Of a stretch of DNA of 64,000 nt, positions 1-64,000 are shown piece after piece. The stretch is from assembly GCF_039830135.1 (NCBI RefSeq), contig NZ_CP156081.1, forward strand, positions 3,830,001-3,894,000. Reading direction: 5' to 3'. Position numbers and translations under genes: made by a program. This DNA is from Defluviimonas sp. SAOS-178_SWC (GTDB lineage Bacteria > Pseudomonadota > Alphaproteobacteria > Rhodobacterales > Rhodobacteraceae). The notes beneath the pieces are model-generated. The model searched no databases. It had not been told where the DNA came from and saw only the letters and a list, made by a program, of their open reading frames with translations. How positions within the stretch are numbered: position 1 is the stretch's first letter; each line of letters opens with the position of its first letter.

Positions 1-1162
1 TGATCGACATCATCGGACCTTCGAAGGTCGACATGCCGTAGAAGCCGACGGACACCACCATCATCCGGATGATCGGATCGGTGCGCAGCTTGTCCCAGGC
101 GCCCGAGAGCGTCATCAGGCCGTTGATCATGCCACCCCAGGAGGGCATCCAGAGGATGATCGAGAACACCATGCCCAGCGTCGAGGCCCAGTCGGGCAGC
201 GCGGTGTAGTGCAGGTGGTGCGGACCGGCCCAGATATAAAGGAAGATCAGCGCCCAGAAGTGGATGATGGAGAGTTTGTAGGAATAGACCGGGCGCTCGG
301 CCTGCTTCGGCACGAAATAGTACATCATGCCGAGGAAGCCCGCGGTCAGGAAGAAGCCCACGGCGTTGTGGCCGTACCACCACTGCGTCATCGCATCCTG
401 CACGCCGGCGAAGACCTGCACCGACTTGGAGCCGAAAATGGAAACCGGAATGGCGAGGTTGTTGACGACATGCAGCATCGCGACCGTCACGATGAACGAC
501 AGGTAGAACCAGTTCGCGACGTAGATATGCGGCTCTTTCCGCTTGATGATCGTGCCGAGGAAGACGGCGAGATAGGCGACCCAGACGATGGTCAGCCACC
601 AGTCCACGTACCATTCGGGTTCGGCGTATTCCTTGGACTGGGTGGCGCCGAGGATGTAGCCGGTCGCGGCCAGAACGATGACGAGCTGGTATCCCCAGAA
701 GACGAACCAGGCGAGATTGCCGCCCCAGAGGCGGGCAGCCGACGTGCGCTGGACGACATAGAAGGACGACATGATGAGCGCGTTGCCCCCGAAGGCGAAG
801 ATCACCGCCGAGGTATGCAGCGGCCGGAGCTTGCCGAAATTCAGGTAGCCATGCGTGAGTTCGGAAAAGTTCAGCGCCGGAAAGGCAAGCTGAAAGGCAA
901 TCGTCACACCGACAAGAAAGCCGACCACCCCCCAGAGCGAGGTCGCGATCACGCCGGCGCGCACCACGCCATCATTGTATTCGTTGACCGGCGCCGACAG
1001 GCTCTCGCCCGTATGGCGCAAGACCCAGAGAAAGGTCAGTGCCGCGGCGAGCATCACCGTCAGCGCGTTCACCATATAGGCCAGGTCGTGCGCGTAATTG
1101 GCGGCAATCGCGGCAAGAACCGTGATGGCGCCAAGCACGGCAAGCTTGATGTAATCCCACAT
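1..1162 (-). CDS. ccoN: cbb3-type cytochrome c oxidase subunit I, N-terminal part (cut by left edge)
   Basis: This is the catalytic haem-copper subunit of the high-affinity cbb3 oxidase, an inner-membrane proton-pumping terminal oxidase used at low oxygen. Reading the minus strand from the ATG at 1162 gives 387 codons starting [13 protein letters not shown]. It is rich in hydrophobic helices and carries typical CcoN stretches such as [32 protein letters not shown] and [16 protein letters not shown], where histidines ligate the haems and copper. The reading frame is open to position 1, so the C-terminus and ccoOQP would lie to the left. A GAGGGA ribosome site lies about 10 bases before the ATG. 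Two FNR boxes lie upstream at 1259 and 1291, which fits oxygen-responsive control. Family assignment is secure. Confidence 0.95.
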
Positions 1163-1258
1163 GTCAGCGTTCCCTCGTCATGCCTTATACGCCCGATTCG
1201 CTAACGCCCGGGCGGCCTTAGATTGGTCGGGTTTTGGACGCGGGGCGAGGGAGACGCC

Positions 1259-1272
1259 TTGATCTGGGTCAA
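1259..1272. promoter_or_regulatory. FNR/FnrL box (TTGATCTGGGTCAA)
   Basis: TTGAT-N5-TCAA is the alphaproteobacterial FnrL consensus. This copy lies in the divergent ccoN/universal-stress-protein intergenic space, 97 bases from the ccoN ATG and 100 bases from the stress-protein ATG, and so could serve either promoter. fnrL itself is encoded 3 kb away. Confidence 0.85.
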
Positions 1273-1290
1273 ATCTTCCGCCCGCCGCGC

Positions 1291-1304
1291 TTGATCCGTG
1301 TCAA
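1291..1304. promoter_or_regulatory. FNR/FnrL box (TTGATCCGTGTCAA)
   Basis: A second TTGAT-N5-TCAA match, 32 bases (about three helical turns) from the first, centre to centre. It lies 68 bases before the stress-protein ATG and so is the more likely activator site for that gene, leaving the 1259 box for ccoN. This division of labour is an inference from spacing. Confidence 0.85.
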
Positions 1305-1340
1305 AGCCCGCACCTCGGCGATCCCGCTAATCTCGCGTTC

Positions 1341-1354
1341 ACACCTGCAGGTGT
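1341..1354. repeat. 14-bp perfect palindrome in the 5' leader of the stress-protein gene
   Basis: ACACCTGCAGGTGT reads identically on both strands and lies 18 bases before the ATG at 1373, just in front of the AAGGAG ribosome site. It could be an operator or, in RNA, a short hairpin close to the ribosome site. Role unknown. Confidence 0.5.
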
Positions 1355-1372
1355 ATCAAAAGGAGAAGTCCG

Positions 1373-2212
1373 ATGGCCTTCAAGTCCATTCTCACGATCG
1401 TAACCGACCCGAAGGGCGCGGCCTCCCAGATCGACGCCGCCGTCGCGCTGGCCAGGCGCGAGGACGCCCACCTCGACGTGCTTTGCATAGGCGTCGACCG
1501 CACCCAGACCGGATATTACTACGCTGGTGCCACGGCGATCCTGACCCAGGAAGCCTACAATCAGGCCAAGGAGGAGGCCGCAGCCGCCGAAGCCGCCGTG
1601 CGCGAGCGGCTGAAACCCGAGGATATCCGCTGGGGTGTCGACACCGCCGTCGCCCAGATCGGCGCGCTCGGCGGGCCGGTGGCGATGCTCGCCCGGTTCT
1701 CCGACCTCGTGGTGCTCTCCAAACCCTACGGAAAGAGCGGCAACCAGGCCGCCGAAGCGATCCTTGAAGCCGCGCTCTTCGAGGGGCGCGCGCCCGTTCT
1801 CGTCCTTCCGGACGGATACGAAGCCGCCGATTTCGGCAAGCGCGTCGTGCTGGCCTGGAACCAGAGCGACGAGGCGCTGATCGCCACCCGCGCGGCCATG
1901 CCGTTGCTCAAGGCCGCGACGGCCGTCGACATCACGATCATCGACCCGCCGAGCCACGGACCCGAACGCTCCGATCCCGGCGGGATGCTATCGCAGCTTC
2001 TCGCGCGCCACGGTGTGCATGCCGAGGTGTCGGTGCTGGCAAAGACCCTGCCGAAGACCTCCGAAGTCCTGTCCCGGCACGGCCGCGACATCAATGCCGA
2101 CCTGATCGTGATGGGCGCCTACGGACATTCCCGCTTCCGCGAGGCGATCCTTGGCGGCGCCACGCGCAACATGCTGGAAATGGCCGAGGTTCCGGTCTTC
2201 ATGGCGCATTGA
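1373..2212 (+). CDS. Universal stress protein, tandem UspA domains
   Basis: A 279-residue cytoplasmic protein, long enough for two Usp folds (about 1-145 and 155-279). The C-terminal domain ends with the nucleotide-binding pattern G248-x2-G251-x9-G261 followed by A-T, then the usual beta strand VPVFMAH. The first domain is degenerate and lacks a clear ATP loop. The ATG is preceded by AAGGAG at good spacing. It diverges from ccoN with two FNR boxes between, a layout known from Rhodobacteraceae, so the protein is probably induced when oxygen is low. Its biochemical role is unknown; Usp proteins of this type are linked to survival under anaerobic or energy stress. Confidence 0.9.
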   Translation: MAFKSILTIVTDPKGAASQIDAAVALARREDAHLDVLCIGVDRTQTGYYYAGATAILTQEAYNQAKEEAAAAEAAVRERLKPEDIRWGVDTAVAQIGALGGPVAMLARFSDLVVLSKPYGKSGNQAAEAILEAALFEGRAPVLVLPDGYEAADFGKRVVLAWNQSDEALIATRAAMPLLKAATAVDITIIDPPSHGPERSDPGGMLSQLLARHGVHAEVSVLAKTLPKTSEVLSRHGRDINADLIVMGAYGHSRFREAILGGATRNMLEMAEVPVFMAH

Positions 2213-2226
2213 GCCGCACGGCAATG

Positions 2227-2252
2227 AAAAGGTAAGCCGGGTCCGGCTTGCC
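2227..2252 (-). terminator. Intrinsic terminator of the MttB-family gene
   Basis: A 10-base stem (2231-2240 with 2243-2252, one G-T wobble) is followed on the minus strand by TTTTCATT. It lies nine bases beyond the stop of the minus-strand methyltransferase and also between two convergent genes, so it may act in both directions. Confidence 0.6.
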
Positions 2253-2260
2253 TGTCACCG

Positions 2261-3823
2261 TCAGATCACCTCGACCGCCCCGGCATAGGCCGCGACGATA
2301 TGCTCGTCGGCATGGGCAGCGAGCGCCGCGATCTCGCGCAGTTGATCTTCGTTCAGAACCCCCTCCTCCGGCGCGGCCTCGATCGCCGAAAGCGCCGCGG
2401 CGCGGGCTTCGTCGAAAGCACCGCGGCGGCCGGATTTCTCGTAGTCGTCACGACCCCGACGCAGGAAAACGGACGGCGACAGCTGATCCCGGCAGGTCTG
2501 GATCGTATGCGGGCTGTCGAGGAAATGCCCGCCGGTGCGGATCTTCAGCATCTCCTCCCAGTTCATGTCCTCCTCGGCGAGCGAGGGCTTGCGGATGAAC
2601 CGCCGCATCATCGCGCCGATCTCGTTGTCGAGCACCGCCTGAACCGGGCTGAACACGGTCGCGCATTCAAGCTGCCCGACCCCGCCGAGGATGTCCGCCC
2701 CGGCCAGCGCCACCGTCTCGCCGATGAGCGCGCGTTCGGCCATCGACTGGAGATCGACATCGGGCGTGTCCGACCCCGACCCGTAGGTATGGGTCAGCAT
2801 GCCGAATCCGTCCTTCATCAACTGGATCGACATGTTCGCGGCCTGAAGGCTCTCGACGCAGGACTGGAGCGCGGATCCCGTCCGCATGTCGAGCGTGAAC
2901 ATCAGGGGCGTCGCGATCACCGGAATGCCCGGCGACAGCACATGGGCCATGACCGTCATCCCGACGATCTCTGCCGCCGCCATCACCGCCATCGACGGCA
3001 CCGACAGGGGCGCCGTGCCGCCCGAGGAGGGCAGCGAGCAGGCATGGAGCGGCACGCCGTATTGCCCCGCCGCGATGATCACCTGCGTGTCCATGAACTT
3101 GAATTCGAGGGGGGTGAAGGAACAGGTGATGGCGCTGGTGATCGGATTGGCGCGCAACTCCGCCTCACCGCCCGCCGCGATGGCGGCGATCTTCATCAGG
3201 TAATCGACGTTCTGCCACTGATAGGGCTGCATCCAGACATGCTTGTCGGTCCGGGCGATCAGCCGGCCGAAGCTGTGGATGTCGGCGGTCTTCTCGGGCA
3301 CGCCATGCACGAAGGGATGGGCGATGAAGCCGACGTGATCGAGCGTGTTGGCCACCGCCGCGATTTCGCTCACCGCCGTCAGGTCCATGTTGCGATATTT
3401 CGAATCGCGCGGGTTCACATAGCCATGCGCGCCGGTGCCGGTGCGCATGATGAAGCCGCCGTCGGGGCGCGGCAGGGGAAGATCGAGATCGCGTCTCTTG
3501 CCGGCAAGACGGGCTGTCTTCGGCGTGGCGTCCATCGCCTCGGCGATCATGTCGCGCGGCAGCCGCAGCCGGTCGGCATCCCGGCCCTCGGTCGCACCCG
3601 CCGCCAGGAACGCCTTGCGCGCCTCCGGATGCAGGACCACGACGCCGTAATCGGCCAGAAGCGCGACAGTGCGCGCCTTCAGGGTTTCAAGATCGCCTTC
3701 GTCGAGAAAGCCGAACCGCGCGCGCGGGCCGATCGGGCTTTCCTGCCGGAACGCGGTGGCGGTGAGGGATTTGCGCACCGCGCGCGCACGGCGCGCCGGA
3801 CGGCCGGTGGGTTGCTGTTCCAT
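2261..3823 (-). CDS. MttB-family (trimethylamine methyltransferase-like) protein without pyrrolysine
   Basis: This 520-residue protein belongs to the MttB superfamily of cobalamin-dependent methyltransferases, which move a methyl group from a quaternary or tertiary amine to a corrinoid protein. Visible family stretches include GTGAHGYVNPRDSKYRN, SSGGTAPLSVPSMA and GADILGGVGQLE. The frame has no in-frame amber codon, so it is a non-pyrrolysine member, and trimethylamine itself is then unlikely; glycine betaine, carnitine or similar are known substrates of such members. The start at 3823 is chosen because GGGAGGT precedes it; a longer frame to 3862 has no such site. No corrinoid protein gene is adjacent, so the substrate and partner remain open. 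Confidence 0.85.
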   Translation of the reverse strand: MEQQPTGRPARRARAVRKSLTATAFRQESPIGPRARFGFLDEGDLETLKARTVALLADYGVVVLHPEARKAFLAAGATEGRDADRLRLPRDMIAEAMDATPKTARLAGKRRDLDLPLPRPDGGFIMRTGTGAHGYVNPRDSKYRNMDLTAVSEIAAVANTLDHVGFIAHPFVHGVPEKTADIHSFGRLIARTDKHVWMQPYQWQNVDYLMKIAAIAAGGEAELRANPITSAITCSFTPLEFKFMDTQVIIAAGQYGVPLHACSLPSSGGTAPLSVPSMAVMAAAEIVGMTVMAHVLSPGIPVIATPLMFTLDMRTGSALQSCVESLQAANMSIQLMKDGFGMLTHTYGSGSDTPDVDLQSMAERALIGETVALAGADILGGVGQLECATVFSPVQAVLDNEIGAMMRRFIRKPSLAEEDMNWEEMLKIRTGGHFLDSPHTIQTCRDQLSPSVFLRRGRDDYEKSGRRGAFDEARAAALSAIEAAPEEGVLNEDQLREIAALAAHADEHIVAAYAGAVEVI

Positions 3824-4019
3824 ACATACCTCCCTGGAAACAGAGATAGATACGGCACACACCGATTAGGCTGACTGCCTGCCGACTTCAGCTGCGCGCA
3901 CAGTAACAGGCGCCCGCAAGCCGGCAAAGAAAATTGCGCGGGACGTATCGCAGCCCGGGGCTGGCCGCAGGCCAGTCAGATCGACGCGCCCCTGGCGGCG
4001 GTCGTCGCGGCGGCCTGCG

Positions 4020-4766
4020 TCAGCCGATGAGACCACCATCGGCATCGTCGCCGGACTCTTCCAGAAGCCGGTCGAAGCTCGGCACGGTGACGTGCCGCTT
4101 GCCTTCCAGCACGATCACCCCGTCGCGCTTGAGCGCCGACATCTGCCGGCTGACCGTCTCCAGCGTCAGGCCAAGGTAATCCGCCATCGCCTCCCGCGTC
4201 AGCGGCAGGTCGAAGGTCATCCGGCCCTGCGGCGTTCTCAGATGCAGCGACGCCTCGCGGCGGGCGACGATCGCCAGAAGGCTCGCGATCTTCTCCCGCG
4301 CAGTCTTGCGGCCGAGCAGAAGCATCCATTCCCGCGCCGCGTCGAGTTCGTCGAGCGTCATCTCAAGCAAGCGCTGGCCGATATGCGGCGTGCGCCCCAT
4401 CAGTTCCTCGAACGGCTTCTTGCGGAAGCAGCACATGAGAAGATCGGTCGTGGCGATGACGTTGTAGGGCGCCTGGTCGCGGCCCGGCCGCCCGACGAAA
4501 TCGGACGGGAAGAGGAGCCCGACGGTCTGGGTTCGTCCGTCCTCCATCACCTGGGTCAGCGTCGCGACGCCGGTGACGACGGAAGCGACGAAATCCATCC
4601 GGTCACCGGACCAGATCAGCGTCTGCCCGGCTTCGAAGCTGCGATAGAACTTGATCGAGTCGAGGGACTCCAGCTCGTCCGTTTCGCAGCGCGCGCAGAC
4701 GGCCCGGTGCCGGATCTGGCAGTTGCCGCAACTCGGCGCGCTAGGAGGGGTTTCGTGAATTGTCAT
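4020..4766 (-). CDS. fnrL: Oxygen-sensing transcription regulator FnrL (Crp/Fnr family)
   Basis: A 248-residue FNR. The N-terminus carries the cluster-binding cysteines (C13, C16, C24, C27 region) and a further CC pair sits in LLMCCFRKKP, together able to hold the oxygen-labile [4Fe-4S] cluster. A cyclic-nucleotide-like beta roll and dimer helix follow, then a Crp helix-turn-helix with the recognition helix LTLETVSRQMSAL, whose E, S and R residues read TTGA half sites. The start at 4766 (MTIHETPP) matches the family better than the ATG six bases upstream. No good ribosome site is visible before either ATG. An FNR box lies only eight bases before the chosen start, so autoregulation is expected. 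Confidence 0.93.
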   Translation of the reverse strand: MTIHETPPSAPSCGNCQIRHRAVCARCETDELESLDSIKFYRSFEAGQTLIWSGDRMDFVASVVTGVATLTQVMEDGRTQTVGLLFPSDFVGRPGRDQAPYNVIATTDLLMCCFRKKPFEELMGRTPHIGQRLLEMTLDELDAAREWMLLLGRKTAREKIASLLAIVARREASLHLRTPQGRMTFDLPLTREAMADYLGLTLETVSRQMSALKRDGVIVLEGKRHVTVPSFDRLLEESGDDADGGLIG

Positions 4767-4774
4767 GCGCATTT

Positions 4775-4788
4775 TTGACTTGGGTCAA
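4775..4788. promoter_or_regulatory. FNR/FnrL box between fnrL and hemN (TTGACTTGGGTCAA)
   Basis: TTGAC-N5-TCAA matches the FnrL consensus. It lies 8 bases from the fnrL ATG and 35 bases from the hemN ATG. For fnrL it covers the region where a ribosome site or start of transcription would be, which suits negative autoregulation; its effect on hemN depends on where that transcript starts. Confidence 0.85.
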
Positions 4789-4823
4789 GTTGGAGAACAA
4801 AGACTCTGGCTAAAGCTAGGCAT

Positions 4824-6179
4824 ATGGAAGCTGAATCGCAACTTACGCGGCTCGGACTATTTGACGCGCGTGTCCCGCGCTATACTAGTTATCCGACCGC
4901 CCCGCATTTCAATTCGTCCGTCGGCGCCGAAGATTTTCGCGCATGGGTGGAAAACATCGCAGAGGGCGCGCGAATATCGCTTTATCTGCATGTTCCGTTC
5001 TGTCGCAGGCTTTGCTGGTTTTGCGCCTGCCGGACACAAGGCACCACTTCCGACGATCCGGTCCGGGCCTATGCCGAGGTGCTCAAGGCGGAACTGGCGA
5101 TTTTGAAGGCGCATCTGCCGAAGGGCGTGACCCTGTCGCGGCTTCACTGGGGTGGCGGCACGCCGACGTTGATGCCGCCCGAGGTCATGCAAGAGGTGGC
5201 CGGGACGGTCTTCGACATCGTGCCTCTGGGCGACGGCGCGGAGTTCTCGGTCGAGATCGACCCGAACGAGATCGACGATGCCCGGCTCGATGCGCTGGCG
5301 GCGGCGGGGATGAACCGCGCCTCGATCGGGGTTCAGGACTTCGAACCGGCCATCCAGAAGGCGATCGGCCGCGATCAGAGCTTCGAAATCACGAAGATGG
5401 CCATCGACAAGCTGCGCGAGCGGGGCGTCGCCTCTCTGAATGCCGATATCCTCTTCGGTCTGCCGCATCAGAACCGCGAGCGCATCGCGGCCTCGGTGCA
5501 GAAGCTCCTCTCGCTCGCCCCCGACCGTGTCGCGCTTTACGGTTATGCCCATGTGCCGTGGATGGCGCGGCGGCAGGTGATGATTCCCTCCGACGCCCTG
5601 CCCCGGCCCGAGGAACGGCTGCAACTTTTCGAGACCGCGCGCGACCTCTTCGTCGCCGACGGGTATGACGAGATCGGAATCGACCATTTCGCCCTTCCCG
5701 GCGACGGGCTCGCGGTCGCGGCGCGGGAAGGCCGGCTGCGCCGGAACTTCCAGGGCTACACAGACGACCTCGCCGATGTGCTGATCGGCCTCGGCGCCTC
5801 CTCGATCTCGCGCTTTCCGCAAGGCTACGCGCAAAACGCCCCCAGCACCTCCGCCTATACCCGCGCCATCCGCGACGGGCGGTTCGCCACCGCGAAGGGA
5901 CACGCCTTTGCTGGCGAGGATATCCTGCGGGCCCGGCTGATCGAGGCGCTGATGTGCGATTTCCGCATCGACGCCGGGGAAATCAGGGGCCGGTTCGGGC
6001 TGACCGAGGCGCAACTCGCCGGGCTTTTCGCCCCCGCCGCGCGGGAATTCGGCGACATGGTGGAAGTCAGCGCCGCGGGTCTCTTCATCCCCGAACGCGC
6101 CCGCCCGCTGACCCGGATGATCGCCCGCACGTTCGACGCCTACGATCTGTCGAAAGCCGGACACAGTCCGGCCGTCTGA
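4824..6179 (+). CDS. hemN: Oxygen-independent coproporphyrinogen III oxidase
   Basis: A 451-residue radical-SAM enzyme that decarboxylates coproporphyrinogen III to protoporphyrinogen IX without oxygen, in the cytoplasm. The cluster motif is HVPFC60-RRLC64-WFC67-AC69, matching the C-x3-C-x2-C-x-C of true HemN rather than HemW. Further HemN features are RYTSYPTAPHF at the N-terminus, HWGGGTPT (SAM-binding GGGT), NADILFGLPHQ and YDEIGIDHFALP. It diverges from fnrL and has an FNR box upstream, as expected for the anaerobic haem and tetrapyrrole route. In Rhodobacter the homologue is also called hemZ. Confidence 0.95.
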   Translation: MEAESQLTRLGLFDARVPRYTSYPTAPHFNSSVGAEDFRAWVENIAEGARISLYLHVPFCRRLCWFCACRTQGTTSDDPVRAYAEVLKAELAILKAHLPKGVTLSRLHWGGGTPTLMPPEVMQEVAGTVFDIVPLGDGAEFSVEIDPNEIDDARLDALAAAGMNRASIGVQDFEPAIQKAIGRDQSFEITKMAIDKLRERGVASLNADILFGLPHQNRERIAASVQKLLSLAPDRVALYGYAHVPWMARRQVMIPSDALPRPEERLQLFETARDLFVADGYDEIGIDHFALPGDGLAVAAREGRLRRNFQGYTDDLADVLIGLGASSISRFPQGYAQNAPSTSAYTRAIRDGRFATAKGHAFAGEDILRARLIEALMCDFRIDAGEIRGRFGLTEAQLAGLFAPAAREFGDMVEVSAAGLFIPERARPLTRMIARTFDAYDLSKAGHSPAV

Positions 6180-6196
6180 CCGCCCCCATCCCGAGG

Positions 6197-7411
6197 TCAG
6201 CCGCCGGCGCCCTCGACGAAGTCGATGAGACGCGGAAGGCAGTGACGTTTCAGGTCGTACCCCTCCACGATCGTCTTTCGCGCCGCCGCGCGAAGCGGCA
6301 GCGCCGCCCCGGGATCGGCCAGCGCCTCGATCAGCGCCCGCGACCAGCCCGCGATGTCGAAGAAATCGACGAGCCGCCCGTTCTCGCCGTCGCGGATCAG
6401 CTCTTCCACCGGCGCAGTGCGAGAGCCGACGACCAGCGCCCCGGCGCTCATCGCCTCCAGCATCGACCACGACAGGACGAAGGGATAGGTCAGGTAGGCG
6501 TGGACCCGCGTCACCCGCATCAGCGACAGGAAACCGGCATAGGGCACCTGGCCGAGGAAATGCACCCGGCTCTGGTCGAGCCTGTCGCCCACCTGGTCGA
6601 GGAAGATCTGCTTCCAGCTTCTCCCCTGCCCCGGCGAAGGACCATAGCTTTGCCCGTCGCCGCCGACGATCACCACCTGCGCCTCCGGTCGCGCCGCCAG
6701 CACCTCGGGCAGCGCCCGCATGAAGACATGGTAGCCGCGATAGGGCTCCAGGTTGCGGTTTACGAAGCTGATCACCTCGTCGCCGGCGCGAAGGACCCTG
6801 CCGCCGGGAAGTGTCAAGCTGGCGGCCGGGTCGGGGCAGACGCGGTCGGTGTCGATGCCGTCATGGACCACGCTGATCCGGTCGCGGAACTCCGCAGGGA
6901 AGGTCGAGGCTTGCCACTTCGTCGGCGAGAGTGCCGCATCGGCCTCGGCGAGGGCCATCAGCAGATGGGTCTTCCGCGCCGAGGTCCGCAGGCGCGGCGC
7001 CATCCCGCCGCGATGGAATTCCTTGTCGAAATCGGTGTCGTAGCCGGTGGTGTGATAGAAGAATTCCGCATAGGTCAGGTGCCGCGCCCGCGGCCAGACC
7101 TCGCGCAGGAACAACGTCTCGCCCCAGCCGCCATGCCCGAAGACGACGTCGGGAACGAAACCCTTGTCCCGCGTAAGCTGGACCGCCGCGCGCGCAACCG
7201 AGGCGCCGCGCTCGGCCGCTTCGGCATAGGTCTTGCCCAGCCCTTCGGCCTTCGTCTCCTGCGGCGTCCGGTAGCGCAGGACCGGCACCGGCGACGGCCG
7301 CGCGTTGGTCTCGGTCGTCAGACCCACGACCTGATGGCCCCGCGCCGCCAGCGCCGGCGCGAGGTGAAGGAACTGGCCGGGGAAGTTCTGGTGGACGAAC
7401 AGGATCTTCAT
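6197..7411 (-). CDS. Glycosyltransferase, GT4 type
   Basis: A 404-residue soluble GT-B protein. The N-terminus MKILFVHQNFPGQFLHL with AARGHQVVGLT is the acceptor-side Rossmann fold; the C-terminal half has the donor-side pattern VIVGGDG, FLGQVPYAGFLSLM, and LLEAMSAGALVVGS with the E-x7-E type nucleotide-sugar site. Its ATG overlaps the stop of the yejF-like gene (ATGA), so it is co-transcribed and translationally coupled with the peptide importer. The acceptor sugar or lipid cannot be told from sequence. A longer in-frame extension to 7969 is a shadow of the ABC gene. Confidence 0.85.
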   Translation of the reverse strand: MKILFVHQNFPGQFLHLAPALAARGHQVVGLTTETNARPSPVPVLRYRTPQETKAEGLGKTYAEAAERGASVARAAVQLTRDKGFVPDVVFGHGGWGETLFLREVWPRARHLTYAEFFYHTTGYDTDFDKEFHRGGMAPRLRTSARKTHLLMALAEADAALSPTKWQASTFPAEFRDRISVVHDGIDTDRVCPDPAASLTLPGGRVLRAGDEVISFVNRNLEPYRGYHVFMRALPEVLAARPEAQVVIVGGDGQSYGPSPGQGRSWKQIFLDQVGDRLDQSRVHFLGQVPYAGFLSLMRVTRVHAYLTYPFVLSWSMLEAMSAGALVVGSRTAPVEELIRDGENGRLVDFFDIAGWSRALIEALADPGAALPLRAAARKTIVEGYDLKRHCLPRLIDFVEGAGG

Positions 7412-9012
7412 GCCGCGCCCGCGTCGCCCGTCCCGAACGCCGCCGCCATCAGCTCGCGCGTGTAGTCCGACTTCGGCGTGTCGAAGATCGCGGCGCTGGT
7501 GCCTGCCTCGACCACATCGCCCGCCTTCATCACGATGATCTTGTGCGACAACGCACGGATGACCCGCAGGTCGTGGCTGATGAACAGGTAGGCCAGCCCG
7601 TAGCGCCGCTGGAGCGAGCGCAGAAGCTCCACGATCTGGACCTGCACCGTCATGTCGAGCGCCGATGTCGGTTCGTCCAGCACCACCACCTTCGGCCGCA
7701 GGATCATCGCGCGGGCGATGGCGATGCGCTGACGCTGCCCGCCCGAGAATTCGTGCGGATAGCGCTCCATCGTGGCAGGGTCGAGCCCGACCTCGGTCAT
7801 GATCTCGGCCACCATCTCGCGCCGGTCGCGCCCTTCCTCGACGCCGTGCACGGTCAGCCCCTCGGCGATGATCTGCTCGCAGGTCATGCGCGGCGACAGG
7901 CTGCCATAGGGGTCCTGGAAGACGATCTGCATGTCGCGGCGAAGCTTTCGCAACTCGCGTGGCCGCCACCGGGAAATATCCTGCCCGAGATAGAGGATCG
8001 GCCCCTCCGACGCGATCAGCCGCATGATGGCGAGCGCGAGCGTCGTCTTGCCCGATCCGCTTTCTCCGACGATGCCCAGCGTCTCTCCGGCCCGGACCGA
8101 GATCGAGGCGGCATTGACCGCCTTCACATGGCCCACCGTCTTGCGGAGAAGCCCGCGCTGGATCGGGAACCAGATGCGCAGGTCTTCAGTCCGCACGATC
8201 TCTTCCGCACCCTCGGCCACCGGATCCGGGCGGCCATGCGGCTCGGCGGCGAGGAGCTTTTGGGTATAGGGATGTTGCGGGTTGGCGAAGATCTCCGCCA
8301 CCGGCCCCTGCTCCACGATCTCGCCGCCCTGCATCACGCAGACCCGGTCGGCGATGCGCCGCACGATGCCGAGGTCGTGGGAGATGAAGAGCAGGCTCAA
8401 CCCCTCGCGCTCCTTCAGGTCGGCGAGCAGGTCGAGGATCTGCGCCTGAATGGTGACGTCGAGGGCCGTCGTCGGCTCGTCCGCGATCAAGAGTTCCGGC
8501 CCGTTCGCCAGCGCCATCGCGATCATCACCCGCTGCCGCTGACCGCCCGACAACTGGTGGGGGTAATCGGCCAGCCGGCGCTCCGGGGCGTCGATGCCGA
8601 CCTTCTCCAACAGCTCCACGATCCGCGCCCGCGCGGCCTCGCCGGACAGGTCCTGATGCAACGCAAGGCTTTCGGAAAGCTGCTTTTCCAGCGTGTGCAG
8701 CGGGTTGAGCGAGGTCATCGGCTCCTGGAAGATGAAGCTGATATCGTTGCCGCGCACGTCGCGCAGCACCGGTTCCGGCGCGCCGATCATCTCGCGGCCA
8801 AGGTAGGTCACCGAGCCGGCAACGTCCGCATTGCCACCGAGAAGCGCCACCGTCGAAAGCGCCGTCACGGACTTCCCCGACCCGCTTTCCCCGACAAGCG
8901 CCACGGTCTCGCCCTTGCCGACAGAGAAGCTCACGCCCTTCACCGCGTGAATGATCCGCCCGTCCTGCCGGAAATCGACCCTCAGGTCGCGGATGTCGAG
9001 GACAGTGCTCAC
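7408..9012 (-). CDS. yejF: Peptide ABC importer, fused double ATPase (YejF type)
   Basis: A 534-residue protein with two ABC ATPase domains in one chain, as in YejF. The first Walker A is GESGSGKS at residues 41-48 with [12 protein letters not shown] and LLIADEPTTALD; the second has GESGSGKTT near residue 325, FSGGQRQRIAIARAM and VVLDEPTSALD. It powers uptake of oligopeptides through the YejB/YejE pore. The start is a GTG at 9012 overlapping the permease stop; the longer frame upstream runs inside yejE and is not used. The last base overlaps the following glycosyltransferase. Confidence 0.92.
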   Translation of the reverse strand: MSTVLDIRDLRVDFRQDGRIIHAVKGVSFSVGKGETVALVGESGSGKSVTALSTVALLGGNADVAGSVTYLGREMIGAPEPVLRDVRGNDISFIFQEPMTSLNPLHTLEKQLSESLALHQDLSGEAARARIVELLEKVGIDAPERRLADYPHQLSGGQRQRVMIAMALANGPELLIADEPTTALDVTIQAQILDLLADLKEREGLSLLFISHDLGIVRRIADRVCVMQGGEIVEQGPVAEIFANPQHPYTQKLLAAEPHGRPDPVAEGAEEIVRTEDLRIWFPIQRGLLRKTVGHVKAVNAASISVRAGETLGIVGESGSGKTTLALAIMRLIASEGPILYLGQDISRWRPRELRKLRRDMQIVFQDPYGSLSPRMTCEQIIAEGLTVHGVEEGRDRREMVAEIMTEVGLDPATMERYPHEFSGGQRQRIAIARAMILRPKVVVLDEPTSALDMTVQVQIVELLRSLQRRYGLAYLFISHDLRVIRALSHKIIVMKAGDVVEAGTSAAIFDTPKSDYTRELMAAAFGTGDAGAA

Positions 9013-10112
9013 TTGAATGTCTTCCTCGGGTCGAAGGCATCGCGCACGCCCTCGAAGATGAAGACGAGAAGCGACAGCATGATCGCGAAGGTGAAGAAGG
9101 CAGAGAAGCCGAGCCACGGCGCCTGAAGGTTGGACTTGCCCTGAAGCGCGAGTTCCCCGAGCGAGGGCAGGTTCGACGGCAGCCCGTAGCCGAGATAGTC
9201 GAGCGCCGCGAGCCCGCCGATGGCACCGGTGACGATGAACGGCAGGAAGGTCAGCGTCGCGACCATCGCGTTCGGCAGGATGTGGCGGAACATGATCACC
9301 CGGTCGGTCACACCGAGCGCCCGTGCGGCGCGGACATATTCGAAGTTCCGCGCCCTCAGGAATTCCGCACGCACGACGCCGACCAGAGCGGGCCAGCCGA
9401 AGAGGATGGTGACGAAGACCAGAAGCGAGAAACTTCGCCCGAGGATCGCGAAGAGGATGATGATGACGTAAAGGCCGGGGGTCGATCCCCAGATTTCCAG
9501 GAGCCGCTGGAAGGTCAGGTCGACCCAGCCGCCGAAATAGCCCTGCACCGCGCCGGCGGCGACGCCAATCAGGCTCGAGATCGTGGTGACGATCAGCGTG
9601 AAGAGGATCGACAGTCGGAATCCGTAGATGATGCGCGCCAGCACGTCCCGCGCCGTGTCGTCAGTGCCGAGCCAGTGGTCCTTGTCAGGCGCCGAAGGGG
9701 CCGTGCCCACGTTGTTGATCGTGTTGTAGCTGTAGGGAATCGGCGGCCAGAGAACCCAGCCGGCCTCGACCTTCTCGCCCGCGACCTCTCCGTCGGCCGC
9801 ATCCTCGATCACGCCCTCGGGATCGTCCCAGCAATCGACCAGCCCTCCGGTCTCGATCAGGCACTCAACCGCCGGATCGCGGTAGATCGCCTCGGTCTTG
9901 AAGTCGCCGCCGAACGTGGTCTCGGGGTAGAACTTGTAGATCGGGTAATAAAGCTGCCCCCGGTAGCTCACCAGGATCGGCTTGTCGTTCGCGATCAGCT
10001 CGGCAAAGAGCGATAGGACGAAGATGACGAGGAAGATCCACAGCGACCAGACCGCGCGCCGGTTGGCGGTGAAGTTGCGCCAGCGGCGCTGGTTGAGGGG
10101 CGAAAGCCGCAT
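9009..10112 (-). CDS. yejE: Peptide ABC importer permease (YejE type)
   Basis: A 367-residue inner-membrane permease of the oligopeptide family. One N-terminal membrane helix (about 20-45) is followed by a long periplasmic insert, then LGTDDTARDVLARIIYG, the standard start of the DppC/OppC core, and five helices with the EAA loop RARNFEYVRAARALGV. The large insert with KFYPETTFGGDFKTEAIY is diagnostic for YejE. It overlaps yejB at 10112 and yejF at 9009, so the operon is tightly coupled. Confidence 0.92.
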   Translation of the reverse strand: MRLSPLNQRRWRNFTANRRAVWSLWIFLVIFVLSLFAELIANDKPILVSYRGQLYYPIYKFYPETTFGGDFKTEAIYRDPAVECLIETGGLVDCWDDPEGVIEDAADGEVAGEKVEAGWVLWPPIPYSYNTINNVGTAPSAPDKDHWLGTDDTARDVLARIIYGFRLSILFTLIVTTISSLIGVAAGAVQGYFGGWVDLTFQRLLEIWGSTPGLYVIIILFAILGRSFSLLVFVTILFGWPALVGVVRAEFLRARNFEYVRAARALGVTDRVIMFRHILPNAMVATLTFLPFIVTGAIGGLAALDYLGYGLPSNLPSLGELALQGKSNLQAPWLGFSAFFTFAIMLSLLVFIFEGVRDAFDPRKTFK

Positions 10113-11197
10113 CAGCCCGCCCGCTTCTCGAAGTCGATCCTCGGATCGACGAAGACATACATGAGGTCCGACAATAGACCGATGAAAAGACCGAGCAGGC
10201 CGAAGACATAGAGCGTTCCGAAGACCACCGGGTAATCGCGCGCGACCGCCGCCTCGTAGCCCAGCCGCCCAAGCCCATCGAGCGAGAAGATCGTCTCGAT
10301 CAGGAGCCCTCCGCCGAAGAGGACCGCGAGGAAGAGGCCGGGGAACCCCGCGATGACGATCAGCATCGCGTTGCGGAAGACATGGCCATAAAGCACCCGC
10401 CCCTCCGTCAACCCCTTGGCCTTGGCGGTCAGCACGTATTGCTTGTTGATTTCGTCGAGAAAGCTGTTCTTCGTCAGCAGCGTCAGCGTCGCGAAGCTGG
10501 AGATGGTGGAGGCGACGACCGGCAGCGTGATGTGCCAGAAGTAGTCCGTGATCTTGCCGATCATCGTGAGCTGTTCCCAGTTGTCGGAGGTCAGCCCGCG
10601 CAGCGGGAAAATGCGCCAGTAGCTGCCGCCGGCGAAGAGAACGATCAAAAGGACGGCGAACAGGAAGCCGGGGATCGCATAGGCGACGATGATCGCGCCG
10701 GACGTCCAGGTGTCGAATTTCGATCCGTCCCTGACCGCCTTGCGGATGCCGAGCGGGATCGAGATCAGATAGGCCAGAAGCGTGGACCAGAGCCCGAGCG
10801 TGATCGACACCGGCATCTTCTCGATCACCAGATCGACGACCGAGATGGAGCGGAAATAGCTCTCTCCGAAATCGAAGCGCAGGTAGTTGCCCATCATTTC
10901 GAGGAACCGCTGCGGCGCGGGCTTGTCGAAACCGAACTGCTTTTCCAGATCCGCTATGAACTCCGGCGGCAGGCCGCGCGCCCCGAGATAGCGCTCATCG
11001 CCGCCCACCTGCTGCTGCTGCCCCGCATCGCCGCCCCCCGCGATGTTGCGGAAGACGTCGCCCTCGCCTTCGAGCCGGGCAATGATCTGTTCGATCGGCC
11101 CGCCGGGAACGAATTGCGTCAGGGTGAAGTTGATCAGCATGATGCCGACCAAGGTCGGGATCATCAGCAGCAATCGTCGCAGGATATAGGCGCCCAT
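10112..11197 (-). CDS. yejB: Peptide ABC importer permease (YejB type)
   Basis: A 361-residue permease beginning [20 protein letters not shown], typical of DppB/OppB proteins, with a YejB-type insert that here contains the low-complexity stretch [13 protein letters not shown]. The EAA loop is [15 protein letters not shown]. It pairs with YejE to form the channel. It follows the binding-protein gene by 31 bases and is followed by yejE with a one-base overlap. Confidence 0.92.
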
Positions 11198-11228
11198 AGG
11201 CCGGTCTGCTCTTTCCCCTCGCGGCGCG

Positions 11229-13133
11229 TCAGTTTAGCGCGCCCGCCGCCTTGAGTGCGGCGGCCTTGTCGGCGTTGTACCACCAGAAGTCCAGTTCGCC
11301 CAGCGCATAGGGCGGCATGTTTTCGGGGTGTTCGTACATGTCGTAATAGGCGACCGTGTGCTTGTTCTTGTACCATTGCGGCACCCAGAACATATAGGCA
11401 CGCAGCACCCGGTCGAGCGCGCGGACCGCCGTCGTCAACTCCTCGCGCGACTTGGCGCCCTCGATCACCGGGATCAGCTTGTCCACTGCCTCGCTTTGCA
11501 GGCCCATCAGGTTGAAGACGTCGTCGACGGATTTCGACCCGAAGGTCTGTTGCAGCTCCGATCCCGGGGTCAGGCTGCCGCCGAGATGGCCGGTGAGGAT
11601 ATCGAAATCATGGCTGCGGGTGCGGTTGGTCATCTGCGCGTCGTCGACCCGGTTCAGGCTTGCATCGACGCCGAGCGCGCGCAGGTTCTCGATATAGGGG
11701 TTGAACACCCGGTCGAAGGTCTGGCTGTCGTTCAGGAACTCGACCTTCAGCGTCTCGCCCTTGTCGTTGCGGCGGATGCCGTCATTGCCGACCGGCCAGC
11801 CCGCCTCGTCGAGAAGCGCCGCCGCCTTGCGCAGGTTCCCCCGGTCAAGCTGCCGCTCGCCCGACACCGGCGCCATGACCGGTTCCTGGTCGAGAACGCC
11901 CGCCGGCAGCAGGTCCTTCAAGGGCTCAAGAATAGCCTTCTCCGCATCGGATGGCAGGCCGGTGGCGGCCATCTCGCTGTTTTCCCAGAACGAATTGATG
12001 CGGGCGTAAAGCCCGTAGAAGAGCGAGGCATTCGACCATTCGAAGTTGAACATCAGGCCGATCGCCTCGCGCACACGCGGGTCCTGGAACTTCTCGCGGC
12101 GCAGGTTGATGATGAAGGCCTGACCGCTGGCGATGTCGCCGTCGTCGAGTTCGGCTTTCTTGACCCAGTCGTTCTGGACCGCCGGGAAGTCGTAGCGCGT
12201 CGCCCAGATGAGCGACGAGGCCTCGTTCCGGAACGTGTAGGCGCCGCCCTTGAAGCCTTCGAACGCCGCGTCGTAGTCGCCGAAATACTCGATCCGGATG
12301 CGATCGAAATTGTGCCGGCCACGGTTCAGCGGCAGATCCTTGCCCCAATAGTCGGGGTTGCGCCGGTAGGTGATGCGTGTGCCGATATCCATGCTGTCGT
12401 AGAGATAGGGGCCCGATCCGAGGAACGGTTCAAGCGAGGTGGCCTCCAGATCGCGGGACCTGGCCTCGAAATCGGCTTTCGAGAAGACCGGCAGGCCACC
12501 CACGGCCTGGATCAGGTCGCGCTTGGGAAAATCCGCCTTGAAGGTGAACTTGATCTGCTTCGGCCCCAGAACCTCCGCCGCCTCGACTTGCTGGCCGATC
12601 ACGGCGCGGAAGCTCGACAACCCCTTGTCGCGCAGGGTTTCATAGGAAAACATCACGTCGTCCGCCGTCACCGCGCTGCCGTCTGAAAAGACCGCCTTGG
12701 GCCGCAGGCTGAAGATCACCCAGGACCGGTCCTCGGGGTATTCGATCGTCGCGCAAAGAAGGCAATAGGCGGCATCGACCTCGTCGGCGGTGCCTTCCAT
12801 CAGGCTTTCGAGCATGATCGTGGACAGGGCGGCGGCACGCCCCTTGACCGTGTAGGGGTTCATCGAATCGAAGCCGCCCGAGGTCCATTCGGCGATCTCG
12901 CCGCCCTTCGGCGCCTCCGGGTTGACGTAGCCGAGATGGGCGAAATCGGCCCCGTATTTCAGATCTCCGAAGGTGGAAATCCCGTGCGCCGTGACGACCG
13001 TGTCCTGGGCCAGGAGCGTTCCGCCAATGCCGGCGGTCAGCGCGGCCGACAGGCCGGCGACCGCCATCCCCCGACGCAGCCCGCGCCCGACGCTCGCCAT
13101 CACCGCGCCGCTGCCCATTCGTTCCATGCCCAT
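11229..13133 (-). CDS. yejA: Peptide ABC importer, periplasmic binding protein (YejA type)
   Basis: A 634-residue family 5 solute-binding protein. The signal peptide (charged MGMERMG... then a hydrophobic stretch [19 protein letters not shown] ending AQDT) directs export. Core signatures include [31 protein letters not shown] and the family 5 signature region YTVKG with [12 protein letters not shown]. It delivers oligopeptides to YejBEF; in other bacteria YejA handles antimicrobial peptides such as microcin C. GGAGGA lies five bases before the ATG. It is the first gene of yejABEF-glycosyltransferase. Confidence 0.9.
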
Positions 13134-13244
13134 AAAGTCCTCCGTGGCGCGCGATGCGGCGCGTCCGTGTCTGCCGCGACGAGGCTAGAACGTCGTGGCC
13201 CCGGGCATCAAGTTGCGAATTTGTGAGATTACGCGCGGGCGACG

Positions 13245-13272
13245 AAAAAGGGCCGCCCGAAACGGGCGGCCC
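13245..13272 (-). terminator. Intrinsic terminator after the cytochrome c gene
   Basis: A perfect 10-base GC stem (13250-13259 with 13263-13272) with a three-base loop, followed on the minus strand by TTTTT. It lies 23 bases past the cytochrome stop and separates that transcript from yejA, whose start is at 13133. Confidence 0.88.
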
Positions 13273-13295
13273 CGGTCATCCGATATGGCCGTCAT

Positions 13296-13820
13296 TCAGC
13301 CGCCGAGCGTTTGCAGATAGGCGACGATATTCGCGCGATCTTCGGGCTTCTTCAGGCCCGCGAAGGACATCTTGGTGCCCGCGACGACGCCTTTGGGGTT
13401 CTCGAGGAAGTCGTTCAGCGCCTCGGGCGTCCAGTCGCCGCCATGGCCGACCATGCCGTCCGAATAGCCGAAGCCCGCGACCGAGGCGACCGCGCGGCCC
13501 ACCACGCCGTCCAGATGCGGGCCGGTGCCGTTGGTGCCGTCGATCTTGTGGCAGGCCTTGCACTTGCCGAAAACCTTCTCGCCCGCGCCGGCATCGGCCG
13601 AAGCCAGAAGCGTCGCGAAGTCGGGGCCGGCATCCGCCTCCGGCGCGGCCTCTTCCGACGCGCCGGTGTCGATCGTGTAGGCCTGCGCGACCTCTTCACC
13701 GCCATGCGCCACCGCGCCGGTATGATAAAGCGAGTCGGCCGCCCATTTGCCCAGAAGGAAAATCAGAAAAGCCCCGCAGAGCGCGCCGCCGGCCTTGGTT
13801 ATCGTCATCGTGTCGAACAT
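13296..13820 (-). CDS. cycY: Membrane-anchored cytochrome c (cytochrome cy type)
   Basis: A 174-residue class I cytochrome c. An uncleaved N-terminal helix (about residues 9-30) anchors it in the inner membrane; an Ala/Glu-rich linker (about 45-75) lets the haem domain reach its partners. The haem site is C87-K-A-C90-H91 and the likely axial methionine is M151 in AGTKMSF. In Rhodobacter, cytochrome cy carries electrons from the bc1 complex to the cbb3 oxidase or photosynthetic reaction centre, which fits the nearby ccoN. It is a single-gene transcript with its own terminator. CycM of other alphaproteobacteria is the same family. Confidence 0.9.
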
Positions 13821-13941
13821 GTCGCGCCTCTACCCTGGCATTTCCTCGCGGCGTATCTACCCGCTTCCCCTGCCCGGTTTCAAGGTATAGTTAGCGCGAC
13901 GAAACGCCCGGCCACCGGGCCGACGTCAAGGAGCCACCCCA

Positions 13942-14775
13942 ATGACCGGTCGGATCGCCTTCCAGGGAGAGCCCGGAGCCTATTCTCATGAAGCCTGCAG
14001 GCAGGCTTACCCCGGCATGGAAGCGCTGCCCTGCCCGACCTTCGAGGAAACGATCGAGTCGGTGCGCCGCGGCGATGCGGACCTTGCCATGTTGCCGGTG
14101 GAGAACTCGACCTATGGCCGCGTCGCCGACATCCACCACCTCTTGCCGGAATCCGGCCTTCACATCATCGCCGAGACCTTCGTGCGCGTTCATATCGCCC
14201 TGCTGGCGGTGCCCGGCACGCGGCTGGAAGAGATCGAGCGCGCGATGAGCCACACCGTGCTACTCGGCCAGTGCCGCGGGTTCCTCACGAAACACGGCAT
14301 CCGCCCCGTGACCGGCGCCGATACGGCCGGATCGGCCCGCCACGTTGCCGAACTGGGCGACCCGAAGCTTGCCGCCCTCGCCTCCGAACTGTCGGGCGAG
14401 ATCTACGGGCTCGACGCGCTCGCGCACAAGATCGAGGACCGCGCCCACAACACCACCCGCTTTCTGGTGATGGCGCGCGAACCGAACCTCAAGCGGCGCG
14501 GCGATGCGGGGATGATGACGACCTTCGTGTTCCGCGTCCGCAACATCCCGGCCGCGCTTTACAAGGCGATGGGCGGCTTCGCCACGAACGGCGTCAACAT
14601 GACCAAGCTCGAAAGCTACATGGTCGACGGCTCGTTCTCGGCCACGCAATTCTACGCCGACATTGAAGGCCATCCCGACGACGCGAACGTGCGCCGCGCG
14701 CTTGAGGAGCTGGACTACTTCACCTCGTCGATGACGCTTCTCGGCGTCTACCCGGCCGATCCCAGCCGGCACTGA
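13942..14775 (+). CDS. pheA: Prephenate dehydratase
   Basis: A 277-residue monofunctional PheA that converts prephenate to phenylpyruvate in phenylalanine synthesis. The catalytic domain (1 to about 180) shows IAFQGEPGAYSHEA, LPVENSTYGRV and the dehydratase motif DRAHNTTRFLVM with the essential threonines. The rest is an ACT domain (TTFVFRVRNIPAAL ... KLESYMV) that senses phenylalanine for feedback inhibition. AAGGAG lies before the ATG. There is no chorismate mutase domain, as usual in alphaproteobacteria. Confidence 0.95.
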   Translation: MTGRIAFQGEPGAYSHEACRQAYPGMEALPCPTFEETIESVRRGDADLAMLPVENSTYGRVADIHHLLPESGLHIIAETFVRVHIALLAVPGTRLEEIERAMSHTVLLGQCRGFLTKHGIRPVTGADTAGSARHVAELGDPKLAALASELSGEIYGLDALAHKIEDRAHNTTRFLVMAREPNLKRRGDAGMMTTFVFRVRNIPAALYKAMGGFATNGVNMTKLESYMVDGSFSATQFYADIEGHPDDANVRRALEELDYFTSSMTLLGVYPADPSRH

Positions 14776-14784
14776 CGGGAAAGG

Positions 14785-15258
14785 TCAGGGCGCCCGCGAT
14801 GTCAGGTGCCTGAGTTCCAGATCGGCCGCGAACTTCTGCACCCGCCCTTCGAACCGGCGGGTATAGCTTGCCCGGTTCAACCGCACTGACTGAAGGAGAA
14901 GCCGCGCCGCAAGCGTCTGCGGCTTCACTTCGAGCTGAACGGCAAGGCGGGTGCGGCTTCGCGACAGCGCGACGAGGCCGAGCGTCAGCATTCCGTTGAA
15001 CCCCTTGCCCTCGATCCGGCACCGAAGACCGGACGGGGGATCGTATTCGTCCAGTTCGCAGACCACCCGCCGCATCTTGCCACGCACGGGAAACCGCAGG
15101 CTCCAGGTCATCCCGACGCCCGCCTCGGCCGCCGGATCGACCCGCGCCACGTCGGCGCCGCGCCGGAGCGCGCTCCGCTCGAACGCCGCGAAATCCGACA
15201 CCGCGCCGAAGACGATCTCGGCCGGTGCCTCGACATCCTCTTTCGTGGAAAACTTCAC
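14785..15258 (-). CDS. SRPBCC-fold protein (START/polyketide-cyclase-like)
   Basis: A 157-residue protein with the SRPBCC pattern: an N-terminal strand MKFSTKEDVEAPAEIVFGAVSDFAAFE, the typical entry to the helix-grip fold, and a C-terminal long helix. Such proteins bind hydrophobic ligands, but none can be named. It ends 10 bases from the convergent pheA stop. No signal peptide. Fold assignment is fairly sure; function unknown. Confidence 0.7.
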   Translation of the reverse strand: MKFSTKEDVEAPAEIVFGAVSDFAAFERSALRRGADVARVDPAAEAGVGMTWSLRFPVRGKMRRVVCELDEYDPPSGLRCRIEGKGFNGMLTLGLVALSRSRTRLAVQLEVKPQTLAARLLLQSVRLNRASYTRRFEGRVQKFAADLELRHLTSRAP

Positions 15259-15298
15259 GCCGGCAATCCCCGATCATTCCTTCCCGGACGTTCTGGCG

Positions 15299-16288
15299 TC
15301 AATCCAGACGGTCCGCAACCCAGTTGGTCAGCAGGAACCCCGCGATCGCGCCCGCGCGCGGGCGGCGGATCGACGGATGGCGGCCCGCCAGCACCTCCGC
15401 CATCTCGTCGCGACTGATCCAGCGCGCATCCTCCAGCTCCGCCAGGTCCAGCGTGATCTCCTCGTCCTCGGCCTCACCCGCGCATCCGAACATGAGCGAG
15501 GAGGGATAGGGCCAGGGCTGGCTCGCCAGGTAGGTGACGCGGCCGACATGTATGCCCGCCTCCTCCGCGACCTCGCGCCGGACCGCCGCCTCAAGCGTCT
15601 CGCCCGGCTCCATGAAGCCCGCGAGGCAGGAATACATGCCCTCGGGCCAGCCCGGAGAGCGGCCGATGAGCGTGCGGTTTCCCCGCGTGATCAACATGAT
15701 CACCACCGGGTCGGTACGCGGAAAATGCGACACGCCGCAGGACGGGCAGCGGCGTTGCCAGCCGGCTTCAGCCACCTCGCTCGGGGCGCCGCAGGCCGAA
15801 CAGAACCGGTGGCTGCGGTGCCAGGCGAGGACCGACTTTGCCGTCGCCACCAGTTCGGCGTCGCGCGGCGAGAGCGCGGCCATCACCCCGCGCAGTTCGG
15901 CGAAACGGTGATCCTCGGGCAGTGCCGGGTGGCGCTGCTCGGTCGGATCGAAGAAGACCGCCGTGGGCGGCACCTCGCCCTCGGCCGGCGCCCAGGCGGA
16001 TATGTCGGCTGCGAAGCGCGGCATTCCGTCATCGAGACCAAGGAAAATCGGCTCTGCCACCGCATCCGACAGGGCCGGATGCCCCGGCCGGACCCAGCCC
16101 GCCGCCGCCCCGGCAACAAGCGGCTTGCCGCGCCAGACCGGCAGAACCCGGGCCGTTTCCTCTCTGAACAGCGCCGCGATCTCCCCCGGCCGCCGTCGCA
16201 ATTCAGCCGCGCGGTCGAGTGCCGAACCGCCGAATGTCACCGTTTCCGCAAGCCGCATCCCGTCCTCCAGCTGCGCCAGATGTGACAC
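15299..16288 (-). CDS. nudC: NAD(+) diphosphatase / NAD-capped RNA decapping Nudix hydrolase
   Basis: A 329-residue NudC. A zinc ribbon FCSACGAPS...RRCPSCGVSHFPR sits in the middle, followed by the Nudix box GFMEPGETLEAAVRREVAEE and the NADH-specific array SQPWPYPSSLMFGC. It cleaves NAD(H) to NMN(H) and AMP and removes NAD caps from RNA in Escherichia coli. The N-terminal domain (about 1-130) is the variable NADH-pyrophosphatase-like region. Single gene, 40 bases from the upstream minus-strand SRPBCC gene's start. Confidence 0.93.
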   Translation of the reverse strand: MSHLAQLEDGMRLAETVTFGGSALDRAAELRRRPGEIAALFREETARVLPVWRGKPLVAGAAAGWVRPGHPALSDAVAEPIFLGLDDGMPRFAADISAWAPAEGEVPPTAVFFDPTEQRHPALPEDHRFAELRGVMAALSPRDAELVATAKSVLAWHRSHRFCSACGAPSEVAEAGWQRRCPSCGVSHFPRTDPVVIMLITRGNRTLIGRSPGWPEGMYSCLAGFMEPGETLEAAVRREVAEEAGIHVGRVTYLASQPWPYPSSLMFGCAGEAEDEEITLDLAELEDARWISRDEMAEVLAGRHPSIRRPRAGAIAGFLLTNWVADRLD

Positions 16289-16471
16289 GGGCGGGCGGGG
16301 GTTGCAATTGCGGCAACAACGCCGCGTCCCTTCGCGGATTGCACAACCTAGTGGCGAATATTTCCACCAAATTTCGCCATGTAAGTGGCGCCGCTCTGAA
16401 TCAGCGGATAAGTACGCGGATGTGTCATACTAGCCTGCGATAGTCTCGACGACTCAGCCAAGGGGGCGACA

Positions 16472-18451
16472 ATGACGTTTCGACCGCAACACCCACTGAC
16501 CCGCCGGGGATTCCTCGCCGGGAGCGCCGCCGGAGCTTCCTTGATCGCCCTCCACCCCTACTCCGCCTTCGCCGCCGCCAATCAGGCCCATCTCAGGATC
16601 ATGGAAACGACCGACCTGCACGTCCACGTCTTTCCCTACGACTACTATTCCGACAAGGCGGTCGACACCGTCGGCCTCGCCCGTACCGCCGCCCTGATCG
16701 ACGCCGTGCGCGCCGAGGCGACGAACGCGATGCTGGTCGACAACGGCGACTTGCTGCAAGGCAACCCGATGGGCGACTACATCGCCTACGAGCGGGGCAT
16801 GAAGGACGGCGACATGCACCCGATCATCCAGGCGATGAACACGCTCAACTTCGACGCCTCGACGCTCGGCAATCATGAATTCAACTACGGCCTCGACTTC
16901 CTGATGAAATCGCTCGCCGGGGCGAACTTCCCGTTCGTCTCCGCCAACGTGGTCAAGAAGATGGGCGCGAGCCCGCGCGAGGACGAGACGCTGATCAAGC
17001 CCTACATCATCCTCGACCGCGAGGTGACGGACGGGGCGGGCGAAAAGCACCCGATCCGCGTCGGCCTCATCGGCTTCGTGCCGCCGCAGATCGTGACCTG
17101 GGACCGCCGCCACCTCGAAGGCAACGTGCAAACGCGCGACATCGTGACGACCGCACAGGCCTGGGTGCCGCAGATGCTGGAAGAGGGCTGCGACATCATC
17201 GTCGCGCTGTCGCATTCCGGGATCGGCGCGGCAGAACATACCGACGGGATGGAAAACGCCTCGACGCCGCTCGCCCGCGTGGAGGGCATCGACGCGGTCC
17301 TGACCGGGCACAGCCACCTTGTCTTCCCGTCCCCGGCCTTCGACGGCGTTGCAGAGGTCGACGTGGCCACCGGCACGATCTCGGGCAAGCCCGCCGTGAT
17401 GGGCGGTTTCTGGGGGTCGCATATGGGGCTCATCGACCTTCTCCTCGAACGCGACGGCAATCGCTGGAAGGTGATCAGTTCCACCTCCGAGGCGCGCCCG
17501 ATATCCAGGCGGAACGAGGATCGCTCGGTCACCGCACTGGTCGAGAGCGTCCCGACGGTTCTCTCTTCGGTAGAGATGGAACACGACGCGACGCTCGCCT
17601 ATGTCCGGCAGGCCGTGGGCAAGACCTCGGCGCCCTTGTACTCCTATTTCGCGCTCGTCGCGGACGACCCCTCGGTGCAGATCGTCTCCATCGCCCAGAA
17701 ATGGTACATCACCGAGATGATGAAGGGCACCGAGTACGAGGGCCTGCCGATCCTCTCGGCGGCGGCGCCTTTCAAGGCCGGCGGTCGGGGCGGGCCGGAC
17801 TACTACACCGACGTTCCGGCCGGCGACATCGCGATCAAGAACGTGGCCGACCTCTACCTCTACCCGAACACGATCCGGGCGGTGAAGGTGACGGGCGCCC
17901 AGCTCAAGGACTGGCTGGAACGGTCCGCCGGCATGTTCAACCAGGTGACGCCGGGCGAAGCCGATCAGGTCCTCCTGAACCCCGACTTCCCCAGCTACAA
18001 CTTCGACGTGATCGACGGCGTCACCTACGAGATCGACCTGTCCCAGCCCTCCAGATACGGACCGAAGGGCGAGGATCTGAACCCCGAGGCAAACCGCATC
18101 GTCAACCTCGCCTTTGACGGCAAGCCCGTCGACCCGGCCGCCGAATTCGTGATCGCGACGAACAATTACCGGGCCTCCGGCGGCGGCGATTTCCCCGGCG
18201 CCAAGGGTGACACGATCATCTTCGAGGGGCCCGACACCAACCGCGACATCATCGTCCGCTACATTGTCGAAGAAGGCACGATCAACCCGACCGCAGACGC
18301 CAACTGGCGTTTCAAGGCACTCCCCGGAACCAGCGTCCTGTTCGACACCGGCCCGAAGGCCACCGAACATATCGGCGACCTGACGGCGGTGAAGATAGAG
18401 CCTGCGGGCGACGGGCCGGACGGCTTCGCCCGGTTCCGCATTACGCTCTGA
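16472..18451 (+). CDS. cpdB: 2',3'-cyclic-nucleotide 2'-phosphodiesterase/3'-nucleotidase
   Basis: A 659-residue periplasmic enzyme that hydrolyses 2',3'-cyclic nucleotides and then 3'-nucleotides, releasing nucleosides and phosphate. The N-terminus [15 protein letters not shown] is a twin-arginine signal, so it is exported folded. The metallophosphoesterase domain shows [35 protein letters not shown] and [10 protein letters not shown], which supply the dinuclear metal ligands. The C-terminal half is the 5'-nucleotidase substrate domain ([36 protein letters not shown]). The 183 bases upstream hold its promoter, with no gene seen there. Confidence 0.92.
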
Positions 18452-18515
18452 TCGGACTCGACGGCAGGGCCCGCGCGCGGCATAACCGCAGGGCAACCTA
18501 CCGGGAGGTGTCGTC

Positions 18516-18863
18516 TTGCGTCCCATCCTTTGGGCTCTCGCCCTTGCCGTTATCGTGGCCGGCGCAGCCTATGCCACGCGTCCGGGAATGGCGGATTTCG
18601 ACGCACTCCTGCGCGCAGCGATCGAGCGGCGTATCGCTACGACCGATGTCACGACCGATGGTGACGCCCTGTCGACAATCGCGCTTGTCGGTTGCAAGCT
18701 GCGCCCATCCGACTGCTTCAACCTCGTCCGCAAGAGCCTTGACGTCTCGGCCGAAGACCGGACCTTTTTCACCCGGTTCACAGTCGTCGAGGGGGAGCGC
18801 CGGGCAAGCTGCACGGGTGCCTTCACGAAGATCTGGTGCGAAAAGGGTGTGCTAGAGAACTGA
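18516..18863 (+). CDS. Small secreted or membrane-anchored protein, DUF4359-like
   Basis: A 115-residue protein starting with TTG at 18516; GGGAGGTG six bases before supports that start. Residues 4-20 form a hydrophobic signal or anchor helix, followed by RPGMADFDALL. Four cysteines (in VGCKLRPSDCF, RASCTG and KIWCEK) may pair in the periplasm. The overall pattern, signal then an amphipathic segment then FFTRFTVV and a C-terminal aromatic turn, recalls DUF4359 proteins, but I am not certain. Its last 12 bases overlap the convergent phosphatase gene. Confidence 0.65.
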   Translation: MRPILWALALAVIVAGAAYATRPGMADFDALLRAAIERRIATTDVTTDGDALSTIALVGCKLRPSDCFNLVRKSLDVSAEDRTFFTRFTVVEGERRASCTGAFTKIWCEKGVLEN

Positions 18864-19358
18864 CCGCCACGACCCCGTCGCCCGCGCGGCCCACGCCTCC
18901 TGCGCCGCCGTCTCGACCGCACAGGGCCGCGCGGCGCGCAACCGGGCGAGTGCGGTACCGGGCGCCTCGCCAGCCTCGACCATCAAGCGCAGCACCGCCA
19001 TGCCCGACCGCCCGCATCCGCCGAGGCAATGCGCCAGAACACCGCGACCGCTTGCCAGATGCGCCCGCGCCCCGGCGGACGCCTCGGCCCAGCCTTCGCG
19101 CAACGCCGCGCTGTCCGCGCCGAAATCGGTGACCGGCAGGTGCCGCCAGCCGATTCCCCGCGCCGCCAGATCGGCCGACAGCCGAAGCGCGCCATGCGTC
19201 GCCAGTTCCGGTCCCGTCGCCATCGTCATCACAAGCGCAGGCGCCCAGTTGAGGATCGCGCCGAGGTCGCCGGCATAATCGCCATCGCGCCCCGGCATCG
19301 GGCATAGCGCCAGCCTGCCGCCGCCCGCCGGCACCGCCGCAATGATGAACCCGCTCAA
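18852..19358 (-). CDS. Dual-specificity/tyrosine phosphatase-like protein
   Basis: A 168-residue soluble protein with the cysteine-phosphatase loop AHCLGGCGRSG (C-x5-R), the fingerprint of protein tyrosine and dual-specificity phosphatases. An aspartate in HLPVTDFGAD lies where the WPD-type general acid would be. Family members in Rhodobacteraceae are uncharacterised and could act on proteins or phosphoinositide-like small molecules. The start follows no strong ribosome site. It is convergent with the small secreted protein. Confidence 0.75.
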   Translation of the reverse strand: MSGFIIAAVPAGGGRLALCPMPGRDGDYAGDLGAILNWAPALVMTMATGPELATHGALRLSADLAARGIGWRHLPVTDFGADSAALREGWAEASAGARAHLASGRGVLAHCLGGCGRSGMAVLRLMVEAGEAPGTALARLRAARPCAVETAAQEAWAARATGSWRSVL

Positions 19359-19469
19359 ACCCGCCTCCCCGCACAGTGCCGGCGCGCGATGATCGCGCCT
19401 TGCGACGGCGGGATCAACTCTGGCCGCGCCGGGCTTGCGCCGGCGGCGCGTCCAGCCTAAATAGAACGT

Positions 19470-19566
19470 CGAGAGGTTGGCGCGGGCGAGCGCCTCGCCA
19501 ACCCGGTCAGGTCCGGAAGGAAGCAGCCGTAACGAGCCCCGCTTGGGTCGTTGTCCAGCCTCTCAC
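19470..19566 (+). ncRNA. ffs: Signal recognition particle RNA (4.5S, small bacterial type)
   Basis: The conserved domain IV is unmistakable: GGTCAGGTCCGGAAGGAAG then CAGCC at 19505-19527, with the GGAA tetraloop and the asymmetric internal loop that binds Ffh. The terminal stem pairs GAGAGGTTGG (19471-19480) with CCAGCCTCTC (19555-19564), ten pairs including one G-U. Exact ends are estimated from this stem, giving about 97 bases, the normal length in alphaproteobacteria. It lies alone between the phosphatase and rsgA; the remainder of 19359-19723 holds no gene I can see. Confidence 0.95.
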
Positions 19567-19723
19567 CCGCAACCCCATCCGCGAAGGAGTCGAACATGGC
19601 AGAGCTTGTTTCCCTCCGGGCCGGGGTTTGCTGAGACCTTAAGCTGCCCCGCCCCTCCCGACATTTCCCGCCCGCGGCCAAGGCCGCCGGGCATCGGTAT
19701 CGGCATATCCCGAGGGCAGATCA

Positions 19724-20764
19724 TTGACCCCGAACTCCCAATCCCTCGCTGACCTCGGCTGGTCGGCGGATTTCCTGCGCCAGCTCGACGACGACGATCT
19801 GGCCAACCTCACCCCCGCCCGCATCGCCGGCGTCCACCGGGCCCGGCTGTCGGCGCTGACCACGGAAGGCCCCGTCGAGCTCACCCTGCCGCCTGACCTC
19901 TCGGCAGGCGATGTCGCCGTCGGCGACTGGGTGCTTGCCGACGGCGAAACCGGCCGCGCCACGCGGCTTCTCGACCGCAAGTCCCGCATCTTCCGGCGCG
20001 CGGCCGGCGATCCCTCGCGCGAGCAGCTCATCGTGGCCAATGTCGACACCGTCTTCATCACAACGACCTGCACCGAGGAATTCAACGAGGCGCGGTTGGA
20101 GCGGTACCTGTCGCTTTGCCACGCCGGCGGGGTGCCACCGGTCTTCGTCCTGACCAAGATCGACCGCACCGACGAGCCGGACGCCTATCTCGACCGCCTC
20201 CGTGCCATCGGCCCGAACGTGCCGGCGGTGGCGGTGAACGCCAAGGCCCCCGGCGCTGTGGAGGCCCTGAAACCCTGGTGCGGCCCCGGCCAGACCGTCG
20301 CCTTCCTCGGCATGTCCGGCGTCGGCAAGTCCACGCTCGCCTCCGCCCTGACCGGCCTCGACCTCGACACCGGCGAGGTTCGCGAGGACGACATGAAAGG
20401 CCGCCACACCACCACCGCGCGCGAGATGCACGCGATCCCGGGCGGCGGCTGGCTGATCGACACGCCGGGGATGCGGGAACTCAGGCTTACCGACATGGCC
20501 GAGGGGATCGACGAGACTTTCGCCGAGATCGCCGAACTCGCGACCCAGTGCCGTTTCCGCGACTGTTCGCACGGCCCGGAACCCGGCTGCGCCGTTCAGG
20601 CGGCGGTCAAGGCGGGCGATGTCGACGCCGCCCGCGTCGAGCGCTGGAAGAAGCTCCGCGCCGAGGATGCCGAACACTCGGCCCTCGCACTGGACCGCAA
20701 GCGGAAGGGCAAGTCGCTGTCGAAGCTCGTCAGGCAGGTGAAGAAGGTGAAACGCGGGGAATGA
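19724..20764 (+). CDS. rsgA: Ribosome small-subunit GTPase A
   Basis: A 346-residue circularly permuted GTPase that checks late 30S maturation. Order of GTPase motifs is permuted: TKID (G4) at about 145, then GMSGVGKST (G1) at about 198, then GRHTT and DTPG (G3). An N-terminal OB fold and a C-terminal zinc knuckle CRFRDCSHGPEPGC complete the family layout. The tail is basic (RKRKGKSLSKLVRQVKKVKRGE overall). The start appears to be a TTG at 19724 with a weak CGAGGG upstream; no later ATG gives a full OB domain. Confidence 0.93.
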   Translation: MTPNSQSLADLGWSADFLRQLDDDDLANLTPARIAGVHRARLSALTTEGPVELTLPPDLSAGDVAVGDWVLADGETGRATRLLDRKSRIFRRAAGDPSREQLIVANVDTVFITTTCTEEFNEARLERYLSLCHAGGVPPVFVLTKIDRTDEPDAYLDRLRAIGPNVPAVAVNAKAPGAVEALKPWCGPGQTVAFLGMSGVGKSTLASALTGLDLDTGEVREDDMKGRHTTTAREMHAIPGGGWLIDTPGMRELRLTDMAEGIDETFAEIAELATQCRFRDCSHGPEPGCAVQAAVKAGDVDAARVERWKKLRAEDAEHSALALDRKRKGKSLSKLVRQVKKVKRGE

Positions 20765-20779
20765 TCCCGGAGGCCACGC

Positions 20780-21457
20780 CTACCGTTCGGTCGCACCCTT
20801 GCCCGACAGGATGTGGCCGCGGAACTTCTCGATCCGAGCCAGGCGCGTGTCGCGCCTGGCGGCGGAAGAAAGGTTGATCACATAGCTCTTCTGCCGCCCC
20901 GGCGTCAGCCGGTGGAAAGCCTCGGCAAGCTCGGGGTCGGCATCGAGCGCCTCGACCAGCTCCTCCGGCAACGTCGGCGCGGCTGTGTCCTTTGCCGGCA
21001 GGAGGCCGGCCTCGGCATAGCCCATCGCTTCCTTCAGGTAGGCCGCGAGGGTCGGTTCGATCGCCGCGACCCGATCGTTGTCGCGGAATCGGATCATGTC
21101 GGGGTGCCTTGTGTTCGGCCCCTGCCGTTCAAGCACCCCCGCCGGATCCGTCATCAGCGCGGCATTGAAGAAGGTCAGCCGGAAGTCGCCGCGCAACGCG
21201 CCGATGATCGCGATGTTCCGCCCGGCGTGCATATAGCAGGGATGCCCCCATTTCACCGTCTCGACAAGCCCCGCTGCCCGGCAGATCCCGCGCAGCTTGC
21301 CCAGCCCCACGCTCCATGTCCGGGTCGAACAATCGGGCGTCGCGAACCGCGCGCAGCGGCCGCAGCCCTTGGTGAAGAAGTCCTCGATCTCGGTGATCAT
21401 CTCCGGTCTCTCCAGTTCCGGCGGCATGTCGGTCTTTTTTCGGGGATCGGCCGCCAT
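20780..21457 (-). CDS. YdeI/DUF1801-family protein
   Basis: A 225-residue cytoplasmic protein. Residues about 20-140 resemble the DUF1801/YdhG domain (VKWGHPCYMHAGRNIAIIGA, LTFFNAALM), and the C-terminus is the YdeI domain (LPEELVEALDADPELAEAF, LTPGRQKSYVINLSSA, with IEKFRGHILSGKG at the end). No enzymatic activity is established for the family. It is convergent with rsgA and divergent from dnaX. The 225 bases from 21458 to 21682 hold no gene. Confidence 0.75.
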   Translation of the reverse strand: MAADPRKKTDMPPELERPEMITEIEDFFTKGCGRCARFATPDCSTRTWSVGLGKLRGICRAAGLVETVKWGHPCYMHAGRNIAIIGALRGDFRLTFFNAALMTDPAGVLERQGPNTRHPDMIRFRDNDRVAAIEPTLAAYLKEAMGYAEAGLLPAKDTAAPTLPEELVEALDADPELAEAFHRLTPGRQKSYVINLSSAARRDTRLARIEKFRGHILSGKGATER

Positions 21458-21682
21458 CCCGCAAGCCGGCCATGCTCGGCGGACCGCCGGACCGGCAAGA
21501 GCATGCCCAAAAAAAACCGTTGCGAAACCATGACGCCACCGCGTGCCGTGTAGCTACGGAAAAACCACACGTACCCTACGCGTCCGGGACGCGAAACCGA
21601 CGGGCCGCTGACGGGTGGACGAGGGCCACACGGACCCTTACGTTAGCCCGAGCCCCGAATCCGAGAGCGGCCCGAACACCTT

Positions 21683-23437
21683 ATGACCGAGACCCAAGGG
21701 ACCCGCTACCAGGTCCTCGCCCGCAAGTACCGCCCCGAGACCTTCGCCGACCTCGTCGGGCAGGACGCGATGGTGCGCACCCTGAAGAACGCCTTTGCCG
21801 CCGACCGGATCGCACAGGCCTTCATCATGACGGGCATCCGGGGCACCGGAAAGACGACGACCGCACGGATCATCGCCAAGGGCATGAACTGCGTAGGCCC
21901 CGACGGCACGGGCGGCCCCACGACCGATCCTTGCGGCAAATGCGAACATTGCGTGGCGATCATGGAAGGCCGCCATGTCGACGTGATGGAGATGGACGCA
22001 GCCAGCCGCACCGGCGTCGGCGACATCCGCGAAATCATTGAATCCGTTCACTATCGCGCCGCCTCGGCGCGCTACAAGATCTACATCATCGACGAAGTTC
22101 ACATGCTCTCGACAAACGCCTTCAACGCGCTTCTGAAGACGCTTGAGGAACCGCCCGCGCATGTGAAGTTCATCTTCGCCACGACCGAGATCCGCAAGGT
22201 GCCGGTCACGGTCCTGTCGCGCTGCCAGCGCTTCGACCTGCGCCGGATCGAGCCCGAGGTGATGATCGCGCTCCTGCGCAAGATCGCGACTGCCGAGAAG
22301 GCCGAGATCACCGACGACGCGCTCGCCCTCATCACCCGCGCCGCCGAAGGCTCCGCACGCGACGCGACCTCGCTTCTCGACCAGGCGATCTCCCACGGCG
22401 CCGGAGAGACGACGGCGGATCAGGTCCGGGCGATGCTCGGCCTCGCCGACCGGGGCCGGGTGCTCGACCTCGTCGACCTGATCCTGAAAGGCGACGCGGC
22501 CGGCGCGCTGAACGAACTCAGCGCCCAATATGCCGACGGCGCCGATCCGATGGCGGTGCTTCGCGACCTTGCCGAGATCACCCACTGGGTGTCCGTGATC
22601 AAGATCACGCCAGAAGCGGCCGAGGATCCGACCATCGGCCCCGACGAACGCGCGCGCGGTCAGGCGATGGCCTCGGCCTTGCCGATGCGGGTGCTGACGC
22701 GGATGTGGCAGATGCTCCTGAAGGCGCTGGAGGAAGTGGCCGCCGCCCCGAACGCGATGATGGCGGCGGAAATGGCGGTGATCCGCCTGACTCATGTTGC
22801 CGACCTGCCGGATCCCGAGCAACTGCTCCGCCGCCTGTCCGAAGGCCCCGGTCCCGCCGCGCCGCAGGGACGCGGGGGGGCGCCTTCGGGGACGACAGCC
22901 CATGCCGCGCCGGCCCATGCCACCGCCCGCGCACAGGTGGCCTCGGCCCCGACCGGGAATGGCACCGCAACGGCGCTCGCGCGGGCGCCGGAAACTTCGC
23001 TTGCCCGATATGCAAGCTTTCCGGCCGTTATCGAGCTGATCCGCCACAACCGCGACGTGAAACTGCTTCTCGAAGTGGAAAACCACGTCCGCCTCGTTCA
23101 TTACGCCCCCGGCCGGATCGAGTTCGAACCGGCGGCGGACGCGCCCCGCGACCTCGCCGCGACGCTGGCCGGGCGCCTTCAAAGCTGGACCGGCGTGCGT
23201 TGGGGGGTTTCCGTCGTCTCCGAAGGCGGCGCCCAAACGATCGCCGAGGAACGCAGTGCCAAGGAAGACGCCGCGAAGGTGAAGGCGAAGGACAATCCCC
23301 TTGTAAAGGCGGTTTTCGCGGCCTTCCCGGATGCCCATATCACCGCTATCAGAACGCCCGACGACGTTCAGGCCGAGGTCCGGGCGGAAGCCCTGCCCGA
23401 GGTCGAGGACGAATGGGACCCGTTCGAGGACAATTGA
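21683..23437 (+). CDS. dnaX: DNA polymerase III subunit gamma/tau
   Basis: A 584-residue clamp-loader subunit. The AAA+ domain begins ARKYRPETFADLVGQ, with Walker A GIRGTGKTTT (about 51-60), a zinc knuckle CGKCEHC, Walker B IYIIDEVHML and sensor 1 FIFATTE. Domain III follows (about 240-380), then an Ala/Pro-rich linker and a C-terminal tau domain that contacts the polymerase. It heads the dnaX-ybaB-recR operon conserved across proteobacteria. I see no obvious A-rich slippery site of the Escherichia coli gamma type. Confidence 0.95.
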   Translation: MTETQGTRYQVLARKYRPETFADLVGQDAMVRTLKNAFAADRIAQAFIMTGIRGTGKTTTARIIAKGMNCVGPDGTGGPTTDPCGKCEHCVAIMEGRHVDVMEMDAASRTGVGDIREIIESVHYRAASARYKIYIIDEVHMLSTNAFNALLKTLEEPPAHVKFIFATTEIRKVPVTVLSRCQRFDLRRIEPEVMIALLRKIATAEKAEITDDALALITRAAEGSARDATSLLDQAISHGAGETTADQVRAMLGLADRGRVLDLVDLILKGDAAGALNELSAQYADGADPMAVLRDLAEITHWVSVIKITPEAAEDPTIGPDERARGQAMASALPMRVLTRMWQMLLKALEEVAAAPNAMMAAEMAVIRLTHVADLPDPEQLLRRLSEGPGPAAPQGRGGAPSGTTAHAAPAHATARAQVASAPTGNGTATALARAPETSLARYASFPAVIELIRHNRDVKLLLEVENHVRLVHYAPGRIEFEPAADAPRDLAATLAGRLQSWTGVRWGVSVVSEGGAQTIAEERSAKEDAAKVKAKDNPLVKAVFAAFPDAHITAIRTPDDVQAEVRAEALPEVEDEWDPFEDN

Positions 23438-23447
23438 GGAGAAGACG

Positions 23448-23801
23448 ATGCTGAAAGGTTTGGGCGGGCTCGGCGGACTTGGCGACATGACCAAGATGAT
23501 GAAGGCCGCGCAGGAGATGCAGTCCAAGATGGCCGCGCTGACCGAGGAGATGGATCGCATCACCGTCACCGGCGAAAGCGGCGCGGGGCTTGTGAAGGCG
23601 GTCTGCACCGCGAAGGGCGAGCTCAAGTCGCTCGACATCGACCCGTCGATCTTCCAGCCCTCCGAGAAGGAAGTGGTGGAGGATCTGATCCTCGCCGCGA
23701 TCAAGGATGCGCAGAAGCGGGCGCAGGACCGTACGCGGCAGGAGCAACAGAAGATGATGCAAGAGATGGGCCTTCCGGCCGACATGAAGCTGCCCTTCTG
23801 A
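23448..23801 (+). CDS. ybaB: Nucleoid-associated protein, YbaB/EbfC family
   Basis: A 117-residue protein beginning [20 protein letters not shown], with the coiled helices ([15 protein letters not shown]) and [12 protein letters not shown] strand typical of YbaB/EbfC DNA-binding dimers. AGGAGAAG lies right after the dnaX stop and before this ATG, so the gene is translated from the dnaX transcript. The true start is 23448, inside a longer shadow reading frame. The conserved dnaX-ybaB-recR order suggests a role near replication or repair, still undefined. Confidence 0.93.
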
Positions 23802-23806
23802 CCCCC

Positions 23807-24406
23807 GTGTCCGACAGCACCCGCGACATCGAGGCGTTGATCGAGCTGATGGCCCGCCTGCCGGGCCTCGGACCCCGCTCGGCGCGGCGCGCGGTTCTGC
23901 ATCTGATCAAAAAGCGTGGGCAGGTGATGGCGCCGCTCGCGCAGGCGATGGCCCAGGTCGCGACAACCGCGCGGGAATGCGCCATCTGCGGCAACATCGG
24001 CACCGCCGATATCTGCGACATCTGCCGGGACGAGCGGCGGGCGACGGGAGAGATTTGCGTGGTCGAGGACGTGGCGGACCTCTGGGCGATGGAGCGTGGA
24101 CAGTCGTTCAAGGGCCGCTACCACGTTCTTGGCGGAACGCTTTCCGCCCTCGATGCCGTCGGCCCCGAGGAATTGCGCATTCCCCGGCTATTGGACCGTA
24201 TCCGCGACGAGGGGATCGCCGAGATCATCCTCGCCCTCAACGCTACCGTCGACGGCCAGACGACCGCGCATTACATCGCCGAGGCGCTGGAGGGGACCGG
24301 CGCCACCGTGACCTCACTGGCGCAGGGCGTGCCGATCGGCGGCGAACTCGACTACCTCGACGACGGCACGATCCAGGCCGCGCTCCGGGCGCGGAAACGG
24401 GTCTGA
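23807..24406 (+). CDS. recR: Recombination mediator protein RecR
   Basis: A 199-residue RecR that, with RecO, loads RecA on SSB-coated single strands. A helix-hairpin-helix ([19 protein letters not shown]) comes first, then a four-cysteine zinc finger ([16 protein letters not shown]) and a Toprim domain ([26 protein letters not shown]) with a Walker-like C-terminus. The start is a GTG at 23807, five bases after the ybaB stop. It is the last gene of the operon and converges with the LysR gene. Confidence 0.95.
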
Positions 24407-24425
24407 CGAACGGCAGGGCGCGCCG

Positions 24426-25322
24426 TCACCGAAAGCGGAAAGGCTCGAGGCTCTTTTCGAACGCGTCGAGGAATTCGAGCGCGAGGAGCGACGCGCGCGC
24501 GTTCGAGGGGCGCAAAAGCGACAGCCGGTGCGGCACATCCGGGCGGAACGGCCGGATGACGAGCCCGCGATGCTCGTATTCCCGCGCGTCCATTTCGCTG
24601 ACGACGGACACGCCGGCCCCGGCCGCGACCAGCATGCAGGCGGCCGTGAACTGCCGCGTCTCGACATGGCTGCCGAGCCGCATGTTTCGCAAGGCAAACG
24701 CCTCTGACAGGCGCTGATAGAAGCCGCTGTCGCGCCGCGTGTGAATGATCCGTTCGTGTGCGAGATCCGAGGGCCAGATCTCCGCCTTCGCCGCCAGCCC
24801 ATGGCCCGTGGGCAAGATACAGACGGTCCGCATCAGGATCGTTGAGCTTTCCACCGTCGGGTGCCCCGCGAACTCGTCGGTGACACCGCAATCGTATTGC
24901 TCGCCGATGATCCACTCGAGGATGCGTTCCGGCCTGTCCGGCTCAAGAACCGCAGTGACGTTCGGCCGGTCGGACAGGAAGTCGGCGAGGACTTTCGGCA
25001 GATGGCTCGTTGCGAAGCCCGGCAAGCAGGCAATCCGCAGATGGCCGGCTTTTCTGGTGCTGAGATCCTGCGTCAACTGGCCGATCCGGCCGAGATTGTC
25101 GAGAACCCGCTCCACCTCGCGCAAGAGGAATTCCGCCTCGCGCGTCGGCACCAGGCGACCGCTCGAACGCTGGAAAAGCTCGAATTCGACCGAGGACGAG
25201 AGCGCCGACAACAGCCGGCTTACGGCGGGTTGCGAAATCGCCATCTCCTCCGCTGCGCGAGTGATCGAGCCTTTCAGCGCAACGGCGCGAAACGCTTCAA
25301 GCTGACGGATCGGGAAGGACAT
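24426..25322 (-). CDS. LysR-family transcription regulator
   Basis: A 298-residue regulator. The N-terminal winged helix-turn-helix reads LEAFRAVALKGSITRAAEEMAISQPAVSRLL, followed by the linker helix and a type 2 periplasmic-binding-like effector domain (about 90-295). The start at 25322 (MSFPIRQLEAF) fits the family; the frame upstream to 25373 is unsupported. It diverges from the ugpBAEC-like importer across an AT-rich control region and so most probably regulates it. The co-inducer is unknown. Confidence 0.9.
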   Translation of the reverse strand: MSFPIRQLEAFRAVALKGSITRAAEEMAISQPAVSRLLSALSSSVEFELFQRSSGRLVPTREAEFLLREVERVLDNLGRIGQLTQDLSTRKAGHLRIACLPGFATSHLPKVLADFLSDRPNVTAVLEPDRPERILEWIIGEQYDCGVTDEFAGHPTVESSTILMRTVCILPTGHGLAAKAEIWPSDLAHERIIHTRRDSGFYQRLSEAFALRNMRLGSHVETRQFTAACMLVAAGAGVSVVSEMDAREYEHRGLVIRPFRPDVPHRLSLLRPSNARASLLALEFLDAFEKSLEPFRFR

Positions 25323-25368
25323 CTCGGGTGCCTCGTCGCTGCGGCCCTCGCAGAGCAGCCAATGGCTT

Positions 25369-25420
25369 CTCATAACTCTATGTTATATTTTTTCAATATA
25401 AAATTTACTTGAATTATGAG
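25369..25420. promoter_or_regulatory. Nested inverted repeats in the lysR/ugpB divergent region
   Basis: Outer arms CTCATAA (25369-25375) and TTATGAG (25414-25420) enclose a second perfect pair TTATATT (25383-25389) and AATATAA (25395-25401). The segment is strikingly AT-rich for this genome. T-N11-A-like dyads in a divergent lysR spacer are typical LysR operators, so this probably holds the regulator's site and both promoters. Confidence 0.65.
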
Positions 25421-25497
25421 GCACATGGGGTTCTCCTTGATTGGCAGAGTCTCAAGGCCGCAAATCGGAAAGCGGCCATTCATTTGTGGAGGAGAGA

Positions 25498-26811
25498 ATG
25501 CAACGTCATTTCAAGGGCGTCCTTTTGGCCAGCGCGGTCATCGGGTTCGTGACCCCTGCCGCCGCGCAGACCGAAATCCAGTGGTGGCACGCCTTTACCG
25601 GCCGGCTCGGAGAGTTGCTCGAGCAGCAGGTCAAGGACTTCAACGCCAGCCAGAGCGAGTATGTCGTCGTGGCGTCCCACAAGGGCAACTATTCCGAGAC
25701 GCTGAACGCCGGCATCGCCGCCTTCCGCGCGGGCGAACAGCCGCATATCCTTCAGGTCTTCGAGGTCGGCACCGCGACCATGATGGCCGCCAAGGGTGCG
25801 GTGAAGCCGGTCTACGAGGTGATGGCCGAAAGCGGCCTGCCCTTCGATCCGGATGCCTACATGGCCGCCGTAAAGGGTTACTACACGACGACCGACGGGC
25901 AAATGCTGTCGCTGCCCTACAACTCCTCGACGCCGGTCCTCTACGTGAACCGCGACGCATTCACGGCTGCCGGGCTCGATCCCGACATGGACCTGTCGAC
26001 GTGGCAGAACGTGGGCGTAGCGCTTGACGGGCTGAAGGCCGGCGGCTCCACCTGCCCGCTCACCACCGCATGGCAGAGCTGGATTCAACTTGAAAACCTC
26101 TCCGCCTATCACAACGTCCCGTTCGCCACGAAAGAGAACGGCTTCGCCGGGTTCGACACCGAGCTGGCCTTCAACGGCCCGGTTCAGGTCCAGCATATCC
26201 AGGCGCTGGGCGACTGGGCCAAGGACGGGAAGTTCATCTATACCGGTCGCCGCAACGAAGGCGGCGCCAACTTCCGTGGCGGCGAATGCGCGCTCTTCAC
26301 CGAATCCTCGGCCGGCTATGCCGGCGTGAAGTCCGAGGCGCAGTTCGCCTTCGACATCCGCCCGCTGCCCTATTGGGACGGCGTCGAGGGCGCGCCGCAG
26401 AACACCATCATCGGCGGCGCCTCGCTCTGGGTCATGGCCGGGAAGCCGGCGGAGGACTACAAGGGCGTCGCGGCGTTCCTGAACTACCTCTCCTCGACCG
26501 ACGTCCAGGCGGCCTGGCACCAGAACACCGGCTACCTGCCGATCACGCTCGCGGCGGCCGAGAAGACCAAGGCCGACGGCTTCTACGACGCCAATCCCGG
26601 CACCGACATTGCCGGCATGCAGATGACCGCAAAGGCGCCGACGCCCAATTCCAAGGGCATCCGGCTTGGCTCCTTCGACCAGATCCGCACGATCATCGAC
26701 GAGGAACTGGAGGCGGTCTGGGCCGGTGACAAGGACGCGCAGGCGGCGCTCGACTCCGCGGTGACGCGGGGCAATGAGCTCCTGCGCCGCTTCGAGCAGG
26801 CGAACCGTTAA
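25498..26811 (+). CDS. ugpB: ABC sugar/glycerol-3-phosphate-type binding protein
   Basis: A 437-residue family 1 extracellular solute-binding protein. A Sec signal peptide (MQRHFKGVLLASAVIGFVTPAAA) is cut near AAAQTEIQWWH. UgpB features include WWHAFTGRLGELLEQQVKDFN, YSETLNAGIAAFRAGEQPHILQ-type N-lobe residues, SLPYNSSTPVLYVNRDAF and NTGYLPIT. GGAGGAGAG precedes the ATG. It starts a four-gene BAEC operon. The best-known substrate is sn-glycerol-3-phosphate or glycerophosphodiesters, but the LysR neighbour, in place of Pho control, leaves room for a different polyol or sugar phosphate. Confidence 0.85.
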   Translation: MQRHFKGVLLASAVIGFVTPAAAQTEIQWWHAFTGRLGELLEQQVKDFNASQSEYVVVASHKGNYSETLNAGIAAFRAGEQPHILQVFEVGTATMMAAKGAVKPVYEVMAESGLPFDPDAYMAAVKGYYTTTDGQMLSLPYNSSTPVLYVNRDAFTAAGLDPDMDLSTWQNVGVALDGLKAGGSTCPLTTAWQSWIQLENLSAYHNVPFATKENGFAGFDTELAFNGPVQVQHIQALGDWAKDGKFIYTGRRNEGGANFRGGECALFTESSAGYAGVKSEAQFAFDIRPLPYWDGVEGAPQNTIIGGASLWVMAGKPAEDYKGVAAFLNYLSSTDVQAAWHQNTGYLPITLAAAEKTKADGFYDANPGTDIAGMQMTAKAPTPNSKGIRLGSFDQIRTIIDEELEAVWAGDKDAQAALDSAVTRGNELLRRFEQANR

Positions 26812-26853
26812 GGTCCGCGCGGGGGCGGTTCCGCCGCCCCCGCCCTCGCTCCG

Positions 26854-27735
26854 ATGGAAAAGCGCGTCACCTTCAAGGGCTGGCTCCTGCCGCTCCTCCT
26901 CGTCCTGCCGCAGGCGGTCGTCTCGGCGGTCTTCTTCTTTTACCCGGCGGGACAGGCGGTCTGGCAGTCGATGTTCATCCCCGATCCGTTCGGGCTGAAG
27001 TCGCAGTTCGTGGGACTTGGCAACTTCGAATACCTCCTCGGCAACAGCTACTACCGGGCCTCCTTCGTGACGACGGCGGTATTCTCGACCCTCGTCACGG
27101 TCGTCTCGATGGGCGTGGCGCTTTACCTCGCGCTTCTGGCCGACCGCCTGATCAAGGGATCGGGCACCTACCGGACGCTCCTGATCTGGCCCTATGCCGT
27201 TGCCCCCGCGGTCGCGGGCGTCCTGTGGCTCTTCATGTTCAACACCCGCGTCGGCGTCGTCGCCTGGTATCTCGGCGTCCTCGGCTATGATTGGAACCAT
27301 GTGCTGAACGAGACCGAGGCGATGGGCCTCGTCGTCGTCGCCTCCTCCTGGGGCCGGATCAGCTACAATTTCCTCTTCTTCCTGGCCGGCCTTCAGGCGA
27401 TCCCGAAATCGGTGATCGAGGCCGCCGCGATCGACGGCGCGCATTTCTGGACGCGCTTCCGCACCATCGTCTGGCCGCTCCTCTCGCCCACGACCTTCTT
27501 CCTTTTGGTCGTCAACGTGGTCTACGCCTTCTTCGAGACCTTTGGCGTGATCCACACGATCACCGCCGGCGGCCCGCAGCAGGCGACCACGATCCTTGTC
27601 TACAAGGTCTTCTCCGACGGCTTCGTGGGGCAGGACCTCGGCTCCTCGGCGGCGCAGTCGGTGATCCTTCTGATCGTGGTGAGCGCACTGACCATCATCC
27701 AGTTCAAGTTCGTCGAACGGAGGGTGCATTACTGA
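26854..27735 (+). CDS. ugpA: ABC importer permease (UgpA type)
   Basis: A 293-residue inner-membrane permease with six predicted helices. The N-terminus [23 protein letters not shown] is typical of MalF/UgpA subunits and the EAA loop reads [27 protein letters not shown] across the cytoplasmic face (residue break inserted). [26 protein letters not shown] sequence near the C-terminus is characteristic of UgpA. Its stop overlaps the next start by one base. Confidence 0.9.
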
Positions 27736-28580
27736 TGGCGGGAATGGTCGAAAAGCGCGGATTTGGCCTGTGGCTCACCCATCTCGGGTTGATCGTCGGC
27801 GTCCTCTTCATCTTCTTCCCGATCTGGCTCGCCTTCGTCGCCTCGACCGTGACGCAGCCTGAAATCGCCCGCCCGCCGATGCCGCTTCTGCCCGGCGACC
27901 AGTTCTTCGAGAATTACCGCAAGGCACTCGTCTCGGGCGTCAACGCCCCCGTCGCGACGATGCTCTTCAACTCGTTCGTGATGGCGATGGGGATCGCGGT
28001 CGGCAAGATCGTGATCTCGATCCTCTCGGCCTTCGCCATCGTCTATTTCCGCTTCCCCGGACGGAAGGCGTTCTTCTGGCTCATCTTCCTGACCCTGATG
28101 CTGCCGGTCGAGGTGCGGATCGTGCCAACCTACGAGGTCGCGGCGGGCTTCGGCATGCTGAACAGCTATTCGGGCCTCATCTTCCCGCTCGTGGCCTCGG
28201 CGACCGCGACCTTCCTCTTCCGGCAGTTCTTCCTGACCGTGCCGGACGAACTGGCCGAAGCCGCCCGCGTCGACGGCGCCCGCCCGATGCGGTTCTTCTG
28301 GGACATCCTCTTGCCGATGAGCCGTACGAACATCGCGGCCCTCTTCGTGATCCTCTTCATCTATGGCTGGAACCAGTATCTCTGGCCGCTCCTCATCACC
28401 ACCGACCCGGAGATGAACACCATCGTGATGGGCATCAAGCAGATGTTCCCGTCGGGCGACGACATCGCCGACTGGCCGGTGATCATGGCGACCTCGATCC
28501 TTGCCATGCTGCCGCCCATCCTCGTCGTCGTGTCGATGCAGAAGCTCTTTATCCGCGGCCTTGTCGAAAGCGAGAAATGA
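27735..28580 (+). CDS. ugpE: ABC importer permease (UgpE type)
   Basis: A 281-residue MalG-like permease, partner of UgpA. The N-terminal helix LTHLGLIVGVLFIFFPIW and the EAA loop DELAEAARVDGARPMRFFWDI are clear, as is the UgpE stretch YGWNQYLWPLLIT. The ATG at 27735 overlaps the ugpA stop as TGATG, so translation is coupled. Three bases separate its stop from ugpC's ATG. Confidence 0.92.
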   Translation: MAGMVEKRGFGLWLTHLGLIVGVLFIFFPIWLAFVASTVTQPEIARPPMPLLPGDQFFENYRKALVSGVNAPVATMLFNSFVMAMGIAVGKIVISILSAFAIVYFRFPGRKAFFWLIFLTLMLPVEVRIVPTYEVAAGFGMLNSYSGLIFPLVASATATFLFRQFFLTVPDELAEAARVDGARPMRFFWDILLPMSRTNIAALFVILFIYGWNQYLWPLLITTDPEMNTIVMGIKQMFPSGDDIADWPVIMATSILAMLPPILVVVSMQKLFIRGLVESEK

Positions 28581-28583
28581 CGA

Positions 28584-29600
28584 ATGGCGACCGTGACGCT
28601 CGAAAACCTGCGCAAGAGCTTCGGCAAGACCGAGATCATCCACGGCGTCGATATCGACATCGCCGACGGCGAGTTCATCGTGATCGTCGGCCCCTCGGGC
28701 TGCGGCAAGTCCACGCTTCTCAGGATGGTCGCGGGGCTGGAAACCGTCACCTCGGGCGAGGTGCGGATTGATGGCGCGCGGGTGAACGAGAAGGAGCCGA
28801 TGGACCGCAACATCGCGATGGTCTTTCAGAATTATGCGCTCTACCCGCATATGACGGTCGCGGCCAACATGGCCTACGGGTTGAAGATCGCCGGAAAACC
28901 CAAGGCCGAGATCGCGGAGCGCGTGGCCGAAGCCGCGCGGCTCCTGCAACTCGAACCCTATCTCGATCGCAAGCCGCGCGAGTTGTCGGGCGGCCAGCGC
29001 CAGCGGGTGGCGATGGGCCGGGCCATCGTGCGCGAACCGGCCGTGTTTCTCTTCGACGAGCCTTTGTCGAACCTCGACGCGAAGCTTCGCGTGCAGATGC
29101 GGCTGGAGATCAAGCAGCTACAGCGCAAGCTCGGCATCACCGCGCTCTACGTCACCCACGACCAGGTGGAGGCGATGACGCTGGCCGATCGGATGATCGT
29201 GATGAATGCGGGCGTCGCCGAACAGATCGGCGCGCCGATGGAGGTGTACGAGAACCCCTCCACGACATTCGTCGCCGGCTTCATCGGCTCACCGCCGATG
29301 AACTTCCTTTCGGGCGTGGCGCTGCCGGCGCTACCACCGACGACGGAGCTTGGGGTCAGGCCCGAGCATGTCGAATTGACGGCGCCGGGGGCGGGCAAGG
29401 TCGACGCGACCGTGCTTTACGCCGAAGCGCTCGGCGCCGAAACGCTGGTCCATCTGCGGCTCGCCGACGGCGTACAGGTAACGGCGCGGATCGGCGGCAA
29501 GGCCACGCCGCCGTCGGAAGGCTCGACCACCGGCCTTGCCTGGAGCGACGAGCATGCGATGCTTTTCGGGCCTGACGGGAAAAGGGTGCCGCGCAGCTAG
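28584..29600 (+). CDS. ugpC: ABC importer ATPase (UgpC type)
   Basis: A 338-residue MalK/UgpC ATPase. Walker A is GPSGCGKST, the signature is [15 protein letters not shown], Walker [16 protein letters not shown] and the switch histidine [17 protein letters not shown]. A C-terminal OB-type regulatory domain (about 240-338) contains [10 protein letters not shown] and [10 protein letters not shown]. It energises UgpAE and is the last gene of the operon; a hairpin follows that better serves the convergent hsp20. Confidence 0.92.
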
Positions 29601-29627
29601 CGGCGAAAGCCATTCACCCGGCGGGCC

Positions 29628-29659
29628 AAAACAAAAAGGGCGCGTGTCACCACGCGCCC
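29628..29659 (-). terminator. Intrinsic terminator of the hsp20 gene
   Basis: A perfect nine-base stem (29638-29646 with 29651-29659, loop TCAC) is followed on the minus strand by TTTTTGTTT. It lies between the convergent ugpC and hsp20 genes and has the U-tract only on the hsp20 side. Confidence 0.88.
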
Positions 29660-29686
29660 CCGTTATTATGGGATCAGAGTGGCGGA

Positions 29687-30151
29687 TCAGGCCCCGACCG
29701 TCTCGACCGCTTTCGCCTCGACCGTGTCGCCCTTGGCGATCTCGATCCGGCGCGGTTTCAGCGCCTCGGGCACTTCGCGCACAAGGTCGATATGCAGCAT
29801 GCCGTCTGCATGGGTCGCGCCAGTGACCTTCACGTGGTCGGCGAGCGCGAAACGCCGCTCGAACGCGCGGGTCGCGATGCCACGGTGCAGATAGGTCTTC
29901 GCGGTCTCCTCGGCGGCCTTGCGGGCAGCGACGATCACGGCGCCTTCCTTCACCTCGACGTTGAGCTCGTCCCCGGAAAACCCGGCAACGGCGATCGAGA
30001 TCCGGTAGGCGTTCTCATCGGTCTTTTCGATGTTGTAGGGCGGATAGGTCGGCTGGGCCACATCGGCCGACAGCACCCGGTCCATCATGTCGGCGATCCG
30101 GTCGAAGCCGACGGTCGCGCGATAAAGCGGCGAAAAATCATACGTGCGCAT
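29687..30151 (-). CDS. Small heat-shock protein, Hsp20/IbpA family
   Basis: A 154-residue chaperone that holds unfolded proteins in large oligomers. The N-terminus MRTYDFSPLYRATVGFDRI and the alpha-crystallin domain (about 35-130: YPPYNIEKTDENAYRISIAV, FSGDELNVEVKEG, YLHRGIATRAFERRFAL) match the IbpA type of alphaproteobacteria. The IEI-type C-terminal anchor appears as PRRIEI. The leader upstream (30152-30292) contains a GGTCCTGCGCAAGGAC hairpin, but I could not recognise a proper ROSE thermometer. Confidence 0.92.
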   Translation of the reverse strand: MRTYDFSPLYRATVGFDRIADMMDRVLSADVAQPTYPPYNIEKTDENAYRISIAVAGFSGDELNVEVKEGAVIVAARKAAEETAKTYLHRGIATRAFERRFALADHVKVTGATHADGMLHIDLVREVPEALKPRRIEIAKGDTVEAKAVETVGA

Positions 30152-30292
30152 GGGTCATCCTCCATTGAGCGATGTGCGTCCGTCCTTGCGCAGGACCAGA
30201 CGAGGGTTCATTCCAGGGCCCTGATGCGGCACCCCGGTACGGCTCAGATGTGAATGGAAATGAGGTCTGTCAAGGGGCCGGGCGAAGCGGCG

Positions 30293-31102
30293 TCAAGGCT
30301 TGAGGAACTTCGCCCCGCCCGCCTTGGTGTTCTGCGAAAGCTGCGCCCCGAAACCCGGCGTCACCTTCTTGAACGTCCGTTCCTCGACCGCATAGGCCGC
30401 GCGAAGCTCCGCCAGCGGCTCGGTCATCGCGGTCCCGAGGGCGACCGGCTTGCTGTCCATCTCCGCCTTCGCCGAGACCACCGAGACGATGCTCGGGACG
30501 CCGTTGCGGATCGAGAATATCGGCGCGCCGGACGATCCGAAATCAACCGAGCAGGTCATCACTAGAATGCCGGGCTGCCGCCCCAGCACTTCGCAGGCTT
30601 TCTGGAGCGACGGTGCCTCCGACCGCTCGAGCGCATAGGAGACGATGCCGACCGTGTCGCCCTGCATCGGATCGGCGCCGATCTCGAACGGCTGAACCGA
30701 CGGCAGCCGGATCGGCTGGTCGAGCTCGAGGAGCGCGAGATCGTAGGCCACCCGGTCCATCCGGTCGCGGCCCTCATAGGCGTAATCGGGATGGCTGACG
30801 GTCCGCGTGACGCCACGATAGGCGACCGCGCGGCCATTGCGCCAGCCGGCAAGGAACTTGAAATCCGCCGGATCGTGACGAACCCCGCTCGTCTGGTCGT
30901 AGAGGCAATGCGCGGCCGTCAGGACGAGTGACGGCGTGATCAGCGCCCCGGTGCAAAACGCCGATCGGCCGATATCGATGCGCCCGACCGCTTCCCATCC
31001 GCGCGTTTCGTCGGCCGTCGTCAGCGCCGTCAAGGCGGTATCCTGCGCCGCCGTGCCGAAGGGCACGGTCGCCAGAATCATCGCCGCCAGAAATGCCCGC
31101 AT
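30293..31102 (-). CDS. Secreted trypsin-like serine protease
   Basis: A 269-residue S1-family protein. Signal peptide: MRAFLAAMILATVPFGTAAQ. The catalytic triad is visible: His in LTAAHCLY, Asp in YDLALLEL and Ser in DFGSSGAPIF. Cysteine pairs (FCTGAL/AAHC and others) suggest disulfides and periplasmic or external action. GGAGGG lies right before the ATG at 31102; the longer frame to 31147 is not supported. Substrate unknown. Single gene, upstream of the glc operon's end on the same strand. Confidence 0.88.
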   Translation of the reverse strand: MRAFLAAMILATVPFGTAAQDTALTALTTADETRGWEAVGRIDIGRSAFCTGALITPSLVLTAAHCLYDQTSGVRHDPADFKFLAGWRNGRAVAYRGVTRTVSHPDYAYEGRDRMDRVAYDLALLELDQPIRLPSVQPFEIGADPMQGDTVGIVSYALERSEAPSLQKACEVLGRQPGILVMTCSVDFGSSGAPIFSIRNGVPSIVSVVSAKAEMDSKPVALGTAMTEPLAELRAAYAVEERTFKKVTPGFGAQLSQNTKAGGAKFLKP

Positions 31103-31234
31103 CTCGCCCTCCGGAGTTCCGCCGGTTCTAGTCTCCGGTTTGGGCAAGATTATGGCCGCCCGCCGCCTCCGGCAAGCGGCTGCTGAACCGTTGCGCGCCT
31201 CACGGCACGGCGACGCCCGCCCTCTGCGGTCCCC

Positions 31235-32527
31235 CTAGGTTCCGGTTGAAAGGGCGCGGGGCTTCGGCCCGCCCGTCGCCCAGTCGAGAAGTTCGACAGT
31301 GTGGACGACCGGGATCCCGGTGCCCGATCCGATCTGCATCATGCAGCCGATATTGCCCGCGGCGATGAGATCGGGCGCCTTCGCCTCCAGGGTCTTCACC
31401 TTGCGCCGCTTCAATTCGCCGGAAATCTCTGGCTGGAGAAGATTGTAGGTGCCGGCCGAGCCGCAGCAAAGATGCGGGTCCGCAGGCTCCACCACCTCGA
31501 ACCCGGCCGATTTCAACAATTGCTTCGGCGCGGCGGTCACCTTCTGCCCGTGTTGCAGGGAACAGGCGGCATGATAGGCGACGCGCAGCGGTTCGGGCGC
31601 CGTCGCCTCGGGTTTGAGCCGCGCGAGCAGTTCCGTCACGTCGCAGGCCAGCCCCGCGATCTCCGCCGCGTCGGTCGCGAGGTCCGTGGTGCGGAACATG
31701 TGGCCGTAGTCCTTCACCGTCGTCCCGCAACCGCTCGTGTTGATCACGATCGCGTCGAGGCCCGCGCCGCGCCTTTCCGCCATCCACGCGCGGATATTCG
31801 CCTCCGCCGACCCCTGCGCCTCAGCCTCGCGCCCCATGTGATGGGTAAGCGCCCCGCAGCAGCCGGCGCCCTTCGCCACCACGACGTCGCAGCCGAGCCG
31901 GCGCAAGAGCCGGATCGTCGCATCGTTGATATCGGTATTGAGCGCCCTCTGCGCGCAACCCGTCATCAGCGCCACCCGCATCCGCCGCTCCCCGGTCGCG
32001 GCGAAGACCTGCGGATCGTCATTGCGGCTCACCGGCGGCACCTGCTTCGGGGCCATCGCCACCATCGCCCGTAGCCGCGCGTCCGGCAGAAAGCGCGCAA
32101 TGGGCCGCGCCATCTTGGCCCCCAGAAGCGCGAGCCGGAACCGCGTCGGATAGGGGATAACCTGCGCCAGCACCCAGCGCAGGGCGCGGTCGCGCCAGGG
32201 CCGGCGGTAGGTCTTTTCGATATAGGCGCGGGCATGATCGACGAGATGCATGTAATGCACGCCCGACGGACAGGTCGTCATGCAGGCAAGGCAGGACAGG
32301 CAGCGGTCGATATGCCTGACCGTCTTTTCATCCGCCGGCCGGCCATTTTCCAGCATGTCCTTGATCAGGTAAATCCGGCCACGAGGGGAATCGAGTTCGT
32401 CGCCCAGGACCTGGTAGGTCGGGCAGGTCGCGGTACAGAACCCGCAATGCACGCAGGTCCGCAGGATCTGGTTCGCGCGCTGGATGCCCGGATCGCGAAG
32501 CTGCTCTTCCGTGAACGTCGTCTGCAT
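31235..32527 (-). CDS. glcF: Glycolate oxidase iron-sulfur subunit
   Basis: A 430-residue electron-transfer subunit of glycolate oxidase. Two ferredoxin-like [4Fe-4S] sites are C25-x2-C28-x2-C31-x3-C35 and C76-x2-C79-x2-C82-x3-C86, followed by two CCG cysteine-rich domains (GAGCCGALTHHMG and HLCCGSAGTYNLLQPE). Electrons from the GlcD flavin pass through it to the membrane quinone pool. Its start overlaps the glcE stop by one base, and it closes the glcDEF operon. Confidence 0.93.
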   Translation of the reverse strand: MQTTFTEEQLRDPGIQRANQILRTCVHCGFCTATCPTYQVLGDELDSPRGRIYLIKDMLENGRPADEKTVRHIDRCLSCLACMTTCPSGVHYMHLVDHARAYIEKTYRRPWRDRALRWVLAQVIPYPTRFRLALLGAKMARPIARFLPDARLRAMVAMAPKQVPPVSRNDDPQVFAATGERRMRVALMTGCAQRALNTDINDATIRLLRRLGCDVVVAKGAGCCGALTHHMGREAEAQGSAEANIRAWMAERRGAGLDAIVINTSGCGTTVKDYGHMFRTTDLATDAAEIAGLACDVTELLARLKPEATAPEPLRVAYHAACSLQHGQKVTAAPKQLLKSAGFEVVEPADPHLCCGSAGTYNLLQPEISGELKRRKVKTLEAKAPDLIAAGNIGCMMQIGSGTGIPVVHTVELLDWATGGPKPRALSTGT

Positions 32528-33636
32528 CAGCCCATCAGCCCCGGATTGAGAATGCCTTTCGGATCGAACCTGGCGCGCAGCCCCGCCGAAATTGCCGCGA
32601 TCGCAGCGGGCTCTGGCTGGAACGGTGCGATCCGCCGGCGCACCTCCTCGGTCGCGCGGATCAGCGTCGCGTGCCCGGCAAAGGGACCCAACCGGGCGCG
32701 CAAGTCCTCGCCCTCCGGCATCAGCAACCAGACGAGGCCGCCGCCCCAGTCGTAAAGAACCGCCCGCGCCCCGGCCCGCGCCACGAGGTCGGGGGCATCG
32801 GACGGTCGGACAGACAGGCGCCAGACATCGCCCTTGGCAGAATGGAACGCCTCCACGTCGCGCACATCGCGCCAGAGCGTGCGGCAGGTCTCCGCCGCGG
32901 TCTCGACCCGGACGGGGCCAAACCGCCCGAGCAGCACCGCCAGCCGTTCGCTCCGATAGGCGACCGACTGCGCGAAGCCCTCGATGCGGATCAGCGTCCC
33001 CATCGCCCCATGCGCCGCACCGGTCACGTCATAGGGCGAACCGAGCGCGGCGGTCATCGCGCTGAGCGCGTCGCCGTCATGAAGCCCCTCCAGCACCAAC
33101 ACCGCCACGGATTCCGGCGCCGGCAGCACCTTCAGACTGACCTCGGTCAGAACGCCGAGCGTCCCCCAGGCCCCCGCCATCAGCTTGACGAGGTCATAGC
33201 CGGTGACGTTCTTCATCACCCGTCCGCCGTTCTTCACGATGGCCCCGGTCCCGTCGACGAACCGCACGCCCAGAAGCGCGTCGCGGGCGGCCCCGGCCTG
33301 CACCCGCCGCGGCCCCGAGATATTGGCCGCGACCATCCCCCCCAGCGTGGGCTCGCCCGACGTTCCCAGAAGCCCGCGCCAATCCGCCGGCTCGAAGGCC
33401 AGCCGCTGCCCCTCGGCGGCCAGCGCCGCCTCGACCTCGGCCAGCGGCGTCCCCGCCCCCGCGACCAGCGTCAGCGCGCCGGGCTCATAGAGCCGGATCC
33501 CCGCGATCCCCGAAGCGTCGAGGACATCGCCCGCGACCGGCCACCCGACCGGCCGCGTCCCGCCCCCGGCGATCCGCAAGGGGCCGTTCGCCCCGGCGAT
33601 GATCGCGCTCAACTCCTCTTCCGTTCCTGACCGCAT
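32527..33636 (-). CDS. glcE: Glycolate oxidase FAD-binding subunit
   Basis: A 369-residue FAD-binding (PCMH-type) subunit. It shows RIAGGGTRPVGW, the phosphate-binding region LAFEPADWRGLLG ... PTLGGMVAANISGPRR and VMKNVTGYDLVKLMAGAWGTLG, all standard for GlcE. Start at 33636 (MRSGTEEELSAI) is favoured; the extension to 33774 is Pro/Arg-rich and overlaps glcD. Needed with GlcD and GlcF for activity in Escherichia coli. Confidence 0.92.
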   Translation of the reverse strand: MRSGTEEELSAIIAGANGPLRIAGGGTRPVGWPVAGDVLDASGIAGIRLYEPGALTLVAGAGTPLAEVEAALAAEGQRLAFEPADWRGLLGTSGEPTLGGMVAANISGPRRVQAGAARDALLGVRFVDGTGAIVKNGGRVMKNVTGYDLVKLMAGAWGTLGVLTEVSLKVLPAPESVAVLVLEGLHDGDALSAMTAALGSPYDVTGAAHGAMGTLIRIEGFAQSVAYRSERLAVLLGRFGPVRVETAAETCRTLWRDVRDVEAFHSAKGDVWRLSVRPSDAPDLVARAGARAVLYDWGGGLVWLLMPEGEDLRARLGPFAGHATLIRATEEVRRRIAPFQPEPAAIAAISAGLRARFDPKGILNPGLMG

Positions 33637-33694
33637 GATCTTCTTCTGTTCGAAAATACTCCGGGGGTCCGGGGGCAGCGCCCCCGGGGCGATC

Positions 33695-35128
33695 TCAGGC
33701 GGCACGACGCGGGGCACTCGCGGCGAGCGGAAACACCTTGGCGGGGTTGAGAAGCCAGCCCGGATCGAAGACATCCTTCACCCGCATCTGCGCCTCGATA
33801 TCGGCGGCGGAATATTGCACCGCCATCAGATCGCGCTTCTCGATGCCCACGCCATGCTCGCCGGTCAGGCAGCCGCCAACCTCGACGCACAGCTTGAGAA
33901 CTTCCGCCCCGAAGGCCTCGCAGCGCTCCAGATCGCCGGGCTTGTTGGCGTCGTACAGGATCAGCGGATGCATGTTGCCGTCGCCGGCATGGAAGACATT
34001 GGCAACCCCGAGCCCGAACTCCGCGCTCATCTCGCCGATCCGGCGCAGAACCAGCGGCAGGGCCGAGACCGGGATCGTCCCGTCAAGGCACATGTAATCG
34101 TTGATCTGCCCCATCGCCCCGAAGGCCGACTTGCGGCCAAGCCAGATCTTCTTCGCTTCCTCCTCCGACCCGCTTTCGCGGAACTCGACCGGAGCATGCC
34201 GCATGGCGATCTGGCGAATGAGGCCCAATTGCTCGTCGATCTCGGCCTCCGCCCCCTCGACCTCGACGATGAGAAGCGCCTCGCAGTCGGGATACCCGGC
34301 ATGGGCGAAGTCCTCGCAGGCGCGGATGCAGGGCCGGTCCATGAATTCGATCGCGACGGGAAGGACACCGGCCTTGATGATGTCGGCGACGCAGGCCCCC
34401 GCGACCTCGTTCGAGTCAAAACCGATCAGCACCGGCCGCGCCCCTTCGGGCTTCGGCAGGATGCGCAAGGTCGCCTCGGTGACGACACCCAGTTGACCTT
34501 CCGATCCGCAGACGACGCCCAGAAGGTCAAGCCCGCCCGCATCCATATGCGCCCCGCCGATCTCGAGCACCTCGCCGCCCATCGTGACCAGCGTGACGCC
34601 AAGCAGGTTGTTGGTCGTCACCCCGTATTTGAGGCAATGCGCACCACCCGAATTCATGCCGATATTGCCGGCGATCGCGCAGGCGAGTTGGCTCGACGGA
34701 TCGGGGGCATAGAAGAACCCGTCGGCCTCGACCGCGCCGGTGACCGACAGGTTCGTCCGCCCCGCCTCGACCCGGATGAAGCGGTTGTCGTAATCCACCT
34801 CCAGCACCTGGTTCATCCGCGCGATGCCGAGGATCACGCTGTCCGCCGTCGGGAGCGCCCCGCCCGCGAGCGACGTCCCGGAACCGCGCGGCACCACCGG
34901 CACTCCTTCGGCGTGGCAGACCCTGAGCGCAGCCGCGACCTCTTTTGTCGAGCGCGGCAGGACGACGGCGAGCGGCGGACAGCGGTAGGCGGAAAGAGCA
35001 TCGCATTCATAGGCGCGCGTTTCGGTCGGATCGTCGATCACCGCATCGGCGGGCAGAACCTCGCGCAGCCGCGCGGCGATGGCCGACCGCCGGGCAAGGA
35101 TCGTTTCGTCGGGGCGCGGCATATCCAT
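33695..35128 (-). CDS. glcD: Glycolate oxidase catalytic subunit
   Basis: A 477-residue FAD-linked 2-hydroxyacid oxidase. The FAD-binding PP-loop region is PRGSGTSLAGGALP, followed by NIGMNSGGAHCLKYGVTTNN and the C-terminal signature CLTGEHGVGIEKRDLM. It oxidises glycolate to glyoxylate. GGAG lies eight bases before the ATG at 35128; the reading frame further upstream runs through the promoter. First gene of glcDEF; a perfect inverted repeat lies just before its ribosome site. Confidence 0.94.
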   Translation of the reverse strand: MDMPRPDETILARRSAIAARLREVLPADAVIDDPTETRAYECDALSAYRCPPLAVVLPRSTKEVAAALRVCHAEGVPVVPRGSGTSLAGGALPTADSVILGIARMNQVLEVDYDNRFIRVEAGRTNLSVTGAVEADGFFYAPDPSSQLACAIAGNIGMNSGGAHCLKYGVTTNNLLGVTLVTMGGEVLEIGGAHMDAGGLDLLGVVCGSEGQLGVVTEATLRILPKPEGARPVLIGFDSNEVAGACVADIIKAGVLPVAIEFMDRPCIRACEDFAHAGYPDCEALLIVEVEGAEAEIDEQLGLIRQIAMRHAPVEFRESGSEEEAKKIWLGRKSAFGAMGQINDYMCLDGTIPVSALPLVLRRIGEMSAEFGLGVANVFHAGDGNMHPLILYDANKPGDLERCEAFGAEVLKLCVEVGGCLTGEHGVGIEKRDLMAVQYSAADIEAQMRVKDVFDPGWLLNPAKVFPLAASAPRRAA

Positions 35129-35141
35129 GCGAATTCTCCAA

Positions 35142-35164
35142 ATTGGTAAAATTTTATAACCAAT
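35142..35164. promoter_or_regulatory. Putative operator of glcDEF (ATTGGT-N11-ACCAAT)
   Basis: Perfect six-base inverted arms (35142-35147 and 35159-35164) flank the AT-only core AAAATTTTATA. TTGGT/ACCAA arms are the half sites of the GntR/FadR-type regulators such as GlcC, LldR and PdhR, though their sites usually have short spacers. It lies 13 bases before the glcD ATG, so bound repressor would block the transcript start or early elongation. Confidence 0.6.
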
Positions 35165-35345
35165 ATCGGCGACAGACAACAAAAACCACGCGAGCGCCCG
35201 GAAAATCGGCAGCCTGGACCGATCAAACTTCAAGCAGGTTGGCGAATTTTCGCCGACATTCCGCAGCATTAGCGGATTACTGGCACACTATCAGCCTGTT
35301 TGCGCTACCTTTTATACGGGGGGTGGCAACAAATGGACTGGATTC

Positions 35346-36782
35346 ATGATTGCTGACCTCTGGCGTCGATCTGTCGCGGACAGTGACAACCTCGCCGAGA
35401 AACTCCCCAAGATCGGCCTCTTCCTCGGCCTGCTGGCGCTTGCTTTCGCCTGGGGTGTTGCGACGGTGAAATGGAAGGTCTTTCCGCACCATCAACTGGT
35501 CTACCTCGAATCCGGGGTCGTCGCCCTCTCGAAGATGGAAGTCACGGAACTTCCCCACGCCGTGATCGAACTCGCACCCGACGAAACATCCCCGGACCCA
35601 GTGGCGCTTTTCGGGCCCGAACCGGCGGGCGATGTGATCCTGATGACCGGCGGCTTCAACTACAGGCAGGATATCTGCCCCGAATTCGGCTGCATGGCCT
35701 GGGTGATGGAACGCGACGGAACGGTGCTGCATTCCTGGCAGTACGATCCGTCCGCCCTCTTCGACCGCGACAAACTCGCAGGCTTCACCGGCGAGCGCGA
35801 GGCAGGCAACATCTATGTCCAGGGCGCGGCGCTCGACCCCGCAGGGCATCTGGTCGTGACCTTCCAGGCGCGCAACATGTTTCCCTATCAGGTCGCGGTC
35901 GCCCGCTTCGACTGGGACGGACGGCTCGACTGGATCCGCATCGACGGCAGCCACCACTGGCCGACGGTCGGCGATGACGGCCGCGTCTACGTGCCGATGG
36001 CGCGCATCGAGAGCGACGCCACCACCGTCGCCGCGACACGTCAGAAACTTCAGTGCAAGTACGGCGCGGTCTTTCAGGAAGGCGTTCGCGTGATTTCCCC
36101 CGATGGCGCGGTGCTGCACGAATTCTGGATGGACGACGTCGTCCGGATGAGCGACGCGCAAGGCCTCGCCTATTCGGTGCGCGACGATTGCGATCCCTAC
36201 CACGTCAACGGAATTGCGCTCCTGAACGAAGCCGCCGCACATCGGCTTCCGGGTGCGCGGGCTGGCGACCTTCTGGTATCGCTCCGCTCCTCCTCCTCGC
36301 TCGTCGTGCTCGATCGGGACAGCGGGCGGATAAAGCACCATATCGCCGGGCCGATGGTCGCCCAGCACAGCCCCCGCGTCCTGCCCGACGGCGATGTGGC
36401 GGTCTTCGACAATCTCGGCGGCATCGACACGGCCAGGGGAACGCGGGTCCTGAAACTCGACATCGTGACCGGGGCGCCGACGACGCTCTTTCCGCGCGAT
36501 GCGGACAAGCCGGGCGGCGACCTCTTTTCCGAAGCGCAGGGTGACGTGAATTTCTCCGCCGACGGCAGCCGGGCACTCGTGGCCGAGACCCTCGGCGGGC
36601 GGATGTTCGAGTTCGACACCGCGACGGGCGCGCCGATCTGGTCCTATCGTTCGGTCTCCGACATGGCGCCGTTCTACGCGGCGGAAGGCAATCCCGTCGA
36701 CGGCCCCGCCTATGCGCTGATGCATACCCAGGGCGCGCATTTCCTCAGCCGCGCCGCGTTCCGCCGGTTGACCGGCGGCTGA
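35346..36782 (+). CDS. Arylsulfotransferase-like (ASST) membrane-anchored protein
   Basis: A 478-residue protein with one N-terminal membrane helix (about 22-40, GLFLGLLALAFAWGVATV) and a large periplasmic domain that resembles ASST beta-propellers: VILMTGGFNYRQDICPEFGC, AWVMERDGTVLHSW, YHVNGIALL and GPMVAQHSPRVLPDGDVAVFDN. The HVN and QHSP stretches correspond to the conserved histidine regions of ASST. Members in this group may not transfer sulfate, so activity is uncertain. The ATG has no strong ribosome site. Divergent from glcDEF. Confidence 0.75.
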   Translation: MIADLWRRSVADSDNLAEKLPKIGLFLGLLALAFAWGVATVKWKVFPHHQLVYLESGVVALSKMEVTELPHAVIELAPDETSPDPVALFGPEPAGDVILMTGGFNYRQDICPEFGCMAWVMERDGTVLHSWQYDPSALFDRDKLAGFTGEREAGNIYVQGAALDPAGHLVVTFQARNMFPYQVAVARFDWDGRLDWIRIDGSHHWPTVGDDGRVYVPMARIESDATTVAATRQKLQCKYGAVFQEGVRVISPDGAVLHEFWMDDVVRMSDAQGLAYSVRDDCDPYHVNGIALLNEAAAHRLPGARAGDLLVSLRSSSSLVVLDRDSGRIKHHIAGPMVAQHSPRVLPDGDVAVFDNLGGIDTARGTRVLKLDIVTGAPTTLFPRDADKPGGDLFSEAQGDVNFSADGSRALVAETLGGRMFEFDTATGAPIWSYRSVSDMAPFYAAEGNPVDGPAYALMHTQGAHFLSRAAFRRLTGG

Positions 36783-37033
36783 CCGGTCTCGGGCGGCGGC
36801 GGGTGATGAGTTTCGGTCTGCCGGAGAATTGCATGCGAAGTCGTCAGACGCGCGGAGGTCATCGCTTCGCCTGTCTTTCGGGGAAATATCGCGGGAACTC
36901 CTGGGCCCGCAGCTTGCGATGGGAACCAGATCCATACCACACTTGCGACAATTGTTTTCAAGTCGGGGGGCGACGGGCTTGTCTTCCTTCGACACACGGC
37001 GAACCTGAATCCGAAGATCCGAGGGACCTCTCG

Positions 37034-37672
37034 ATGGCGCCATATATCGAGCTTTCTGAACTCGCGAACCTTCTCGCGACGCGCGCGGCAGCGGGCGCGC
37101 GTGTCGTCGCGGCCCTCGCCGGCGCGCCCGGATCTGGCAAATCTACGCAAGCCGAAAACCTGGCCGCGATGCTGGACGCGCGGCAGGCGGGGTCCGCTGT
37201 CGTCCTGCCCATGGACGGCTATCACTACGACGATACCTATCTCGTCCCGGCGGGTCTGAGGCCGCGAAAGGGTGCGCCCGACACCTTCGATGTCGGCGGG
37301 CTGTTCCATACCCTCAAGCGTATCCGCGCGCGCGACGAACCCTTCGTCGCCGTTCCGGTTTTCGACCGCGACCTCGAGATCGCGCGCGCCGGTGCGCGGA
37401 TGATCGCGGCCGATGTGCCGATCGTCATTGTCGAGGGGAATTACCTTCTGCTCGGGCAGGAACCTTGGTCGCGCTTGCGACCGTTGTTCGATATCGCCGT
37501 CCTGCTCGACGTTCCGGCACACATTCTCGGCGACAGGCTTGCCGGGCGGTGGCGGCGGTACAAGCTGACGCCAGAGGAAATTGCCGCCAAGCTCGAAGAC
37601 AACGACCTCCCGAACGGACGCCTCGTCATGGCCGAAAGCCGCGGCGAGGATTACCGCCTGGCGAACGGGTAG
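37034..37672 (+). CDS. P-loop nucleoside/sugar kinase-like protein (YggC/FrcK type)
   Basis: A 212-residue kinase of the uridine kinase-pantothenate kinase class. Walker A is G30-APGSGKST; LPMDGYHYDDTYL carries the catalytic DGxH region, and IVIVEGNYLLLGQEPW is the Walker B-type strand of this group. Homologues are annotated as fructose or nucleoside kinases; the substrate here is not evident. GAGGGA precedes the ATG. The 251 bases upstream (36783-37033) contain no convincing gene. It is the last recognisable host gene before the prophage. Confidence 0.8.
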   Translation: MAPYIELSELANLLATRAAAGARVVAALAGAPGSGKSTQAENLAAMLDARQAGSAVVLPMDGYHYDDTYLVPAGLRPRKGAPDTFDVGGLFHTLKRIRARDEPFVAVPVFDRDLEIARAGARMIAADVPIVIVEGNYLLLGQEPWSRLRPLFDIAVLLDVPAHILGDRLAGRWRRYKLTPEEIAAKLEDNDLPNGRLVMAESRGEDYRLANG

Positions 37673-38011
37673 CGGCATGTCGCGGCACGGGGATCATGGG
37701 CTTAAAGAGGCTTGTCACACTGTGCCACATTCATGGCTTCGGGCTTCGAATCGCGGCATCGCCAGAGGTCATGGATCTTGGTGCCAGCTTCGGACGCGTT
37801 CGCCCACCGCGACGGGTCGCCCCCCCATCGGCGGAGCCTACCTGACTGCCCGTCACCGAAAGGATTACTTCAACCCACTGAAAAACATCGGGTTTCCCAT
37901 TCAAAACGAGCCGAGAATATGGAGTTGGTGGCGAGGGGGCGCAACATCGAGACACCCCCCATCAGATTCGGGCGGTTTGTCGCCTGATCTGGCGATCCCG
38001 GGCGGCCCCGT
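37673..38011. other. Gene-free junction between host genes and prophage
   Basis: I see no convincing coding region, tRNA or insertion sequence in these 339 bases. The stretch lies between the last host-like gene and the first gene of the phage cargo island, so the left attachment site probably lies here. Locating it needs the other prophage end, which is outside the window. Confidence 0.4.
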
Positions 38012-38428
38012 CTAGCCATTCAGATGATCGAGTGCCCGATGGTATCTCTCCATCCGCTCCAGGTCCTTCTGGGACGGCGAACTGATCCTGGACAAGTCCG
38101 CGTTGTCTTTCAGATCGAGGATCTTCACCGCACGCGCCAGCTCGTTTGACCCTGCCCGCTCGATGAACTCCTCGTATGTTTCGCTGATGCGCCGCGTGAC
38201 CGCGTCGAGCGCCGCCGCCTGAACGTCGGTCAGACCTTCGCGCCGCAGCTGATCGATCGTCCAATCCGTGTCTTCCACCACGTCGTGCAAGACCGCCACG
38301 ACCCGCTCGTCTTCCGTTCGTGCGGCCTGAAGAAGACGCAGCGGATGGAGGATGTAGGGCTCGCCGGCCTTATCGACCTGTCCCTTATGGGCGCCTGCTG
38401 CGATCTCGATAGCGCGTTCGATGTTCAA
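38012..38428 (-). CDS. Small alarmone-hydrolase-like HD protein
   Basis: A 138-residue single HD domain of the RelA/SpoT hydrolase (Mesh1/SAH) type. Metal and substrate residues are in place: H14, H28 (YILHPLRL), H48-D49 followed by E52-D53 (LHDVVEDTDW) and D105 with N109 (VKILDLKDNAD). There is no synthetase, TGS or ACT domain. Known members remove pyrophosphate from (p)ppGpp or related alarmones, some serving as antitoxins to toxic small alarmone synthetases. It stands alone on the minus strand, divergent from hicAB, at the host-side edge of the prophage. No toxic synthetase is visible nearby. Confidence 0.8.
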   Translation of the reverse strand: MNIERAIEIAAGAHKGQVDKAGEPYILHPLRLLQAARTEDERVVAVLHDVVEDTDWTIDQLRREGLTDVQAAALDAVTRRISETYEEFIERAGSNELARAVKILDLKDNADLSRISSPSQKDLERMERYHRALDHLNG

Positions 38429-38498
38429 GGCTGGAGTCCTCCAGATGTCAAACCGTGCGCATTATATTGCGCATACCCGCTTGCGTATCGGGTGGATT

Positions 38499-38516
38499 TG
38501 TGTATATATATACACA
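38499..38516. promoter_or_regulatory. 18-bp perfect palindrome overlapping the hicA start
   Basis: TGTGTATATATATACACA is a perfect dyad whose last base is the A of the hicA ATG. It contains TATATA usable as a -10 element, with TTGCGT 16 bases upstream as a -35. It is the obvious operator for the HicB ribbon-helix-helix protein. Confidence 0.75.
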
Positions 38517-38698
38517 TGGAAACGAATAGCAAAAAGATCATTGCACGTCTCCTGAACGAAGGCTTCGAACTGATCTCGCAGAAGGGATCGCATGTGAAGC
38601 TAAGAAAAGGAACACGGACGGTGATCGTTCCTCATCCGAAGCGGGACCTGCCAACCGGCACAGCCCGCAACATAGCGAAGCAAGCGGGCTGGATCTGA
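38516..38698 (+). CDS. hicA: HicA-type mRNA interferase toxin
   Basis: A 60-residue toxin with the double-stranded RNA-binding-like HicA fold. Family marks are KKIIARLLNEGFELISQKGSH with the catalytic histidine in KGSHVKLRK, and TVIVPHPKRDLPTGTARNI. It cuts mRNA when free of HicB. No ribosome site is seen before the ATG; the proposed promoter would start transcription near the ATG, suggesting a leaderless message. Toxin-first order is normal for hicAB. Too short a gene for many gene finders. Confidence 0.9.
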   Translation: METNSKKIIARLLNEGFELISQKGSHVKLRKGTRTVIVPHPKRDLPTGTARNIAKQAGWI

Positions 38699-38708
38699 TC
38701 CAGCCCGC
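38661..38708 (+). promoter_or_regulatory. Competing hairpins at the end of hicA
   Basis: A 12-base perfect inverted repeat (38684-38695 and 38697-38708) spans the hicA stop codon. Its left arm GCGGGCTG can also pair with an upstream copy of CAGCCCGC at 38661-38668, so two mutually exclusive stems are possible, like an attenuator between toxin and antitoxin genes. Confidence 0.55.
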
Positions 38709-38751
38709 GGGCACCGCGGGATGGGAAGGCGGAAAAGGAGAAGATGACTGG

Positions 38752-39141
38752 ATGAACTACTGGGCCATTGTCCATCACGATCCGGGGAGCGCATATGGAG
38801 TGAGCTTCCCGGACGTTCCCGACTGCTTCGCCGCAGCGGACGAGGAGAAGGACATCATGCGGAACGCGATCGCGGCGATCGACGACTACTTCGACGATGG
38901 CCACGCCTATCCTGAGCCTCGCGCCGTGTCGGACATCGTCAAGGGGTATGCGGAAGATCTGGCCGCCGGCGCCTTCCTGATCCATGTGCCCGTCGTGAGA
39001 CGCTCGGCAAAAACCGTGCGTGCGAACATCAGCATGGAGCAGGGACTGCTTGAGGCGATCGACGAGGCTGCCGATCGTTTGCAGATGAACCGATCGGCAT
39101 TCCTTGCACAGGCGGCGCGGCACGAGATCGAGCGCGTCTAA
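38752..39141 (+). CDS. hicB: HicB-type antitoxin
   Basis: A 129-residue antitoxin. The N-terminal partial RNase-H-like fold (YWAIVHHDPGSAYGVSFPDVPDCFAAADE) masks HicA; the C-terminal ribbon-helix-helix (RANISMEQGLLEAIDEAADR, then MNRSAFLAQAARHEI) binds DNA for autoregulation. AAGGAG lies 11 bases before the ATG. A three-codon frame (ATG ACT GGA TGA) overlaps the start. Fifty-three bases separate it from hicA, unusual for a toxin-antitoxin pair, and that gap holds a strong hairpin. Confidence 0.9.
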   Translation: MNYWAIVHHDPGSAYGVSFPDVPDCFAAADEEKDIMRNAIAAIDDYFDDGHAYPEPRAVSDIVKGYAEDLAAGAFLIHVPVVRRSAKTVRANISMEQGLLEAIDEAADRLQMNRSAFLAQAARHEIERV

Positions 39142-39162
39142 AGATCCGCGACGACAATCGGA

Positions 39163-39190
39163 GACGGGGCCGTACCATTCCGGCCCCGTC
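39163..39190 (+). terminator. Terminator-like hairpin after hicB
   Basis: A perfect 10-base stem (39163-39172 with 39181-39190, loop TACCATTC) lies 22 bases beyond the hicB stop. It is followed by ATGCTTTCG, a weak U-tract, so it may terminate inefficiently or only stabilise the message. Confidence 0.55.
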
Positions 39191-39219
39191 ATGCTTTCGT
39201 GACCCGATGGAGCGATGAC

Positions 39220-39453
39220 ATGGCGCGGTGGACCCGCAAGCGCATCAAGGGCAGCGATCCGCGCGGCGAGGACTGGTCCGTCTTTCGTGAGGGTGAGGCA
39301 GTCGGGCGCGTCTACTACGAGAAGGGCCGCAACGGGGCGCCGGATTGGTTCTGGGCCTCATGGGTGATACCCGCCGCGTCAGGCCGGTCTGAGACGCGCG
39401 AGGAGGCGCTGGAACAGGTGCGGCGGGCGGTCACGCCGAAAGATCCAGCGTAA
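39220..39453 (+). CDS. Small uncharacterised protein in phage cargo island
   Basis: A 77-residue soluble protein, basic and tryptophan-rich at its start (MARWTRKRIKGSDPRGEDWSV) with a compact beta-type pattern (VGRVYYEKGRNGAPDWFWASW) and a C-terminal helix. GGAG seven bases before the ATG at 39220 supports this start over the GTG at 39199. I do not recognise it. It overlaps the end of the convergent methyltransferase gene by 23 bases. Confidence 0.6.
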   Translation: MARWTRKRIKGSDPRGEDWSVFREGEAVGRVYYEKGRNGAPDWFWASWVIPAASGRSETREEALEQVRRAVTPKDPA

Positions 39454-40336
39454 GCGCGGAACCCCGATACTGCGGACGGTTGACCTGATTATCTCGCACA
39501 TCACTTGGGACGCGGAGGCCTTTGGAGACCACCAGCAACTCAGCACCAACTCGCTTCTCATTAAGCGAGTAGTTAATTCCAAAGGCGTATTGGCGGCGAT
39601 CTCTGTAAAGTCTGCGAATTTCTGGTGTGTCGTCGTAGGTGACTAACCAAGGCAAGCCAACCGCCAATACTTTTTCTGCGAGCGTGGCGTGGTCGTCCGG
39701 CTTGTAGAAGTTTGTGTAAAGTTCCGGCCCCTTCTTGAAGTAGGGAGGGTCGATGAACATCAGGGTGTTTTCCGGAAGTGTGGCCCCGCAGCAATCGAGG
39801 AAGTCCAAGGCGTCAGAGTTTGAGAGGTGGATCCTGTCCGCATAGCGAGAGACCCGCCTTATCCGGCGGACGAGATCATCGCGGTTGAAACGACAGTCGA
39901 TCAGGTAGTTGCCGGTCTGGTTAAGGCCGCCAATGATGCCGCCGCTGCCAATCACGCCAGACCGATTGGTCCTATTGAGGAAAAAGGCTGAGAAGCCGAG
40001 CGCTAGCGGATCGTTCAGCAACCCTGCTTTGTTGATCACCCTCTGGCGCCGCCACTCCTCGACCGTCACAGGCGTTTTCTCCACCAGATCGACAAGCGCA
40101 TCGGTCTCATTCAGCACACAATGCCAAAAGGACCATACGGCAGGGTCGATATCGTTGATGTGTATCTCGGCGACAAAGCCTCCGTAAAGCAAGGATAGGG
40201 CTAATCCGCACCCCCCAGCGTAAGGCTCGGCGTAGTGCCCACGATCAAGCTTGTTGAGGCGGAGCGTCGTCGAGACCACATTCAGCATGGATGATTTGCC
40301 GCCAGGATACCGCAGCGGTGAAGCTCCTCTAGCCAT
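39431..40336 (-). CDS. Dam-type (D12 class) DNA N6-adenine methyltransferase
   Basis: A 301-residue methyltransferase. SAM-binding motif X/I region is LRYPGGKSSML and YAEPYAGGCGLALSLL; the catalytic motif IV is MFIDPPYFKKG, diagnostic for N6-adenine transfer. FFLNRTNRSGVIGSGG is the target-recognition-proximal loop of the D12 class. The recognition sequence cannot be read from the protein; GATC is common in the class. It lies 71 bases downstream of the ParB-like gene on the same strand, so the two probably form one transcript. No restriction enzyme is seen next to it. Base composition is more AT-rich than in the late genes. Confidence 0.9.
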   Translation of the reverse strand: MARGASPLRYPGGKSSMLNVVSTTLRLNKLDRGHYAEPYAGGCGLALSLLYGGFVAEIHINDIDPAVWSFWHCVLNETDALVDLVEKTPVTVEEWRRQRVINKAGLLNDPLALGFSAFFLNRTNRSGVIGSGGIIGGLNQTGNYLIDCRFNRDDLVRRIRRVSRYADRIHLSNSDALDFLDCCGATLPENTLMFIDPPYFKKGPELYTNFYKPDDHATLAEKVLAVGLPWLVTYDDTPEIRRLYRDRRQYAFGINYSLNEKRVGAELLVVSKGLRVPSDVRDNQVNRPQYRGSALTLDLSA

Positions 40337-40407
40337 GCCATAACCCCTTTCCCTTTCGTGTTTTCAAGGAGTTCTACCAAGCCTGGTTCTGCTCGGCCAG
40401 AACTTTC

Positions 40408-41688
40408 TCAGGGTTTGCTGGCTGCGGCCTCGATGCATTTCAGGATCACGGGTTTCAGCACGCTCAAATCATTGTTGACTTGGTCACCGTTGAATGTCGC
40501 CGCGAGAGCCTCATGCTTCGTAGAGTTACCATAGTCTTGGGTGCGCGTGAGGGCAGACCTAATCGCAGTCCTGATGGTCTTTCCGGTCAATCCATACCCC
40601 TCTAAGCGATTGTTGCTGAGGAAGCTGTCGAAGCTCGTGCCGTCATGGCGGCCAGCGCAGGCTGTCAAAGTCTCCATGAAGGCCCACACGCCGATGCAAA
40701 CCAGGGGAGTGTGACCTTCCAATTCAACGGTACAGATCGAGTGGTATAGGCTTTCAAGCTTATGGTTTCCGTAGGCCTTCAATGCCGAAGCGATCTCGTC
40801 GGCGTACTGGATATGACGCACCTTCTCGGGTTTCCGAGGGGTTTTTCTGGTGCGTTTTCGCGGCTTCGTGCCGTCACCATTTGACGCAAGCGACTCGGGC
40901 TCAGTCCGCGTCGCAGTGACGCCTGGCAATGATCCCAAAGGGCGAGCGTACTCGATGATCTTGGGTTTGTTCATTCGCGAGTTGACGACCTTGCCCTCAA
41001 CCAGATCGCGGATAAAACGCCGTGCGATGGTGTCAAATTCGGCCTTGGGCCGCGTTCTGGCGAGGTCTTCAGGGTTCGCTTGGTCGAGGCCCATCGCCTC
41101 ACGAAAGACGTCAATGCCTAGGAACCTCTGAACGGTTGTCAGCTTGCCCTTGCGTTCCTCGGACGAGATAAGACCTTCATGTTGGGCATAGTCGAGAAAG
41201 GCTTGTGCGACCTTGTTCTTGTTGCTCCCGCTGTATCTCTGCGACTGCTCAGCGTTCCATGCCTTGCGGCCTCTTCCGTCGTACGCTCCGTTGTGCATTC
41301 GTTCAAGCCAAGGGCGCACTTCTTCGTCATTGTCGAAGACGACGGCCGCGAAGCTCTTGGGCGGTCTTCGTTGTGCGGCAAGAGTGGAAAAGCCCTTGCG
41401 AAGACGCGCTGGCGCGCGGTCGGGATCGGCCAGCAGCTTCAAAGCACATAAGCGCCGGTTGCCCTCGGCCATCGTGTATGCGTCTTTCTGTCCCTTAACG
41501 GGAACCAGCGCCACGCGCTCAAGCGGGTTAAGGCCTATATGGGCGATATCGCGCGCCAACGACCATACATCCTCTTTGTCGCAAAGGTATTCGATAACTT
41601 CGTCTTCGGTCGCTAGGTCAACATGGCGGGGGTTTGTTAGGTCAAGGAAAATGCGCCCGATTGGAACCGGATCAGCGAGAATACGCAT
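40408..41688 (-). CDS. ParB-domain protein with unknown C-terminal domain
   Basis: A 426-residue protein. Residues 1 to about 100 form a ParB/Srx-type N-domain with the signature E75-G-N-R-R79 in YTMAEGNRRLCALKLL; this fold binds CTP or ATP in ParB and acts as a nuclease in some phage proteins. Residues 150-250 look like helical DNA-binding material, a Lys/Arg-rich linker (274-290) follows, and 291-426 is a helical domain I do not recognise, with GNSTKHEAL near 387. No partition ParA partner exists here, so plasmid-style segregation is unlikely. It sits upstream of a Dam-type methyltransferase in what looks like a two-gene unit. Confidence 0.75.
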   Translation of the reverse strand: MRILADPVPIGRIFLDLTNPRHVDLATEDEVIEYLCDKEDVWSLARDIAHIGLNPLERVALVPVKGQKDAYTMAEGNRRLCALKLLADPDRAPARLRKGFSTLAAQRRPPKSFAAVVFDNDEEVRPWLERMHNGAYDGRGRKAWNAEQSQRYSGSNKNKVAQAFLDYAQHEGLISSEERKGKLTTVQRFLGIDVFREAMGLDQANPEDLARTRPKAEFDTIARRFIRDLVEGKVVNSRMNKPKIIEYARPLGSLPGVTATRTEPESLASNGDGTKPRKRTRKTPRKPEKVRHIQYADEIASALKAYGNHKLESLYHSICTVELEGHTPLVCIGVWAFMETLTACAGRHDGTSFDSFLSNNRLEGYGLTGKTIRTAIRSALTRTQDYGNSTKHEALAATFNGDQVNNDLSVLKPVILKCIEAAASKP

Positions 41689-41839
41689 AGGTCATGGCCT
41701 CATTTCAATGCCGAGCGTTCAATGCCCAAGCTCAGTTCAAAGGAGGCTTGAAGATTGGCCGATAAACCACAGGTTGACAAGTTCAAGGAAGCCGCCTGCG
41801 CCCTTGATTGTGACGACGACGAAGGTTTTGCAGCGCCGT

Positions 41840-42100
41840 CTACTGCACGCCCGCCTTCGCCTCGGCATCGGTCAGGATAGTGTCGATCGCCACGATCTTG
41901 CCGTTCGCGCGGTCCAGAGCCTCGTCATAGTCGGTCAGGAGGAGCGCCACGCCCTTGAGAGTGTCCGTCTCGCGCGCAGGCACCACCTCCGGCGCCCGAA
42001 GATCGGCGGGCACCTCCGGCACCACATACCGCGTCTCAACGCGGGGCGACGTGCCGCAGGCGGCCAAGATGAGCGATAAACCAATCAGGCACGGGCGCAT
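41840..42100 (-). CDS. Outer-membrane spanin lipoprotein (Rz1-like)
   Basis: An 86-residue lipoprotein. The signal MRPCLIGLSLILAAC ends in a lipobox LAAC. The mature part is short and predicted helical (LKGVALLLTDYDEALDRANG), suited to meet the Rz partner in the periplasm. GGGGAG precedes the ATG at 42100. Its first 65 bases lie inside the end of the Rz-like gene in another frame, the classic overlapping spanin layout. It is the last gene of the lysis cassette. Confidence 0.8.
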   Translation of the reverse strand: MRPCLIGLSLILAACGTSPRVETRYVVPEVPADLRAPEVVPARETDTLKGVALLLTDYDEALDRANGKIVAIDTILTDAEAKAGVQ

Positions 42101-42356
42101 CGTTCTCCCCTTTTTCAATGGCGTTTCGGATCGCGTCGTATTCGGCGGCCTTGTCGGCCTGCCGGGCGGCCTCGGCGCGGGCCACATCGCGCGCCAGGGC
42201 GGCTTGGGCGGCAATGTCGGCCTGAACCCGCGCCTCGCGCACGAGCGCGGCCACATCGGCCGCCAGGGCGGCATTGGCGTCCCGTAGGTGCGCGACATAC
42301 CAGACGCCAGCTCCGCCGATGAGGACGGCCGCGACGAAGGCGTAGAGGCGGGCCAT
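42036..42356 (-). CDS. Inner-membrane spanin (Rz-like)
   Basis: A 106-residue protein with one N-terminal membrane helix (MARLYAFVAAVLIGGAGVWY) followed by an alanine-rich coiled coil (ANAALAADVAALVREARVQA and onward) reaching into the periplasm. With the overlapping lipoprotein it should form the spanin that fuses inner and outer membranes at the end of lysis. The ATG overlaps the preceding gene's stop as TGATG. Confidence 0.82.
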   Translation of the reverse strand: MARLYAFVAAVLIGGAGVWYVAHLRDANAALAADVAALVREARVQADIAAQAALARDVARAEAARQADKAAEYDAIRNAIEKGENDAPVPDWFIAHLGRLRHVAPR

Positions 42357-42646
42357 CACCGATCCCCCACCTTGATCTTGTGCAGCTCCGTCAGGTTGTG
42401 GTCGACCACCTTCGCCATGACGACGATGATGAGCCAGATCGCCCACCCGTAGCCGAAATGGGCCAGGGCGATTCCCGCCGCCATCGCCCCGGCGTATTTG
42501 ATCGCGCCCCATGCGTTGCCGGCCGCCGCCATGATCGAGGCGACGATGCCGTTCAGCTCGCGCCCGCCCGCGCGCAGGATCTTGGTCGTCAGGGCGATGT
42601 CCCAGATCTGGAAAGCCGCGAGGACGAATAGGGAAAAGCCGGTCAT
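42356..42646 (-). CDS. Small membrane protein of the lysis cassette, DUF5658-like
   Basis: A 96-residue protein with three hydrophobic stretches and the pattern FQIWDIALTTKILRAGGRELNG, which recalls DUF5658 proteins (D-x3-T ... GG-x-E-x-N). It lies between endolysin and spanin genes with stop/start overlaps on both sides. It might be a holin, antiholin or accessory factor; I cannot decide. Confidence 0.7.
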   Translation of the reverse strand: MTGFSLFVLAAFQIWDIALTTKILRAGGRELNGIVASIMAAAGNAWGAIKYAGAMAAGIALAHFGYGWAIWLIIVVMAKVVDHNLTELHKIKVGDR

Positions 42647-43116
42647 GCGATCACCTCGTAGTGCGGGCCATCGGGGAAATCGCGGCCGGGGTGACGCTCG
42701 TTGTAGTCGAGCCCTTCCTGCTTGAGCGCGAGGGCCAGCATCCCCAGATCGGTGACATGCGGCGCCAGGTCGTTCATCGGCCGGTCCCAGACGCAGCCCC
42801 ACCGGATCTTCACGTCCAGTTCACGTGCGGCCGTCAGCATGGCGGCGGCGATGTCGTAGATCGGCACCCACCACCAGCGCGGCTTGCCGTCGATCCACGG
42901 CACCAGATCGACCGCCTTCCCTTCCAGATGCTTGGAACGCATGGTCTTCGACGTGCCGGCCGCCACGTAGCGGCGTTGCTCTTCGACCGAGCGGATGCCG
43001 TCATGCACCGTGAAATCGGTCTTGGTGATCTGGATCGCACGCTCGACGACGCGGACGAGATCGGGATGGACATCGGCCAGCTCGGCGCGGCTCCTTGATC
43101 CGAGGAAATAGGTCAT
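42643..43116 (-). CDS. Phage endolysin, M15 zinc peptidase
   Basis: A 157-residue VanY/M15-type peptidase, probably L-alanyl-D-glutamate or D-Ala-D-Ala endopeptidase, which cuts peptidoglycan cross-bridges. Zinc ligands are H63 and D70 in SKHLEGKAVDL and H152 in DGPHYEV. There is no signal peptide, so release depends on a holin, consistent with the neighbouring small membrane proteins. Its stop overlaps the next start (ATGA). Confidence 0.9.
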   Translation of the reverse strand: MTYFLGSRSRAELADVHPDLVRVVERAIQITKTDFTVHDGIRSVEEQRRYVAAGTSKTMRSKHLEGKAVDLVPWIDGKPRWWWVPIYDIAAAMLTAARELDVKIRWGCVWDRPMNDLAPHVTDLGMLALALKQEGLDYNERHPGRDFPDGPHYEVIA

Positions 43117-43123
43117 CTCTGCC

Positions 43124-43273
43124 TCACGGGATCTGCGGAGCGAGGCACGACGCCACGCCCCAGGTGATGAGAAAGACGGCCACGGTCAGCACGGCGCCGA
43201 CGCGCATTACGTGCCAGAAGTCCTTGCACGGGCTGACCGGATCGCGGCGGATGTCCTTAAGAGCCATCTTCAT
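43124..43273 (-). CDS. 49-residue single-span membrane protein in lysis cassette
   Basis: The ATG at 43273 follows GGGAGGT at good spacing. The protein has a basic N-terminus (MKMALKDIRRDP) and one membrane helix (VGAVLTVAVFLITWGVASCL). It overlaps the end of the holin-like gene by 17 bases and ends eight bases before the endolysin start. Size and place suit a holin regulator, but that is inference. Confidence 0.65.
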   Translation of the reverse strand: MKMALKDIRRDPVSPCKDFWHVMRVGAVLTVAVFLITWGVASCLAPQIP

Positions 43274-43601
43274 TGCGGACCTCCCTTGTCGCGCGGCCCA
43301 TGACACGCTCGACCAGGGCCACAGCAATCAGGCCGACGACGAAAGCGGACGCGGTCAGCACGCCAAGCGCGGCTCCGCCCACCTCGGCCAGCTCGGGAAG
43401 CACCTTGGAGAGGATGTGCGGGCTGATCGTGCCAAGCCCGAATGCCACCGCGACACCGACCGTCACGACGCGCACCGTCTCCTTCCACGGCTTCCTGGTA
43501 ACGAGGGCATTCACTAGCCCGCCAAGCCCCCCGAAGAAGGCGATGGCTTGACCGAGGGGCGAGAAGACCTCGCCCCAGACGTTCGGATTATCCGGTGGCA
43601 T
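43257..43601 (-). CDS. Holin-like protein
   Basis: A 114-residue protein with three predicted membrane helices (around GQAIAFFGGLGGLVNALV, VVTVGVAVAFGLGTI and ALGVLTASAFVVGLIAVALV) and charged ends. As first gene of the lysis cassette, before an endolysin without signal peptide, it is the best holin candidate. The start at 43601 has AAGGGGAAG upstream; the longer frame to 43808 lies inside the tail-spike gene. Confidence 0.75.
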   Translation of the reverse strand: MPPDNPNVWGEVFSPLGQAIAFFGGLGGLVNALVTRKPWKETVRVVTVGVAVAFGLGTISPHILSKVLPELAEVGGAALGVLTASAFVVGLIAVALVERVMGRATREVRNEDGS

Positions 43602-43669
43602 TCGCTTCCCCTTCTTCCTTCCCTTTCGTGGCCGGGCCAGCCTTTGAGGCCAGCCCGAGCCGGTTTCGC

Positions 43670-45070
43670 TCACCAGATCCGCGCGGGGCGGATAATCGGC
43701 TTGGAGTAGTTCGGCGCGACGTTGCCGCTCTGGACGAGGTTCGAGGCGAGCCCGAACTTCTCCGCCTCGTTGTTGCGGACGTAGCCGGAGCCGTTCGCGT
43801 CGATCCACGGGTAGCGGTTCGGGTTAGGCGAATCCGCGTGATGCACCCGGTTCCCTTCCACCTCCATGTTCGAGGCCCGGTTGATCTTGATCCCGTTGCC
43901 GGTGGACGAGGTGACGAGGTTCCGTTTCACCGAAACCCGGTCATAGGGGCCATTGTGGAAGCTGACACCTTGCAGCGCGGCCCTGAGCGGGTTCGCCGGG
44001 TTCGTGATCCACTCCATGAAGATGTTATCCTCAACCGTGATATCGGTGAGGGTCGCCCCGACGAGGAAGCTCTGGAATGCGTCGGCATGGTTGTCATCGA
44101 CCTGGAAGGCATCGCCCGAGAAGTTGCCGATCGTGCGCTGCCGGTGATTGGTGGAGCGGTAGGAGTCGCCGCAATAGCCCTCGATATGGTTGCCCACCAT
44201 TTCCGAATCGACGCCGCCGAGGCCGAAGCCGAAGCGAACGCCAATCGCCATGCAGTTGCGGATCGCGGAATTGGCTCCCCCGAGGAGCGCACCGCCCAGA
44301 AGCTCGTTAAGCCAGCGCGCCTGGTTCCAAACAGGGTAGTCGTCACTGTCAGGCGCCGCCCGGAACAGAATGCCGTCGAGAACGATGCCGGGATTGTTGC
44401 CATAGGAGGTGATCCCGTACTCCTTGATGGTCACGGAGGTATCCGGGCCATCGGTCCAGACCGCCAGATCGCGAAGGGTGATGTTCTTCGCGTTGCCGAA
44501 GGTGATCCGCTGGAAGTGCGCGGAGCGTGGTCGCTCGGAAATGATCGTGATCGGGCTGGCCGGGTTCACGCCATTGAAGGCGAAGTTGCCGTATTCGGTG
44601 CCGGCCAGGACGATGGTTTCGCCGGCCGGCAACGCGCGGGCCTTGGCGTCAAGTTCGTTCGCATCGAAGGCGCGATAGGTGCCGGTCTGAGGAGGGGCCG
44701 GGGGCGGTGTTGAGCCGCCGCCGCCGGAGACCGTATCATTCCCGCCCGGAGCGGTATCCTCGCCAGCCGGCGGATCGTCCGGCGCAGGCTCGTCTGGCTG
44801 TTCCGGGCCGGGTTCCTCCACGGGAGGATCGGCCGGTTCCTCGGGATCCGCCGGAGGATCGGTGGGCTCGTCTGTCGCAACATCGAGGTCGCCGATCGAC
44901 TTCGCCCGCATCGTCACGAGGTAGTCGCCGACCCCTACCGCCTCGATCGACGCGACCGAGGTCAGGAACAGGATGCCGTGGGTCTTGTCGTAGACGGTGG
45001 AGCGCAGCCCATCAGCAGGAGCGACGTCGGGGTTGTAGTCGTAGCGGGGGTCGATCTTGTCGAGTGTCAT
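43670..45070 (-). CDS. Right-handed beta-helix tail protein (tail-spike-like)
   Basis: A 466-residue protein in three parts: an N-terminal adaptor (1 to about 65), a linker made almost wholly of Pro, Glu, Asp and Gly (about 67-130), and a C-terminal beta-helix (about 135-466) with pectate-lyase-like coils such as ITLRDLAVW, SEMVGNHIEGY, ITVEDNIFMEW and NMEVEGNRVHHA. Such folds often bind or cleave surface polysaccharide. It lies at the end of the tail module, as expected for a receptor-binding protein. Whether it is an active lyase or hydrolase is unknown. Confidence 0.8.
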   Translation of the reverse strand: MTLDKIDPRYDYNPDVAPADGLRSTVYDKTHGILFLTSVASIEAVGVGDYLVTMRAKSIGDLDVATDEPTDPPADPEEPADPPVEEPGPEQPDEPAPDDPPAGEDTAPGGNDTVSGGGGSTPPPAPPQTGTYRAFDANELDAKARALPAGETIVLAGTEYGNFAFNGVNPASPITIISERPRSAHFQRITFGNAKNITLRDLAVWTDGPDTSVTIKEYGITSYGNNPGIVLDGILFRAAPDSDDYPVWNQARWLNELLGGALLGGANSAIRNCMAIGVRFGFGLGGVDSEMVGNHIEGYCGDSYRSTNHRQRTIGNFSGDAFQVDDNHADAFQSFLVGATLTDITVEDNIFMEWITNPANPLRAALQGVSFHNGPYDRVSVKRNLVTSSTGNGIKINRASNMEVEGNRVHHADSPNPNRYPWIDANGSGYVRNNEAEKFGLASNLVQSGNVAPNYSKPIIRPARIW

Positions 45071-45082
45071 CTGCTGTCCTCC

Positions 45083-45463
45083 TCAGAATGCCGGCTGGAT
45101 GTTGATATCGAGATAGCCGAGGCCCGGCTTTCTCACCGGGCCCGCCGGCAGGGTGTATTCAAAGAGACCCTCGAACGCCCCCGGCACATCGGCATCGGAA
45201 TCGCCCGCGTTCGGCCGGTAGATCAGGACACCGTCGGCGGGTGTGAAGCTCCTGATGGATCCGTCCGGCAACGTGTAAGTTCCGTTTCCGACTTCAGCGG
45301 TCTTGCGGGAGAATTTCACGGCACCCGTCGCCCGCAACCGCATCGAGAAAAAAGCGGCCGTCGCGTCGGTCAGATCCACCTTTTCCCCCATCTCGTCCAA
45401 GGCCTGGAATACCCAGGCTTCGCCGTAACTTCCCTGCGTCACGTAGAGTGCTGGCCTGCTCAA
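45083..45463 (-). CDS. Phage tail/baseplate-associated protein, BppU-like N-domain
   Basis: A 126-residue beta-rich protein. The pattern GEAWVFQALDEMGEKVDLTDAT followed by FFSMR and the later strands resembles the small N-terminal domains of baseplate upper proteins of siphophages. Its ATG overlaps the stop of the LamG-repeat gene. Function assigned by resemblance and place only. Confidence 0.6.
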   Translation of the reverse strand: MSRPALYVTQGSYGEAWVFQALDEMGEKVDLTDATAAFFSMRLRATGAVKFSRKTAEVGNGTYTLPDGSIRSFTPADGVLIYRPNAGDSDADVPGAFEGLFEYTLPAGPVRKPGLGYLDINIQPAF

Positions 45464-46923
45464 TTTCTGCCCCCGATTGCTTTGAATGAGCCCCGTCCAC
45501 CGGGCACCCTCATGGATCCGCGCCCGCCCGGCACCCGGAACTGCGGCGGCTGTCTTGCGGCGATGATGATGTTGCCGAGCGTCGCGTTATTGGCGATGCT
45601 CCCGGTTGCCATTGCCCCGAGAACAAGGCCTTTGGCCGCTGTCCCCGTCACGACGACCACCGCGCCGGCGGACGAACTGATGACCAGCCCAGCCGATGCG
45701 GCCGCCACGACATCGGCGCCTGCCAACGCGGAAGACCCGATAACGAGGCTCTCCGCAGTATCGCCCGCCACCGGTGCGACTCCAGCTGCGGACGACGCCA
45801 GCACAAGGCTCAGGGCCGCGCTGGCGCTCAAGCCCACATCGCCGACAGCGCCGGTCACCGATGACCCGATGACCAGCGATGCCGCCACCGTCGCCGCTAC
45901 ATCCGCCGCCGCCGCGGCGGATGAACTGATCACCAGACTTGCCGAACCCGCACCTTCGACAGCCACACCGGCCGCAGCGGAGGAGGAAATAACCAACCCT
46001 ACCGATGCCGCGGCCTCGACCTCTACCACCCCAGTGGCCGACGAGGCGAGGGTAAGCGATCCGGTCGAGGATGCCTCCACCAGCGCCTCGGCCGCCGCTG
46101 ACGATGACAGCGCCAGGTTCAACGTCGCACCGCCGGACACCGTCGGGGCGGCCGGAACCGCCAGCTGGCGCCAATCAGCCGGACCGACGGCCGGGAAACC
46201 GCGCAGAAGGCCCGGATTCGCGATCTGTGTGAACGACCCCGACATGGCGCCGTTGACGTTCGTGGCGCCGATGATCGATCGCGGCCCTATATCGTAGACG
46301 GAGCCACTGACGCCATCGAGTGCCGGCACCCAGGCATGGGTGAGGTCGCTGCGCGTCAGTATTGCCCGAAGCCCACCGAGCCGCATGGCCCGCAGATCGG
46401 CCGCCGACAACTCCGCGTCAAACATACCGACGACCGCGATCGCGCCACCGAAGCCGGTGCTGACACTCGTCGGATGGTGTCCGAGGCTCAGCGGCTGAGC
46501 GCCGGTCTGCTGAGCACCCGCCGGAGCGGTCTGCGTGGTATAGGTGGCCTCGGCGATGTCGGTCACCTGAGTCCCGACGTAGATCTTCGGAGCGTTGCCA
46601 GCCAAGTGGGTGCCGGCCACGAAATACCAGGTCGCGTCGTCGGTATCGTAATCCTTCGCGGTGATCGCGAGCGCGTTGGTCGTCGCGTACTTGCGGACAA
46701 AGCGGAAGTCCGCCTTGCCGGCATTATCGCCGAGCGCGAGGAGCCAGAACCGCTCCTTCGCCGCCGTATTGCCCCGGCGGTCGATCACGGAGGCCGCGCC
46801 CGAGAAGTTGTTCGGCAGCCGGATCCAGGCGACCAGCGACATGTCCGTGGTGTCGCCCGTCGTGACGTTACCGCAGTCGATACTCTCCGCGCCGCCTTTC
46901 GTGCCGCCCCAGTAGAGCGCCAT
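45460..46923 (-). CDS. LamG-domain phage adhesin with nine 20-residue repeats
   Basis: A 487-residue protein. Residues 1 to about 225 form a LamG/concanavalin-like domain (MSLVAWIRLPNNFSGAASVI, WYFVAGTHL, FDAELSAADLRAMRLGG), a sugar-binding fold. Residues 268-452 are nine tandem repeats beginning L-V-I-S-S-S or close variants, with period 20 (22, 20, 20, 20, 23, 20, 20, 20). The tail carries RVPGGRGS twice. The repeats are Ala/Val/Ser-rich with alternating hydrophobics, so they probably form a fibrous beta structure. Likely a host-recognition fibre. Confidence 0.8.
   Translation of the reverse strand: MALYWGGTKGGAESIDCGNVTTGDTTDMSLVAWIRLPNNFSGAASVIDRRGNTAAKERFWLLALGDNAGKADFRFVRKYATTNALAITAKDYDTDDATWYFVAGTHLAGNAPKIYVGTQVTDIAEATYTTQTAPAGAQQTGAQPLSLGHHPTSVSTGFGGAIAVVGMFDAELSAADLRAMRLGGLRAILTRSDLTHAWVPALDGVSGSVYDIGPRSIIGATNVNGAMSGSFTQIANPGLLRGFPAVGPADWRQLAVPAAPTVSGGATLNLALSSSAAAEALVEASSTGSLTLASSATGVVEVEAAASVGLVISSSAAAGVAVEGAGSASLVISSSAAAAADVAATVAASLVIGSSVTGAVGDVGLSASAALSLVLASSAAGVAPVAGDTAESLVIGSSALAGADVVAAASAGLVISSSAGAVVVVTGTAAKGLVLGAMATGSIANNATLGNIIIAARQPPQFRVPGGRGSMRVPGGRGSFKAIGGRN
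45568..46122 (-). repeat. Tandem ~60-bp degenerate repeats coding the adhesin shaft
   Basis: Nine in-frame units, mostly 60 bases, encode L-(V/T)-(I/L)-(S/G)-S-S-A repeats with a variable Ala/Val half. DNA copies have drifted but the protein period holds, which points to selection on structure. Copy number could vary between relatives by slippage. Confidence 0.8.
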
Positions 46924-46925
46924 CG

Positions 46926-47426
46926 TCAGCTATCCGCGTATTCGAGCACGGCCCCGAACAGGACAGCGCTGTCCGTCTTCGTGTCGCTGCCGTCGGAGCC
47001 GAGCCGGATGATATCCATCGCCACGAAGCTGTCGACCGCCCAGTCGGTGTCCGTCAGGGTGATCGCGTCCTCCTCGAGCCGGCTGGCGGAGCCGGGCTTG
47101 CTGCTGGTCGTCAGCGCATCTGTCCGCGATGCCGGCGAGGTGTTTGTGTTCATGATCGCCGTGGCGGCGGCGCGGTGCGTGACATTCCAGACGACGTTTC
47201 CGGCGGCGGTCTTGGACGACCATTCCAGCACCAACTTCGTCGATCCCGCCACCCAGTTCTTCGGGACGGCAAAGCCGACGCTCACGGTTCCGGTCGCGGC
47301 GTCCTGGAATATCCAGACGCCGATGTCGCGGACGGTCGAAGCGTTGTAGGCCGAATACGGCGCCCAATAGGCCGCCGCACTCTTGCTGAGCGCGTTGCCG
47401 AGCAGCGGGATCCTGTGCAGAGCCAT
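46926..47426 (-). CDS. Phage tail-region protein, unknown function
   Basis: A 166-residue beta-rich protein with a jelly-roll-like rhythm (VSVGFAVPKNWVAGSTKLVL, WNVTHRAA, SFVAMDIIRLG). I do not recognise a family by name. It lies between a 134-residue protein and the LamG adhesin on the late transcript, so it is probably part of the fibre or its cap. Confidence 0.65.
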   Translation of the reverse strand: MALHRIPLLGNALSKSAAAYWAPYSAYNASTVRDIGVWIFQDAATGTVSVGFAVPKNWVAGSTKLVLEWSSKTAAGNVVWNVTHRAAATAIMNTNTSPASRTDALTTSSKPGSASRLEEDAITLTDTDWAVDSFVAMDIIRLGSDGSDTKTDSAVLFGAVLEYADS

Positions 47427-47435
47427 CTGCGCGCC

Positions 47436-47840
47436 TCAGAGATAGGCAGCGAGGTTCAGTGCCCAGCTGGTCACCGTGAACTGCTGGCCGGCGGCGAGAG
47501 AGGTATTGTCGACCTCCATGTCACCACCACCGCTGGTCGCCGTGATGCTGCCCTGGTCGTGGCAGGTGCCCCCCTGCTTTAGGCGGAAGTGCCCGGCCGT
47601 GCCGGTCGCGTCGGCCGAGGCGTCTTGCCATGTGCCGATCAGCGACTTTACCGCACCCGAAGCCGCCGACATCCAGTCCGACGGAAGGGTGATCGTCGCG
47701 AGCACGGTGCCTGTATCGGCGGCGGCGGCGTTCGCGGGCGCAGCGCCGGTGCGGATTTCGAGCGTCGGTGCGGTGCCGATCTGGGTTTCGTAGGTATCCA
47801 GCATCGCGTTCAGGACGGCTGCGGAGAACTTGCGCGCCAT
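47436..47840 (-). CDS. Phage tail-region protein, unknown function
   Basis: A 134-residue protein starting MARKFSAAVLNAMLDTYETQ and continuing APTLEIRTGAAPAN with several glycine turns. Similar small beta proteins occur in siphophage fibre modules, but no function is known. It follows the propeller tail-spike and ends 10 bases before the next gene. Confidence 0.65.
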   Translation of the reverse strand: MARKFSAAVLNAMLDTYETQIGTAPTLEIRTGAAPANAAAADTGTVLATITLPSDWMSAASGAVKSLIGTWQDASADATGTAGHFRLKQGGTCHDQGSITATSGGGDMEVDNTSLAAGQQFTVTSWALNLAAYL

Positions 47841-47917
47841 GTGTCATATCTCCTTTGTTCGCCCAGAGGCGTTTTGGTCTCGTTTCGGTTTTGTTGACGG
47901 GATGGCTCAGCCGGCGA

Positions 47918-50050
47918 TCACAACGGGCCGCCTTCGAAGTAGGTATTGATCGCGGCCCCCGTGATCGTCTTGGTGCCCGATCCGTTGAAGTCCACGAAGA
48001 CCTCGAAATAGTCGTCGCCGTCGGCCTCGACGATCTCGTCGACCGCGAGGAACATGTTGCCCGACGTCGTGTAAGCCGTCGCTTGCGCGATAGCCGTCCC
48101 GTTCTTCTTCAGAATCAGCAGGTTGTTGTTCGATGCGACGGCATTGGAGAAAATCATCTGCGAGCGGACGCGATACCGCCCGGCGGGCGGAGTCCACCGA
48201 GATGTTCCGGTGTCGTAGTGACTGCCGATGTCGCGGTCTTCGGTGTCGAACGTCACCAGCGTTTCCGTGTCGACCGTGACGTTCTGGGCCGTCCCGTTCT
48301 TGTTCGCCCGGAAATAGGCGCGAGGTTGGTTCCCCTCCGCGTAGTATTTCCCGTCTTCCTTTCGGACCATTCTGACGTAGCGATCCGAGCTGAAGCCGAA
48401 GCCGATCATCACCTGCGACGCGCACCAGGCTCCGGCGGCGACCACGATGCCGGTCCCGTTCCCGGCCGAGAGAGACGCGAGGTAGAAACTCTCCGCTGCG
48501 CCATCCGCCAGCGTCACGGTCGCCACCTGGCCGCTCCCGGCAATGTAATAGACGACACCTTCCTGCGGGTAGAGGGTGACCGCTCCGGCGACCAGCGCCT
48601 CTTCCCGTGCAATGTCTTGACGGATCTCGCCTGCGAACGACGTGACGGCATTCTTCATCACTTCGAGCGCCGCCGGATCGATAGCCGCGAGGTTGATGAT
48701 GCCGCCATGCCGCACCGAAGATGACGTCTTGCACCGGGCCTCGGACCCCCAAGTCCCGCCGAGTGTGTCAGCCTCGAAATAGTAGGTCTGCCCGACCTCA
48801 TTTCCGGATGTGTCCGCATAGGCGTCGACATAGCAACGCCAGATCTCCTCCAGCACGCCCGCATTGTAGCGGCGATGGCGAGCCAGGATCGGGGCTTCTA
48901 TCTTGTGCGTGCCGGTCAGCTCCTGATCGAAAGCCCAGGCTCCGGTGATCGCAGAGGCACTGTAGAACCGGATGCGCTTGGTGTTCTCGCCCTTCACGGC
49001 CATCCAGTAGGTCGACCCGACCTTCACGACATGGGCGTCGATCATCGCCTGTGTGTCGGCGCCGAAGTTCACCTGGACCGGCGACGCGAAGGTCATCGCG
49101 TCCTCGTCCGTGCATTGCGCGACGAAGATCCGCTTGTGCTTGGTCGACACGCTGTAGGTATCGTTAAAATCGTTGCCGTAGCGCACGGCGAAGAAGCAAT
49201 AGAGCGTCCCGTCAGTGTCCCGGAAGAGTTTCGGCGCCCAAAGAAGATCGGCGGGCTGGCTCCCCCCGGTCACGGGGTTCACCGCGTCGGTCAGGGCCGA
49301 CGATCCGAACGTGACCTGGTGCCGCTTCCAGGTGATGAGGTCTGGCGAGCGGTAGATCACCGCATCCCAGGCGCCGACGGAATAGTTGGTGACGGAAATC
49401 CAAAACTCGCCATTGTGCCACATCAGGAACGGGTCGCGGGAATTGAGCACCTGGCCGGTGGTTCCGTGCTCGATCGCGTCGGCGTTCAGGCGCTTGAAGA
49501 CCTCGCCATCCACGCTGCTGTAGAACATGATCGGCGCGGCCGACGTGTCCTGGAAGAAGGCGGCGATATAGGCGTTGTCGACCGTCACCGCGCGGCGCAG
49601 GCCATCGACCCCGAGATCCTGAAGGACGGACCTTGCGCCCGTCGCCGTGCTGTCGACAACATGGTCGATCCCGTCGCACCGGAGGATCGCGCCATTCTCG
49701 ATCCCGCGCGTGACGGCGGCGGCCATGCGCGCCCGCGTGGTGAACACCGGCCCCGCCTCGTAGAGTTTGATGCCGTCCGCTTTCGTGACGTGGTGGCCGG
49801 AGGCGCCCGACGCTGCGACTTCGTAGAAGACACCGGCGCGGCGCGCGAAAATCAGATCGCCAGTCTGGACCGATTGCAGCGACCCACCGGCGGTGTAGGT
49901 CAGGCTCGCATCCGCGATCATCGCCGCAACGTCATCGTATTCGGCAATGACGTTGCGCTCGACGGCAGCGGCCCATGATCTGAATTTCGCCTTGTCGACC
50001 TGAAGTGTATCGACGACGACGCCGGCGGCGCCCCCATATGGATAACCCAT
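47918..50050 (-). CDS. Large tail-spike-like protein with GH43-type propeller region
   Basis: A 710-residue protein. Residues 1 to about 130 look like a virion-attachment domain. Residues about 150-440 have the rhythm of a five-bladed glycoside-hydrolase propeller: RDPFLMWHNGEFWISVTNY, VIYRSPDLITWKRH, LLWAPKLFRDTDGTLYCFF and EAPILARHRRY. The C-terminal 130 residues (ETLVTFDTEDRDIGSHYDTG, WTPPAGRYRVRSQM) form a C1q/TNF-like trimer cap. This suggests a trimeric enzyme or lectin acting on host surface sugars. Catalytic carboxylates cannot be assigned with certainty. Confidence 0.75.
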   Translation of the reverse strand: MGYPYGGAAGVVVDTLQVDKAKFRSWAAAVERNVIAEYDDVAAMIADASLTYTAGGSLQSVQTGDLIFARRAGVFYEVAASGASGHHVTKADGIKLYEAGPVFTTRARMAAAVTRGIENGAILRCDGIDHVVDSTATGARSVLQDLGVDGLRRAVTVDNAYIAAFFQDTSAAPIMFYSSVDGEVFKRLNADAIEHGTTGQVLNSRDPFLMWHNGEFWISVTNYSVGAWDAVIYRSPDLITWKRHQVTFGSSALTDAVNPVTGGSQPADLLWAPKLFRDTDGTLYCFFAVRYGNDFNDTYSVSTKHKRIFVAQCTDEDAMTFASPVQVNFGADTQAMIDAHVVKVGSTYWMAVKGENTKRIRFYSASAITGAWAFDQELTGTHKIEAPILARHRRYNAGVLEEIWRCYVDAYADTSGNEVGQTYYFEADTLGGTWGSEARCKTSSSVRHGGIINLAAIDPAALEVMKNAVTSFAGEIRQDIAREEALVAGAVTLYPQEGVVYYIAGSGQVATVTLADGAAESFYLASLSAGNGTGIVVAAGAWCASQVMIGFGFSSDRYVRMVRKEDGKYYAEGNQPRAYFRANKNGTAQNVTVDTETLVTFDTEDRDIGSHYDTGTSRWTPPAGRYRVRSQMIFSNAVASNNNLLILKKNGTAIAQATAYTTSGNMFLAVDEIVEADGDDYFEVFVDFNGSGTKTITGAAINTYFEGGPL

Positions 50051-50067
50051 ACCTTACCTCGCGGAAC

Positions 50068-52110
50068 TTAGGTGATTGTCTGTGTTTCGGGCCCGGCATC
50101 GGCCGCGTTGGCCACGCCGGAGACGTTGATCGAGCGGACATACCAGTCGAAGGTTCCAGCGCCGCATGAATCGTCGAATGCCACCGTCTCGGACGGATCG
50201 GTGTAGAAAGTCGCGATCAGGACGGGCCCGCCGCCGCTGTCACGGTAAACTTCCGTCTTCCAGATACTCGCCGACACCGACGCCGTGAAGCTGACCCGCG
50301 CAACGCCACTTGTCTGGTCGGAAACGGACAGGCCTGTCGGCGCGGCCGGTGCCGAACTGCTCGCAAGCGCCGTGACGTCATCTTCCGTGACGTATGCGCT
50401 TTTCACGCCGTTGGGCGCCGCGAAGGCAAGCCGCAGATCGTAGACCGCGCCATCGGTGAGAGGCGCGATGATGGCCGATGTCTGACCAGTGTTCGTCGCC
50501 CAGATCGACCAGGTAGATGATGCGTTCGGTTTATATTCGAGGACAGGCGTCAGGGCATCGCTCGCGGGCGCGTCCCATGCCGCGGCGATTCCCGCGACAT
50601 AGGTGGTTCCCGAGGAAATCACGCCCTGCGCTGCCGCTGCGAAGTTCGTCGGCGCCGGAATGCCGGCGGAACTGTCCGGTGTCGGCAGGGTCTGCGCCCG
50701 ACCCTCCTCCGCGACTGACCACGTGTGGTCAGACGGATCGTAGAGCGTCAGGTCCAGGATAACCGACCCATCCCGAAGATTCAGGCTGGACCGCTCGACC
50801 CGATAGGTTCCGTCGATCGCTGCTTCCGGCATCGAAAACGAGATCACGCTTTCATGGATCGCGAGAATGGCGCGCGGCTTGAACCGGGCCGTGATCCTCT
50901 GGCGCGGGTTGGCGCGGCCCGTCGCGATCTTCGCCGCCATCCGCCCCTGCCGATGCGTCGGCGCGAAGGTGAAGTCGGCCAGCGCGCCACGGATCTCCTC
51001 GCCGTCCTCCGCCATCCGCGCCTCGTCGTTCCACGGATCGCCTTCCGTCTGCTGGAACGCGAGCGTGCGGTCGACATAGGTGAACGGCAGCGTGTTGTAT
51101 CGGTCGAGCTGGTCCGGGCCGTCATCGCCGGTCTGTATCTCCAGCACGTCGGCCGACGTCAGCGTGACGCTTGGCGACTTGGCAACGCCCATTTCGATGC
51201 CGATCTTGCCATTCGGCAGCAACCTGACATCTCCGCCGCAGGCGTCCAGCATTCGCCGCAGGACATCTCCCGGCTTCTCGGACAGGCTGTAGCTGCCGGC
51301 GAGACGCCAACGTGCCTCCGTTCCACCAGCGGCGAGCGCAACGTGGGCGTCGGCATCGTCGGCCGCCGCCGCGAGGAATGCCTGATCTACGTATCCGGCC
51401 CGGTTGAACCCGTCCGGGCTTTCGATGAGGTCAGCGATGATGAGCGCCGCGTTCTCGGAATAAGCGCTCGCGCCGGTTCTCGGATCCGGCACGATGGTCG
51501 TGTTCGCGACCACCTCGATGCTCGGCTCGTTGTTCGGGTAGACCCTGCGAAAGTCGGCGGGAGGCACCTGTTGCGCGACGGTAAGCGTCGTCCAGAGCCC
51601 ATCGAGCCGGTGCAGATCGTCCCAGTCAGAATAGATCGCCTCCACTGTCGCGTAATTCGCCGACGGGACGAGACCTTTGCGCTGCAGGATGCGAACGCGC
51701 TTCGTTCCTCCGCTGGTGTATTGGGCCTCGGTGACATAGCCGGAGCCATCCAGCGTCACCTCGCCCTTGTTGAGATAGTAGCCCTCGACCTCGTCGACGA
51801 GGCCGTGCCCGTGCACGACGACGCGGTAGAAAACACCGGACTTCGCCCGGAAGAACACGACCGTTCCGCCCGCGCGCACCTTTCCATAGTGCTTGATCCT
51901 CGGACCGACCGCCTGGCGGATATTGAGCTGGATATCCTCCGGCTTCGGAGCATCCGGCTTGTCCGGCGCAAGCGCCTTGGAAATCAGGAGAGAGGCGCCG
52001 ATCGACACCAGAGACCCGCCAAGTGTCAGGCCACCCGCCGCCGTGACAAGAGCAAACGACCCCGTCGCCCCGAACACTGCGGGGAGTGCTGTCGCAAGGA
52101 GCTGCGGCAT
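50068..52110 (-). CDS. Phage tail tip/central fibre protein (J/TipJ-like)
   Basis: A 680-residue protein. A hydrophobic, membrane-like N-terminus (ALVTAAGGLTLGGSLVSIGASL) typical of lambda J relatives is followed by IRQAVGPRIKHYGKVRAGG and YRVVVHGHGLVDEVEGYYL, the hub domain, and C-terminal fibronectin-III-like modules (from about 470; APTNFAAAAQG, APAAPTGLSVSD). It closes the tail tube and probably penetrates or contacts the host. Place after tape measure and three small proteins matches siphophage order. Confidence 0.85.
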   Translation of the reverse strand: MPQLLATALPAVFGATGSFALVTAAGGLTLGGSLVSIGASLLISKALAPDKPDAPKPEDIQLNIRQAVGPRIKHYGKVRAGGTVVFFRAKSGVFYRVVVHGHGLVDEVEGYYLNKGEVTLDGSGYVTEAQYTSGGTKRVRILQRKGLVPSANYATVEAIYSDWDDLHRLDGLWTTLTVAQQVPPADFRRVYPNNEPSIEVVANTTIVPDPRTGASAYSENAALIIADLIESPDGFNRAGYVDQAFLAAAADDADAHVALAAGGTEARWRLAGSYSLSEKPGDVLRRMLDACGGDVRLLPNGKIGIEMGVAKSPSVTLTSADVLEIQTGDDGPDQLDRYNTLPFTYVDRTLAFQQTEGDPWNDEARMAEDGEEIRGALADFTFAPTHRQGRMAAKIATGRANPRQRITARFKPRAILAIHESVISFSMPEAAIDGTYRVERSSLNLRDGSVILDLTLYDPSDHTWSVAEEGRAQTLPTPDSSAGIPAPTNFAAAAQGVISSGTTYVAGIAAAWDAPASDALTPVLEYKPNASSTWSIWATNTGQTSAIIAPLTDGAVYDLRLAFAAPNGVKSAYVTEDDVTALASSSAPAAPTGLSVSDQTSGVARVSFTASVSASIWKTEVYRDSGGGPVLIATFYTDPSETVAFDDSCGAGTFDWYVRSINVSGVANAADAGPETQTIT

Positions 52111-52491
52111 TCAGGCACCCCAACCTTCGAGAAGTGTGAACCCGGTGGGCGAATAGACGCCACCAGCGGACCTGATAAACAGACGGCCGCCGGACAGGAT
52201 GCCGCAGAACGTCCGCCCACCGACCCGCGCGACGCACACGCCGTTCTGGGTTTCGCCGGACCGGAACTCCGCCATCGCCTTGCGGCAGAATTCTTCCAGC
52301 CCGCCGGCGAGAAGGATCATCCGCCGCCATTCGAAGGGCCGCGCGTATCTGCCGCGATATGGCGCCGCGACATCGACCCCCGTGACCTCACGCCAGAATT
52401 CCGCTGCCCACAGGGCGCAGACAGGATCGCCCTCGCGCCAGTCGCCGCCATTGGTCCGCGCGATGAACGCTGCCGGCGTCATCATCACCAA
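52111..52491 (-). CDS. Small tail-tip protein, DUF6950-like
   Basis: A 126-residue protein whose pattern WREGDPVCALWAAEFWREVTGVD and RGRYARPFEWRRMI resembles DUF6950 members found just before J-like genes, where other siphophages carry an NlpC/P60 peptidase. The cysteine in PVCALW corresponds to the place of the peptidase cysteine, but a full triad is not evident. It overlaps the upstream gene by seven bases. Confidence 0.65.
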   Translation of the reverse strand: MVMMTPAAFIARTNGGDWREGDPVCALWAAEFWREVTGVDVAAPYRGRYARPFEWRRMILLAGGLEEFCRKAMAEFRSGETQNGVCVARVGGRTFCGILSGGRLFIRSAGGVYSPTGFTLLEGWGA

Positions 52492-53132
52492 TCCGTCCAG
52501 TTCACGTTCGTGGACATGACTTCCGGCACGAATTCGAGCCCTTCGTCATCGCCATATCTGCGCTTCTGATCCCTGTCCGTCAGGAGCCCGTATTGCGGCG
52601 ATCCCTTGCGGGCCAGGACCCCCTCAACCCGAAGCGTCGTGATGACACCTCCCGCACCGGGTGCGAGCGACCACGAGACGTTCGTCATCAGCCCGGCGTC
52701 GAGCGCGACCGGCACACCGACAGGAAGAGGACGGCCGAACTGATCCGTCAGGTCCGGGTCGAAAAGCTGAAACGACAGATTGGCGGAGCGGCCTCGATAC
52801 TCCGACGGGGCTCCAATCAGCGCCGGGATGCGGGACTGGATCTGCGTCGGGGTGCTTTCCTTGTCGAGAAGCTCCCACGGGATGCCAAGGATGTATTCCC
52901 TGAGCGGCGCGAGATTGTCCGACCCGCCCTCAAGATCCGATATGCCGACAAGCTCTCCGAGACCGGCCCACGTGACCCCGTTGCCGTCGACGACGTAGCC
53001 CTGCCAGTCCGAAATCCGCGCCGTGACGGATGCGAACTGCAATTCCAGCAGCAGCGCCGAGGGAATGGCCTCTTTCGCCAGCAGCGCCTCGACTGCGGCC
53101 GGATCCGGCTGTGCGGCAAGAAGACGGCTCAT
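52485..53132 (-). CDS. Phage distal-tail protein, unknown function
   Basis: A 215-residue protein with a beta-sandwich pattern (LLLELQFASVTARISDWQGYV, WAGLGELVGISDLEGG, ANLSFQLFDPDL). Proteins of this type precede the tail tip in alphaproteobacterial siphophages and occupy the position of GTA gp13. No named family recognised with confidence. Overlaps neighbours at both ends by a few bases. Confidence 0.68.
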   Translation of the reverse strand: MSRLLAAQPDPAAVEALLAKEAIPSALLLELQFASVTARISDWQGYVVDGNGVTWAGLGELVGISDLEGGSDNLAPLREYILGIPWELLDKESTPTQIQSRIPALIGAPSEYRGRSANLSFQLFDPDLTDQFGRPLPVGVPVALDAGLMTNVSWSLAPGAGGVITTLRVEGVLARKGSPQYGLLTDRDQKRRYGDDEGLEFVPEVMSTNVNWTDW

Positions 53133-53836
53133 CGGTCGAACGCCTCGACGACTTCGATACCGACTGACGGCGTGATGCGCACATGATGCTCAGGCACCCG
53201 CATGCCGTCATCGCTTACCAGCCGGCAAACGAACATCGGAGCCGACACATTCACAGTCGAGCCTGCGATCACGGCCTCGCGCAGGGGCGGATCGAATGAC
53301 ACCGCCCCATCCACGTTTTCGACGACGCGGTAAAGGAAGTCATTGATCGAAAAGTAGGCGCCCACCTCAATGTGTCGACCAATGTAGTTCTCCATGTGGA
53401 TGATGCGCGCCCCGGACGGAGCGGCGAAGGCGATGACCGGTTCCGCACTGGTCGGCAACGCCCAACCGGTGCCGTCCGTGAACAGCGTCCCATCAGACCA
53501 AGGCGAATAACCATTCGCGATATCTGTCGCTGAGATGCCAATCTTCGCGAGGAAGTCTGCCTCTGTTGTCTGCAAGCGCGGCGTGAACCTGTTGCAGATC
53601 GGAATGCGGAACCGCCCGAACCTCCCCCTGAGCTGCGCGGCAAGCGCACGAAGCCGCATCGGCTGCGATCCACGCAATGCCGGCAGGCTGAGCGCCCCGC
53701 GCCAAACCCGGTTTTCCCGCCACAGGATTTGCTCGCGACCATCGAGACCGACGCCAGACGACGACGTCGATCCGCTGAGCCAGAGATCTACTACATCGAA
53801 CAGGGGAAGCTCCGACGGCCAGTCAAGGATATTCAT
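53129..53836 (-). CDS. Phage distal-tail protein, unknown function
   Basis: A 235-residue protein, MNILDWPSELPLFDVVDLWL with a later GREQILWRENRVWRGALSLP. It is the first gene after the tape measure, the usual place of the Dit (distal tail) protein; GTA gp12 has the same position. Predominantly beta. The ATG overlaps the tape-measure stop's far side by four bases in a coupled arrangement. Confidence 0.7.
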   Translation of the reverse strand: MNILDWPSELPLFDVVDLWLSGSTSSSGVGLDGREQILWRENRVWRGALSLPALRGSQPMRLRALAAQLRGRFGRFRIPICNRFTPRLQTTEADFLAKIGISATDIANGYSPWSDGTLFTDGTGWALPTSAEPVIAFAAPSGARIIHMENYIGRHIEVGAYFSINDFLYRVVENVDGAVSFDPPLREAVIAGSTVNVSAPMFVCRLVSDDGMRVPEHHVRITPSVGIEVVEAFDR

Positions 53837-55758
53837 CGACGCCGCTGCGCCTCCCGCGCCTGCTTGCTGAACTGGCCGATCTGCGCCGCCGAGACCGCGC
53901 CGCTCACCCGTTCGATCTTCGCCTGAAGAGCGCCGTTATCGTCGAAGAAGACCCGGACATCGACGCCGCCACCGCCGCCGCCGCCCTTGGTGTGATCGAT
54001 GATCGTCTCACGCGGATGAACCATCGCCATGAAGCCGCCCTTGCCGTCGAGACCGCCGGCACGAATCCCCGACCCCGTATATCCGCCACCGTCGGCGCTC
54101 GGGACGCCGAAGGCACCGCCGATGACCCGGCCCAGGATGCCGCCAAGCCCGCCACCACCGGTCAACGGACCGGAACCGAAGAACACATATTCGAGCAGCG
54201 CACGCTTGATCGATTCCTTCAGCGCATCGAAGGCGTCGCCTGCCGTGCGCGCGCCGGAGGCGATGTCGAGGATCCCGTTCTTGAAGCTGTCGAGCTTCTG
54301 CGACTGCAGGTTCTCGTTCAGATCGGCGAGCGCCCTGTTGTAGAGGTCCTGACCGATCTTTCCTTCCTTCAGGAGCCGGACGAGCGTCGCCTTCTCTTCA
54401 TTGTAGCGCTCCAACTCCGTGCGCGTGGACGCGTAGAGCGCCTTCACCTTAGCCAGGTCGGCTGCCTCTTCTGCATTGATGGTGCGTCCACCGACGCCGC
54501 CGCGCGACGAAACCTTCTTCGGCGCGTTGCGGGAGGCGAGCGACTGCTGCGCCGCGTTGCCGCCCGGCGTCCTGCCGCCATAGGCGTTGAGCGCCTGGCC
54601 GCCAGGAGAGTTGCCGAAGGAAAGCTCCTGCAAGCGGTCTTCCGCGGCGATCCGCTGCTGCGCGAGGTCCCATGCCGCCCTGGCCGCGTCGCGGATCGTA
54701 TCGGCGAACCCGGCAGCGGCCGTTTGGGCATGTCCGAACGCCGTCGTTGCGGCATCGATCGCCGCGCCGATGTTGATGGCAGCCCCGGCGATTTTCTCGA
54801 CTTCCGCGAGCAACCTCTGACCTCCGATGACGGAATCGTTCAGCCTCGTGACAAGACCGCCCGTCGCCTGATCTGCGGCCTCCAAGCTGCCGTAGACAGA
54901 AACCAGCGTGTCCCGAAGGCCCTTGAACGCTTCAACCCGTCCGGCCGTGTCGGTGGCGCTTAGAACAGACTGCAGAGCCTGCGCAACCAGGACGGCATCG
55001 GCACCGGTCAGATCCAGGTCTTCGCGGATCCGCCGCAGCGCCTCCTCGTAAGCAGTGGCGCCACCGGCGTCCCGCGTGACGGCATCCAGCGATCCGAACT
55101 GCGCGCCGACACCGGAGGCGACATCCGCGATCTGGCGCTCCGCTGCGTTCCGCTTCAGCCGCTCCTGAATGTCGAGTGCACGTTGTGCCTCGTTTGCGAG
55201 CGATCCATATTCATCTTTGAGATCGGCTGTCCCCTTCAGGGCGAGATCAGCAGCAGAGGCGTAGTCCTTGACGGCAGACGACAGGTTCTTGACCTTGTCC
55301 TCGAGCGTCTCCGCCTTGTCGGCCGCCTCCTCTGACCCCATCGCCATGTTGAAGAAGACGGCCGCCAAAGGCAGGCCGATCGCCGCCACCACGCCCATCA
55401 GCGGCCCGAGCGTCCCGAGCGTGCCACCGAGGGCACCGAGGCCGCCGAGAAGCTGCGGCGCTTGCTGCGACATCGCCCGCATGACCGTCGTGCCGCCTGC
55501 GATCTGAACGGCCAGGTCACCGAACTGGTTCGCGGTGTTCTGGATGACGAAGCGTTGCGCGCCCGTGACATTGCCAAGACGCGCAAGGCCTGTGGCGCTC
55601 TGCGTGAGGCCATCCGTTACCTTCTTGTTCGCCTTCTGGAACTCTGTCTCGATCTTCCGCCCGGCCGCGGCCGCACGCGCCTCCGCCTTCGCGAGCGCGC
55701 GCTCCATCTTGACGATGCGCGCGTCCAGAGCAAAGACGAGTGCCGCTTCGTCAGCCAT
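53833..55758 (-). CDS. Phage tail tape-measure protein
   Basis: A 641-residue protein with an N-terminal coiled coil (MERALAKAEARAAAAGRKIE), a hydrophobic stretch (GPLMGVVAAIGLPLAAVFFNMAM), long helical parts and a glycine-rich C-terminal region. These are the marks of the scaffold that sets tail length. By the rule of about 0.15 nm per residue it would give a tail of roughly 100 nm. It begins within the last bases of the T-chaperone frame. Confidence 0.88.
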   Translation of the reverse strand: MADEAALVFALDARIVKMERALAKAEARAAAAGRKIETEFQKANKKVTDGLTQSATGLARLGNVTGAQRFVIQNTANQFGDLAVQIAGGTTVMRAMSQQAPQLLGGLGALGGTLGTLGPLMGVVAAIGLPLAAVFFNMAMGSEEAADKAETLEDKVKNLSSAVKDYASAADLALKGTADLKDEYGSLANEAQRALDIQERLKRNAAERQIADVASGVGAQFGSLDAVTRDAGGATAYEEALRRIREDLDLTGADAVLVAQALQSVLSATDTAGRVEAFKGLRDTLVSVYGSLEAADQATGGLVTRLNDSVIGGQRLLAEVEKIAGAAINIGAAIDAATTAFGHAQTAAAGFADTIRDAARAAWDLAQQRIAAEDRLQELSFGNSPGGQALNAYGGRTPGGNAAQQSLASRNAPKKVSSRGGVGGRTINAEEAADLAKVKALYASTRTELERYNEEKATLVRLLKEGKIGQDLYNRALADLNENLQSQKLDSFKNGILDIASGARTAGDAFDALKESIKRALLEYVFFGSGPLTGGGGLGGILGRVIGGAFGVPSADGGGYTGSGIRAGGLDGKGGFMAMVHPRETIIDHTKGGGGGGGVDVRVFFDDNGALQAKIERVSGAVSAAQIGQFSKQAREAQRRR

Positions 55759-55891
55759 CTTTGCCGAACCCCTCGATTTCCAATTCTGCCAAGCGCTCGT
55801 CGGTTATGTCGCTGCCGGACGGTGCCCGCTTCTTTCCGCCGTGGAACTCCGAAAGCCCGTCCATGCAGGCGGCGAACTCCCACAGGCTCAT
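55751..55891 (-). CDS. Tail-assembly chaperone T frame (46 codons, expressed by -1 frameshift)
   Basis: From the ATG at 55891 this frame gives 46 residues beginning MSLWEFAACMDG and ending before the TGA at 55751. The frame is open further upstream, and the residues before the Met (WQFSKFYAGGAIAGF, then TPRDVDR) look like authentic coding sequence continuous with it, up to a slippery C CCC CCG at 55963. So the natural product is probably a G-T fusion of 185 residues made by -1 frameshifting from the G gene, as in lambda. The internal ATG overlaps the G stop as ATGA and might allow separate translation. Missed by length cut-offs. Confidence 0.85.
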   Translation of the reverse strand: MSLWEFAACMDGLSEFHGGKKRAPSGSDITDERLAELEIEGFGKDG

Positions 55892-56307
55892 TCGGTCGAC
55901 ATCTCTCGGGGTGAACCCGGCAATGGCTCCTCCTGCGTAGAACTTGCTGAACTGCCACTTTCCGGGGGGCTCAGCTCCCCCGTCGGCTCCCCCACCGGGT
56001 CGTCCTCGACGCCCATGATCGCCGCCGCGAGGACCAAGGTCGCCGTCACCAAGAACCTCGCCACAGGATGCGAGTCGGAAAGTTCGGAGAGGAGCTTCCT
56101 TGCCTCACCGGGCGGCATTCCACCGCCGATCAAACCGTGGCGAAGAACCGCGAACGGCCAGTCGACCCGCCAATGATCGCCGCGCAGACCGTTCAACACC
56201 TGCATGGGTCCGGCGTCGCAGGCATCCTGCACGGCCCTCAGTTCGCCAAGACCGAGGGCGAAGACATGCGCACCCCCGATCCAGTTCAGCTCGACGCGAT
56301 GGCTCAT
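55888..56307 (-). CDS. Tail-assembly chaperone G (GTA gp10-like)
   Basis: A 139-residue protein related to gene transfer agent gp10 (DUF3356): RVELNWIGGAHVFALGLGELRAV, DACDAGPMQVLNGL, LRHGLIGGGMPPGEARKLL. It should coat the tape measure before tail-tube assembly. The last 25 residues after the slippery site are low-complexity Ser/Glu/Pro, as expected for a zero-frame tail that matters less than the frameshifted product. The start at 56307 lies five bases after the tail-tube stop; a TTG at 56316 is an alternative. Confidence 0.85.
   Translation of the reverse strand: MSHRVELNWIGGAHVFALGLGELRAVQDACDAGPMQVLNGLRGDHWRVDWPFAVLRHGLIGGGMPPGEARKLLSELSDSHPVARFLVTATLVLAAAIMGVEDDPVGEPTGELSPPESGSSASSTQEEPLPGSPREMSTE
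55963..55969 (-). promoter_or_regulatory. Programmed -1 frameshift site (C CCC CCG)
   Basis: In the frame of the G chaperone the codons are AGC CCC CCG (codons 113-115). The heptamer fits the X XXY YYZ rule, so both tRNAs can re-pair one base back. After slipping, translation runs GGA AAG TGG and stays open for 70 residues to 55751. Confidence 0.85.
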
Positions 56308-56312
56308 GGCGA

Positions 56313-56762
56313 TCAAGCCTTGTCGGTCGTGGTCGGCGTTCCGTCGAATTCGATACGAACGGTCGCGGTGACCTTCTGGCCCTTGGTGCGGGTGTTGTTG
56401 AGCTGCGTCAGGAGCGCGGGACCAGCTTCATACTCGACATCACCGCTGGCGGCGTTCGCATGCTGCACACGGATGTTGACGGTGGCGCTCGACCGGAACC
56501 ACTGCAAAAGCGTCTCGTGGCTCTGCTGCGCCCAGACCGCCTCGCCCTCGATCGTGTATTCGGTACTGCGCACCTGCTTTTCAACCGAATAGGGCAGGCT
56601 TTCATCGTCGCAGTCCGCGGGCACCTCGACGCGGTCGACCTGCGCCTCGCGATTGTAGCTGAAGCCCATGATGCCACAGAGCTTGGCATAGGTGCCTCCG
56701 CCCGGGGTCGTCTCGACCTCGAGGACGAGCTGCTCATACTTTGCCGTTACGGGCGCTGCCAT
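56313..56762 (-). CDS. Phage major tail (tube) protein
   Basis: A 149-residue protein: MAAPVTAKYEQLVLEVETTP, FSYNREAQVDRVEVPADCDDE and TVRIEFDGTPTTTD. Small beta-sandwich tail tube proteins of this sort polymerise as hexameric rings. Position directly before the G/T chaperones supports it. GGAGAAA lies eight bases upstream. Confidence 0.82.
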   Translation of the reverse strand: MAAPVTAKYEQLVLEVETTPGGGTYAKLCGIMGFSYNREAQVDRVEVPADCDDESLPYSVEKQVRSTEYTIEGEAVWAQQSHETLLQWFRSSATVNIRVQHANAASGDVEYEAGPALLTQLNNTRTKGQKVTATVRIEFDGTPTTTDKA

Positions 56763-56827
56763 GTCGTTTCTCCATGCCGGAACGGCCGCCAGGGCGGACG
56801 CGTTCGTTACCTTTCAGGGATGGGCGC

Positions 56828-57022
56828 TCAGGCCCGGTTCTGGCCGTCCCCGGCCGTCTTCTTCCGCTGCGGCGGAACCTCTGTCGCCGCGCCGGCCGCT
56901 ACGGCCGCCGCGATGAAGTCGCGCGGGAAGCTCTGCGGCTCCGCCTTTGCCTTCGCTCCGAAACCAAGGCCCCTCGGTCGCGACCAGTGAAACTCGCGCG
57001 TGAAGATTGCCTTCGCCATCAT
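56828..57022 (-). CDS. Small phage protein in the connector module
   Basis: A 64-residue protein starting MMAKAIFTREFHWSRP and ending with an Ala-rich helix (DFIAAAVAAGAATEVPPQRK). Short proteins with the same pattern (start strand, basic middle, AAxxAGAA helix) are frequent between connector and tail genes of phages; their role is not known. Its ATG overlaps the stop of the HK97-gp10-like gene. Confidence 0.65.
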   Translation of the reverse strand: MMAKAIFTREFHWSRPRGLGFGAKAKAEPQSFPRDFIAAAVAAGAATEVPPQRKKTAGDGQNRA

Positions 57023-57513
57023 CCGCCCCAGATCCGGCGCGCGGCCTTCACGGCTGTCGCGTTGATCCGGCGCGTCGTCGTGCGCTTCTTTGCCCGAACC
57101 GCCGGGAAGAAGAATGGCTGGGCCGTGGCTCCCGGATGCCAGCCGCCCTGGTCCTGACGCTTGCCCCGCTCTACCGACGCATTCAGGGCCAGCGCGTGCG
57201 CCCGGGTGCCGAATTCGACGAATCGCGCATAGAAGACCTCGTCGCTGCCTGCGAAGATCGTGATACGCATATCGATGTTTGTCGGGCCGTCACCGTACAT
57301 CTGCTGCACAACTATCGCCCCCGATGGTGCATCGCCCCATGTCCATCCGATACTAGCGGCCAACTTCCCCGACTTGCCTCGCGGTGCAAGGCGGCGCATC
57401 AGTGCGACATAGTCTTCCGCCGCACGTTCCATCTCGTCGCGCACCGCCTGCCTGATTTCTTTCGGCAGCGCCCGGAAGCGGGCCCGGAGCCGATCCATTC
57501 CCTCGACGGCCAT
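57019..57513 (-). CDS. HK97 gp10-family tail-completion protein
   Basis: A 164-residue protein with the family core: LPKEIRQAVRDEMERAAEDYV, MRRLAPRGKSGKLAASIG, FYARFVEFGTRAH and AQPFFFPAVRAKKR. It caps or completes the tail tube at the head side. The GTA cluster has a different gene in this place, which helps tell this prophage from a gene transfer agent. Confidence 0.88.
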   Translation of the reverse strand: MAVEGMDRLRARFRALPKEIRQAVRDEMERAAEDYVALMRRLAPRGKSGKLAASIGWTWGDAPSGAIVVQQMYGDGPTNIDMRITIFAGSDEVFYARFVEFGTRAHALALNASVERGKRQDQGGWHPGATAQPFFFPAVRAKKRTTTRRINATAVKAARRIWGG

Positions 57514-57917
57514 CAGCCCTCCTCGACGATCGCCTCGACGATCACGATGCCGTGCGTCGTGATGCCGTCCGGATCATCAAGAACCCTGACTTGGACGACC
57601 TCGATCGACACGAGGGCGCCGGGATCGATTGAGCCGGCATACCTGTGGAGCGCCTTCTTGGCGGCGTCCGCGATCGCCTTCGCCTCGCGCTTGCCATCCT
57701 GTGCCTCGGACCAGCAGTCGATCTGCATGGTCTCGACGCGGCCGTCGACGCATTCGGCATCGTCCGGCACATAGTCCGAAGGACCGATGCTCACATAAGG
57801 TGCGGCGACAGTTGCCGGCGGCCGGTCATAGACCTTCTGCCCGATGATCGCGGACACGCCCGCATCAGCCTTCAGCCGCGCGACGATCATCGCCTGCAGC
57901 GCGTTCGATTCGCTCAT
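57513..57917 (-). CDS. DUF3168 tail-completion protein (GTA gp8-like)
   Basis: A 134-residue protein beginning with ALQAMIVARLKADAGVSAIIG, then VYDRPPATVAAPYVSIGP and a middle strand-helix pattern typical of DUF3168. It binds between head connector and tail. Overlaps its neighbours by one and four bases. Confidence 0.85.
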   Translation of the reverse strand: MSESNALQAMIVARLKADAGVSAIIGQKVYDRPPATVAAPYVSIGPSDYVPDDAECVDGRVETMQIDCWSEAQDGKREAKAIADAAKKALHRYAGSIDPGALVSIEVVQVRVLDDPDGITTHGIVIVEAIVEEG

Positions 57918-58249
57918 ACCGCCACCCCGCTCTGGCAGGTCAGCTCCAGGTAATGCCGGTCATCGGTCGGAACGATCGAACGGATGTTATAGACGACGGA
58001 AGTCCGGATATCGCGCATGCGCCACTCCGGCGTGATCTCGCGCGAGGCCGCGCTGGCCCGGATCTTGGCAACGATCGTCTGCTGACCCGCCAGACGCGCC
58101 TGCAGGACGGTCTCCCCGCCGCGAAGAAATCGGAATTCCGCGCGGACGCATAGCCGCTCGACCCAGCCAAGGATCGTGCCACCCTGACCGTTGTCGGTCG
58201 ATGTCGGTGCATCGAATGCGATCGCCTCGATCAGGACGGGCGCCGGCAT
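57914..58249 (-). CDS. Phage head-tail adaptor/stopper
   Basis: A 111-residue beta-barrel protein of the SPP1 gp16/GTA gp7 kind: GWVERLCVRAEFRFLRGGE, the pattern W-x5-RAE shared by the family, and RMRDIRTSVVYNIRSI, with a C-terminal strand LELTCQSG. It plugs the connector before tail joining. Four-base overlaps at both ends. Confidence 0.82.
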   Translation of the reverse strand: MPAPVLIEAIAFDAPTSTDNGQGGTILGWVERLCVRAEFRFLRGGETVLQARLAGQQTIVAKIRASAASREITPEWRMRDIRTSVVYNIRSIVPTDDRHYLELTCQSGVAV

Positions 58250-58797
58250 CAGATGATCGCCCGGCGATAGGGCGCGATCAGCGCGGTAACCGCAGGTGGA
58301 AGCACATCACCACCACTAGGATTCTCGTAAAGATGCGCCGCCAGGATCATGATCGCCGCCTTAATCGGCTCGGGACATCCGTTGCCGGCAACCCATTCGA
58401 TCGTGACGGCACCCAGCCTGTCGTCCGTATCCGGCCAGCCGTCGACCGGATCGATCACAGCCTCGAAGCGGCTGACGTCGACCTTGTAGGCGGAGGAAGG
58501 CATCACGATCTGCGTCGGCGTAGTGTCCCAATACTTGATCGACGTCACCGACACGACGGGGCCGAGCGGGATCGCGATGCAACCGGTCGGAAATGCATCC
58601 AGCGTTAGCGTCCAACTTTGCGGCATCAGCGCCCGGCCCAGAATGCCAGACCAGCCATCGAACCTGCCGATCGCGGCCTTCAGGAGCTGGTCGATCAGAT
58701 AGTCATCGTCCGGGAAGCCGATCCGCAGGTTGTCCTTGACCGTCTTCACGTCGACCGGCAGCGCGGTCGGCGGCGTGACAAGCGTCATGTTGTGCAT
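58249..58797 (-). CDS. Phage head-tail connector (gp6-like)
   Basis: A 182-residue helical protein: LPVDVKTVKDNLRIGFPDDDYLI, an N-terminal pattern common to gp6-like connectors and GTA gp6, followed by IGRFDGWSG and IKAAIMILAAHLYENP. It forms a ring below the portal. The start at 58797 (MHNMTLV) has a G-rich ribosome site; the frame to 58824 is less likely. Confidence 0.85.
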   Translation of the reverse strand: MHNMTLVTPPTALPVDVKTVKDNLRIGFPDDDYLIDQLLKAAIGRFDGWSGILGRALMPQSWTLTLDAFPTGCIAIPLGPVVSVTSIKYWDTTPTQIVMPSSAYKVDVSRFEAVIDPVDGWPDTDDRLGAVTIEWVAGNGCPEPIKAAIMILAAHLYENPSGGDVLPPAVTALIAPYRRAII

Positions 58798-58820
58798 GGA
58801 ACCCCCCGGACGATGCGCTG

Positions 58821-58994
58821 TCACTCAGCGTCGTCTTCGGACCCGGCAAGTTCTGCCGCCGATGCCTTTTTGTAGCCGTAGGCGGTCGGGTCGAGCCCGA
58901 GACGGATACAATCCGCGCGGGTGAAGGTCTGCTTGCCGGACGTGGTGACCACGCCGACACCTTGGGCTTTGGCTTTGGGTTTTTCGTCGCTCAT
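58821..58994 (-). CDS. 57-residue phage protein between capsid and connector
   Basis: The ATG at 58994 follows AGGAGAG. Residues MSDEKPKAKAQG then VVTTSGKQTFTRADCIRLGLD, TAYGYKKASAAELAG and an acidic end SEDDAE form a short protein of the kind often seen after capsid genes. Its length hides it from many gene finders and a longer shadow frame overlaps it. Role unknown. Confidence 0.7.
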   Translation of the reverse strand: MSDEKPKAKAQGVGVVTTSGKQTFTRADCIRLGLDPTAYGYKKASAAELAGSEDDAE

Positions 58995-59014
58995 TCGTCT
59001 CTCCTGTGAAGAGC

Positions 59015-59036
59015 CGCCGGCAGAACTCTGCCGGCG
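59015..59036 (-). promoter_or_regulatory. Intercistronic hairpin after the capsid gene
   Basis: A perfect 10-base inverted repeat (CGCCGGCAGA at 59015-59024 with TCTGCCGGCG at 59027-59036) lies 19 bases after the capsid stop, with no U-tract. It may stabilise the capsid message or reduce read-through, a common way to raise capsid output. Confidence 0.6.
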
Positions 59037-59054
59037 ACGTGGTGGTCAATCGGA

Positions 59055-60281
59055 TCAGGCGTTCTTCAGAACCTTGATCGCTTCGGGGTTCACCACCGCA
59101 CCGCCGACCCGCTTCGTCGTGTAGAAGTGGACATAGGGCTTGTTGGTGAACGGGTCGCGGAGCACGCGGACACCCGTGCGATCGACGATCAGGTAGCCGC
59201 GCTCGAAGTCGCCGAAGGCGAGCGGGATCGCGCCGGTGCCGATATTCGGCATGCCGGGCATCTCTGTCACCGGATGGCCCGCCAGTTGCGCCGGCTGGCC
59301 TTCCTGCATCGAGGGCTGCCACATGAACTGACCGTTGAGGTCCACGAGCTTGCGCAACTCACCGATGGTCGTCCGGTTCGCAACGAACCGCGCCCCCATC
59401 GAGAAGGATTCCGGCAGCGCGTAGACCAGATCGTAGACCTCGGTCGCAGCGATGTCCGCCACGGCGGCGGCCGGCACGATCTGGATTGCGCCGAGCGGGT
59501 TCGCCGCCGCATTCGCCGCGCCAGTGACGTAGGTCAGGAACCCGTTCGGACGGTTGACGCCGGTCCCGGACACGAAGGTCAGTCCTTCCTGGTATGCGAA
59601 CTCGGTCTCGACCTCACCGGCAAGCCATGCCTCCAGGTCGATCTCGCTGTCGTCCAGCATGCCCTGCGTCGCCGCCGGGTTGGCATAAAGCTCACCAGGG
59701 CGGATCGTCATCGCGCCGAAGGTCGGCGTGTTGGTCTGCGTCCGGGCCGCCGTCTCGCTCACCCAGCCGGAAGCCGCGCCGCGCAGGTTGAACAGCTTCA
59801 CGAACGCCTGTTGCGAGGTGACCTGCACCTTGGCGATCTGCCGCATCGGCGACACTTCCACCAGCTTGTCGGTGATCGTGCGATCCCACTCCACCGGCGC
59901 GAGGTAGCCGCCTTCGGAATCCGCACCCTTGTTCAGGCTCGCCTGGACGTCGCCCTTGCGGACATGGGCACGGAAGGCAGCGGTGTACTCCTTGTCCTTG
60001 ACCCGGTCGTCCTGACCGGCGCCCATTGCGGCGGCCGTGATCTTGACGTTGATCTTGTCGATCTCGGCCTGGGTTTCGGAAAGGCTGGCATTCAGCTTTT
60101 CCAGCTTCTCGGTCGTCACGACGTCGTCGAACTTCGCCAGGACCTCCTTGTTTTTCGCCTCGATCGTCTCCTTGAACGTCGAGAAGTCGCCGTTGACCTT
60201 TTCGATCAGGGCCTTGATGTCGCCGGTCGCGTCCGCGCGCACAGCGACGATCCCGCGGAGCGGGTTCATCTGCTTCGTCAT
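59055..60281 (-). CDS. Major capsid protein, HK97 family
   Basis: A 408-residue protein. An N-terminal coiled coil (about 20-85) forms the scaffold-like delta domain that the head protease should remove, followed by the HK97 core: GYLAPVEWDRTITDKLVEVSPM, WVSETAARTQTNTPTFG, FVSGTGVNRPNGFLTY and FGDFERGYLIVDRTGVRVLRDP near the end. AAGGAG lies before the ATG. The cleavage point is probably shortly before the core at about residue 105. Confidence 0.94.
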   Translation of the reverse strand: MTKQMNPLRGIVAVRADATGDIKALIEKVNGDFSTFKETIEAKNKEVLAKFDDVVTTEKLEKLNASLSETQAEIDKINVKITAAAMGAGQDDRVKDKEYTAAFRAHVRKGDVQASLNKGADSEGGYLAPVEWDRTITDKLVEVSPMRQIAKVQVTSQQAFVKLFNLRGAASGWVSETAARTQTNTPTFGAMTIRPGELYANPAATQGMLDDSEIDLEAWLAGEVETEFAYQEGLTFVSGTGVNRPNGFLTYVTGAANAAANPLGAIQIVPAAAVADIAATEVYDLVYALPESFSMGARFVANRTTIGELRKLVDLNGQFMWQPSMQEGQPAQLAGHPVTEMPGMPNIGTGAIPLAFGDFERGYLIVDRTGVRVLRDPFTNKPYVHFYTTKRVGGAVVNPEAIKVLKNA

Positions 60282-60292
60282 CGCTTTCTCCT

Positions 60293-61150
60293 TCAGAAAG
60301 ACAGGGTTTGCGTGAGCTGCTGAAGCGCAGCGCGGAGGTCATCGTCGTCAGCTACGGCTTGACGCTGGAGGGCGGCCGCGACGGCCTCCTCCCCCACCAG
60401 ATCACCAATGAGGCTACGGCTCTCATTGCGCGACATTCCCGCCCGGCGCATGGCGAACTCGGCCTTCAGCGCGGGCTTCATCTCGGCAAGGGCTTTCGCC
60501 TTCGCCGGATCCTTCTTCGTGGCGTCGGATGCAAGGAACCCATCCGCCAACCCGTTCTCGACTGCCTGTTCGCCGTTGAACCAGGTCTCGTCATCCATCC
60601 AGCGCGCCGCAGCCTTCTTGGTGACGCCGGCCCGGTCGGAATAGACGGTGGCCATCGCGTCGTCGAAGGGCTCCATCGTCTTCGCGGCCTCGGTCAGGTC
60701 ATGCCGGTTGCCGATCGCGACAACCCAGGCATTGTGGACCATAAGGAAGCCGGCCTTGCCGATCATGATCTCGTCGCCTGCCATCGCCACGACCGAGGCC
60801 GCGCTGGCGGCAATCCCCAGGACGCGCACCGTAACCTTCGCCTTGTGTTCGCGCAGGAGGTTGTAGATTGCCACCCCCTCGAAGAAGTCGCCCCCTGGCG
60901 AGTTGATGTCGACGAACACATCGGTGCCTTCGCCGATCGAGCGCAGGGCCGCGGCGACACGCTTGGAGGTCACGCCGCCGCCGGTCCAGAAGTCCTCTCC
61001 GATCACGTCAAGGATCGAGATGGTGTTGTCTGGCGTCTGTTGTGCGGCGATCCCACCGTTCCAGCGGTCGATCGCCGACGAATCCGGCATGAAGGCACAG
61101 GTTTGCGGCAGCTTGCGGGGCGAAAGCTCTGGCAGGTTACGCTGGCTCAT
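60293..61150 (-). CDS. Head maturation protease, ClpP-like (S14)
   Basis: A 285-residue ClpP-fold protease. SINSPGG-type loop appears as DINSPGGDFFEG; the catalytic serine is S116 in GIAASAASVVAMAG and the histidine H139 in LMVHNAW. It removes the capsid delta domain and itself during head maturation. The helical C-terminus (about 215-285) may act as a scaffold. It overlaps the portal gene by 14 bases. GTA clusters use a different (U35) protease. Confidence 0.9.
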   Translation of the reverse strand: MSQRNLPELSPRKLPQTCAFMPDSSAIDRWNGGIAAQQTPDNTISILDVIGEDFWTGGGVTSKRVAAALRSIGEGTDVFVDINSPGGDFFEGVAIYNLLREHKAKVTVRVLGIAASAASVVAMAGDEIMIGKAGFLMVHNAWVVAIGNRHDLTEAAKTMEPFDDAMATVYSDRAGVTKKAAARWMDDETWFNGEQAVENGLADGFLASDATKKDPAKAKALAEMKPALKAEFAMRRAGMSRNESRSLIGDLVGEEAVAAALQRQAVADDDDLRAALQQLTQTLSF

Positions 61151-62381
61151 TGCCGGCTCCTTTCTGGGCTATTGCATTCGGCGCGATGTCGCGCTTCGGA
61201 AGGTCTGAGATATCGCGGACCTCGTCGTAATCCATCCACGGCTGGTGTCCGCCGGACCCGAGCGCCTTGGCGAAGAACTCGGCCTGGTCCGTCATCGAGC
61301 CGCGCAGAAGCGCGCCCGCGTTGAACTTGATGTCGTAACGCCCCTGCTCGGCCTCGGTCAGACAGGACCGCTTGATCGCCTGCTCCCACGCGGTGAACCA
61401 CGGGTTGAGCGCATAGCGCACGAAGAGCTGGCCGAGGACGTCGATGCCCGACCCCCAGGACGTGTCGTCCATCCCCAGGAGCGGGCGCGGCACGCCAAAG
61501 ATCCTGCCGATCTCTTCGACCTGCATGGTGCGGTTCTCGATCTGCTGCGCATCCTTCGCCGTTCCGGTCATCGCCGCGGCCGTCATGCCTTCTTCAAGGA
61601 CCATCCACGACCCGGCATTGTCCGTGCCCTGGTAGCGCTGACGGATGCTTTCCCGAAGGTTTTCCAGCGACTCGGCGCCGAGCTGGTTCGGGTGGGTGAT
61701 GACGCCGCCAAGCTGCATCCCGTTCTTGTGGAACTTGACCTGGCTCGTCTCCAGCATCCGGGCCAGCGTGATCGCCTCGGCCGCCTGCCTGACCCGCGAC
61801 ACACCGCGCAGCGCATCCTCGGAATCGTCGTAGACATGCAGAAGGTCTTCATGCGCAATCCGAAGCTGCGTTCCATCCGGTCGCGTGTAGGTATGCGTCA
61901 CAGACCAGTCCGGGTTCTGCCGCGTCTCGACGCGCGCCGGGTCGATCGGCACAAGACGCTGGACGATTCCGCGTGAACGCACGATCAGCGCCATGCCGTC
62001 GCCTTCGGTCAGGGCCCGACGCTGCGTGATCTGGCGGAAGTTGAACGCCGTCTGCCAATCGTTCGGCTGACGGTGGAGCATCCGCGCCAACGGATGCTCC
62101 GTGACCTTCTCCTTGGTGTCCGCATCGATCATGTGCAGTGGCAACATGCCGATGGCGGAGCTGATCAGCGTGACGCTCCGCATCACCGCCGTGTTCCGCA
62201 TCGCATCGCGCACGCTCACCGCGATGCCGTCGGCGCCACCGGTACGAATGAACTCCATCAGCCTCGGGTCATTCAGCCCGTAGAACTCCGCCGCCTGCGC
62301 GGCGACGTAGACCACGCGATCCGTTGGCGCCGCCGCCTCCGGCTTTGGCGGAACTCCGCGAAGGCGGGACAGGAACCCCAT
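61137..62381 (-). CDS. Portal protein, HK97 family
   Basis: A 414-residue portal that forms the DNA entry ring. Family stretches: VMRSVTLISSAIGMLPLHM, HPLARMLHRQPNDWQTAF, LIVRSRGIVQRLVPIDPARV and IGRIFGVPRPLLGMDD, where the last motif is shared by nearly all HK97-type portals. It lies one base from the terminase stop. Confidence 0.93.
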   Translation of the reverse strand: MGFLSRLRGVPPKPEAAAPTDRVVYVAAQAAEFYGLNDPRLMEFIRTGGADGIAVSVRDAMRNTAVMRSVTLISSAIGMLPLHMIDADTKEKVTEHPLARMLHRQPNDWQTAFNFRQITQRRALTEGDGMALIVRSRGIVQRLVPIDPARVETRQNPDWSVTHTYTRPDGTQLRIAHEDLLHVYDDSEDALRGVSRVRQAAEAITLARMLETSQVKFHKNGMQLGGVITHPNQLGAESLENLRESIRQRYQGTDNAGSWMVLEEGMTAAAMTGTAKDAQQIENRTMQVEEIGRIFGVPRPLLGMDDTSWGSGIDVLGQLFVRYALNPWFTAWEQAIKRSCLTEAEQGRYDIKFNAGALLRGSMTDQAEFFAKALGSGGHQPWMDYDEVRDISDLPKRDIAPNAIAQKGAGNEPA

Positions 62382-62382
62382 G

Positions 62383-64000
62383 TCAGACGACCAGAAGCCC
62401 GCGCTCGCGATAGACCGAAAGGCCCTTCGCGACCGGGTTCAGGAACATGAGCATTGCCGCGTCGAACATCGCCATGAGCGGGTCGATCTTGCTTGCGCCG
62501 GCTGTCTGCTTTTTCACGAGCCAGTTGCTCCCTACCAGTTCCATTTTCGCATTCCCCGCCGCCCAGGCCATGATCGGCTGGCCGCAATGTCGGAACTCCT
62601 GCACCTTCAGCTTGTTCGGGATCTGCAGGACCGCCCTCTGCATGCGGTAGCCCTGCGATACACCCGTCACACGCTTGGCCAAATCCGCGTCTTCCTCGAT
62701 CTCTTCGAGGCCCGTCGCCGGACCCGAACTGTCGTATCCGATGCCGTGTTCCTCTGGCAGAAGTCCTGCATCGAAGATCCTCCGGCAGATCGCCCGCATG
62801 TCCTGCCCGATCTCGGATTCGCTGTTGCGAACGATGAGGTCGCCGGACCGCTTGAAATCCTCCAGCGCCGGCGCGATCGACTTCCGCCGCTCGAAGACCT
62901 CCGGCTGCGCCCACGATTGCTGCCAGAACAGCCAGTCCCCGTTTTCCCTGTGCCGCCCCATGACACCAAGCGAGGCGATATCATCCATCCCGCCGCCATC
63001 GACGCCGATCGTGCAGACGTCGACGAGACCGAGCAGGACATCGAACGTCAGGTCTGGCATCTTTGCGGCTTCCCAATAGGCAGCACCCGACCACACATCG
63101 GCATGGAGCCCGACGCCCATCTCGACGTTCAGGTGTTGCGATGCGAACAGCGAAAGCGCTTCCTGACCGCCAACCTCGGCCTCCGCGAACTTCTCGCGAA
63201 GGTAGTCGATCGATACCGACCGCTCGATGTTGGGGTTCACCAGCCTCCACGTCTCTTCGTCGCGCCACGCCCCAGACGCCTGCATATCCTGTGGCAGCTC
63301 GTACAGCACCGGCAGGATCGGCAGGTTCAGCTTACCGTCCCGAACGCCGCGGGCGAGGGACAGTCGGCGCTTGAACTCTCCGTGCGGCGGAACCTTGGAC
63401 TGTGTCGTGATCTCCAGAAGGAACCCTTCCGGACGGGCCGCAAGTCCGCCCTCCAGTTCCAGGTAGACACCCGGCGCTTTCGCCTTGTGTCCTAGAACGT
63501 GGGTCTCGTCGACCAGCACATAGGCCGCCTTCGAACCGGTCACTACATCGCCATCCGCCGACAGGATGCGGATCGTCGCACCCGTGTTCATGTGGATGAT
63601 CGTCTTCGAATGCGACTTCACATCGAAGATGCCGCCGCTGTCCTTGTCGAGCCGCGGGTCGAGCTTGATGATGCCGGCCGCCTGGCTGAAGGCGATCTCG
63701 GCGATCTTCTGTGTCTCGGCGATCAGGATCGCCTCGGCGTTCGGCCTCTCGTTCAGGATCGCGGCTGTCACGATGATGGCCGCGCTGATCGACGACTTTC
63801 CGTTCTTCTTCGGGATCATCACGAAGAACTGCCGGATCATTCGGCGGCGCGTATCAGGGTCATAGGCTCCGAACACCGCCCGGACCAGATCGAAGATCCA
63901 CTCCTCGCAGACTTCTCCGAGCGTCGGCGTTCCGATCATGTCAGGCACGCGAAGGCTCTTGAAGACCCTCAGCGCCTTCTCGGCGACAGGTGCGAAGAGC
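62383..64000 (-). CDS. Terminase large subunit (cut by right edge)
   Basis: The DNA-packaging motor. The visible frame is open to position 64000; a GTG at 63948 is inside the gene, as the codons before it (LFAPVAEKALRVFKSLR) read as normal terminase N-terminus. The ATPase domain has Walker A IPKKNGKSS and Walker B YVLVDETH; the RNase-H-like nuclease has GVDGGGMDDIASLG as its first acidic site. Type of the HK97/phi-C31 large terminase. The N-terminus and any small subunit lie beyond the window. Confidence 0.93.
   Translation of the reverse strand, partial: LFAPVAEKALRVFKSLRVPDMIGTPTLGEVCEEWIFDLVRAVFGAYDPDTRRRMIRQFFVMIPKKNGKSSISAAIIVTAAILNERPNAEAILIAETQKIAEIAFSQAAGIIKLDPRLDKDSGGIFDVKSHSKTIIHMNTGATIRILSADGDVVTGSKAAYVLVDETHVLGHKAKAPGVYLELEGGLAARPEGFLLEITTQSKVPPHGEFKRRLSLARGVRDGKLNLPILPVLYELPQDMQASGAWRDEETWRLVNPNIERSVSIDYLREKFAEAEVGGQEALSLFASQHLNVEMGVGLHADVWSGAAYWEAAKMPDLTFDVLLGLVDVCTIGVDGGGMDDIASLGVMGRHRENGDWLFWQQSWAQPEVFERRKSIAPALEDFKRSGDLIVRNSESEIGQDMRAICRRIFDAGLLPEEHGIGYDSSGPATGLEEIEEDADLAKRVTGVSQGYRMQRAVLQIPNKLKVQEFRHCGQPIMAWAAGNAKMELVGSNWLVKKQTAGASKIDPLMAMFDAAMLMFLNPVAKGLSVYRERGLLVV

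Follow-up and report, generated by a model that had tools for sequence, protein, structure and literature searches.

The prophage gene that precedes the tail-length gene in the window (the 64,000-nucleotide stretch of Defluviimonas sp. SAOS-178_SWC DNA analysed here) probably makes two proteins, because some of the ribosomes translating it would slip back by one base. Read together with its relatives, the sequence makes it very likely that the gene yields both G, a tail assembly chaperone of 139 aa, and a G-T fusion of 185 aa, the latter by -1 programmed ribosomal frameshifting at the heptamer G GGG GAG. The initial annotation had already proposed a -1 frameshift joining tail chaperones G and T, and comparison with other loci bears this out: 99 of 100 loci have T in the -1 frame, and all 90 distinct ones carry an in-phase upstream heptamer. 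The features discussed below are as follows.

56313..56762, minus strand: major tail (tube) protein, directly 5′ of G; PF06199, phrog_13196
55888..56307, minus strand: G, the zero-frame tail assembly chaperone, 139 aa; PF11836 (GTA-gp10), phrog_8985
55987..55993, minus strand: proposed slip site G GGG GAG, the third base of codon 105 plus codons 106-107 (Gly-Glu)
55975..55981, minus strand: second in-phase G GGG GAG, spanning the hairpin 5′ arm and the start of the loop
55977..55982, minus strand: hairpin 5′ arm CGGGGG, beginning 4 nt past the heptamer
55963..55968, minus strand: hairpin 3′ arm CCCCCG, within the C-run
55751..55987, minus strand: -1 frame from the end of the slip heptamer to TGA, 78 codons, with the conserved T domain
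55751..55891, minus strand: ATG-started 46-aa ORF within T, its ATG overlapping the G stop (ATGA)
53833..55758, minus strand: tape measure protein, directly 3′, overlapping the T frame by 8 nt; phrog_1538

The G/T pair sits between the major tail protein and tape measure genes. The frame of G runs from the ATG at 56307 to a stop ending at 55888, and its product was rightly called GTA-gp10-like, as it scores 58.7 bits against PF11836 Phage_TAC_11 (GTA-gp10), for which the curated cut-off is 27.8 (E 6e-16). Searches with G matched no other Pfam family, no NCBIfam model and no solved relative, and a nucleotide-level similarity search for similar phage DNA found none. The heptamer C CCC CCG at 55969-55963 lies in register over codons 113-115, as previously described, and from there the -1 frame is open to the TGA at 55753-55751, inside the tape-measure start (ATG 55758), giving 70 aa and, by frame, a fusion of 185 residues. 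This 70-aa product matches phrog_18467 (E 7e-20, over positions 2-50 of 50), and relatives drawn from IMG/VR, from phage records and from genomes also carry a phrog_18467-like T domain 3′ of G, so the T frame is more than chance. The phrog_18467 family, 50 aa and of unknown function, is listed as free-standing, whereas here it would form the C-terminal part of a fusion; the sole Pfam hint for T was PF10109, at E 0.096 and below the cut-off. Traced back from the G stop, the -1 frame stays open over 214 nt, far enough upstream of C CCC CCG to leave room for other slip sites; in the window it contains no ATG, GTG or TTG ahead of the ATG at 55891. Neither this upstream opening nor the two in-register G GGG GAG heptamers that lie there had been picked up in the initial annotation.

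IMG/VR relatives numbered 171, of which the best 80 were taken. Of a total of 102 sequences, two had no G on the strand read and were dropped (L001, which is the window in opposite orientation, and L002, a chance DNA match), and three others (L092-L094) were turned round and then counted. T lies in the -1 frame in 99 of the 100 loci and is fused in frame to G in one (L005); removing identical stretches from the 99 (nine duplicates, the window having been counted twice) left 90 distinct loci, outside which L005 lies. A second set had the -1 arrangement in 22 of 24 distinct loci. The loci are related, so these counts do not represent independent events. In-frame G-T fusions do occur, in L005, L158 and L163. 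When viral contigs were searched with P0027, P0024 and the L005 fusion, no relatives turned up.

Rates of change in the overlap, sorted by -1-frame codon position, were 0.228, 0.195 and 0.344, highest at the third; the pairs had been chosen by -1-frame identity, which favours that frame, and the test was repeated with ungapped pairs chosen on the body of G, giving 0.391 at zero-frame position 2 versus 0.331 and 0.325. This substitution test in both frames upholds the view that past the site the -1 frame is the more conserved of the two. The conserved part of T lies in the -1 frame and lacks a start of its own: 89 of 90 loci have no start codon between the heptamer and the position of a conserved W, 73 of 90 have none anywhere in the open -1 frame before that W, and the conserved W-x-F-S-x-F-Y stretch lies upstream of the ATG at 55891. 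That T would be lost from gene calling was half right, since database entries do exist, namely P0030 (the window's own entry for the T tail) and P0031 (a hypothetical protein of Defluviimonas aestuarii at NCBI, the 41-aa counterpart of the 46-aa T tail), yet both are truncated because they begin at the internal ATG.

The slip site most likely lies a little upstream of C CCC CCG, at the G GGG GAG of 55993-55987. An in-phase upstream heptamer of one of the types G GGG GAR, G GGA AAN and A AAA AAN is present in all 90 distinct loci, as against 16.5 ± 3.5 expected by chance (300 synonymous shuffles, none with more than 27). All 60 loci below 70% identity have it too, as against 10.3 ± 2.8. The form is GGGGGAG in 63 of the 90 and GGGGGAA in 15, with G GGA AAN or A AAA AAN in the others. 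Within the overlap, GGGGGA falls in phase 2 in 99 instances, in phase 0 in one and in phase 1 in none. The Gly at the aligned heptamer columns is encoded by GGG in 72 of 90 loci; elsewhere in these genes GGC is the commonest Gly codon (551 versus 339 GGG). The codon ahead of this Gly varies in the amino acid it specifies and ends in G in 82 of 90 loci. This set of heptamers was chosen after the first 90 loci had been seen and was fixed before the second set, where it fitted all 22 of the -1-frame loci (2.7 expected) and, excluding loci at least 90% identical to the first set, 17 of 17 (2.0 expected). The slippery heptamer is thus conserved in register, G GGG GAR being a reported but non-canonical form; G GGG GAG does not fit the canonical X XXY YYZ. 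The window itself has three in-phase candidates, and the site in this phage is therefore inferred from relatives. A Shine-Dalgarno-like stimulator upstream of the site is suggested by a mean duplex energy of -6.1, compared with -5.2 in synonymous shuffles and -2.8 elsewhere in the gene, which is suggestive only.

Several steps can be envisioned for the slip. The hairpin at 55982-55963 would hold a ribosome reading GUG GGG GAG at 55995-55987, whereupon the tRNA-Gly on GGG would re-pair with GGG one base back and the tRNA-Glu(UUC) on GAG would re-pair with GGA (C-G, U.G, U-A), such that reading would resume in the -1 frame as ...DDPVGE-ADGGAEPPGKWQFSKF... The junction predicted for this slip is ...PVGEADGGAEPPGK, and the corresponding peptide is FLVTATLVLAAAIMGVEDDPVGEADGGAEPPGK. 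In the genome, 40 tRNA genes were found, among them a single tRNA-Glu, with anticodon UUC; the search listed no tRNA-Ile or tRNA-Tyr, so it may also have overlooked another tRNA-Glu. ARAGORN called a tRNA-Glu(CTC) at 30668-30767, which might have been a phage tRNA reading the slip codon; this candidate was discarded, as the stretch reads as coding and Rfam reports no tRNA there. Searching for a tRNA pattern gave no hit. The lambda analogy suggests that G would coat the tape measure and that the less abundant G-T product would bring in the major tail protein.

Many relatives, though not all, can pair at the place of the hairpin using other stem sequences. The best helix starting 3-8 nt past the heptamer had a mean percentile of 0.81 relative to other places in the same locus (KS p 4e-15), or 0.795 when matched for GC, compared with 0.53 for offset controls, but taken singly it passed a 5% test in only 26 of 60 loci (24 of 60 in a second analysis). 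The window's own hairpin is unexceptional against dinucleotide shuffles (z -0.67). Of the consensus folds obtained for six equal-spacing groups, one was strong (-14.4) and one moderate (-7.9); the other four were weak (-0.8 to -3.7), and the fold of the window's group (-1.2) is one of these. Covariation was counted only for the two better-folding groups, a third having been aligned, gapped and left out: 4 of the 9 pairs in an 11-row group show changes on both sides, a number reached by 0 of 500 shuffles, and in a group of 6 rows a control slid to -1 was nearly as good. Rhizobium-type loci offer a helix that is either long-range or weak; in Rhizobium phage 16-3 the corresponding gene pair is p015/p016. 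Rfam gave no match at the slip site up to E 1.

It is rather unlikely that the frameshift, while real, takes place at C CCC CCG (55969-55963), alone or as a second site, with a predicted junction of ...PVGEPTGELSPPGK and a peptide FLVTATLVLAAAIMGVEDDPVGEPTGELSPPGK. This heptamer, which the initial annotation had chosen as the slip site, has the canonical X XXY YYZ form and the correct register with an open -1 frame after it, and it recurs in 10 of 90 distinct loci (6 of 60 below 70% identity), but it is missing from the 80 others, which keep the T frame. Homologues lacking the heptamer had been named beforehand as the decisive observation, and they speak against C CCC CCG without touching the frameshift. 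L013 and L014, identical over the site stretch to the Haematobacter contigs L101 and L100, have a run of C5, so the heptamer is lost while a G5/C5 stem is still possible. In addition, C CCC CCG overlaps the 3′ arm of the hairpin, and a tRNA-Pro(CGG) slipping from CCG to CCC would, by ordinary pairing rules, face C with C at the wobble position; the genome has this tRNA, and tRNA-Pro(TGG) also. Canonical heptamers as a class fared no better, occurring in the overlap as often in phase 1 as in phase 2 (35 times each) and 13 times in phase 0. As a site shared by these loci C CCC CCG was therefore rejected, and it may at most serve as a secondary one.

A far less probable reading dispenses with the frameshift and takes T as a separate small protein started at ATG 55891 by coupling to the termination of G at the ATGA overlap, which is indeed present in the window, is the point at which P0030 and P0031 begin, and has a counterpart in the genome's true GTA. 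An ATG over the G stop, however, occurs in just 16 of 90 loci (GTG in 15, TTG in one), W-x-F-S-x-F-Y would be left upstream of the start, and the fixed -1 frame is unlike that of GTA pairs (-1, +1 or 0); the heptamer would go unexplained, and the lack of start codons before the W in 89 of 90 loci led us to reject free-standing T as the main product. RNA polymerase slippage as the source of the fusion might draw on the G5 and C6 runs, and on an A9 in some relatives (L070, L098), but it is most improbable: most sites have only G5, which is short for transcriptional slippage, and the 99:1:0 dependence on codon phase is expected of ribosomes and not of polymerase. Least credible, to the point of being negligible, is that a sequencing error or gene decay has split one ordinary gene, as L005, L158 and L163 might suggest, since relatives share the -1 arrangement (99 of 100 loci in the first set, 22 of 24 distinct loci in the second), which refutes this reading.

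Ribosomal frameshifting at G GGG GAG thus remains the preferred reading, and it has well-known parallels. Xu, Hendrix and Duda reportedly described the frameshift of the lambda G / G-T tail assembly chaperones and its phage counterparts in 2004. As in lambda, the pair studied here lies between the major tail protein and the tape measure, with a short overlapping -1 frame and a minor fusion expected; unlike in lambda, G belongs to PF11836, the slip heptamer is mostly G GGG GAG where lambda has G GGA AAG, and a hairpin can form directly downstream. PMC5009743 and PMC3483164 likewise give the lambda system many phage counterparts. For actinobacteriophage tail chaperones, the PRFect paper (PMC10885494) and the report on corynephage phi16 (PMC5506516) describe GGGGGAA frameshift sites, and the former proposes that tRNA-Glu re-pairs with GGA through a U.G pair. 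The present sites share the five G followed by A and the identical register, but differ from the GGGGGAA of those papers in being GGGGGAG in 63 of 90 loci, and the phages named here infect mostly alphaproteobacteria.

The trick is therefore known in phages, and appears here to operate in a gene family for which the records examined annotate no frameshift, showing only 'tail tube protein' and, beyond that, no more than a fragment. This would place G/G-T recoding in phage relatives of gene transfer agents, provide a comparative set of more than 100 sites for a non-canonical slip heptamer that is useful for frameshift prediction, and offer a direct contrast with domesticated GTAs, which seem to lack such recoding. 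On balance we lean slightly towards a wider account, in which a mainly alphaproteobacterial phage family with GTA-gp10 chaperones would frameshift at a G GGG GAR-class site, tRNA-Glu re-pairing via a middle-position U.G with the help of a hairpin whose position and pairing persist as the stem sequence changes, and in which GTAs, with their fixed short tails, would have given up such control, their two chaperones being encoded by separate adjacent genes with no set frame relation.

In the GTA nomenclature g10 is tail chaperone 1 and g10.1 is tail chaperone 2, the latter appearing as g10.5 in PMC11409702. GTA g10 is homologous to G: both score above the PF11836 cut-off, their profiles align at E 4e-7, and gene order is shared. 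The evidence that T is homologous to g10.1 amounts to no more than a hint, with a probability of 2.6% and E 0.018 in one profile comparison, and T gave no match to PF09550 (g10.1) at E up to 1. Among 30 true GTA loci (the best-scoring 30 among 48 matches spread over 44 of 61 genomes), g10.1 lies in the -1 frame relative to g10 in 19, in +1 in 10 and in frame in one, and a slip-like heptamer in the -1 arrangement was found in just three. The genome's own GTA pair lies elsewhere, at C2:1614361-1614839.

The G gene of the window encodes a zero-frame tail assembly chaperone of 139 residues and lies between a major tail protein upstream and a tape measure protein downstream; its match to PF11836 scores 58.7 bits, where the cut-off is 27.8. 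The initial annotation had proposed that a -1 frameshift at C CCC CCG joins G to a second domain, T, in a 185-residue fusion, and the place and anatomy it described were borne out in coordinates, register, the open frame of 70 codons and both neighbours:

56307 (ATG) to 55888 (end of stop), minus strand: G, PF11836 (Phage_TAC_11, GTA-gp10)
55969-55963, minus strand: C CCC CCG, in the register of the initial annotation
after C CCC CCG to a TGA ending at 55751, minus strand: -1 frame, open for 70 codons

The PF11836-type family (window 55888-56307) is named "tail tube protein" in Pfam, PHROGs and several phage records, a label that stands although the preceding gene is that of the major tail (tube) protein.

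The 70 residues of the -1 frame match phrog_18467 with an E of 7e-20. Relatives were gathered on the strength of G, with a single N-terminal pattern serving for IMG/VR, and hence independently of the slip region. IMG/VR contributed the 80 best of 171 relatives, and ten matching phage records, found with the fusion as query, contributed nine regions. A match turned up in 7 of 394 same-family genomes, the window's own included, and two Haematobacter contigs were added. At the 100 loci where G was read in the right orientation, T is in the -1 frame at 99 and fused in frame at one, Rhizobium phage RHph_X2_26; removal of identical stretches left 90 distinct -1-frame loci, window included. Changes in the overlap peak at -1-frame position 3 (0.228, 0.195 and 0.344; 433 pairs chosen on -1-frame identity). 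Among 149 pairs without gaps, selected on the body of G, zero-frame position 2 changes at 0.391 versus 0.331 and 0.325 at the other two positions. Amino-acid identity in these 149 pairs is 0.533 in the -1 frame and 0.460 in the zero frame, with the former higher in 103 pairs and lower in 29. The -1 frame is thus the better conserved, as had been claimed, by a modest difference that is to be expected because both frames are read.

The position of the slip itself probably needs correction. C CCC CCG is present at only 10 of the 90 loci, while an in-phase heptamer lying upstream (G GGG GAR, G GGA AAN or A AAA AAN, scored as the first of its kind within the open -1 window of each locus) is present at all 90, from which we infer that the latter, at 55993-55987 in the window, is the likely slip site. 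Any canonical X XXY YYZ heptamer occurs at 31 of 90 loci, and these do not prefer phase 2 over phase 1 (35, 35 and 13 in phases 2, 1 and 0). GGGGGA, found in the overlap at 80 of 90 loci, is in phase 2 in 99 instances, in phase 0 once and in phase 1 never, and the ten loci that lack it have in-phase G GGA AAN or A AAA AAN instead. By type, the 90 heptamers are GGGGGAG (63), GGGGGAA (15), GGGAAAG (6), AAAAAAA (4), AAAAAAG (1) and GGGAAAC (1). Over 300 synonymous-codon redraws of the same genes, the heptamer would be expected at 16.5 ± 3.5 of 90 loci (maximum 27); among loci below 70% identity it was observed at 60/60 versus 10.3 ± 2.8 expected, and below 50% identity at 20/20 versus 3.0 ± 1.6. 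At the aligned heptamer columns, 72 of 90 loci use GGG for Gly, a codon that accounts for 339 of 1222 Gly residues in the rest of these genes; the preceding codon has G as its last base in 82 of 90, with a variable amino acid. Since the pattern had been read off the first data, it was tested on later loci fetched with Rhizobium-type and Labrenzia-type G, 27 in all, including three duplicates and two distinct in-frame fusions. In the remainder, T is in the -1 frame at 22/22 and the heptamer is present at 22/22 (2.7 expected); G identity to the first set was at least 90% for five of these, 70-90% for 8 and lower for 9, and with the five near-identical loci left out the heptamer is at 17/17 versus 2.0 ± 1.3 expected.

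The question was raised whether T might begin on its own, with no frameshift, at an ATG over the end of G (ATGA), an arrangement present in the window and one at which database entries of T do start. However, a conserved W-x-F-S stretch sits upstream of that ATG; its W position, which is W in 75/90 loci, precedes the G stop in 81/90. A start codon is absent between heptamer and W position in 89/90 loci, and from the whole open -1 frame before that position in 73/90; in the window, the -1 frame upstream of ATG 55891 holds no ATG, GTG or TTG. These observations argue for frameshifting over a separate start. A true gene transfer agent (GTA) in the same genome (C2:1614361-1614839; loci L102 and L108) has separate first and second tail chaperone genes, g10 and g10.1, with an ATGA overlap. 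Across 30 g10/g10.1 loci from genomes of the family, the best-scoring of 48 matches, g10.1 is in frame -1 relative to g10 in 19, +1 in 10 and 0 in 1, the g10.1 match is itself ATG-initial in 17, and a slip-like heptamer occurs in 3 of the 19 -1-frame pairs (L116, L122, L133) and in one +1 pair (L130). The variable frame and rare heptamer in GTAs show that a fixed frame with a heptamer is a feature of the phage family rather than of PF11836 in general. The L133 heptamer, GGGGGAA in phase just ahead of the g10 stop, may be a remnant or chance.

In the window, 4 nt separate the heptamer from CGGGGG (55982-55977), which can pair across a loop with CCCCCG (55968-55963); the originally proposed C CCC CCG is the 3′ arm of this hairpin plus one base. 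Relatives show different stems at this position, among them TGGGGGCG/CGCCCCCG (L016, L020), GCCGGG/CCCGGC (L056), GCGGGAGAGGG/CCCTCTCCCGC (L063), CCGGTG/CACCGG (L064), GCGGCAGCGG/CCGCTGCCGC (L091) and a 13-bp stem (L088). Pairing after the heptamer, ranked against every other position within its own locus, has a mean percentile of 0.81 (60 loci, KS p 4e-15; GC-matched mean 0.795), with 24/60 at or above 0.95; at control offsets, 60 and 90 nt upstream, these values are 0.53 and 6/120. Single loci pass a 5% pairing test in 26/60 or 24/60 cases, depending on the scoring, and the window hairpin by itself does not stand out from sequence of like composition (z -0.67). In an ungapped 11-row group, 4 of 9 pairs changed on both sides, with 0/500 shuffles as good and slid versions worse; covariation in a 6-row group is weaker (5/500 shuffles as good, the -1 slide nearly equal). 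The consensus fold is marked in two of six equal-spacing groups of at least 5 loci each (-14.4 and -7.9), -1.2 in the window's own group and -0.8 to -3.7 in three others, the weak values arising partly because stems differing in sequence misalign by column. Loci of the Rhizobium type show either long-range or weak pairing.

Among L141-L157, L162, L164 and L004, all Rhizobium-type, a putative long-range post-heptamer stem recurs in several (for example CCAGATC with GATTTGG, GCAAGTC with GATTTGC), with changes on both sides. A Shine-Dalgarno-like GAGGA lies 9 nt ahead of the window heptamer (56003-56007, minus strand), and the stretch upstream of the heptamer binds the anti-SD somewhat better than synonymous shuffles do (60 loci).

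Three natural in-frame fusions were seen: L005 (1489-2061), which lacks the heptamer, and L158 and L163, whose linkers contain A9 with the -1 frame closing soon after. The latter two look as though a former A AAA AAA site had acquired an indel that created the fusion.

Frames, conservation, heptamer and pairing potential are demonstrated at the level of sequence; on the ribosome, tRNA-Gly would slip from GGG to GGG and tRNA-Glu from GAG to GGA. Of 40 tRNA genes identified in the genome, one is a tRNA-Glu, with anticodon UUC; the search missed some genes, since no tRNA-Ile or -Tyr is listed. This anticodon could pair with GGA by C-G, U.G and U-A, the same pairing proposed for GGGGGAA sites of actinobacteriophages (PMC10885494), and corynephage phi16 has been assigned such a site (PMC5506516). 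By analogy with lambda (PMC5009743), G and G-T may act in tail assembly.

The kind of system, a lambda-type G/G-T frameshift, is long known, and a general expectation of it exists, because the frameshift is described as usual for tail chaperone genes in a paper on Rhodobacter capsulatus phages, of which one lacks it, unlike most in that paper (PMC8601537). The open-licence literature searched yielded no description of it in the PF11836 family, and a term search of PMC11409702, the one relevant paper found naming PF11836, did not return "frameshift". None of the nine phage regions has a joined CDS in its feature table. What is new here is a probable PF11836-family case of a known kind of frameshift, with a corrected slip site.

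Elsewhere in the window, a tRNA-Glu(CTC) called by ARAGORN at 30668-30767 (minus strand) is probably false, as the stretch reads as coding and has no Rfam report. A bacterial small SRP RNA (RF00169) lies at 19471-19567 on the plus strand; because this is normally a host gene, the surrounding sequence is probably chromosome rather than prophage.
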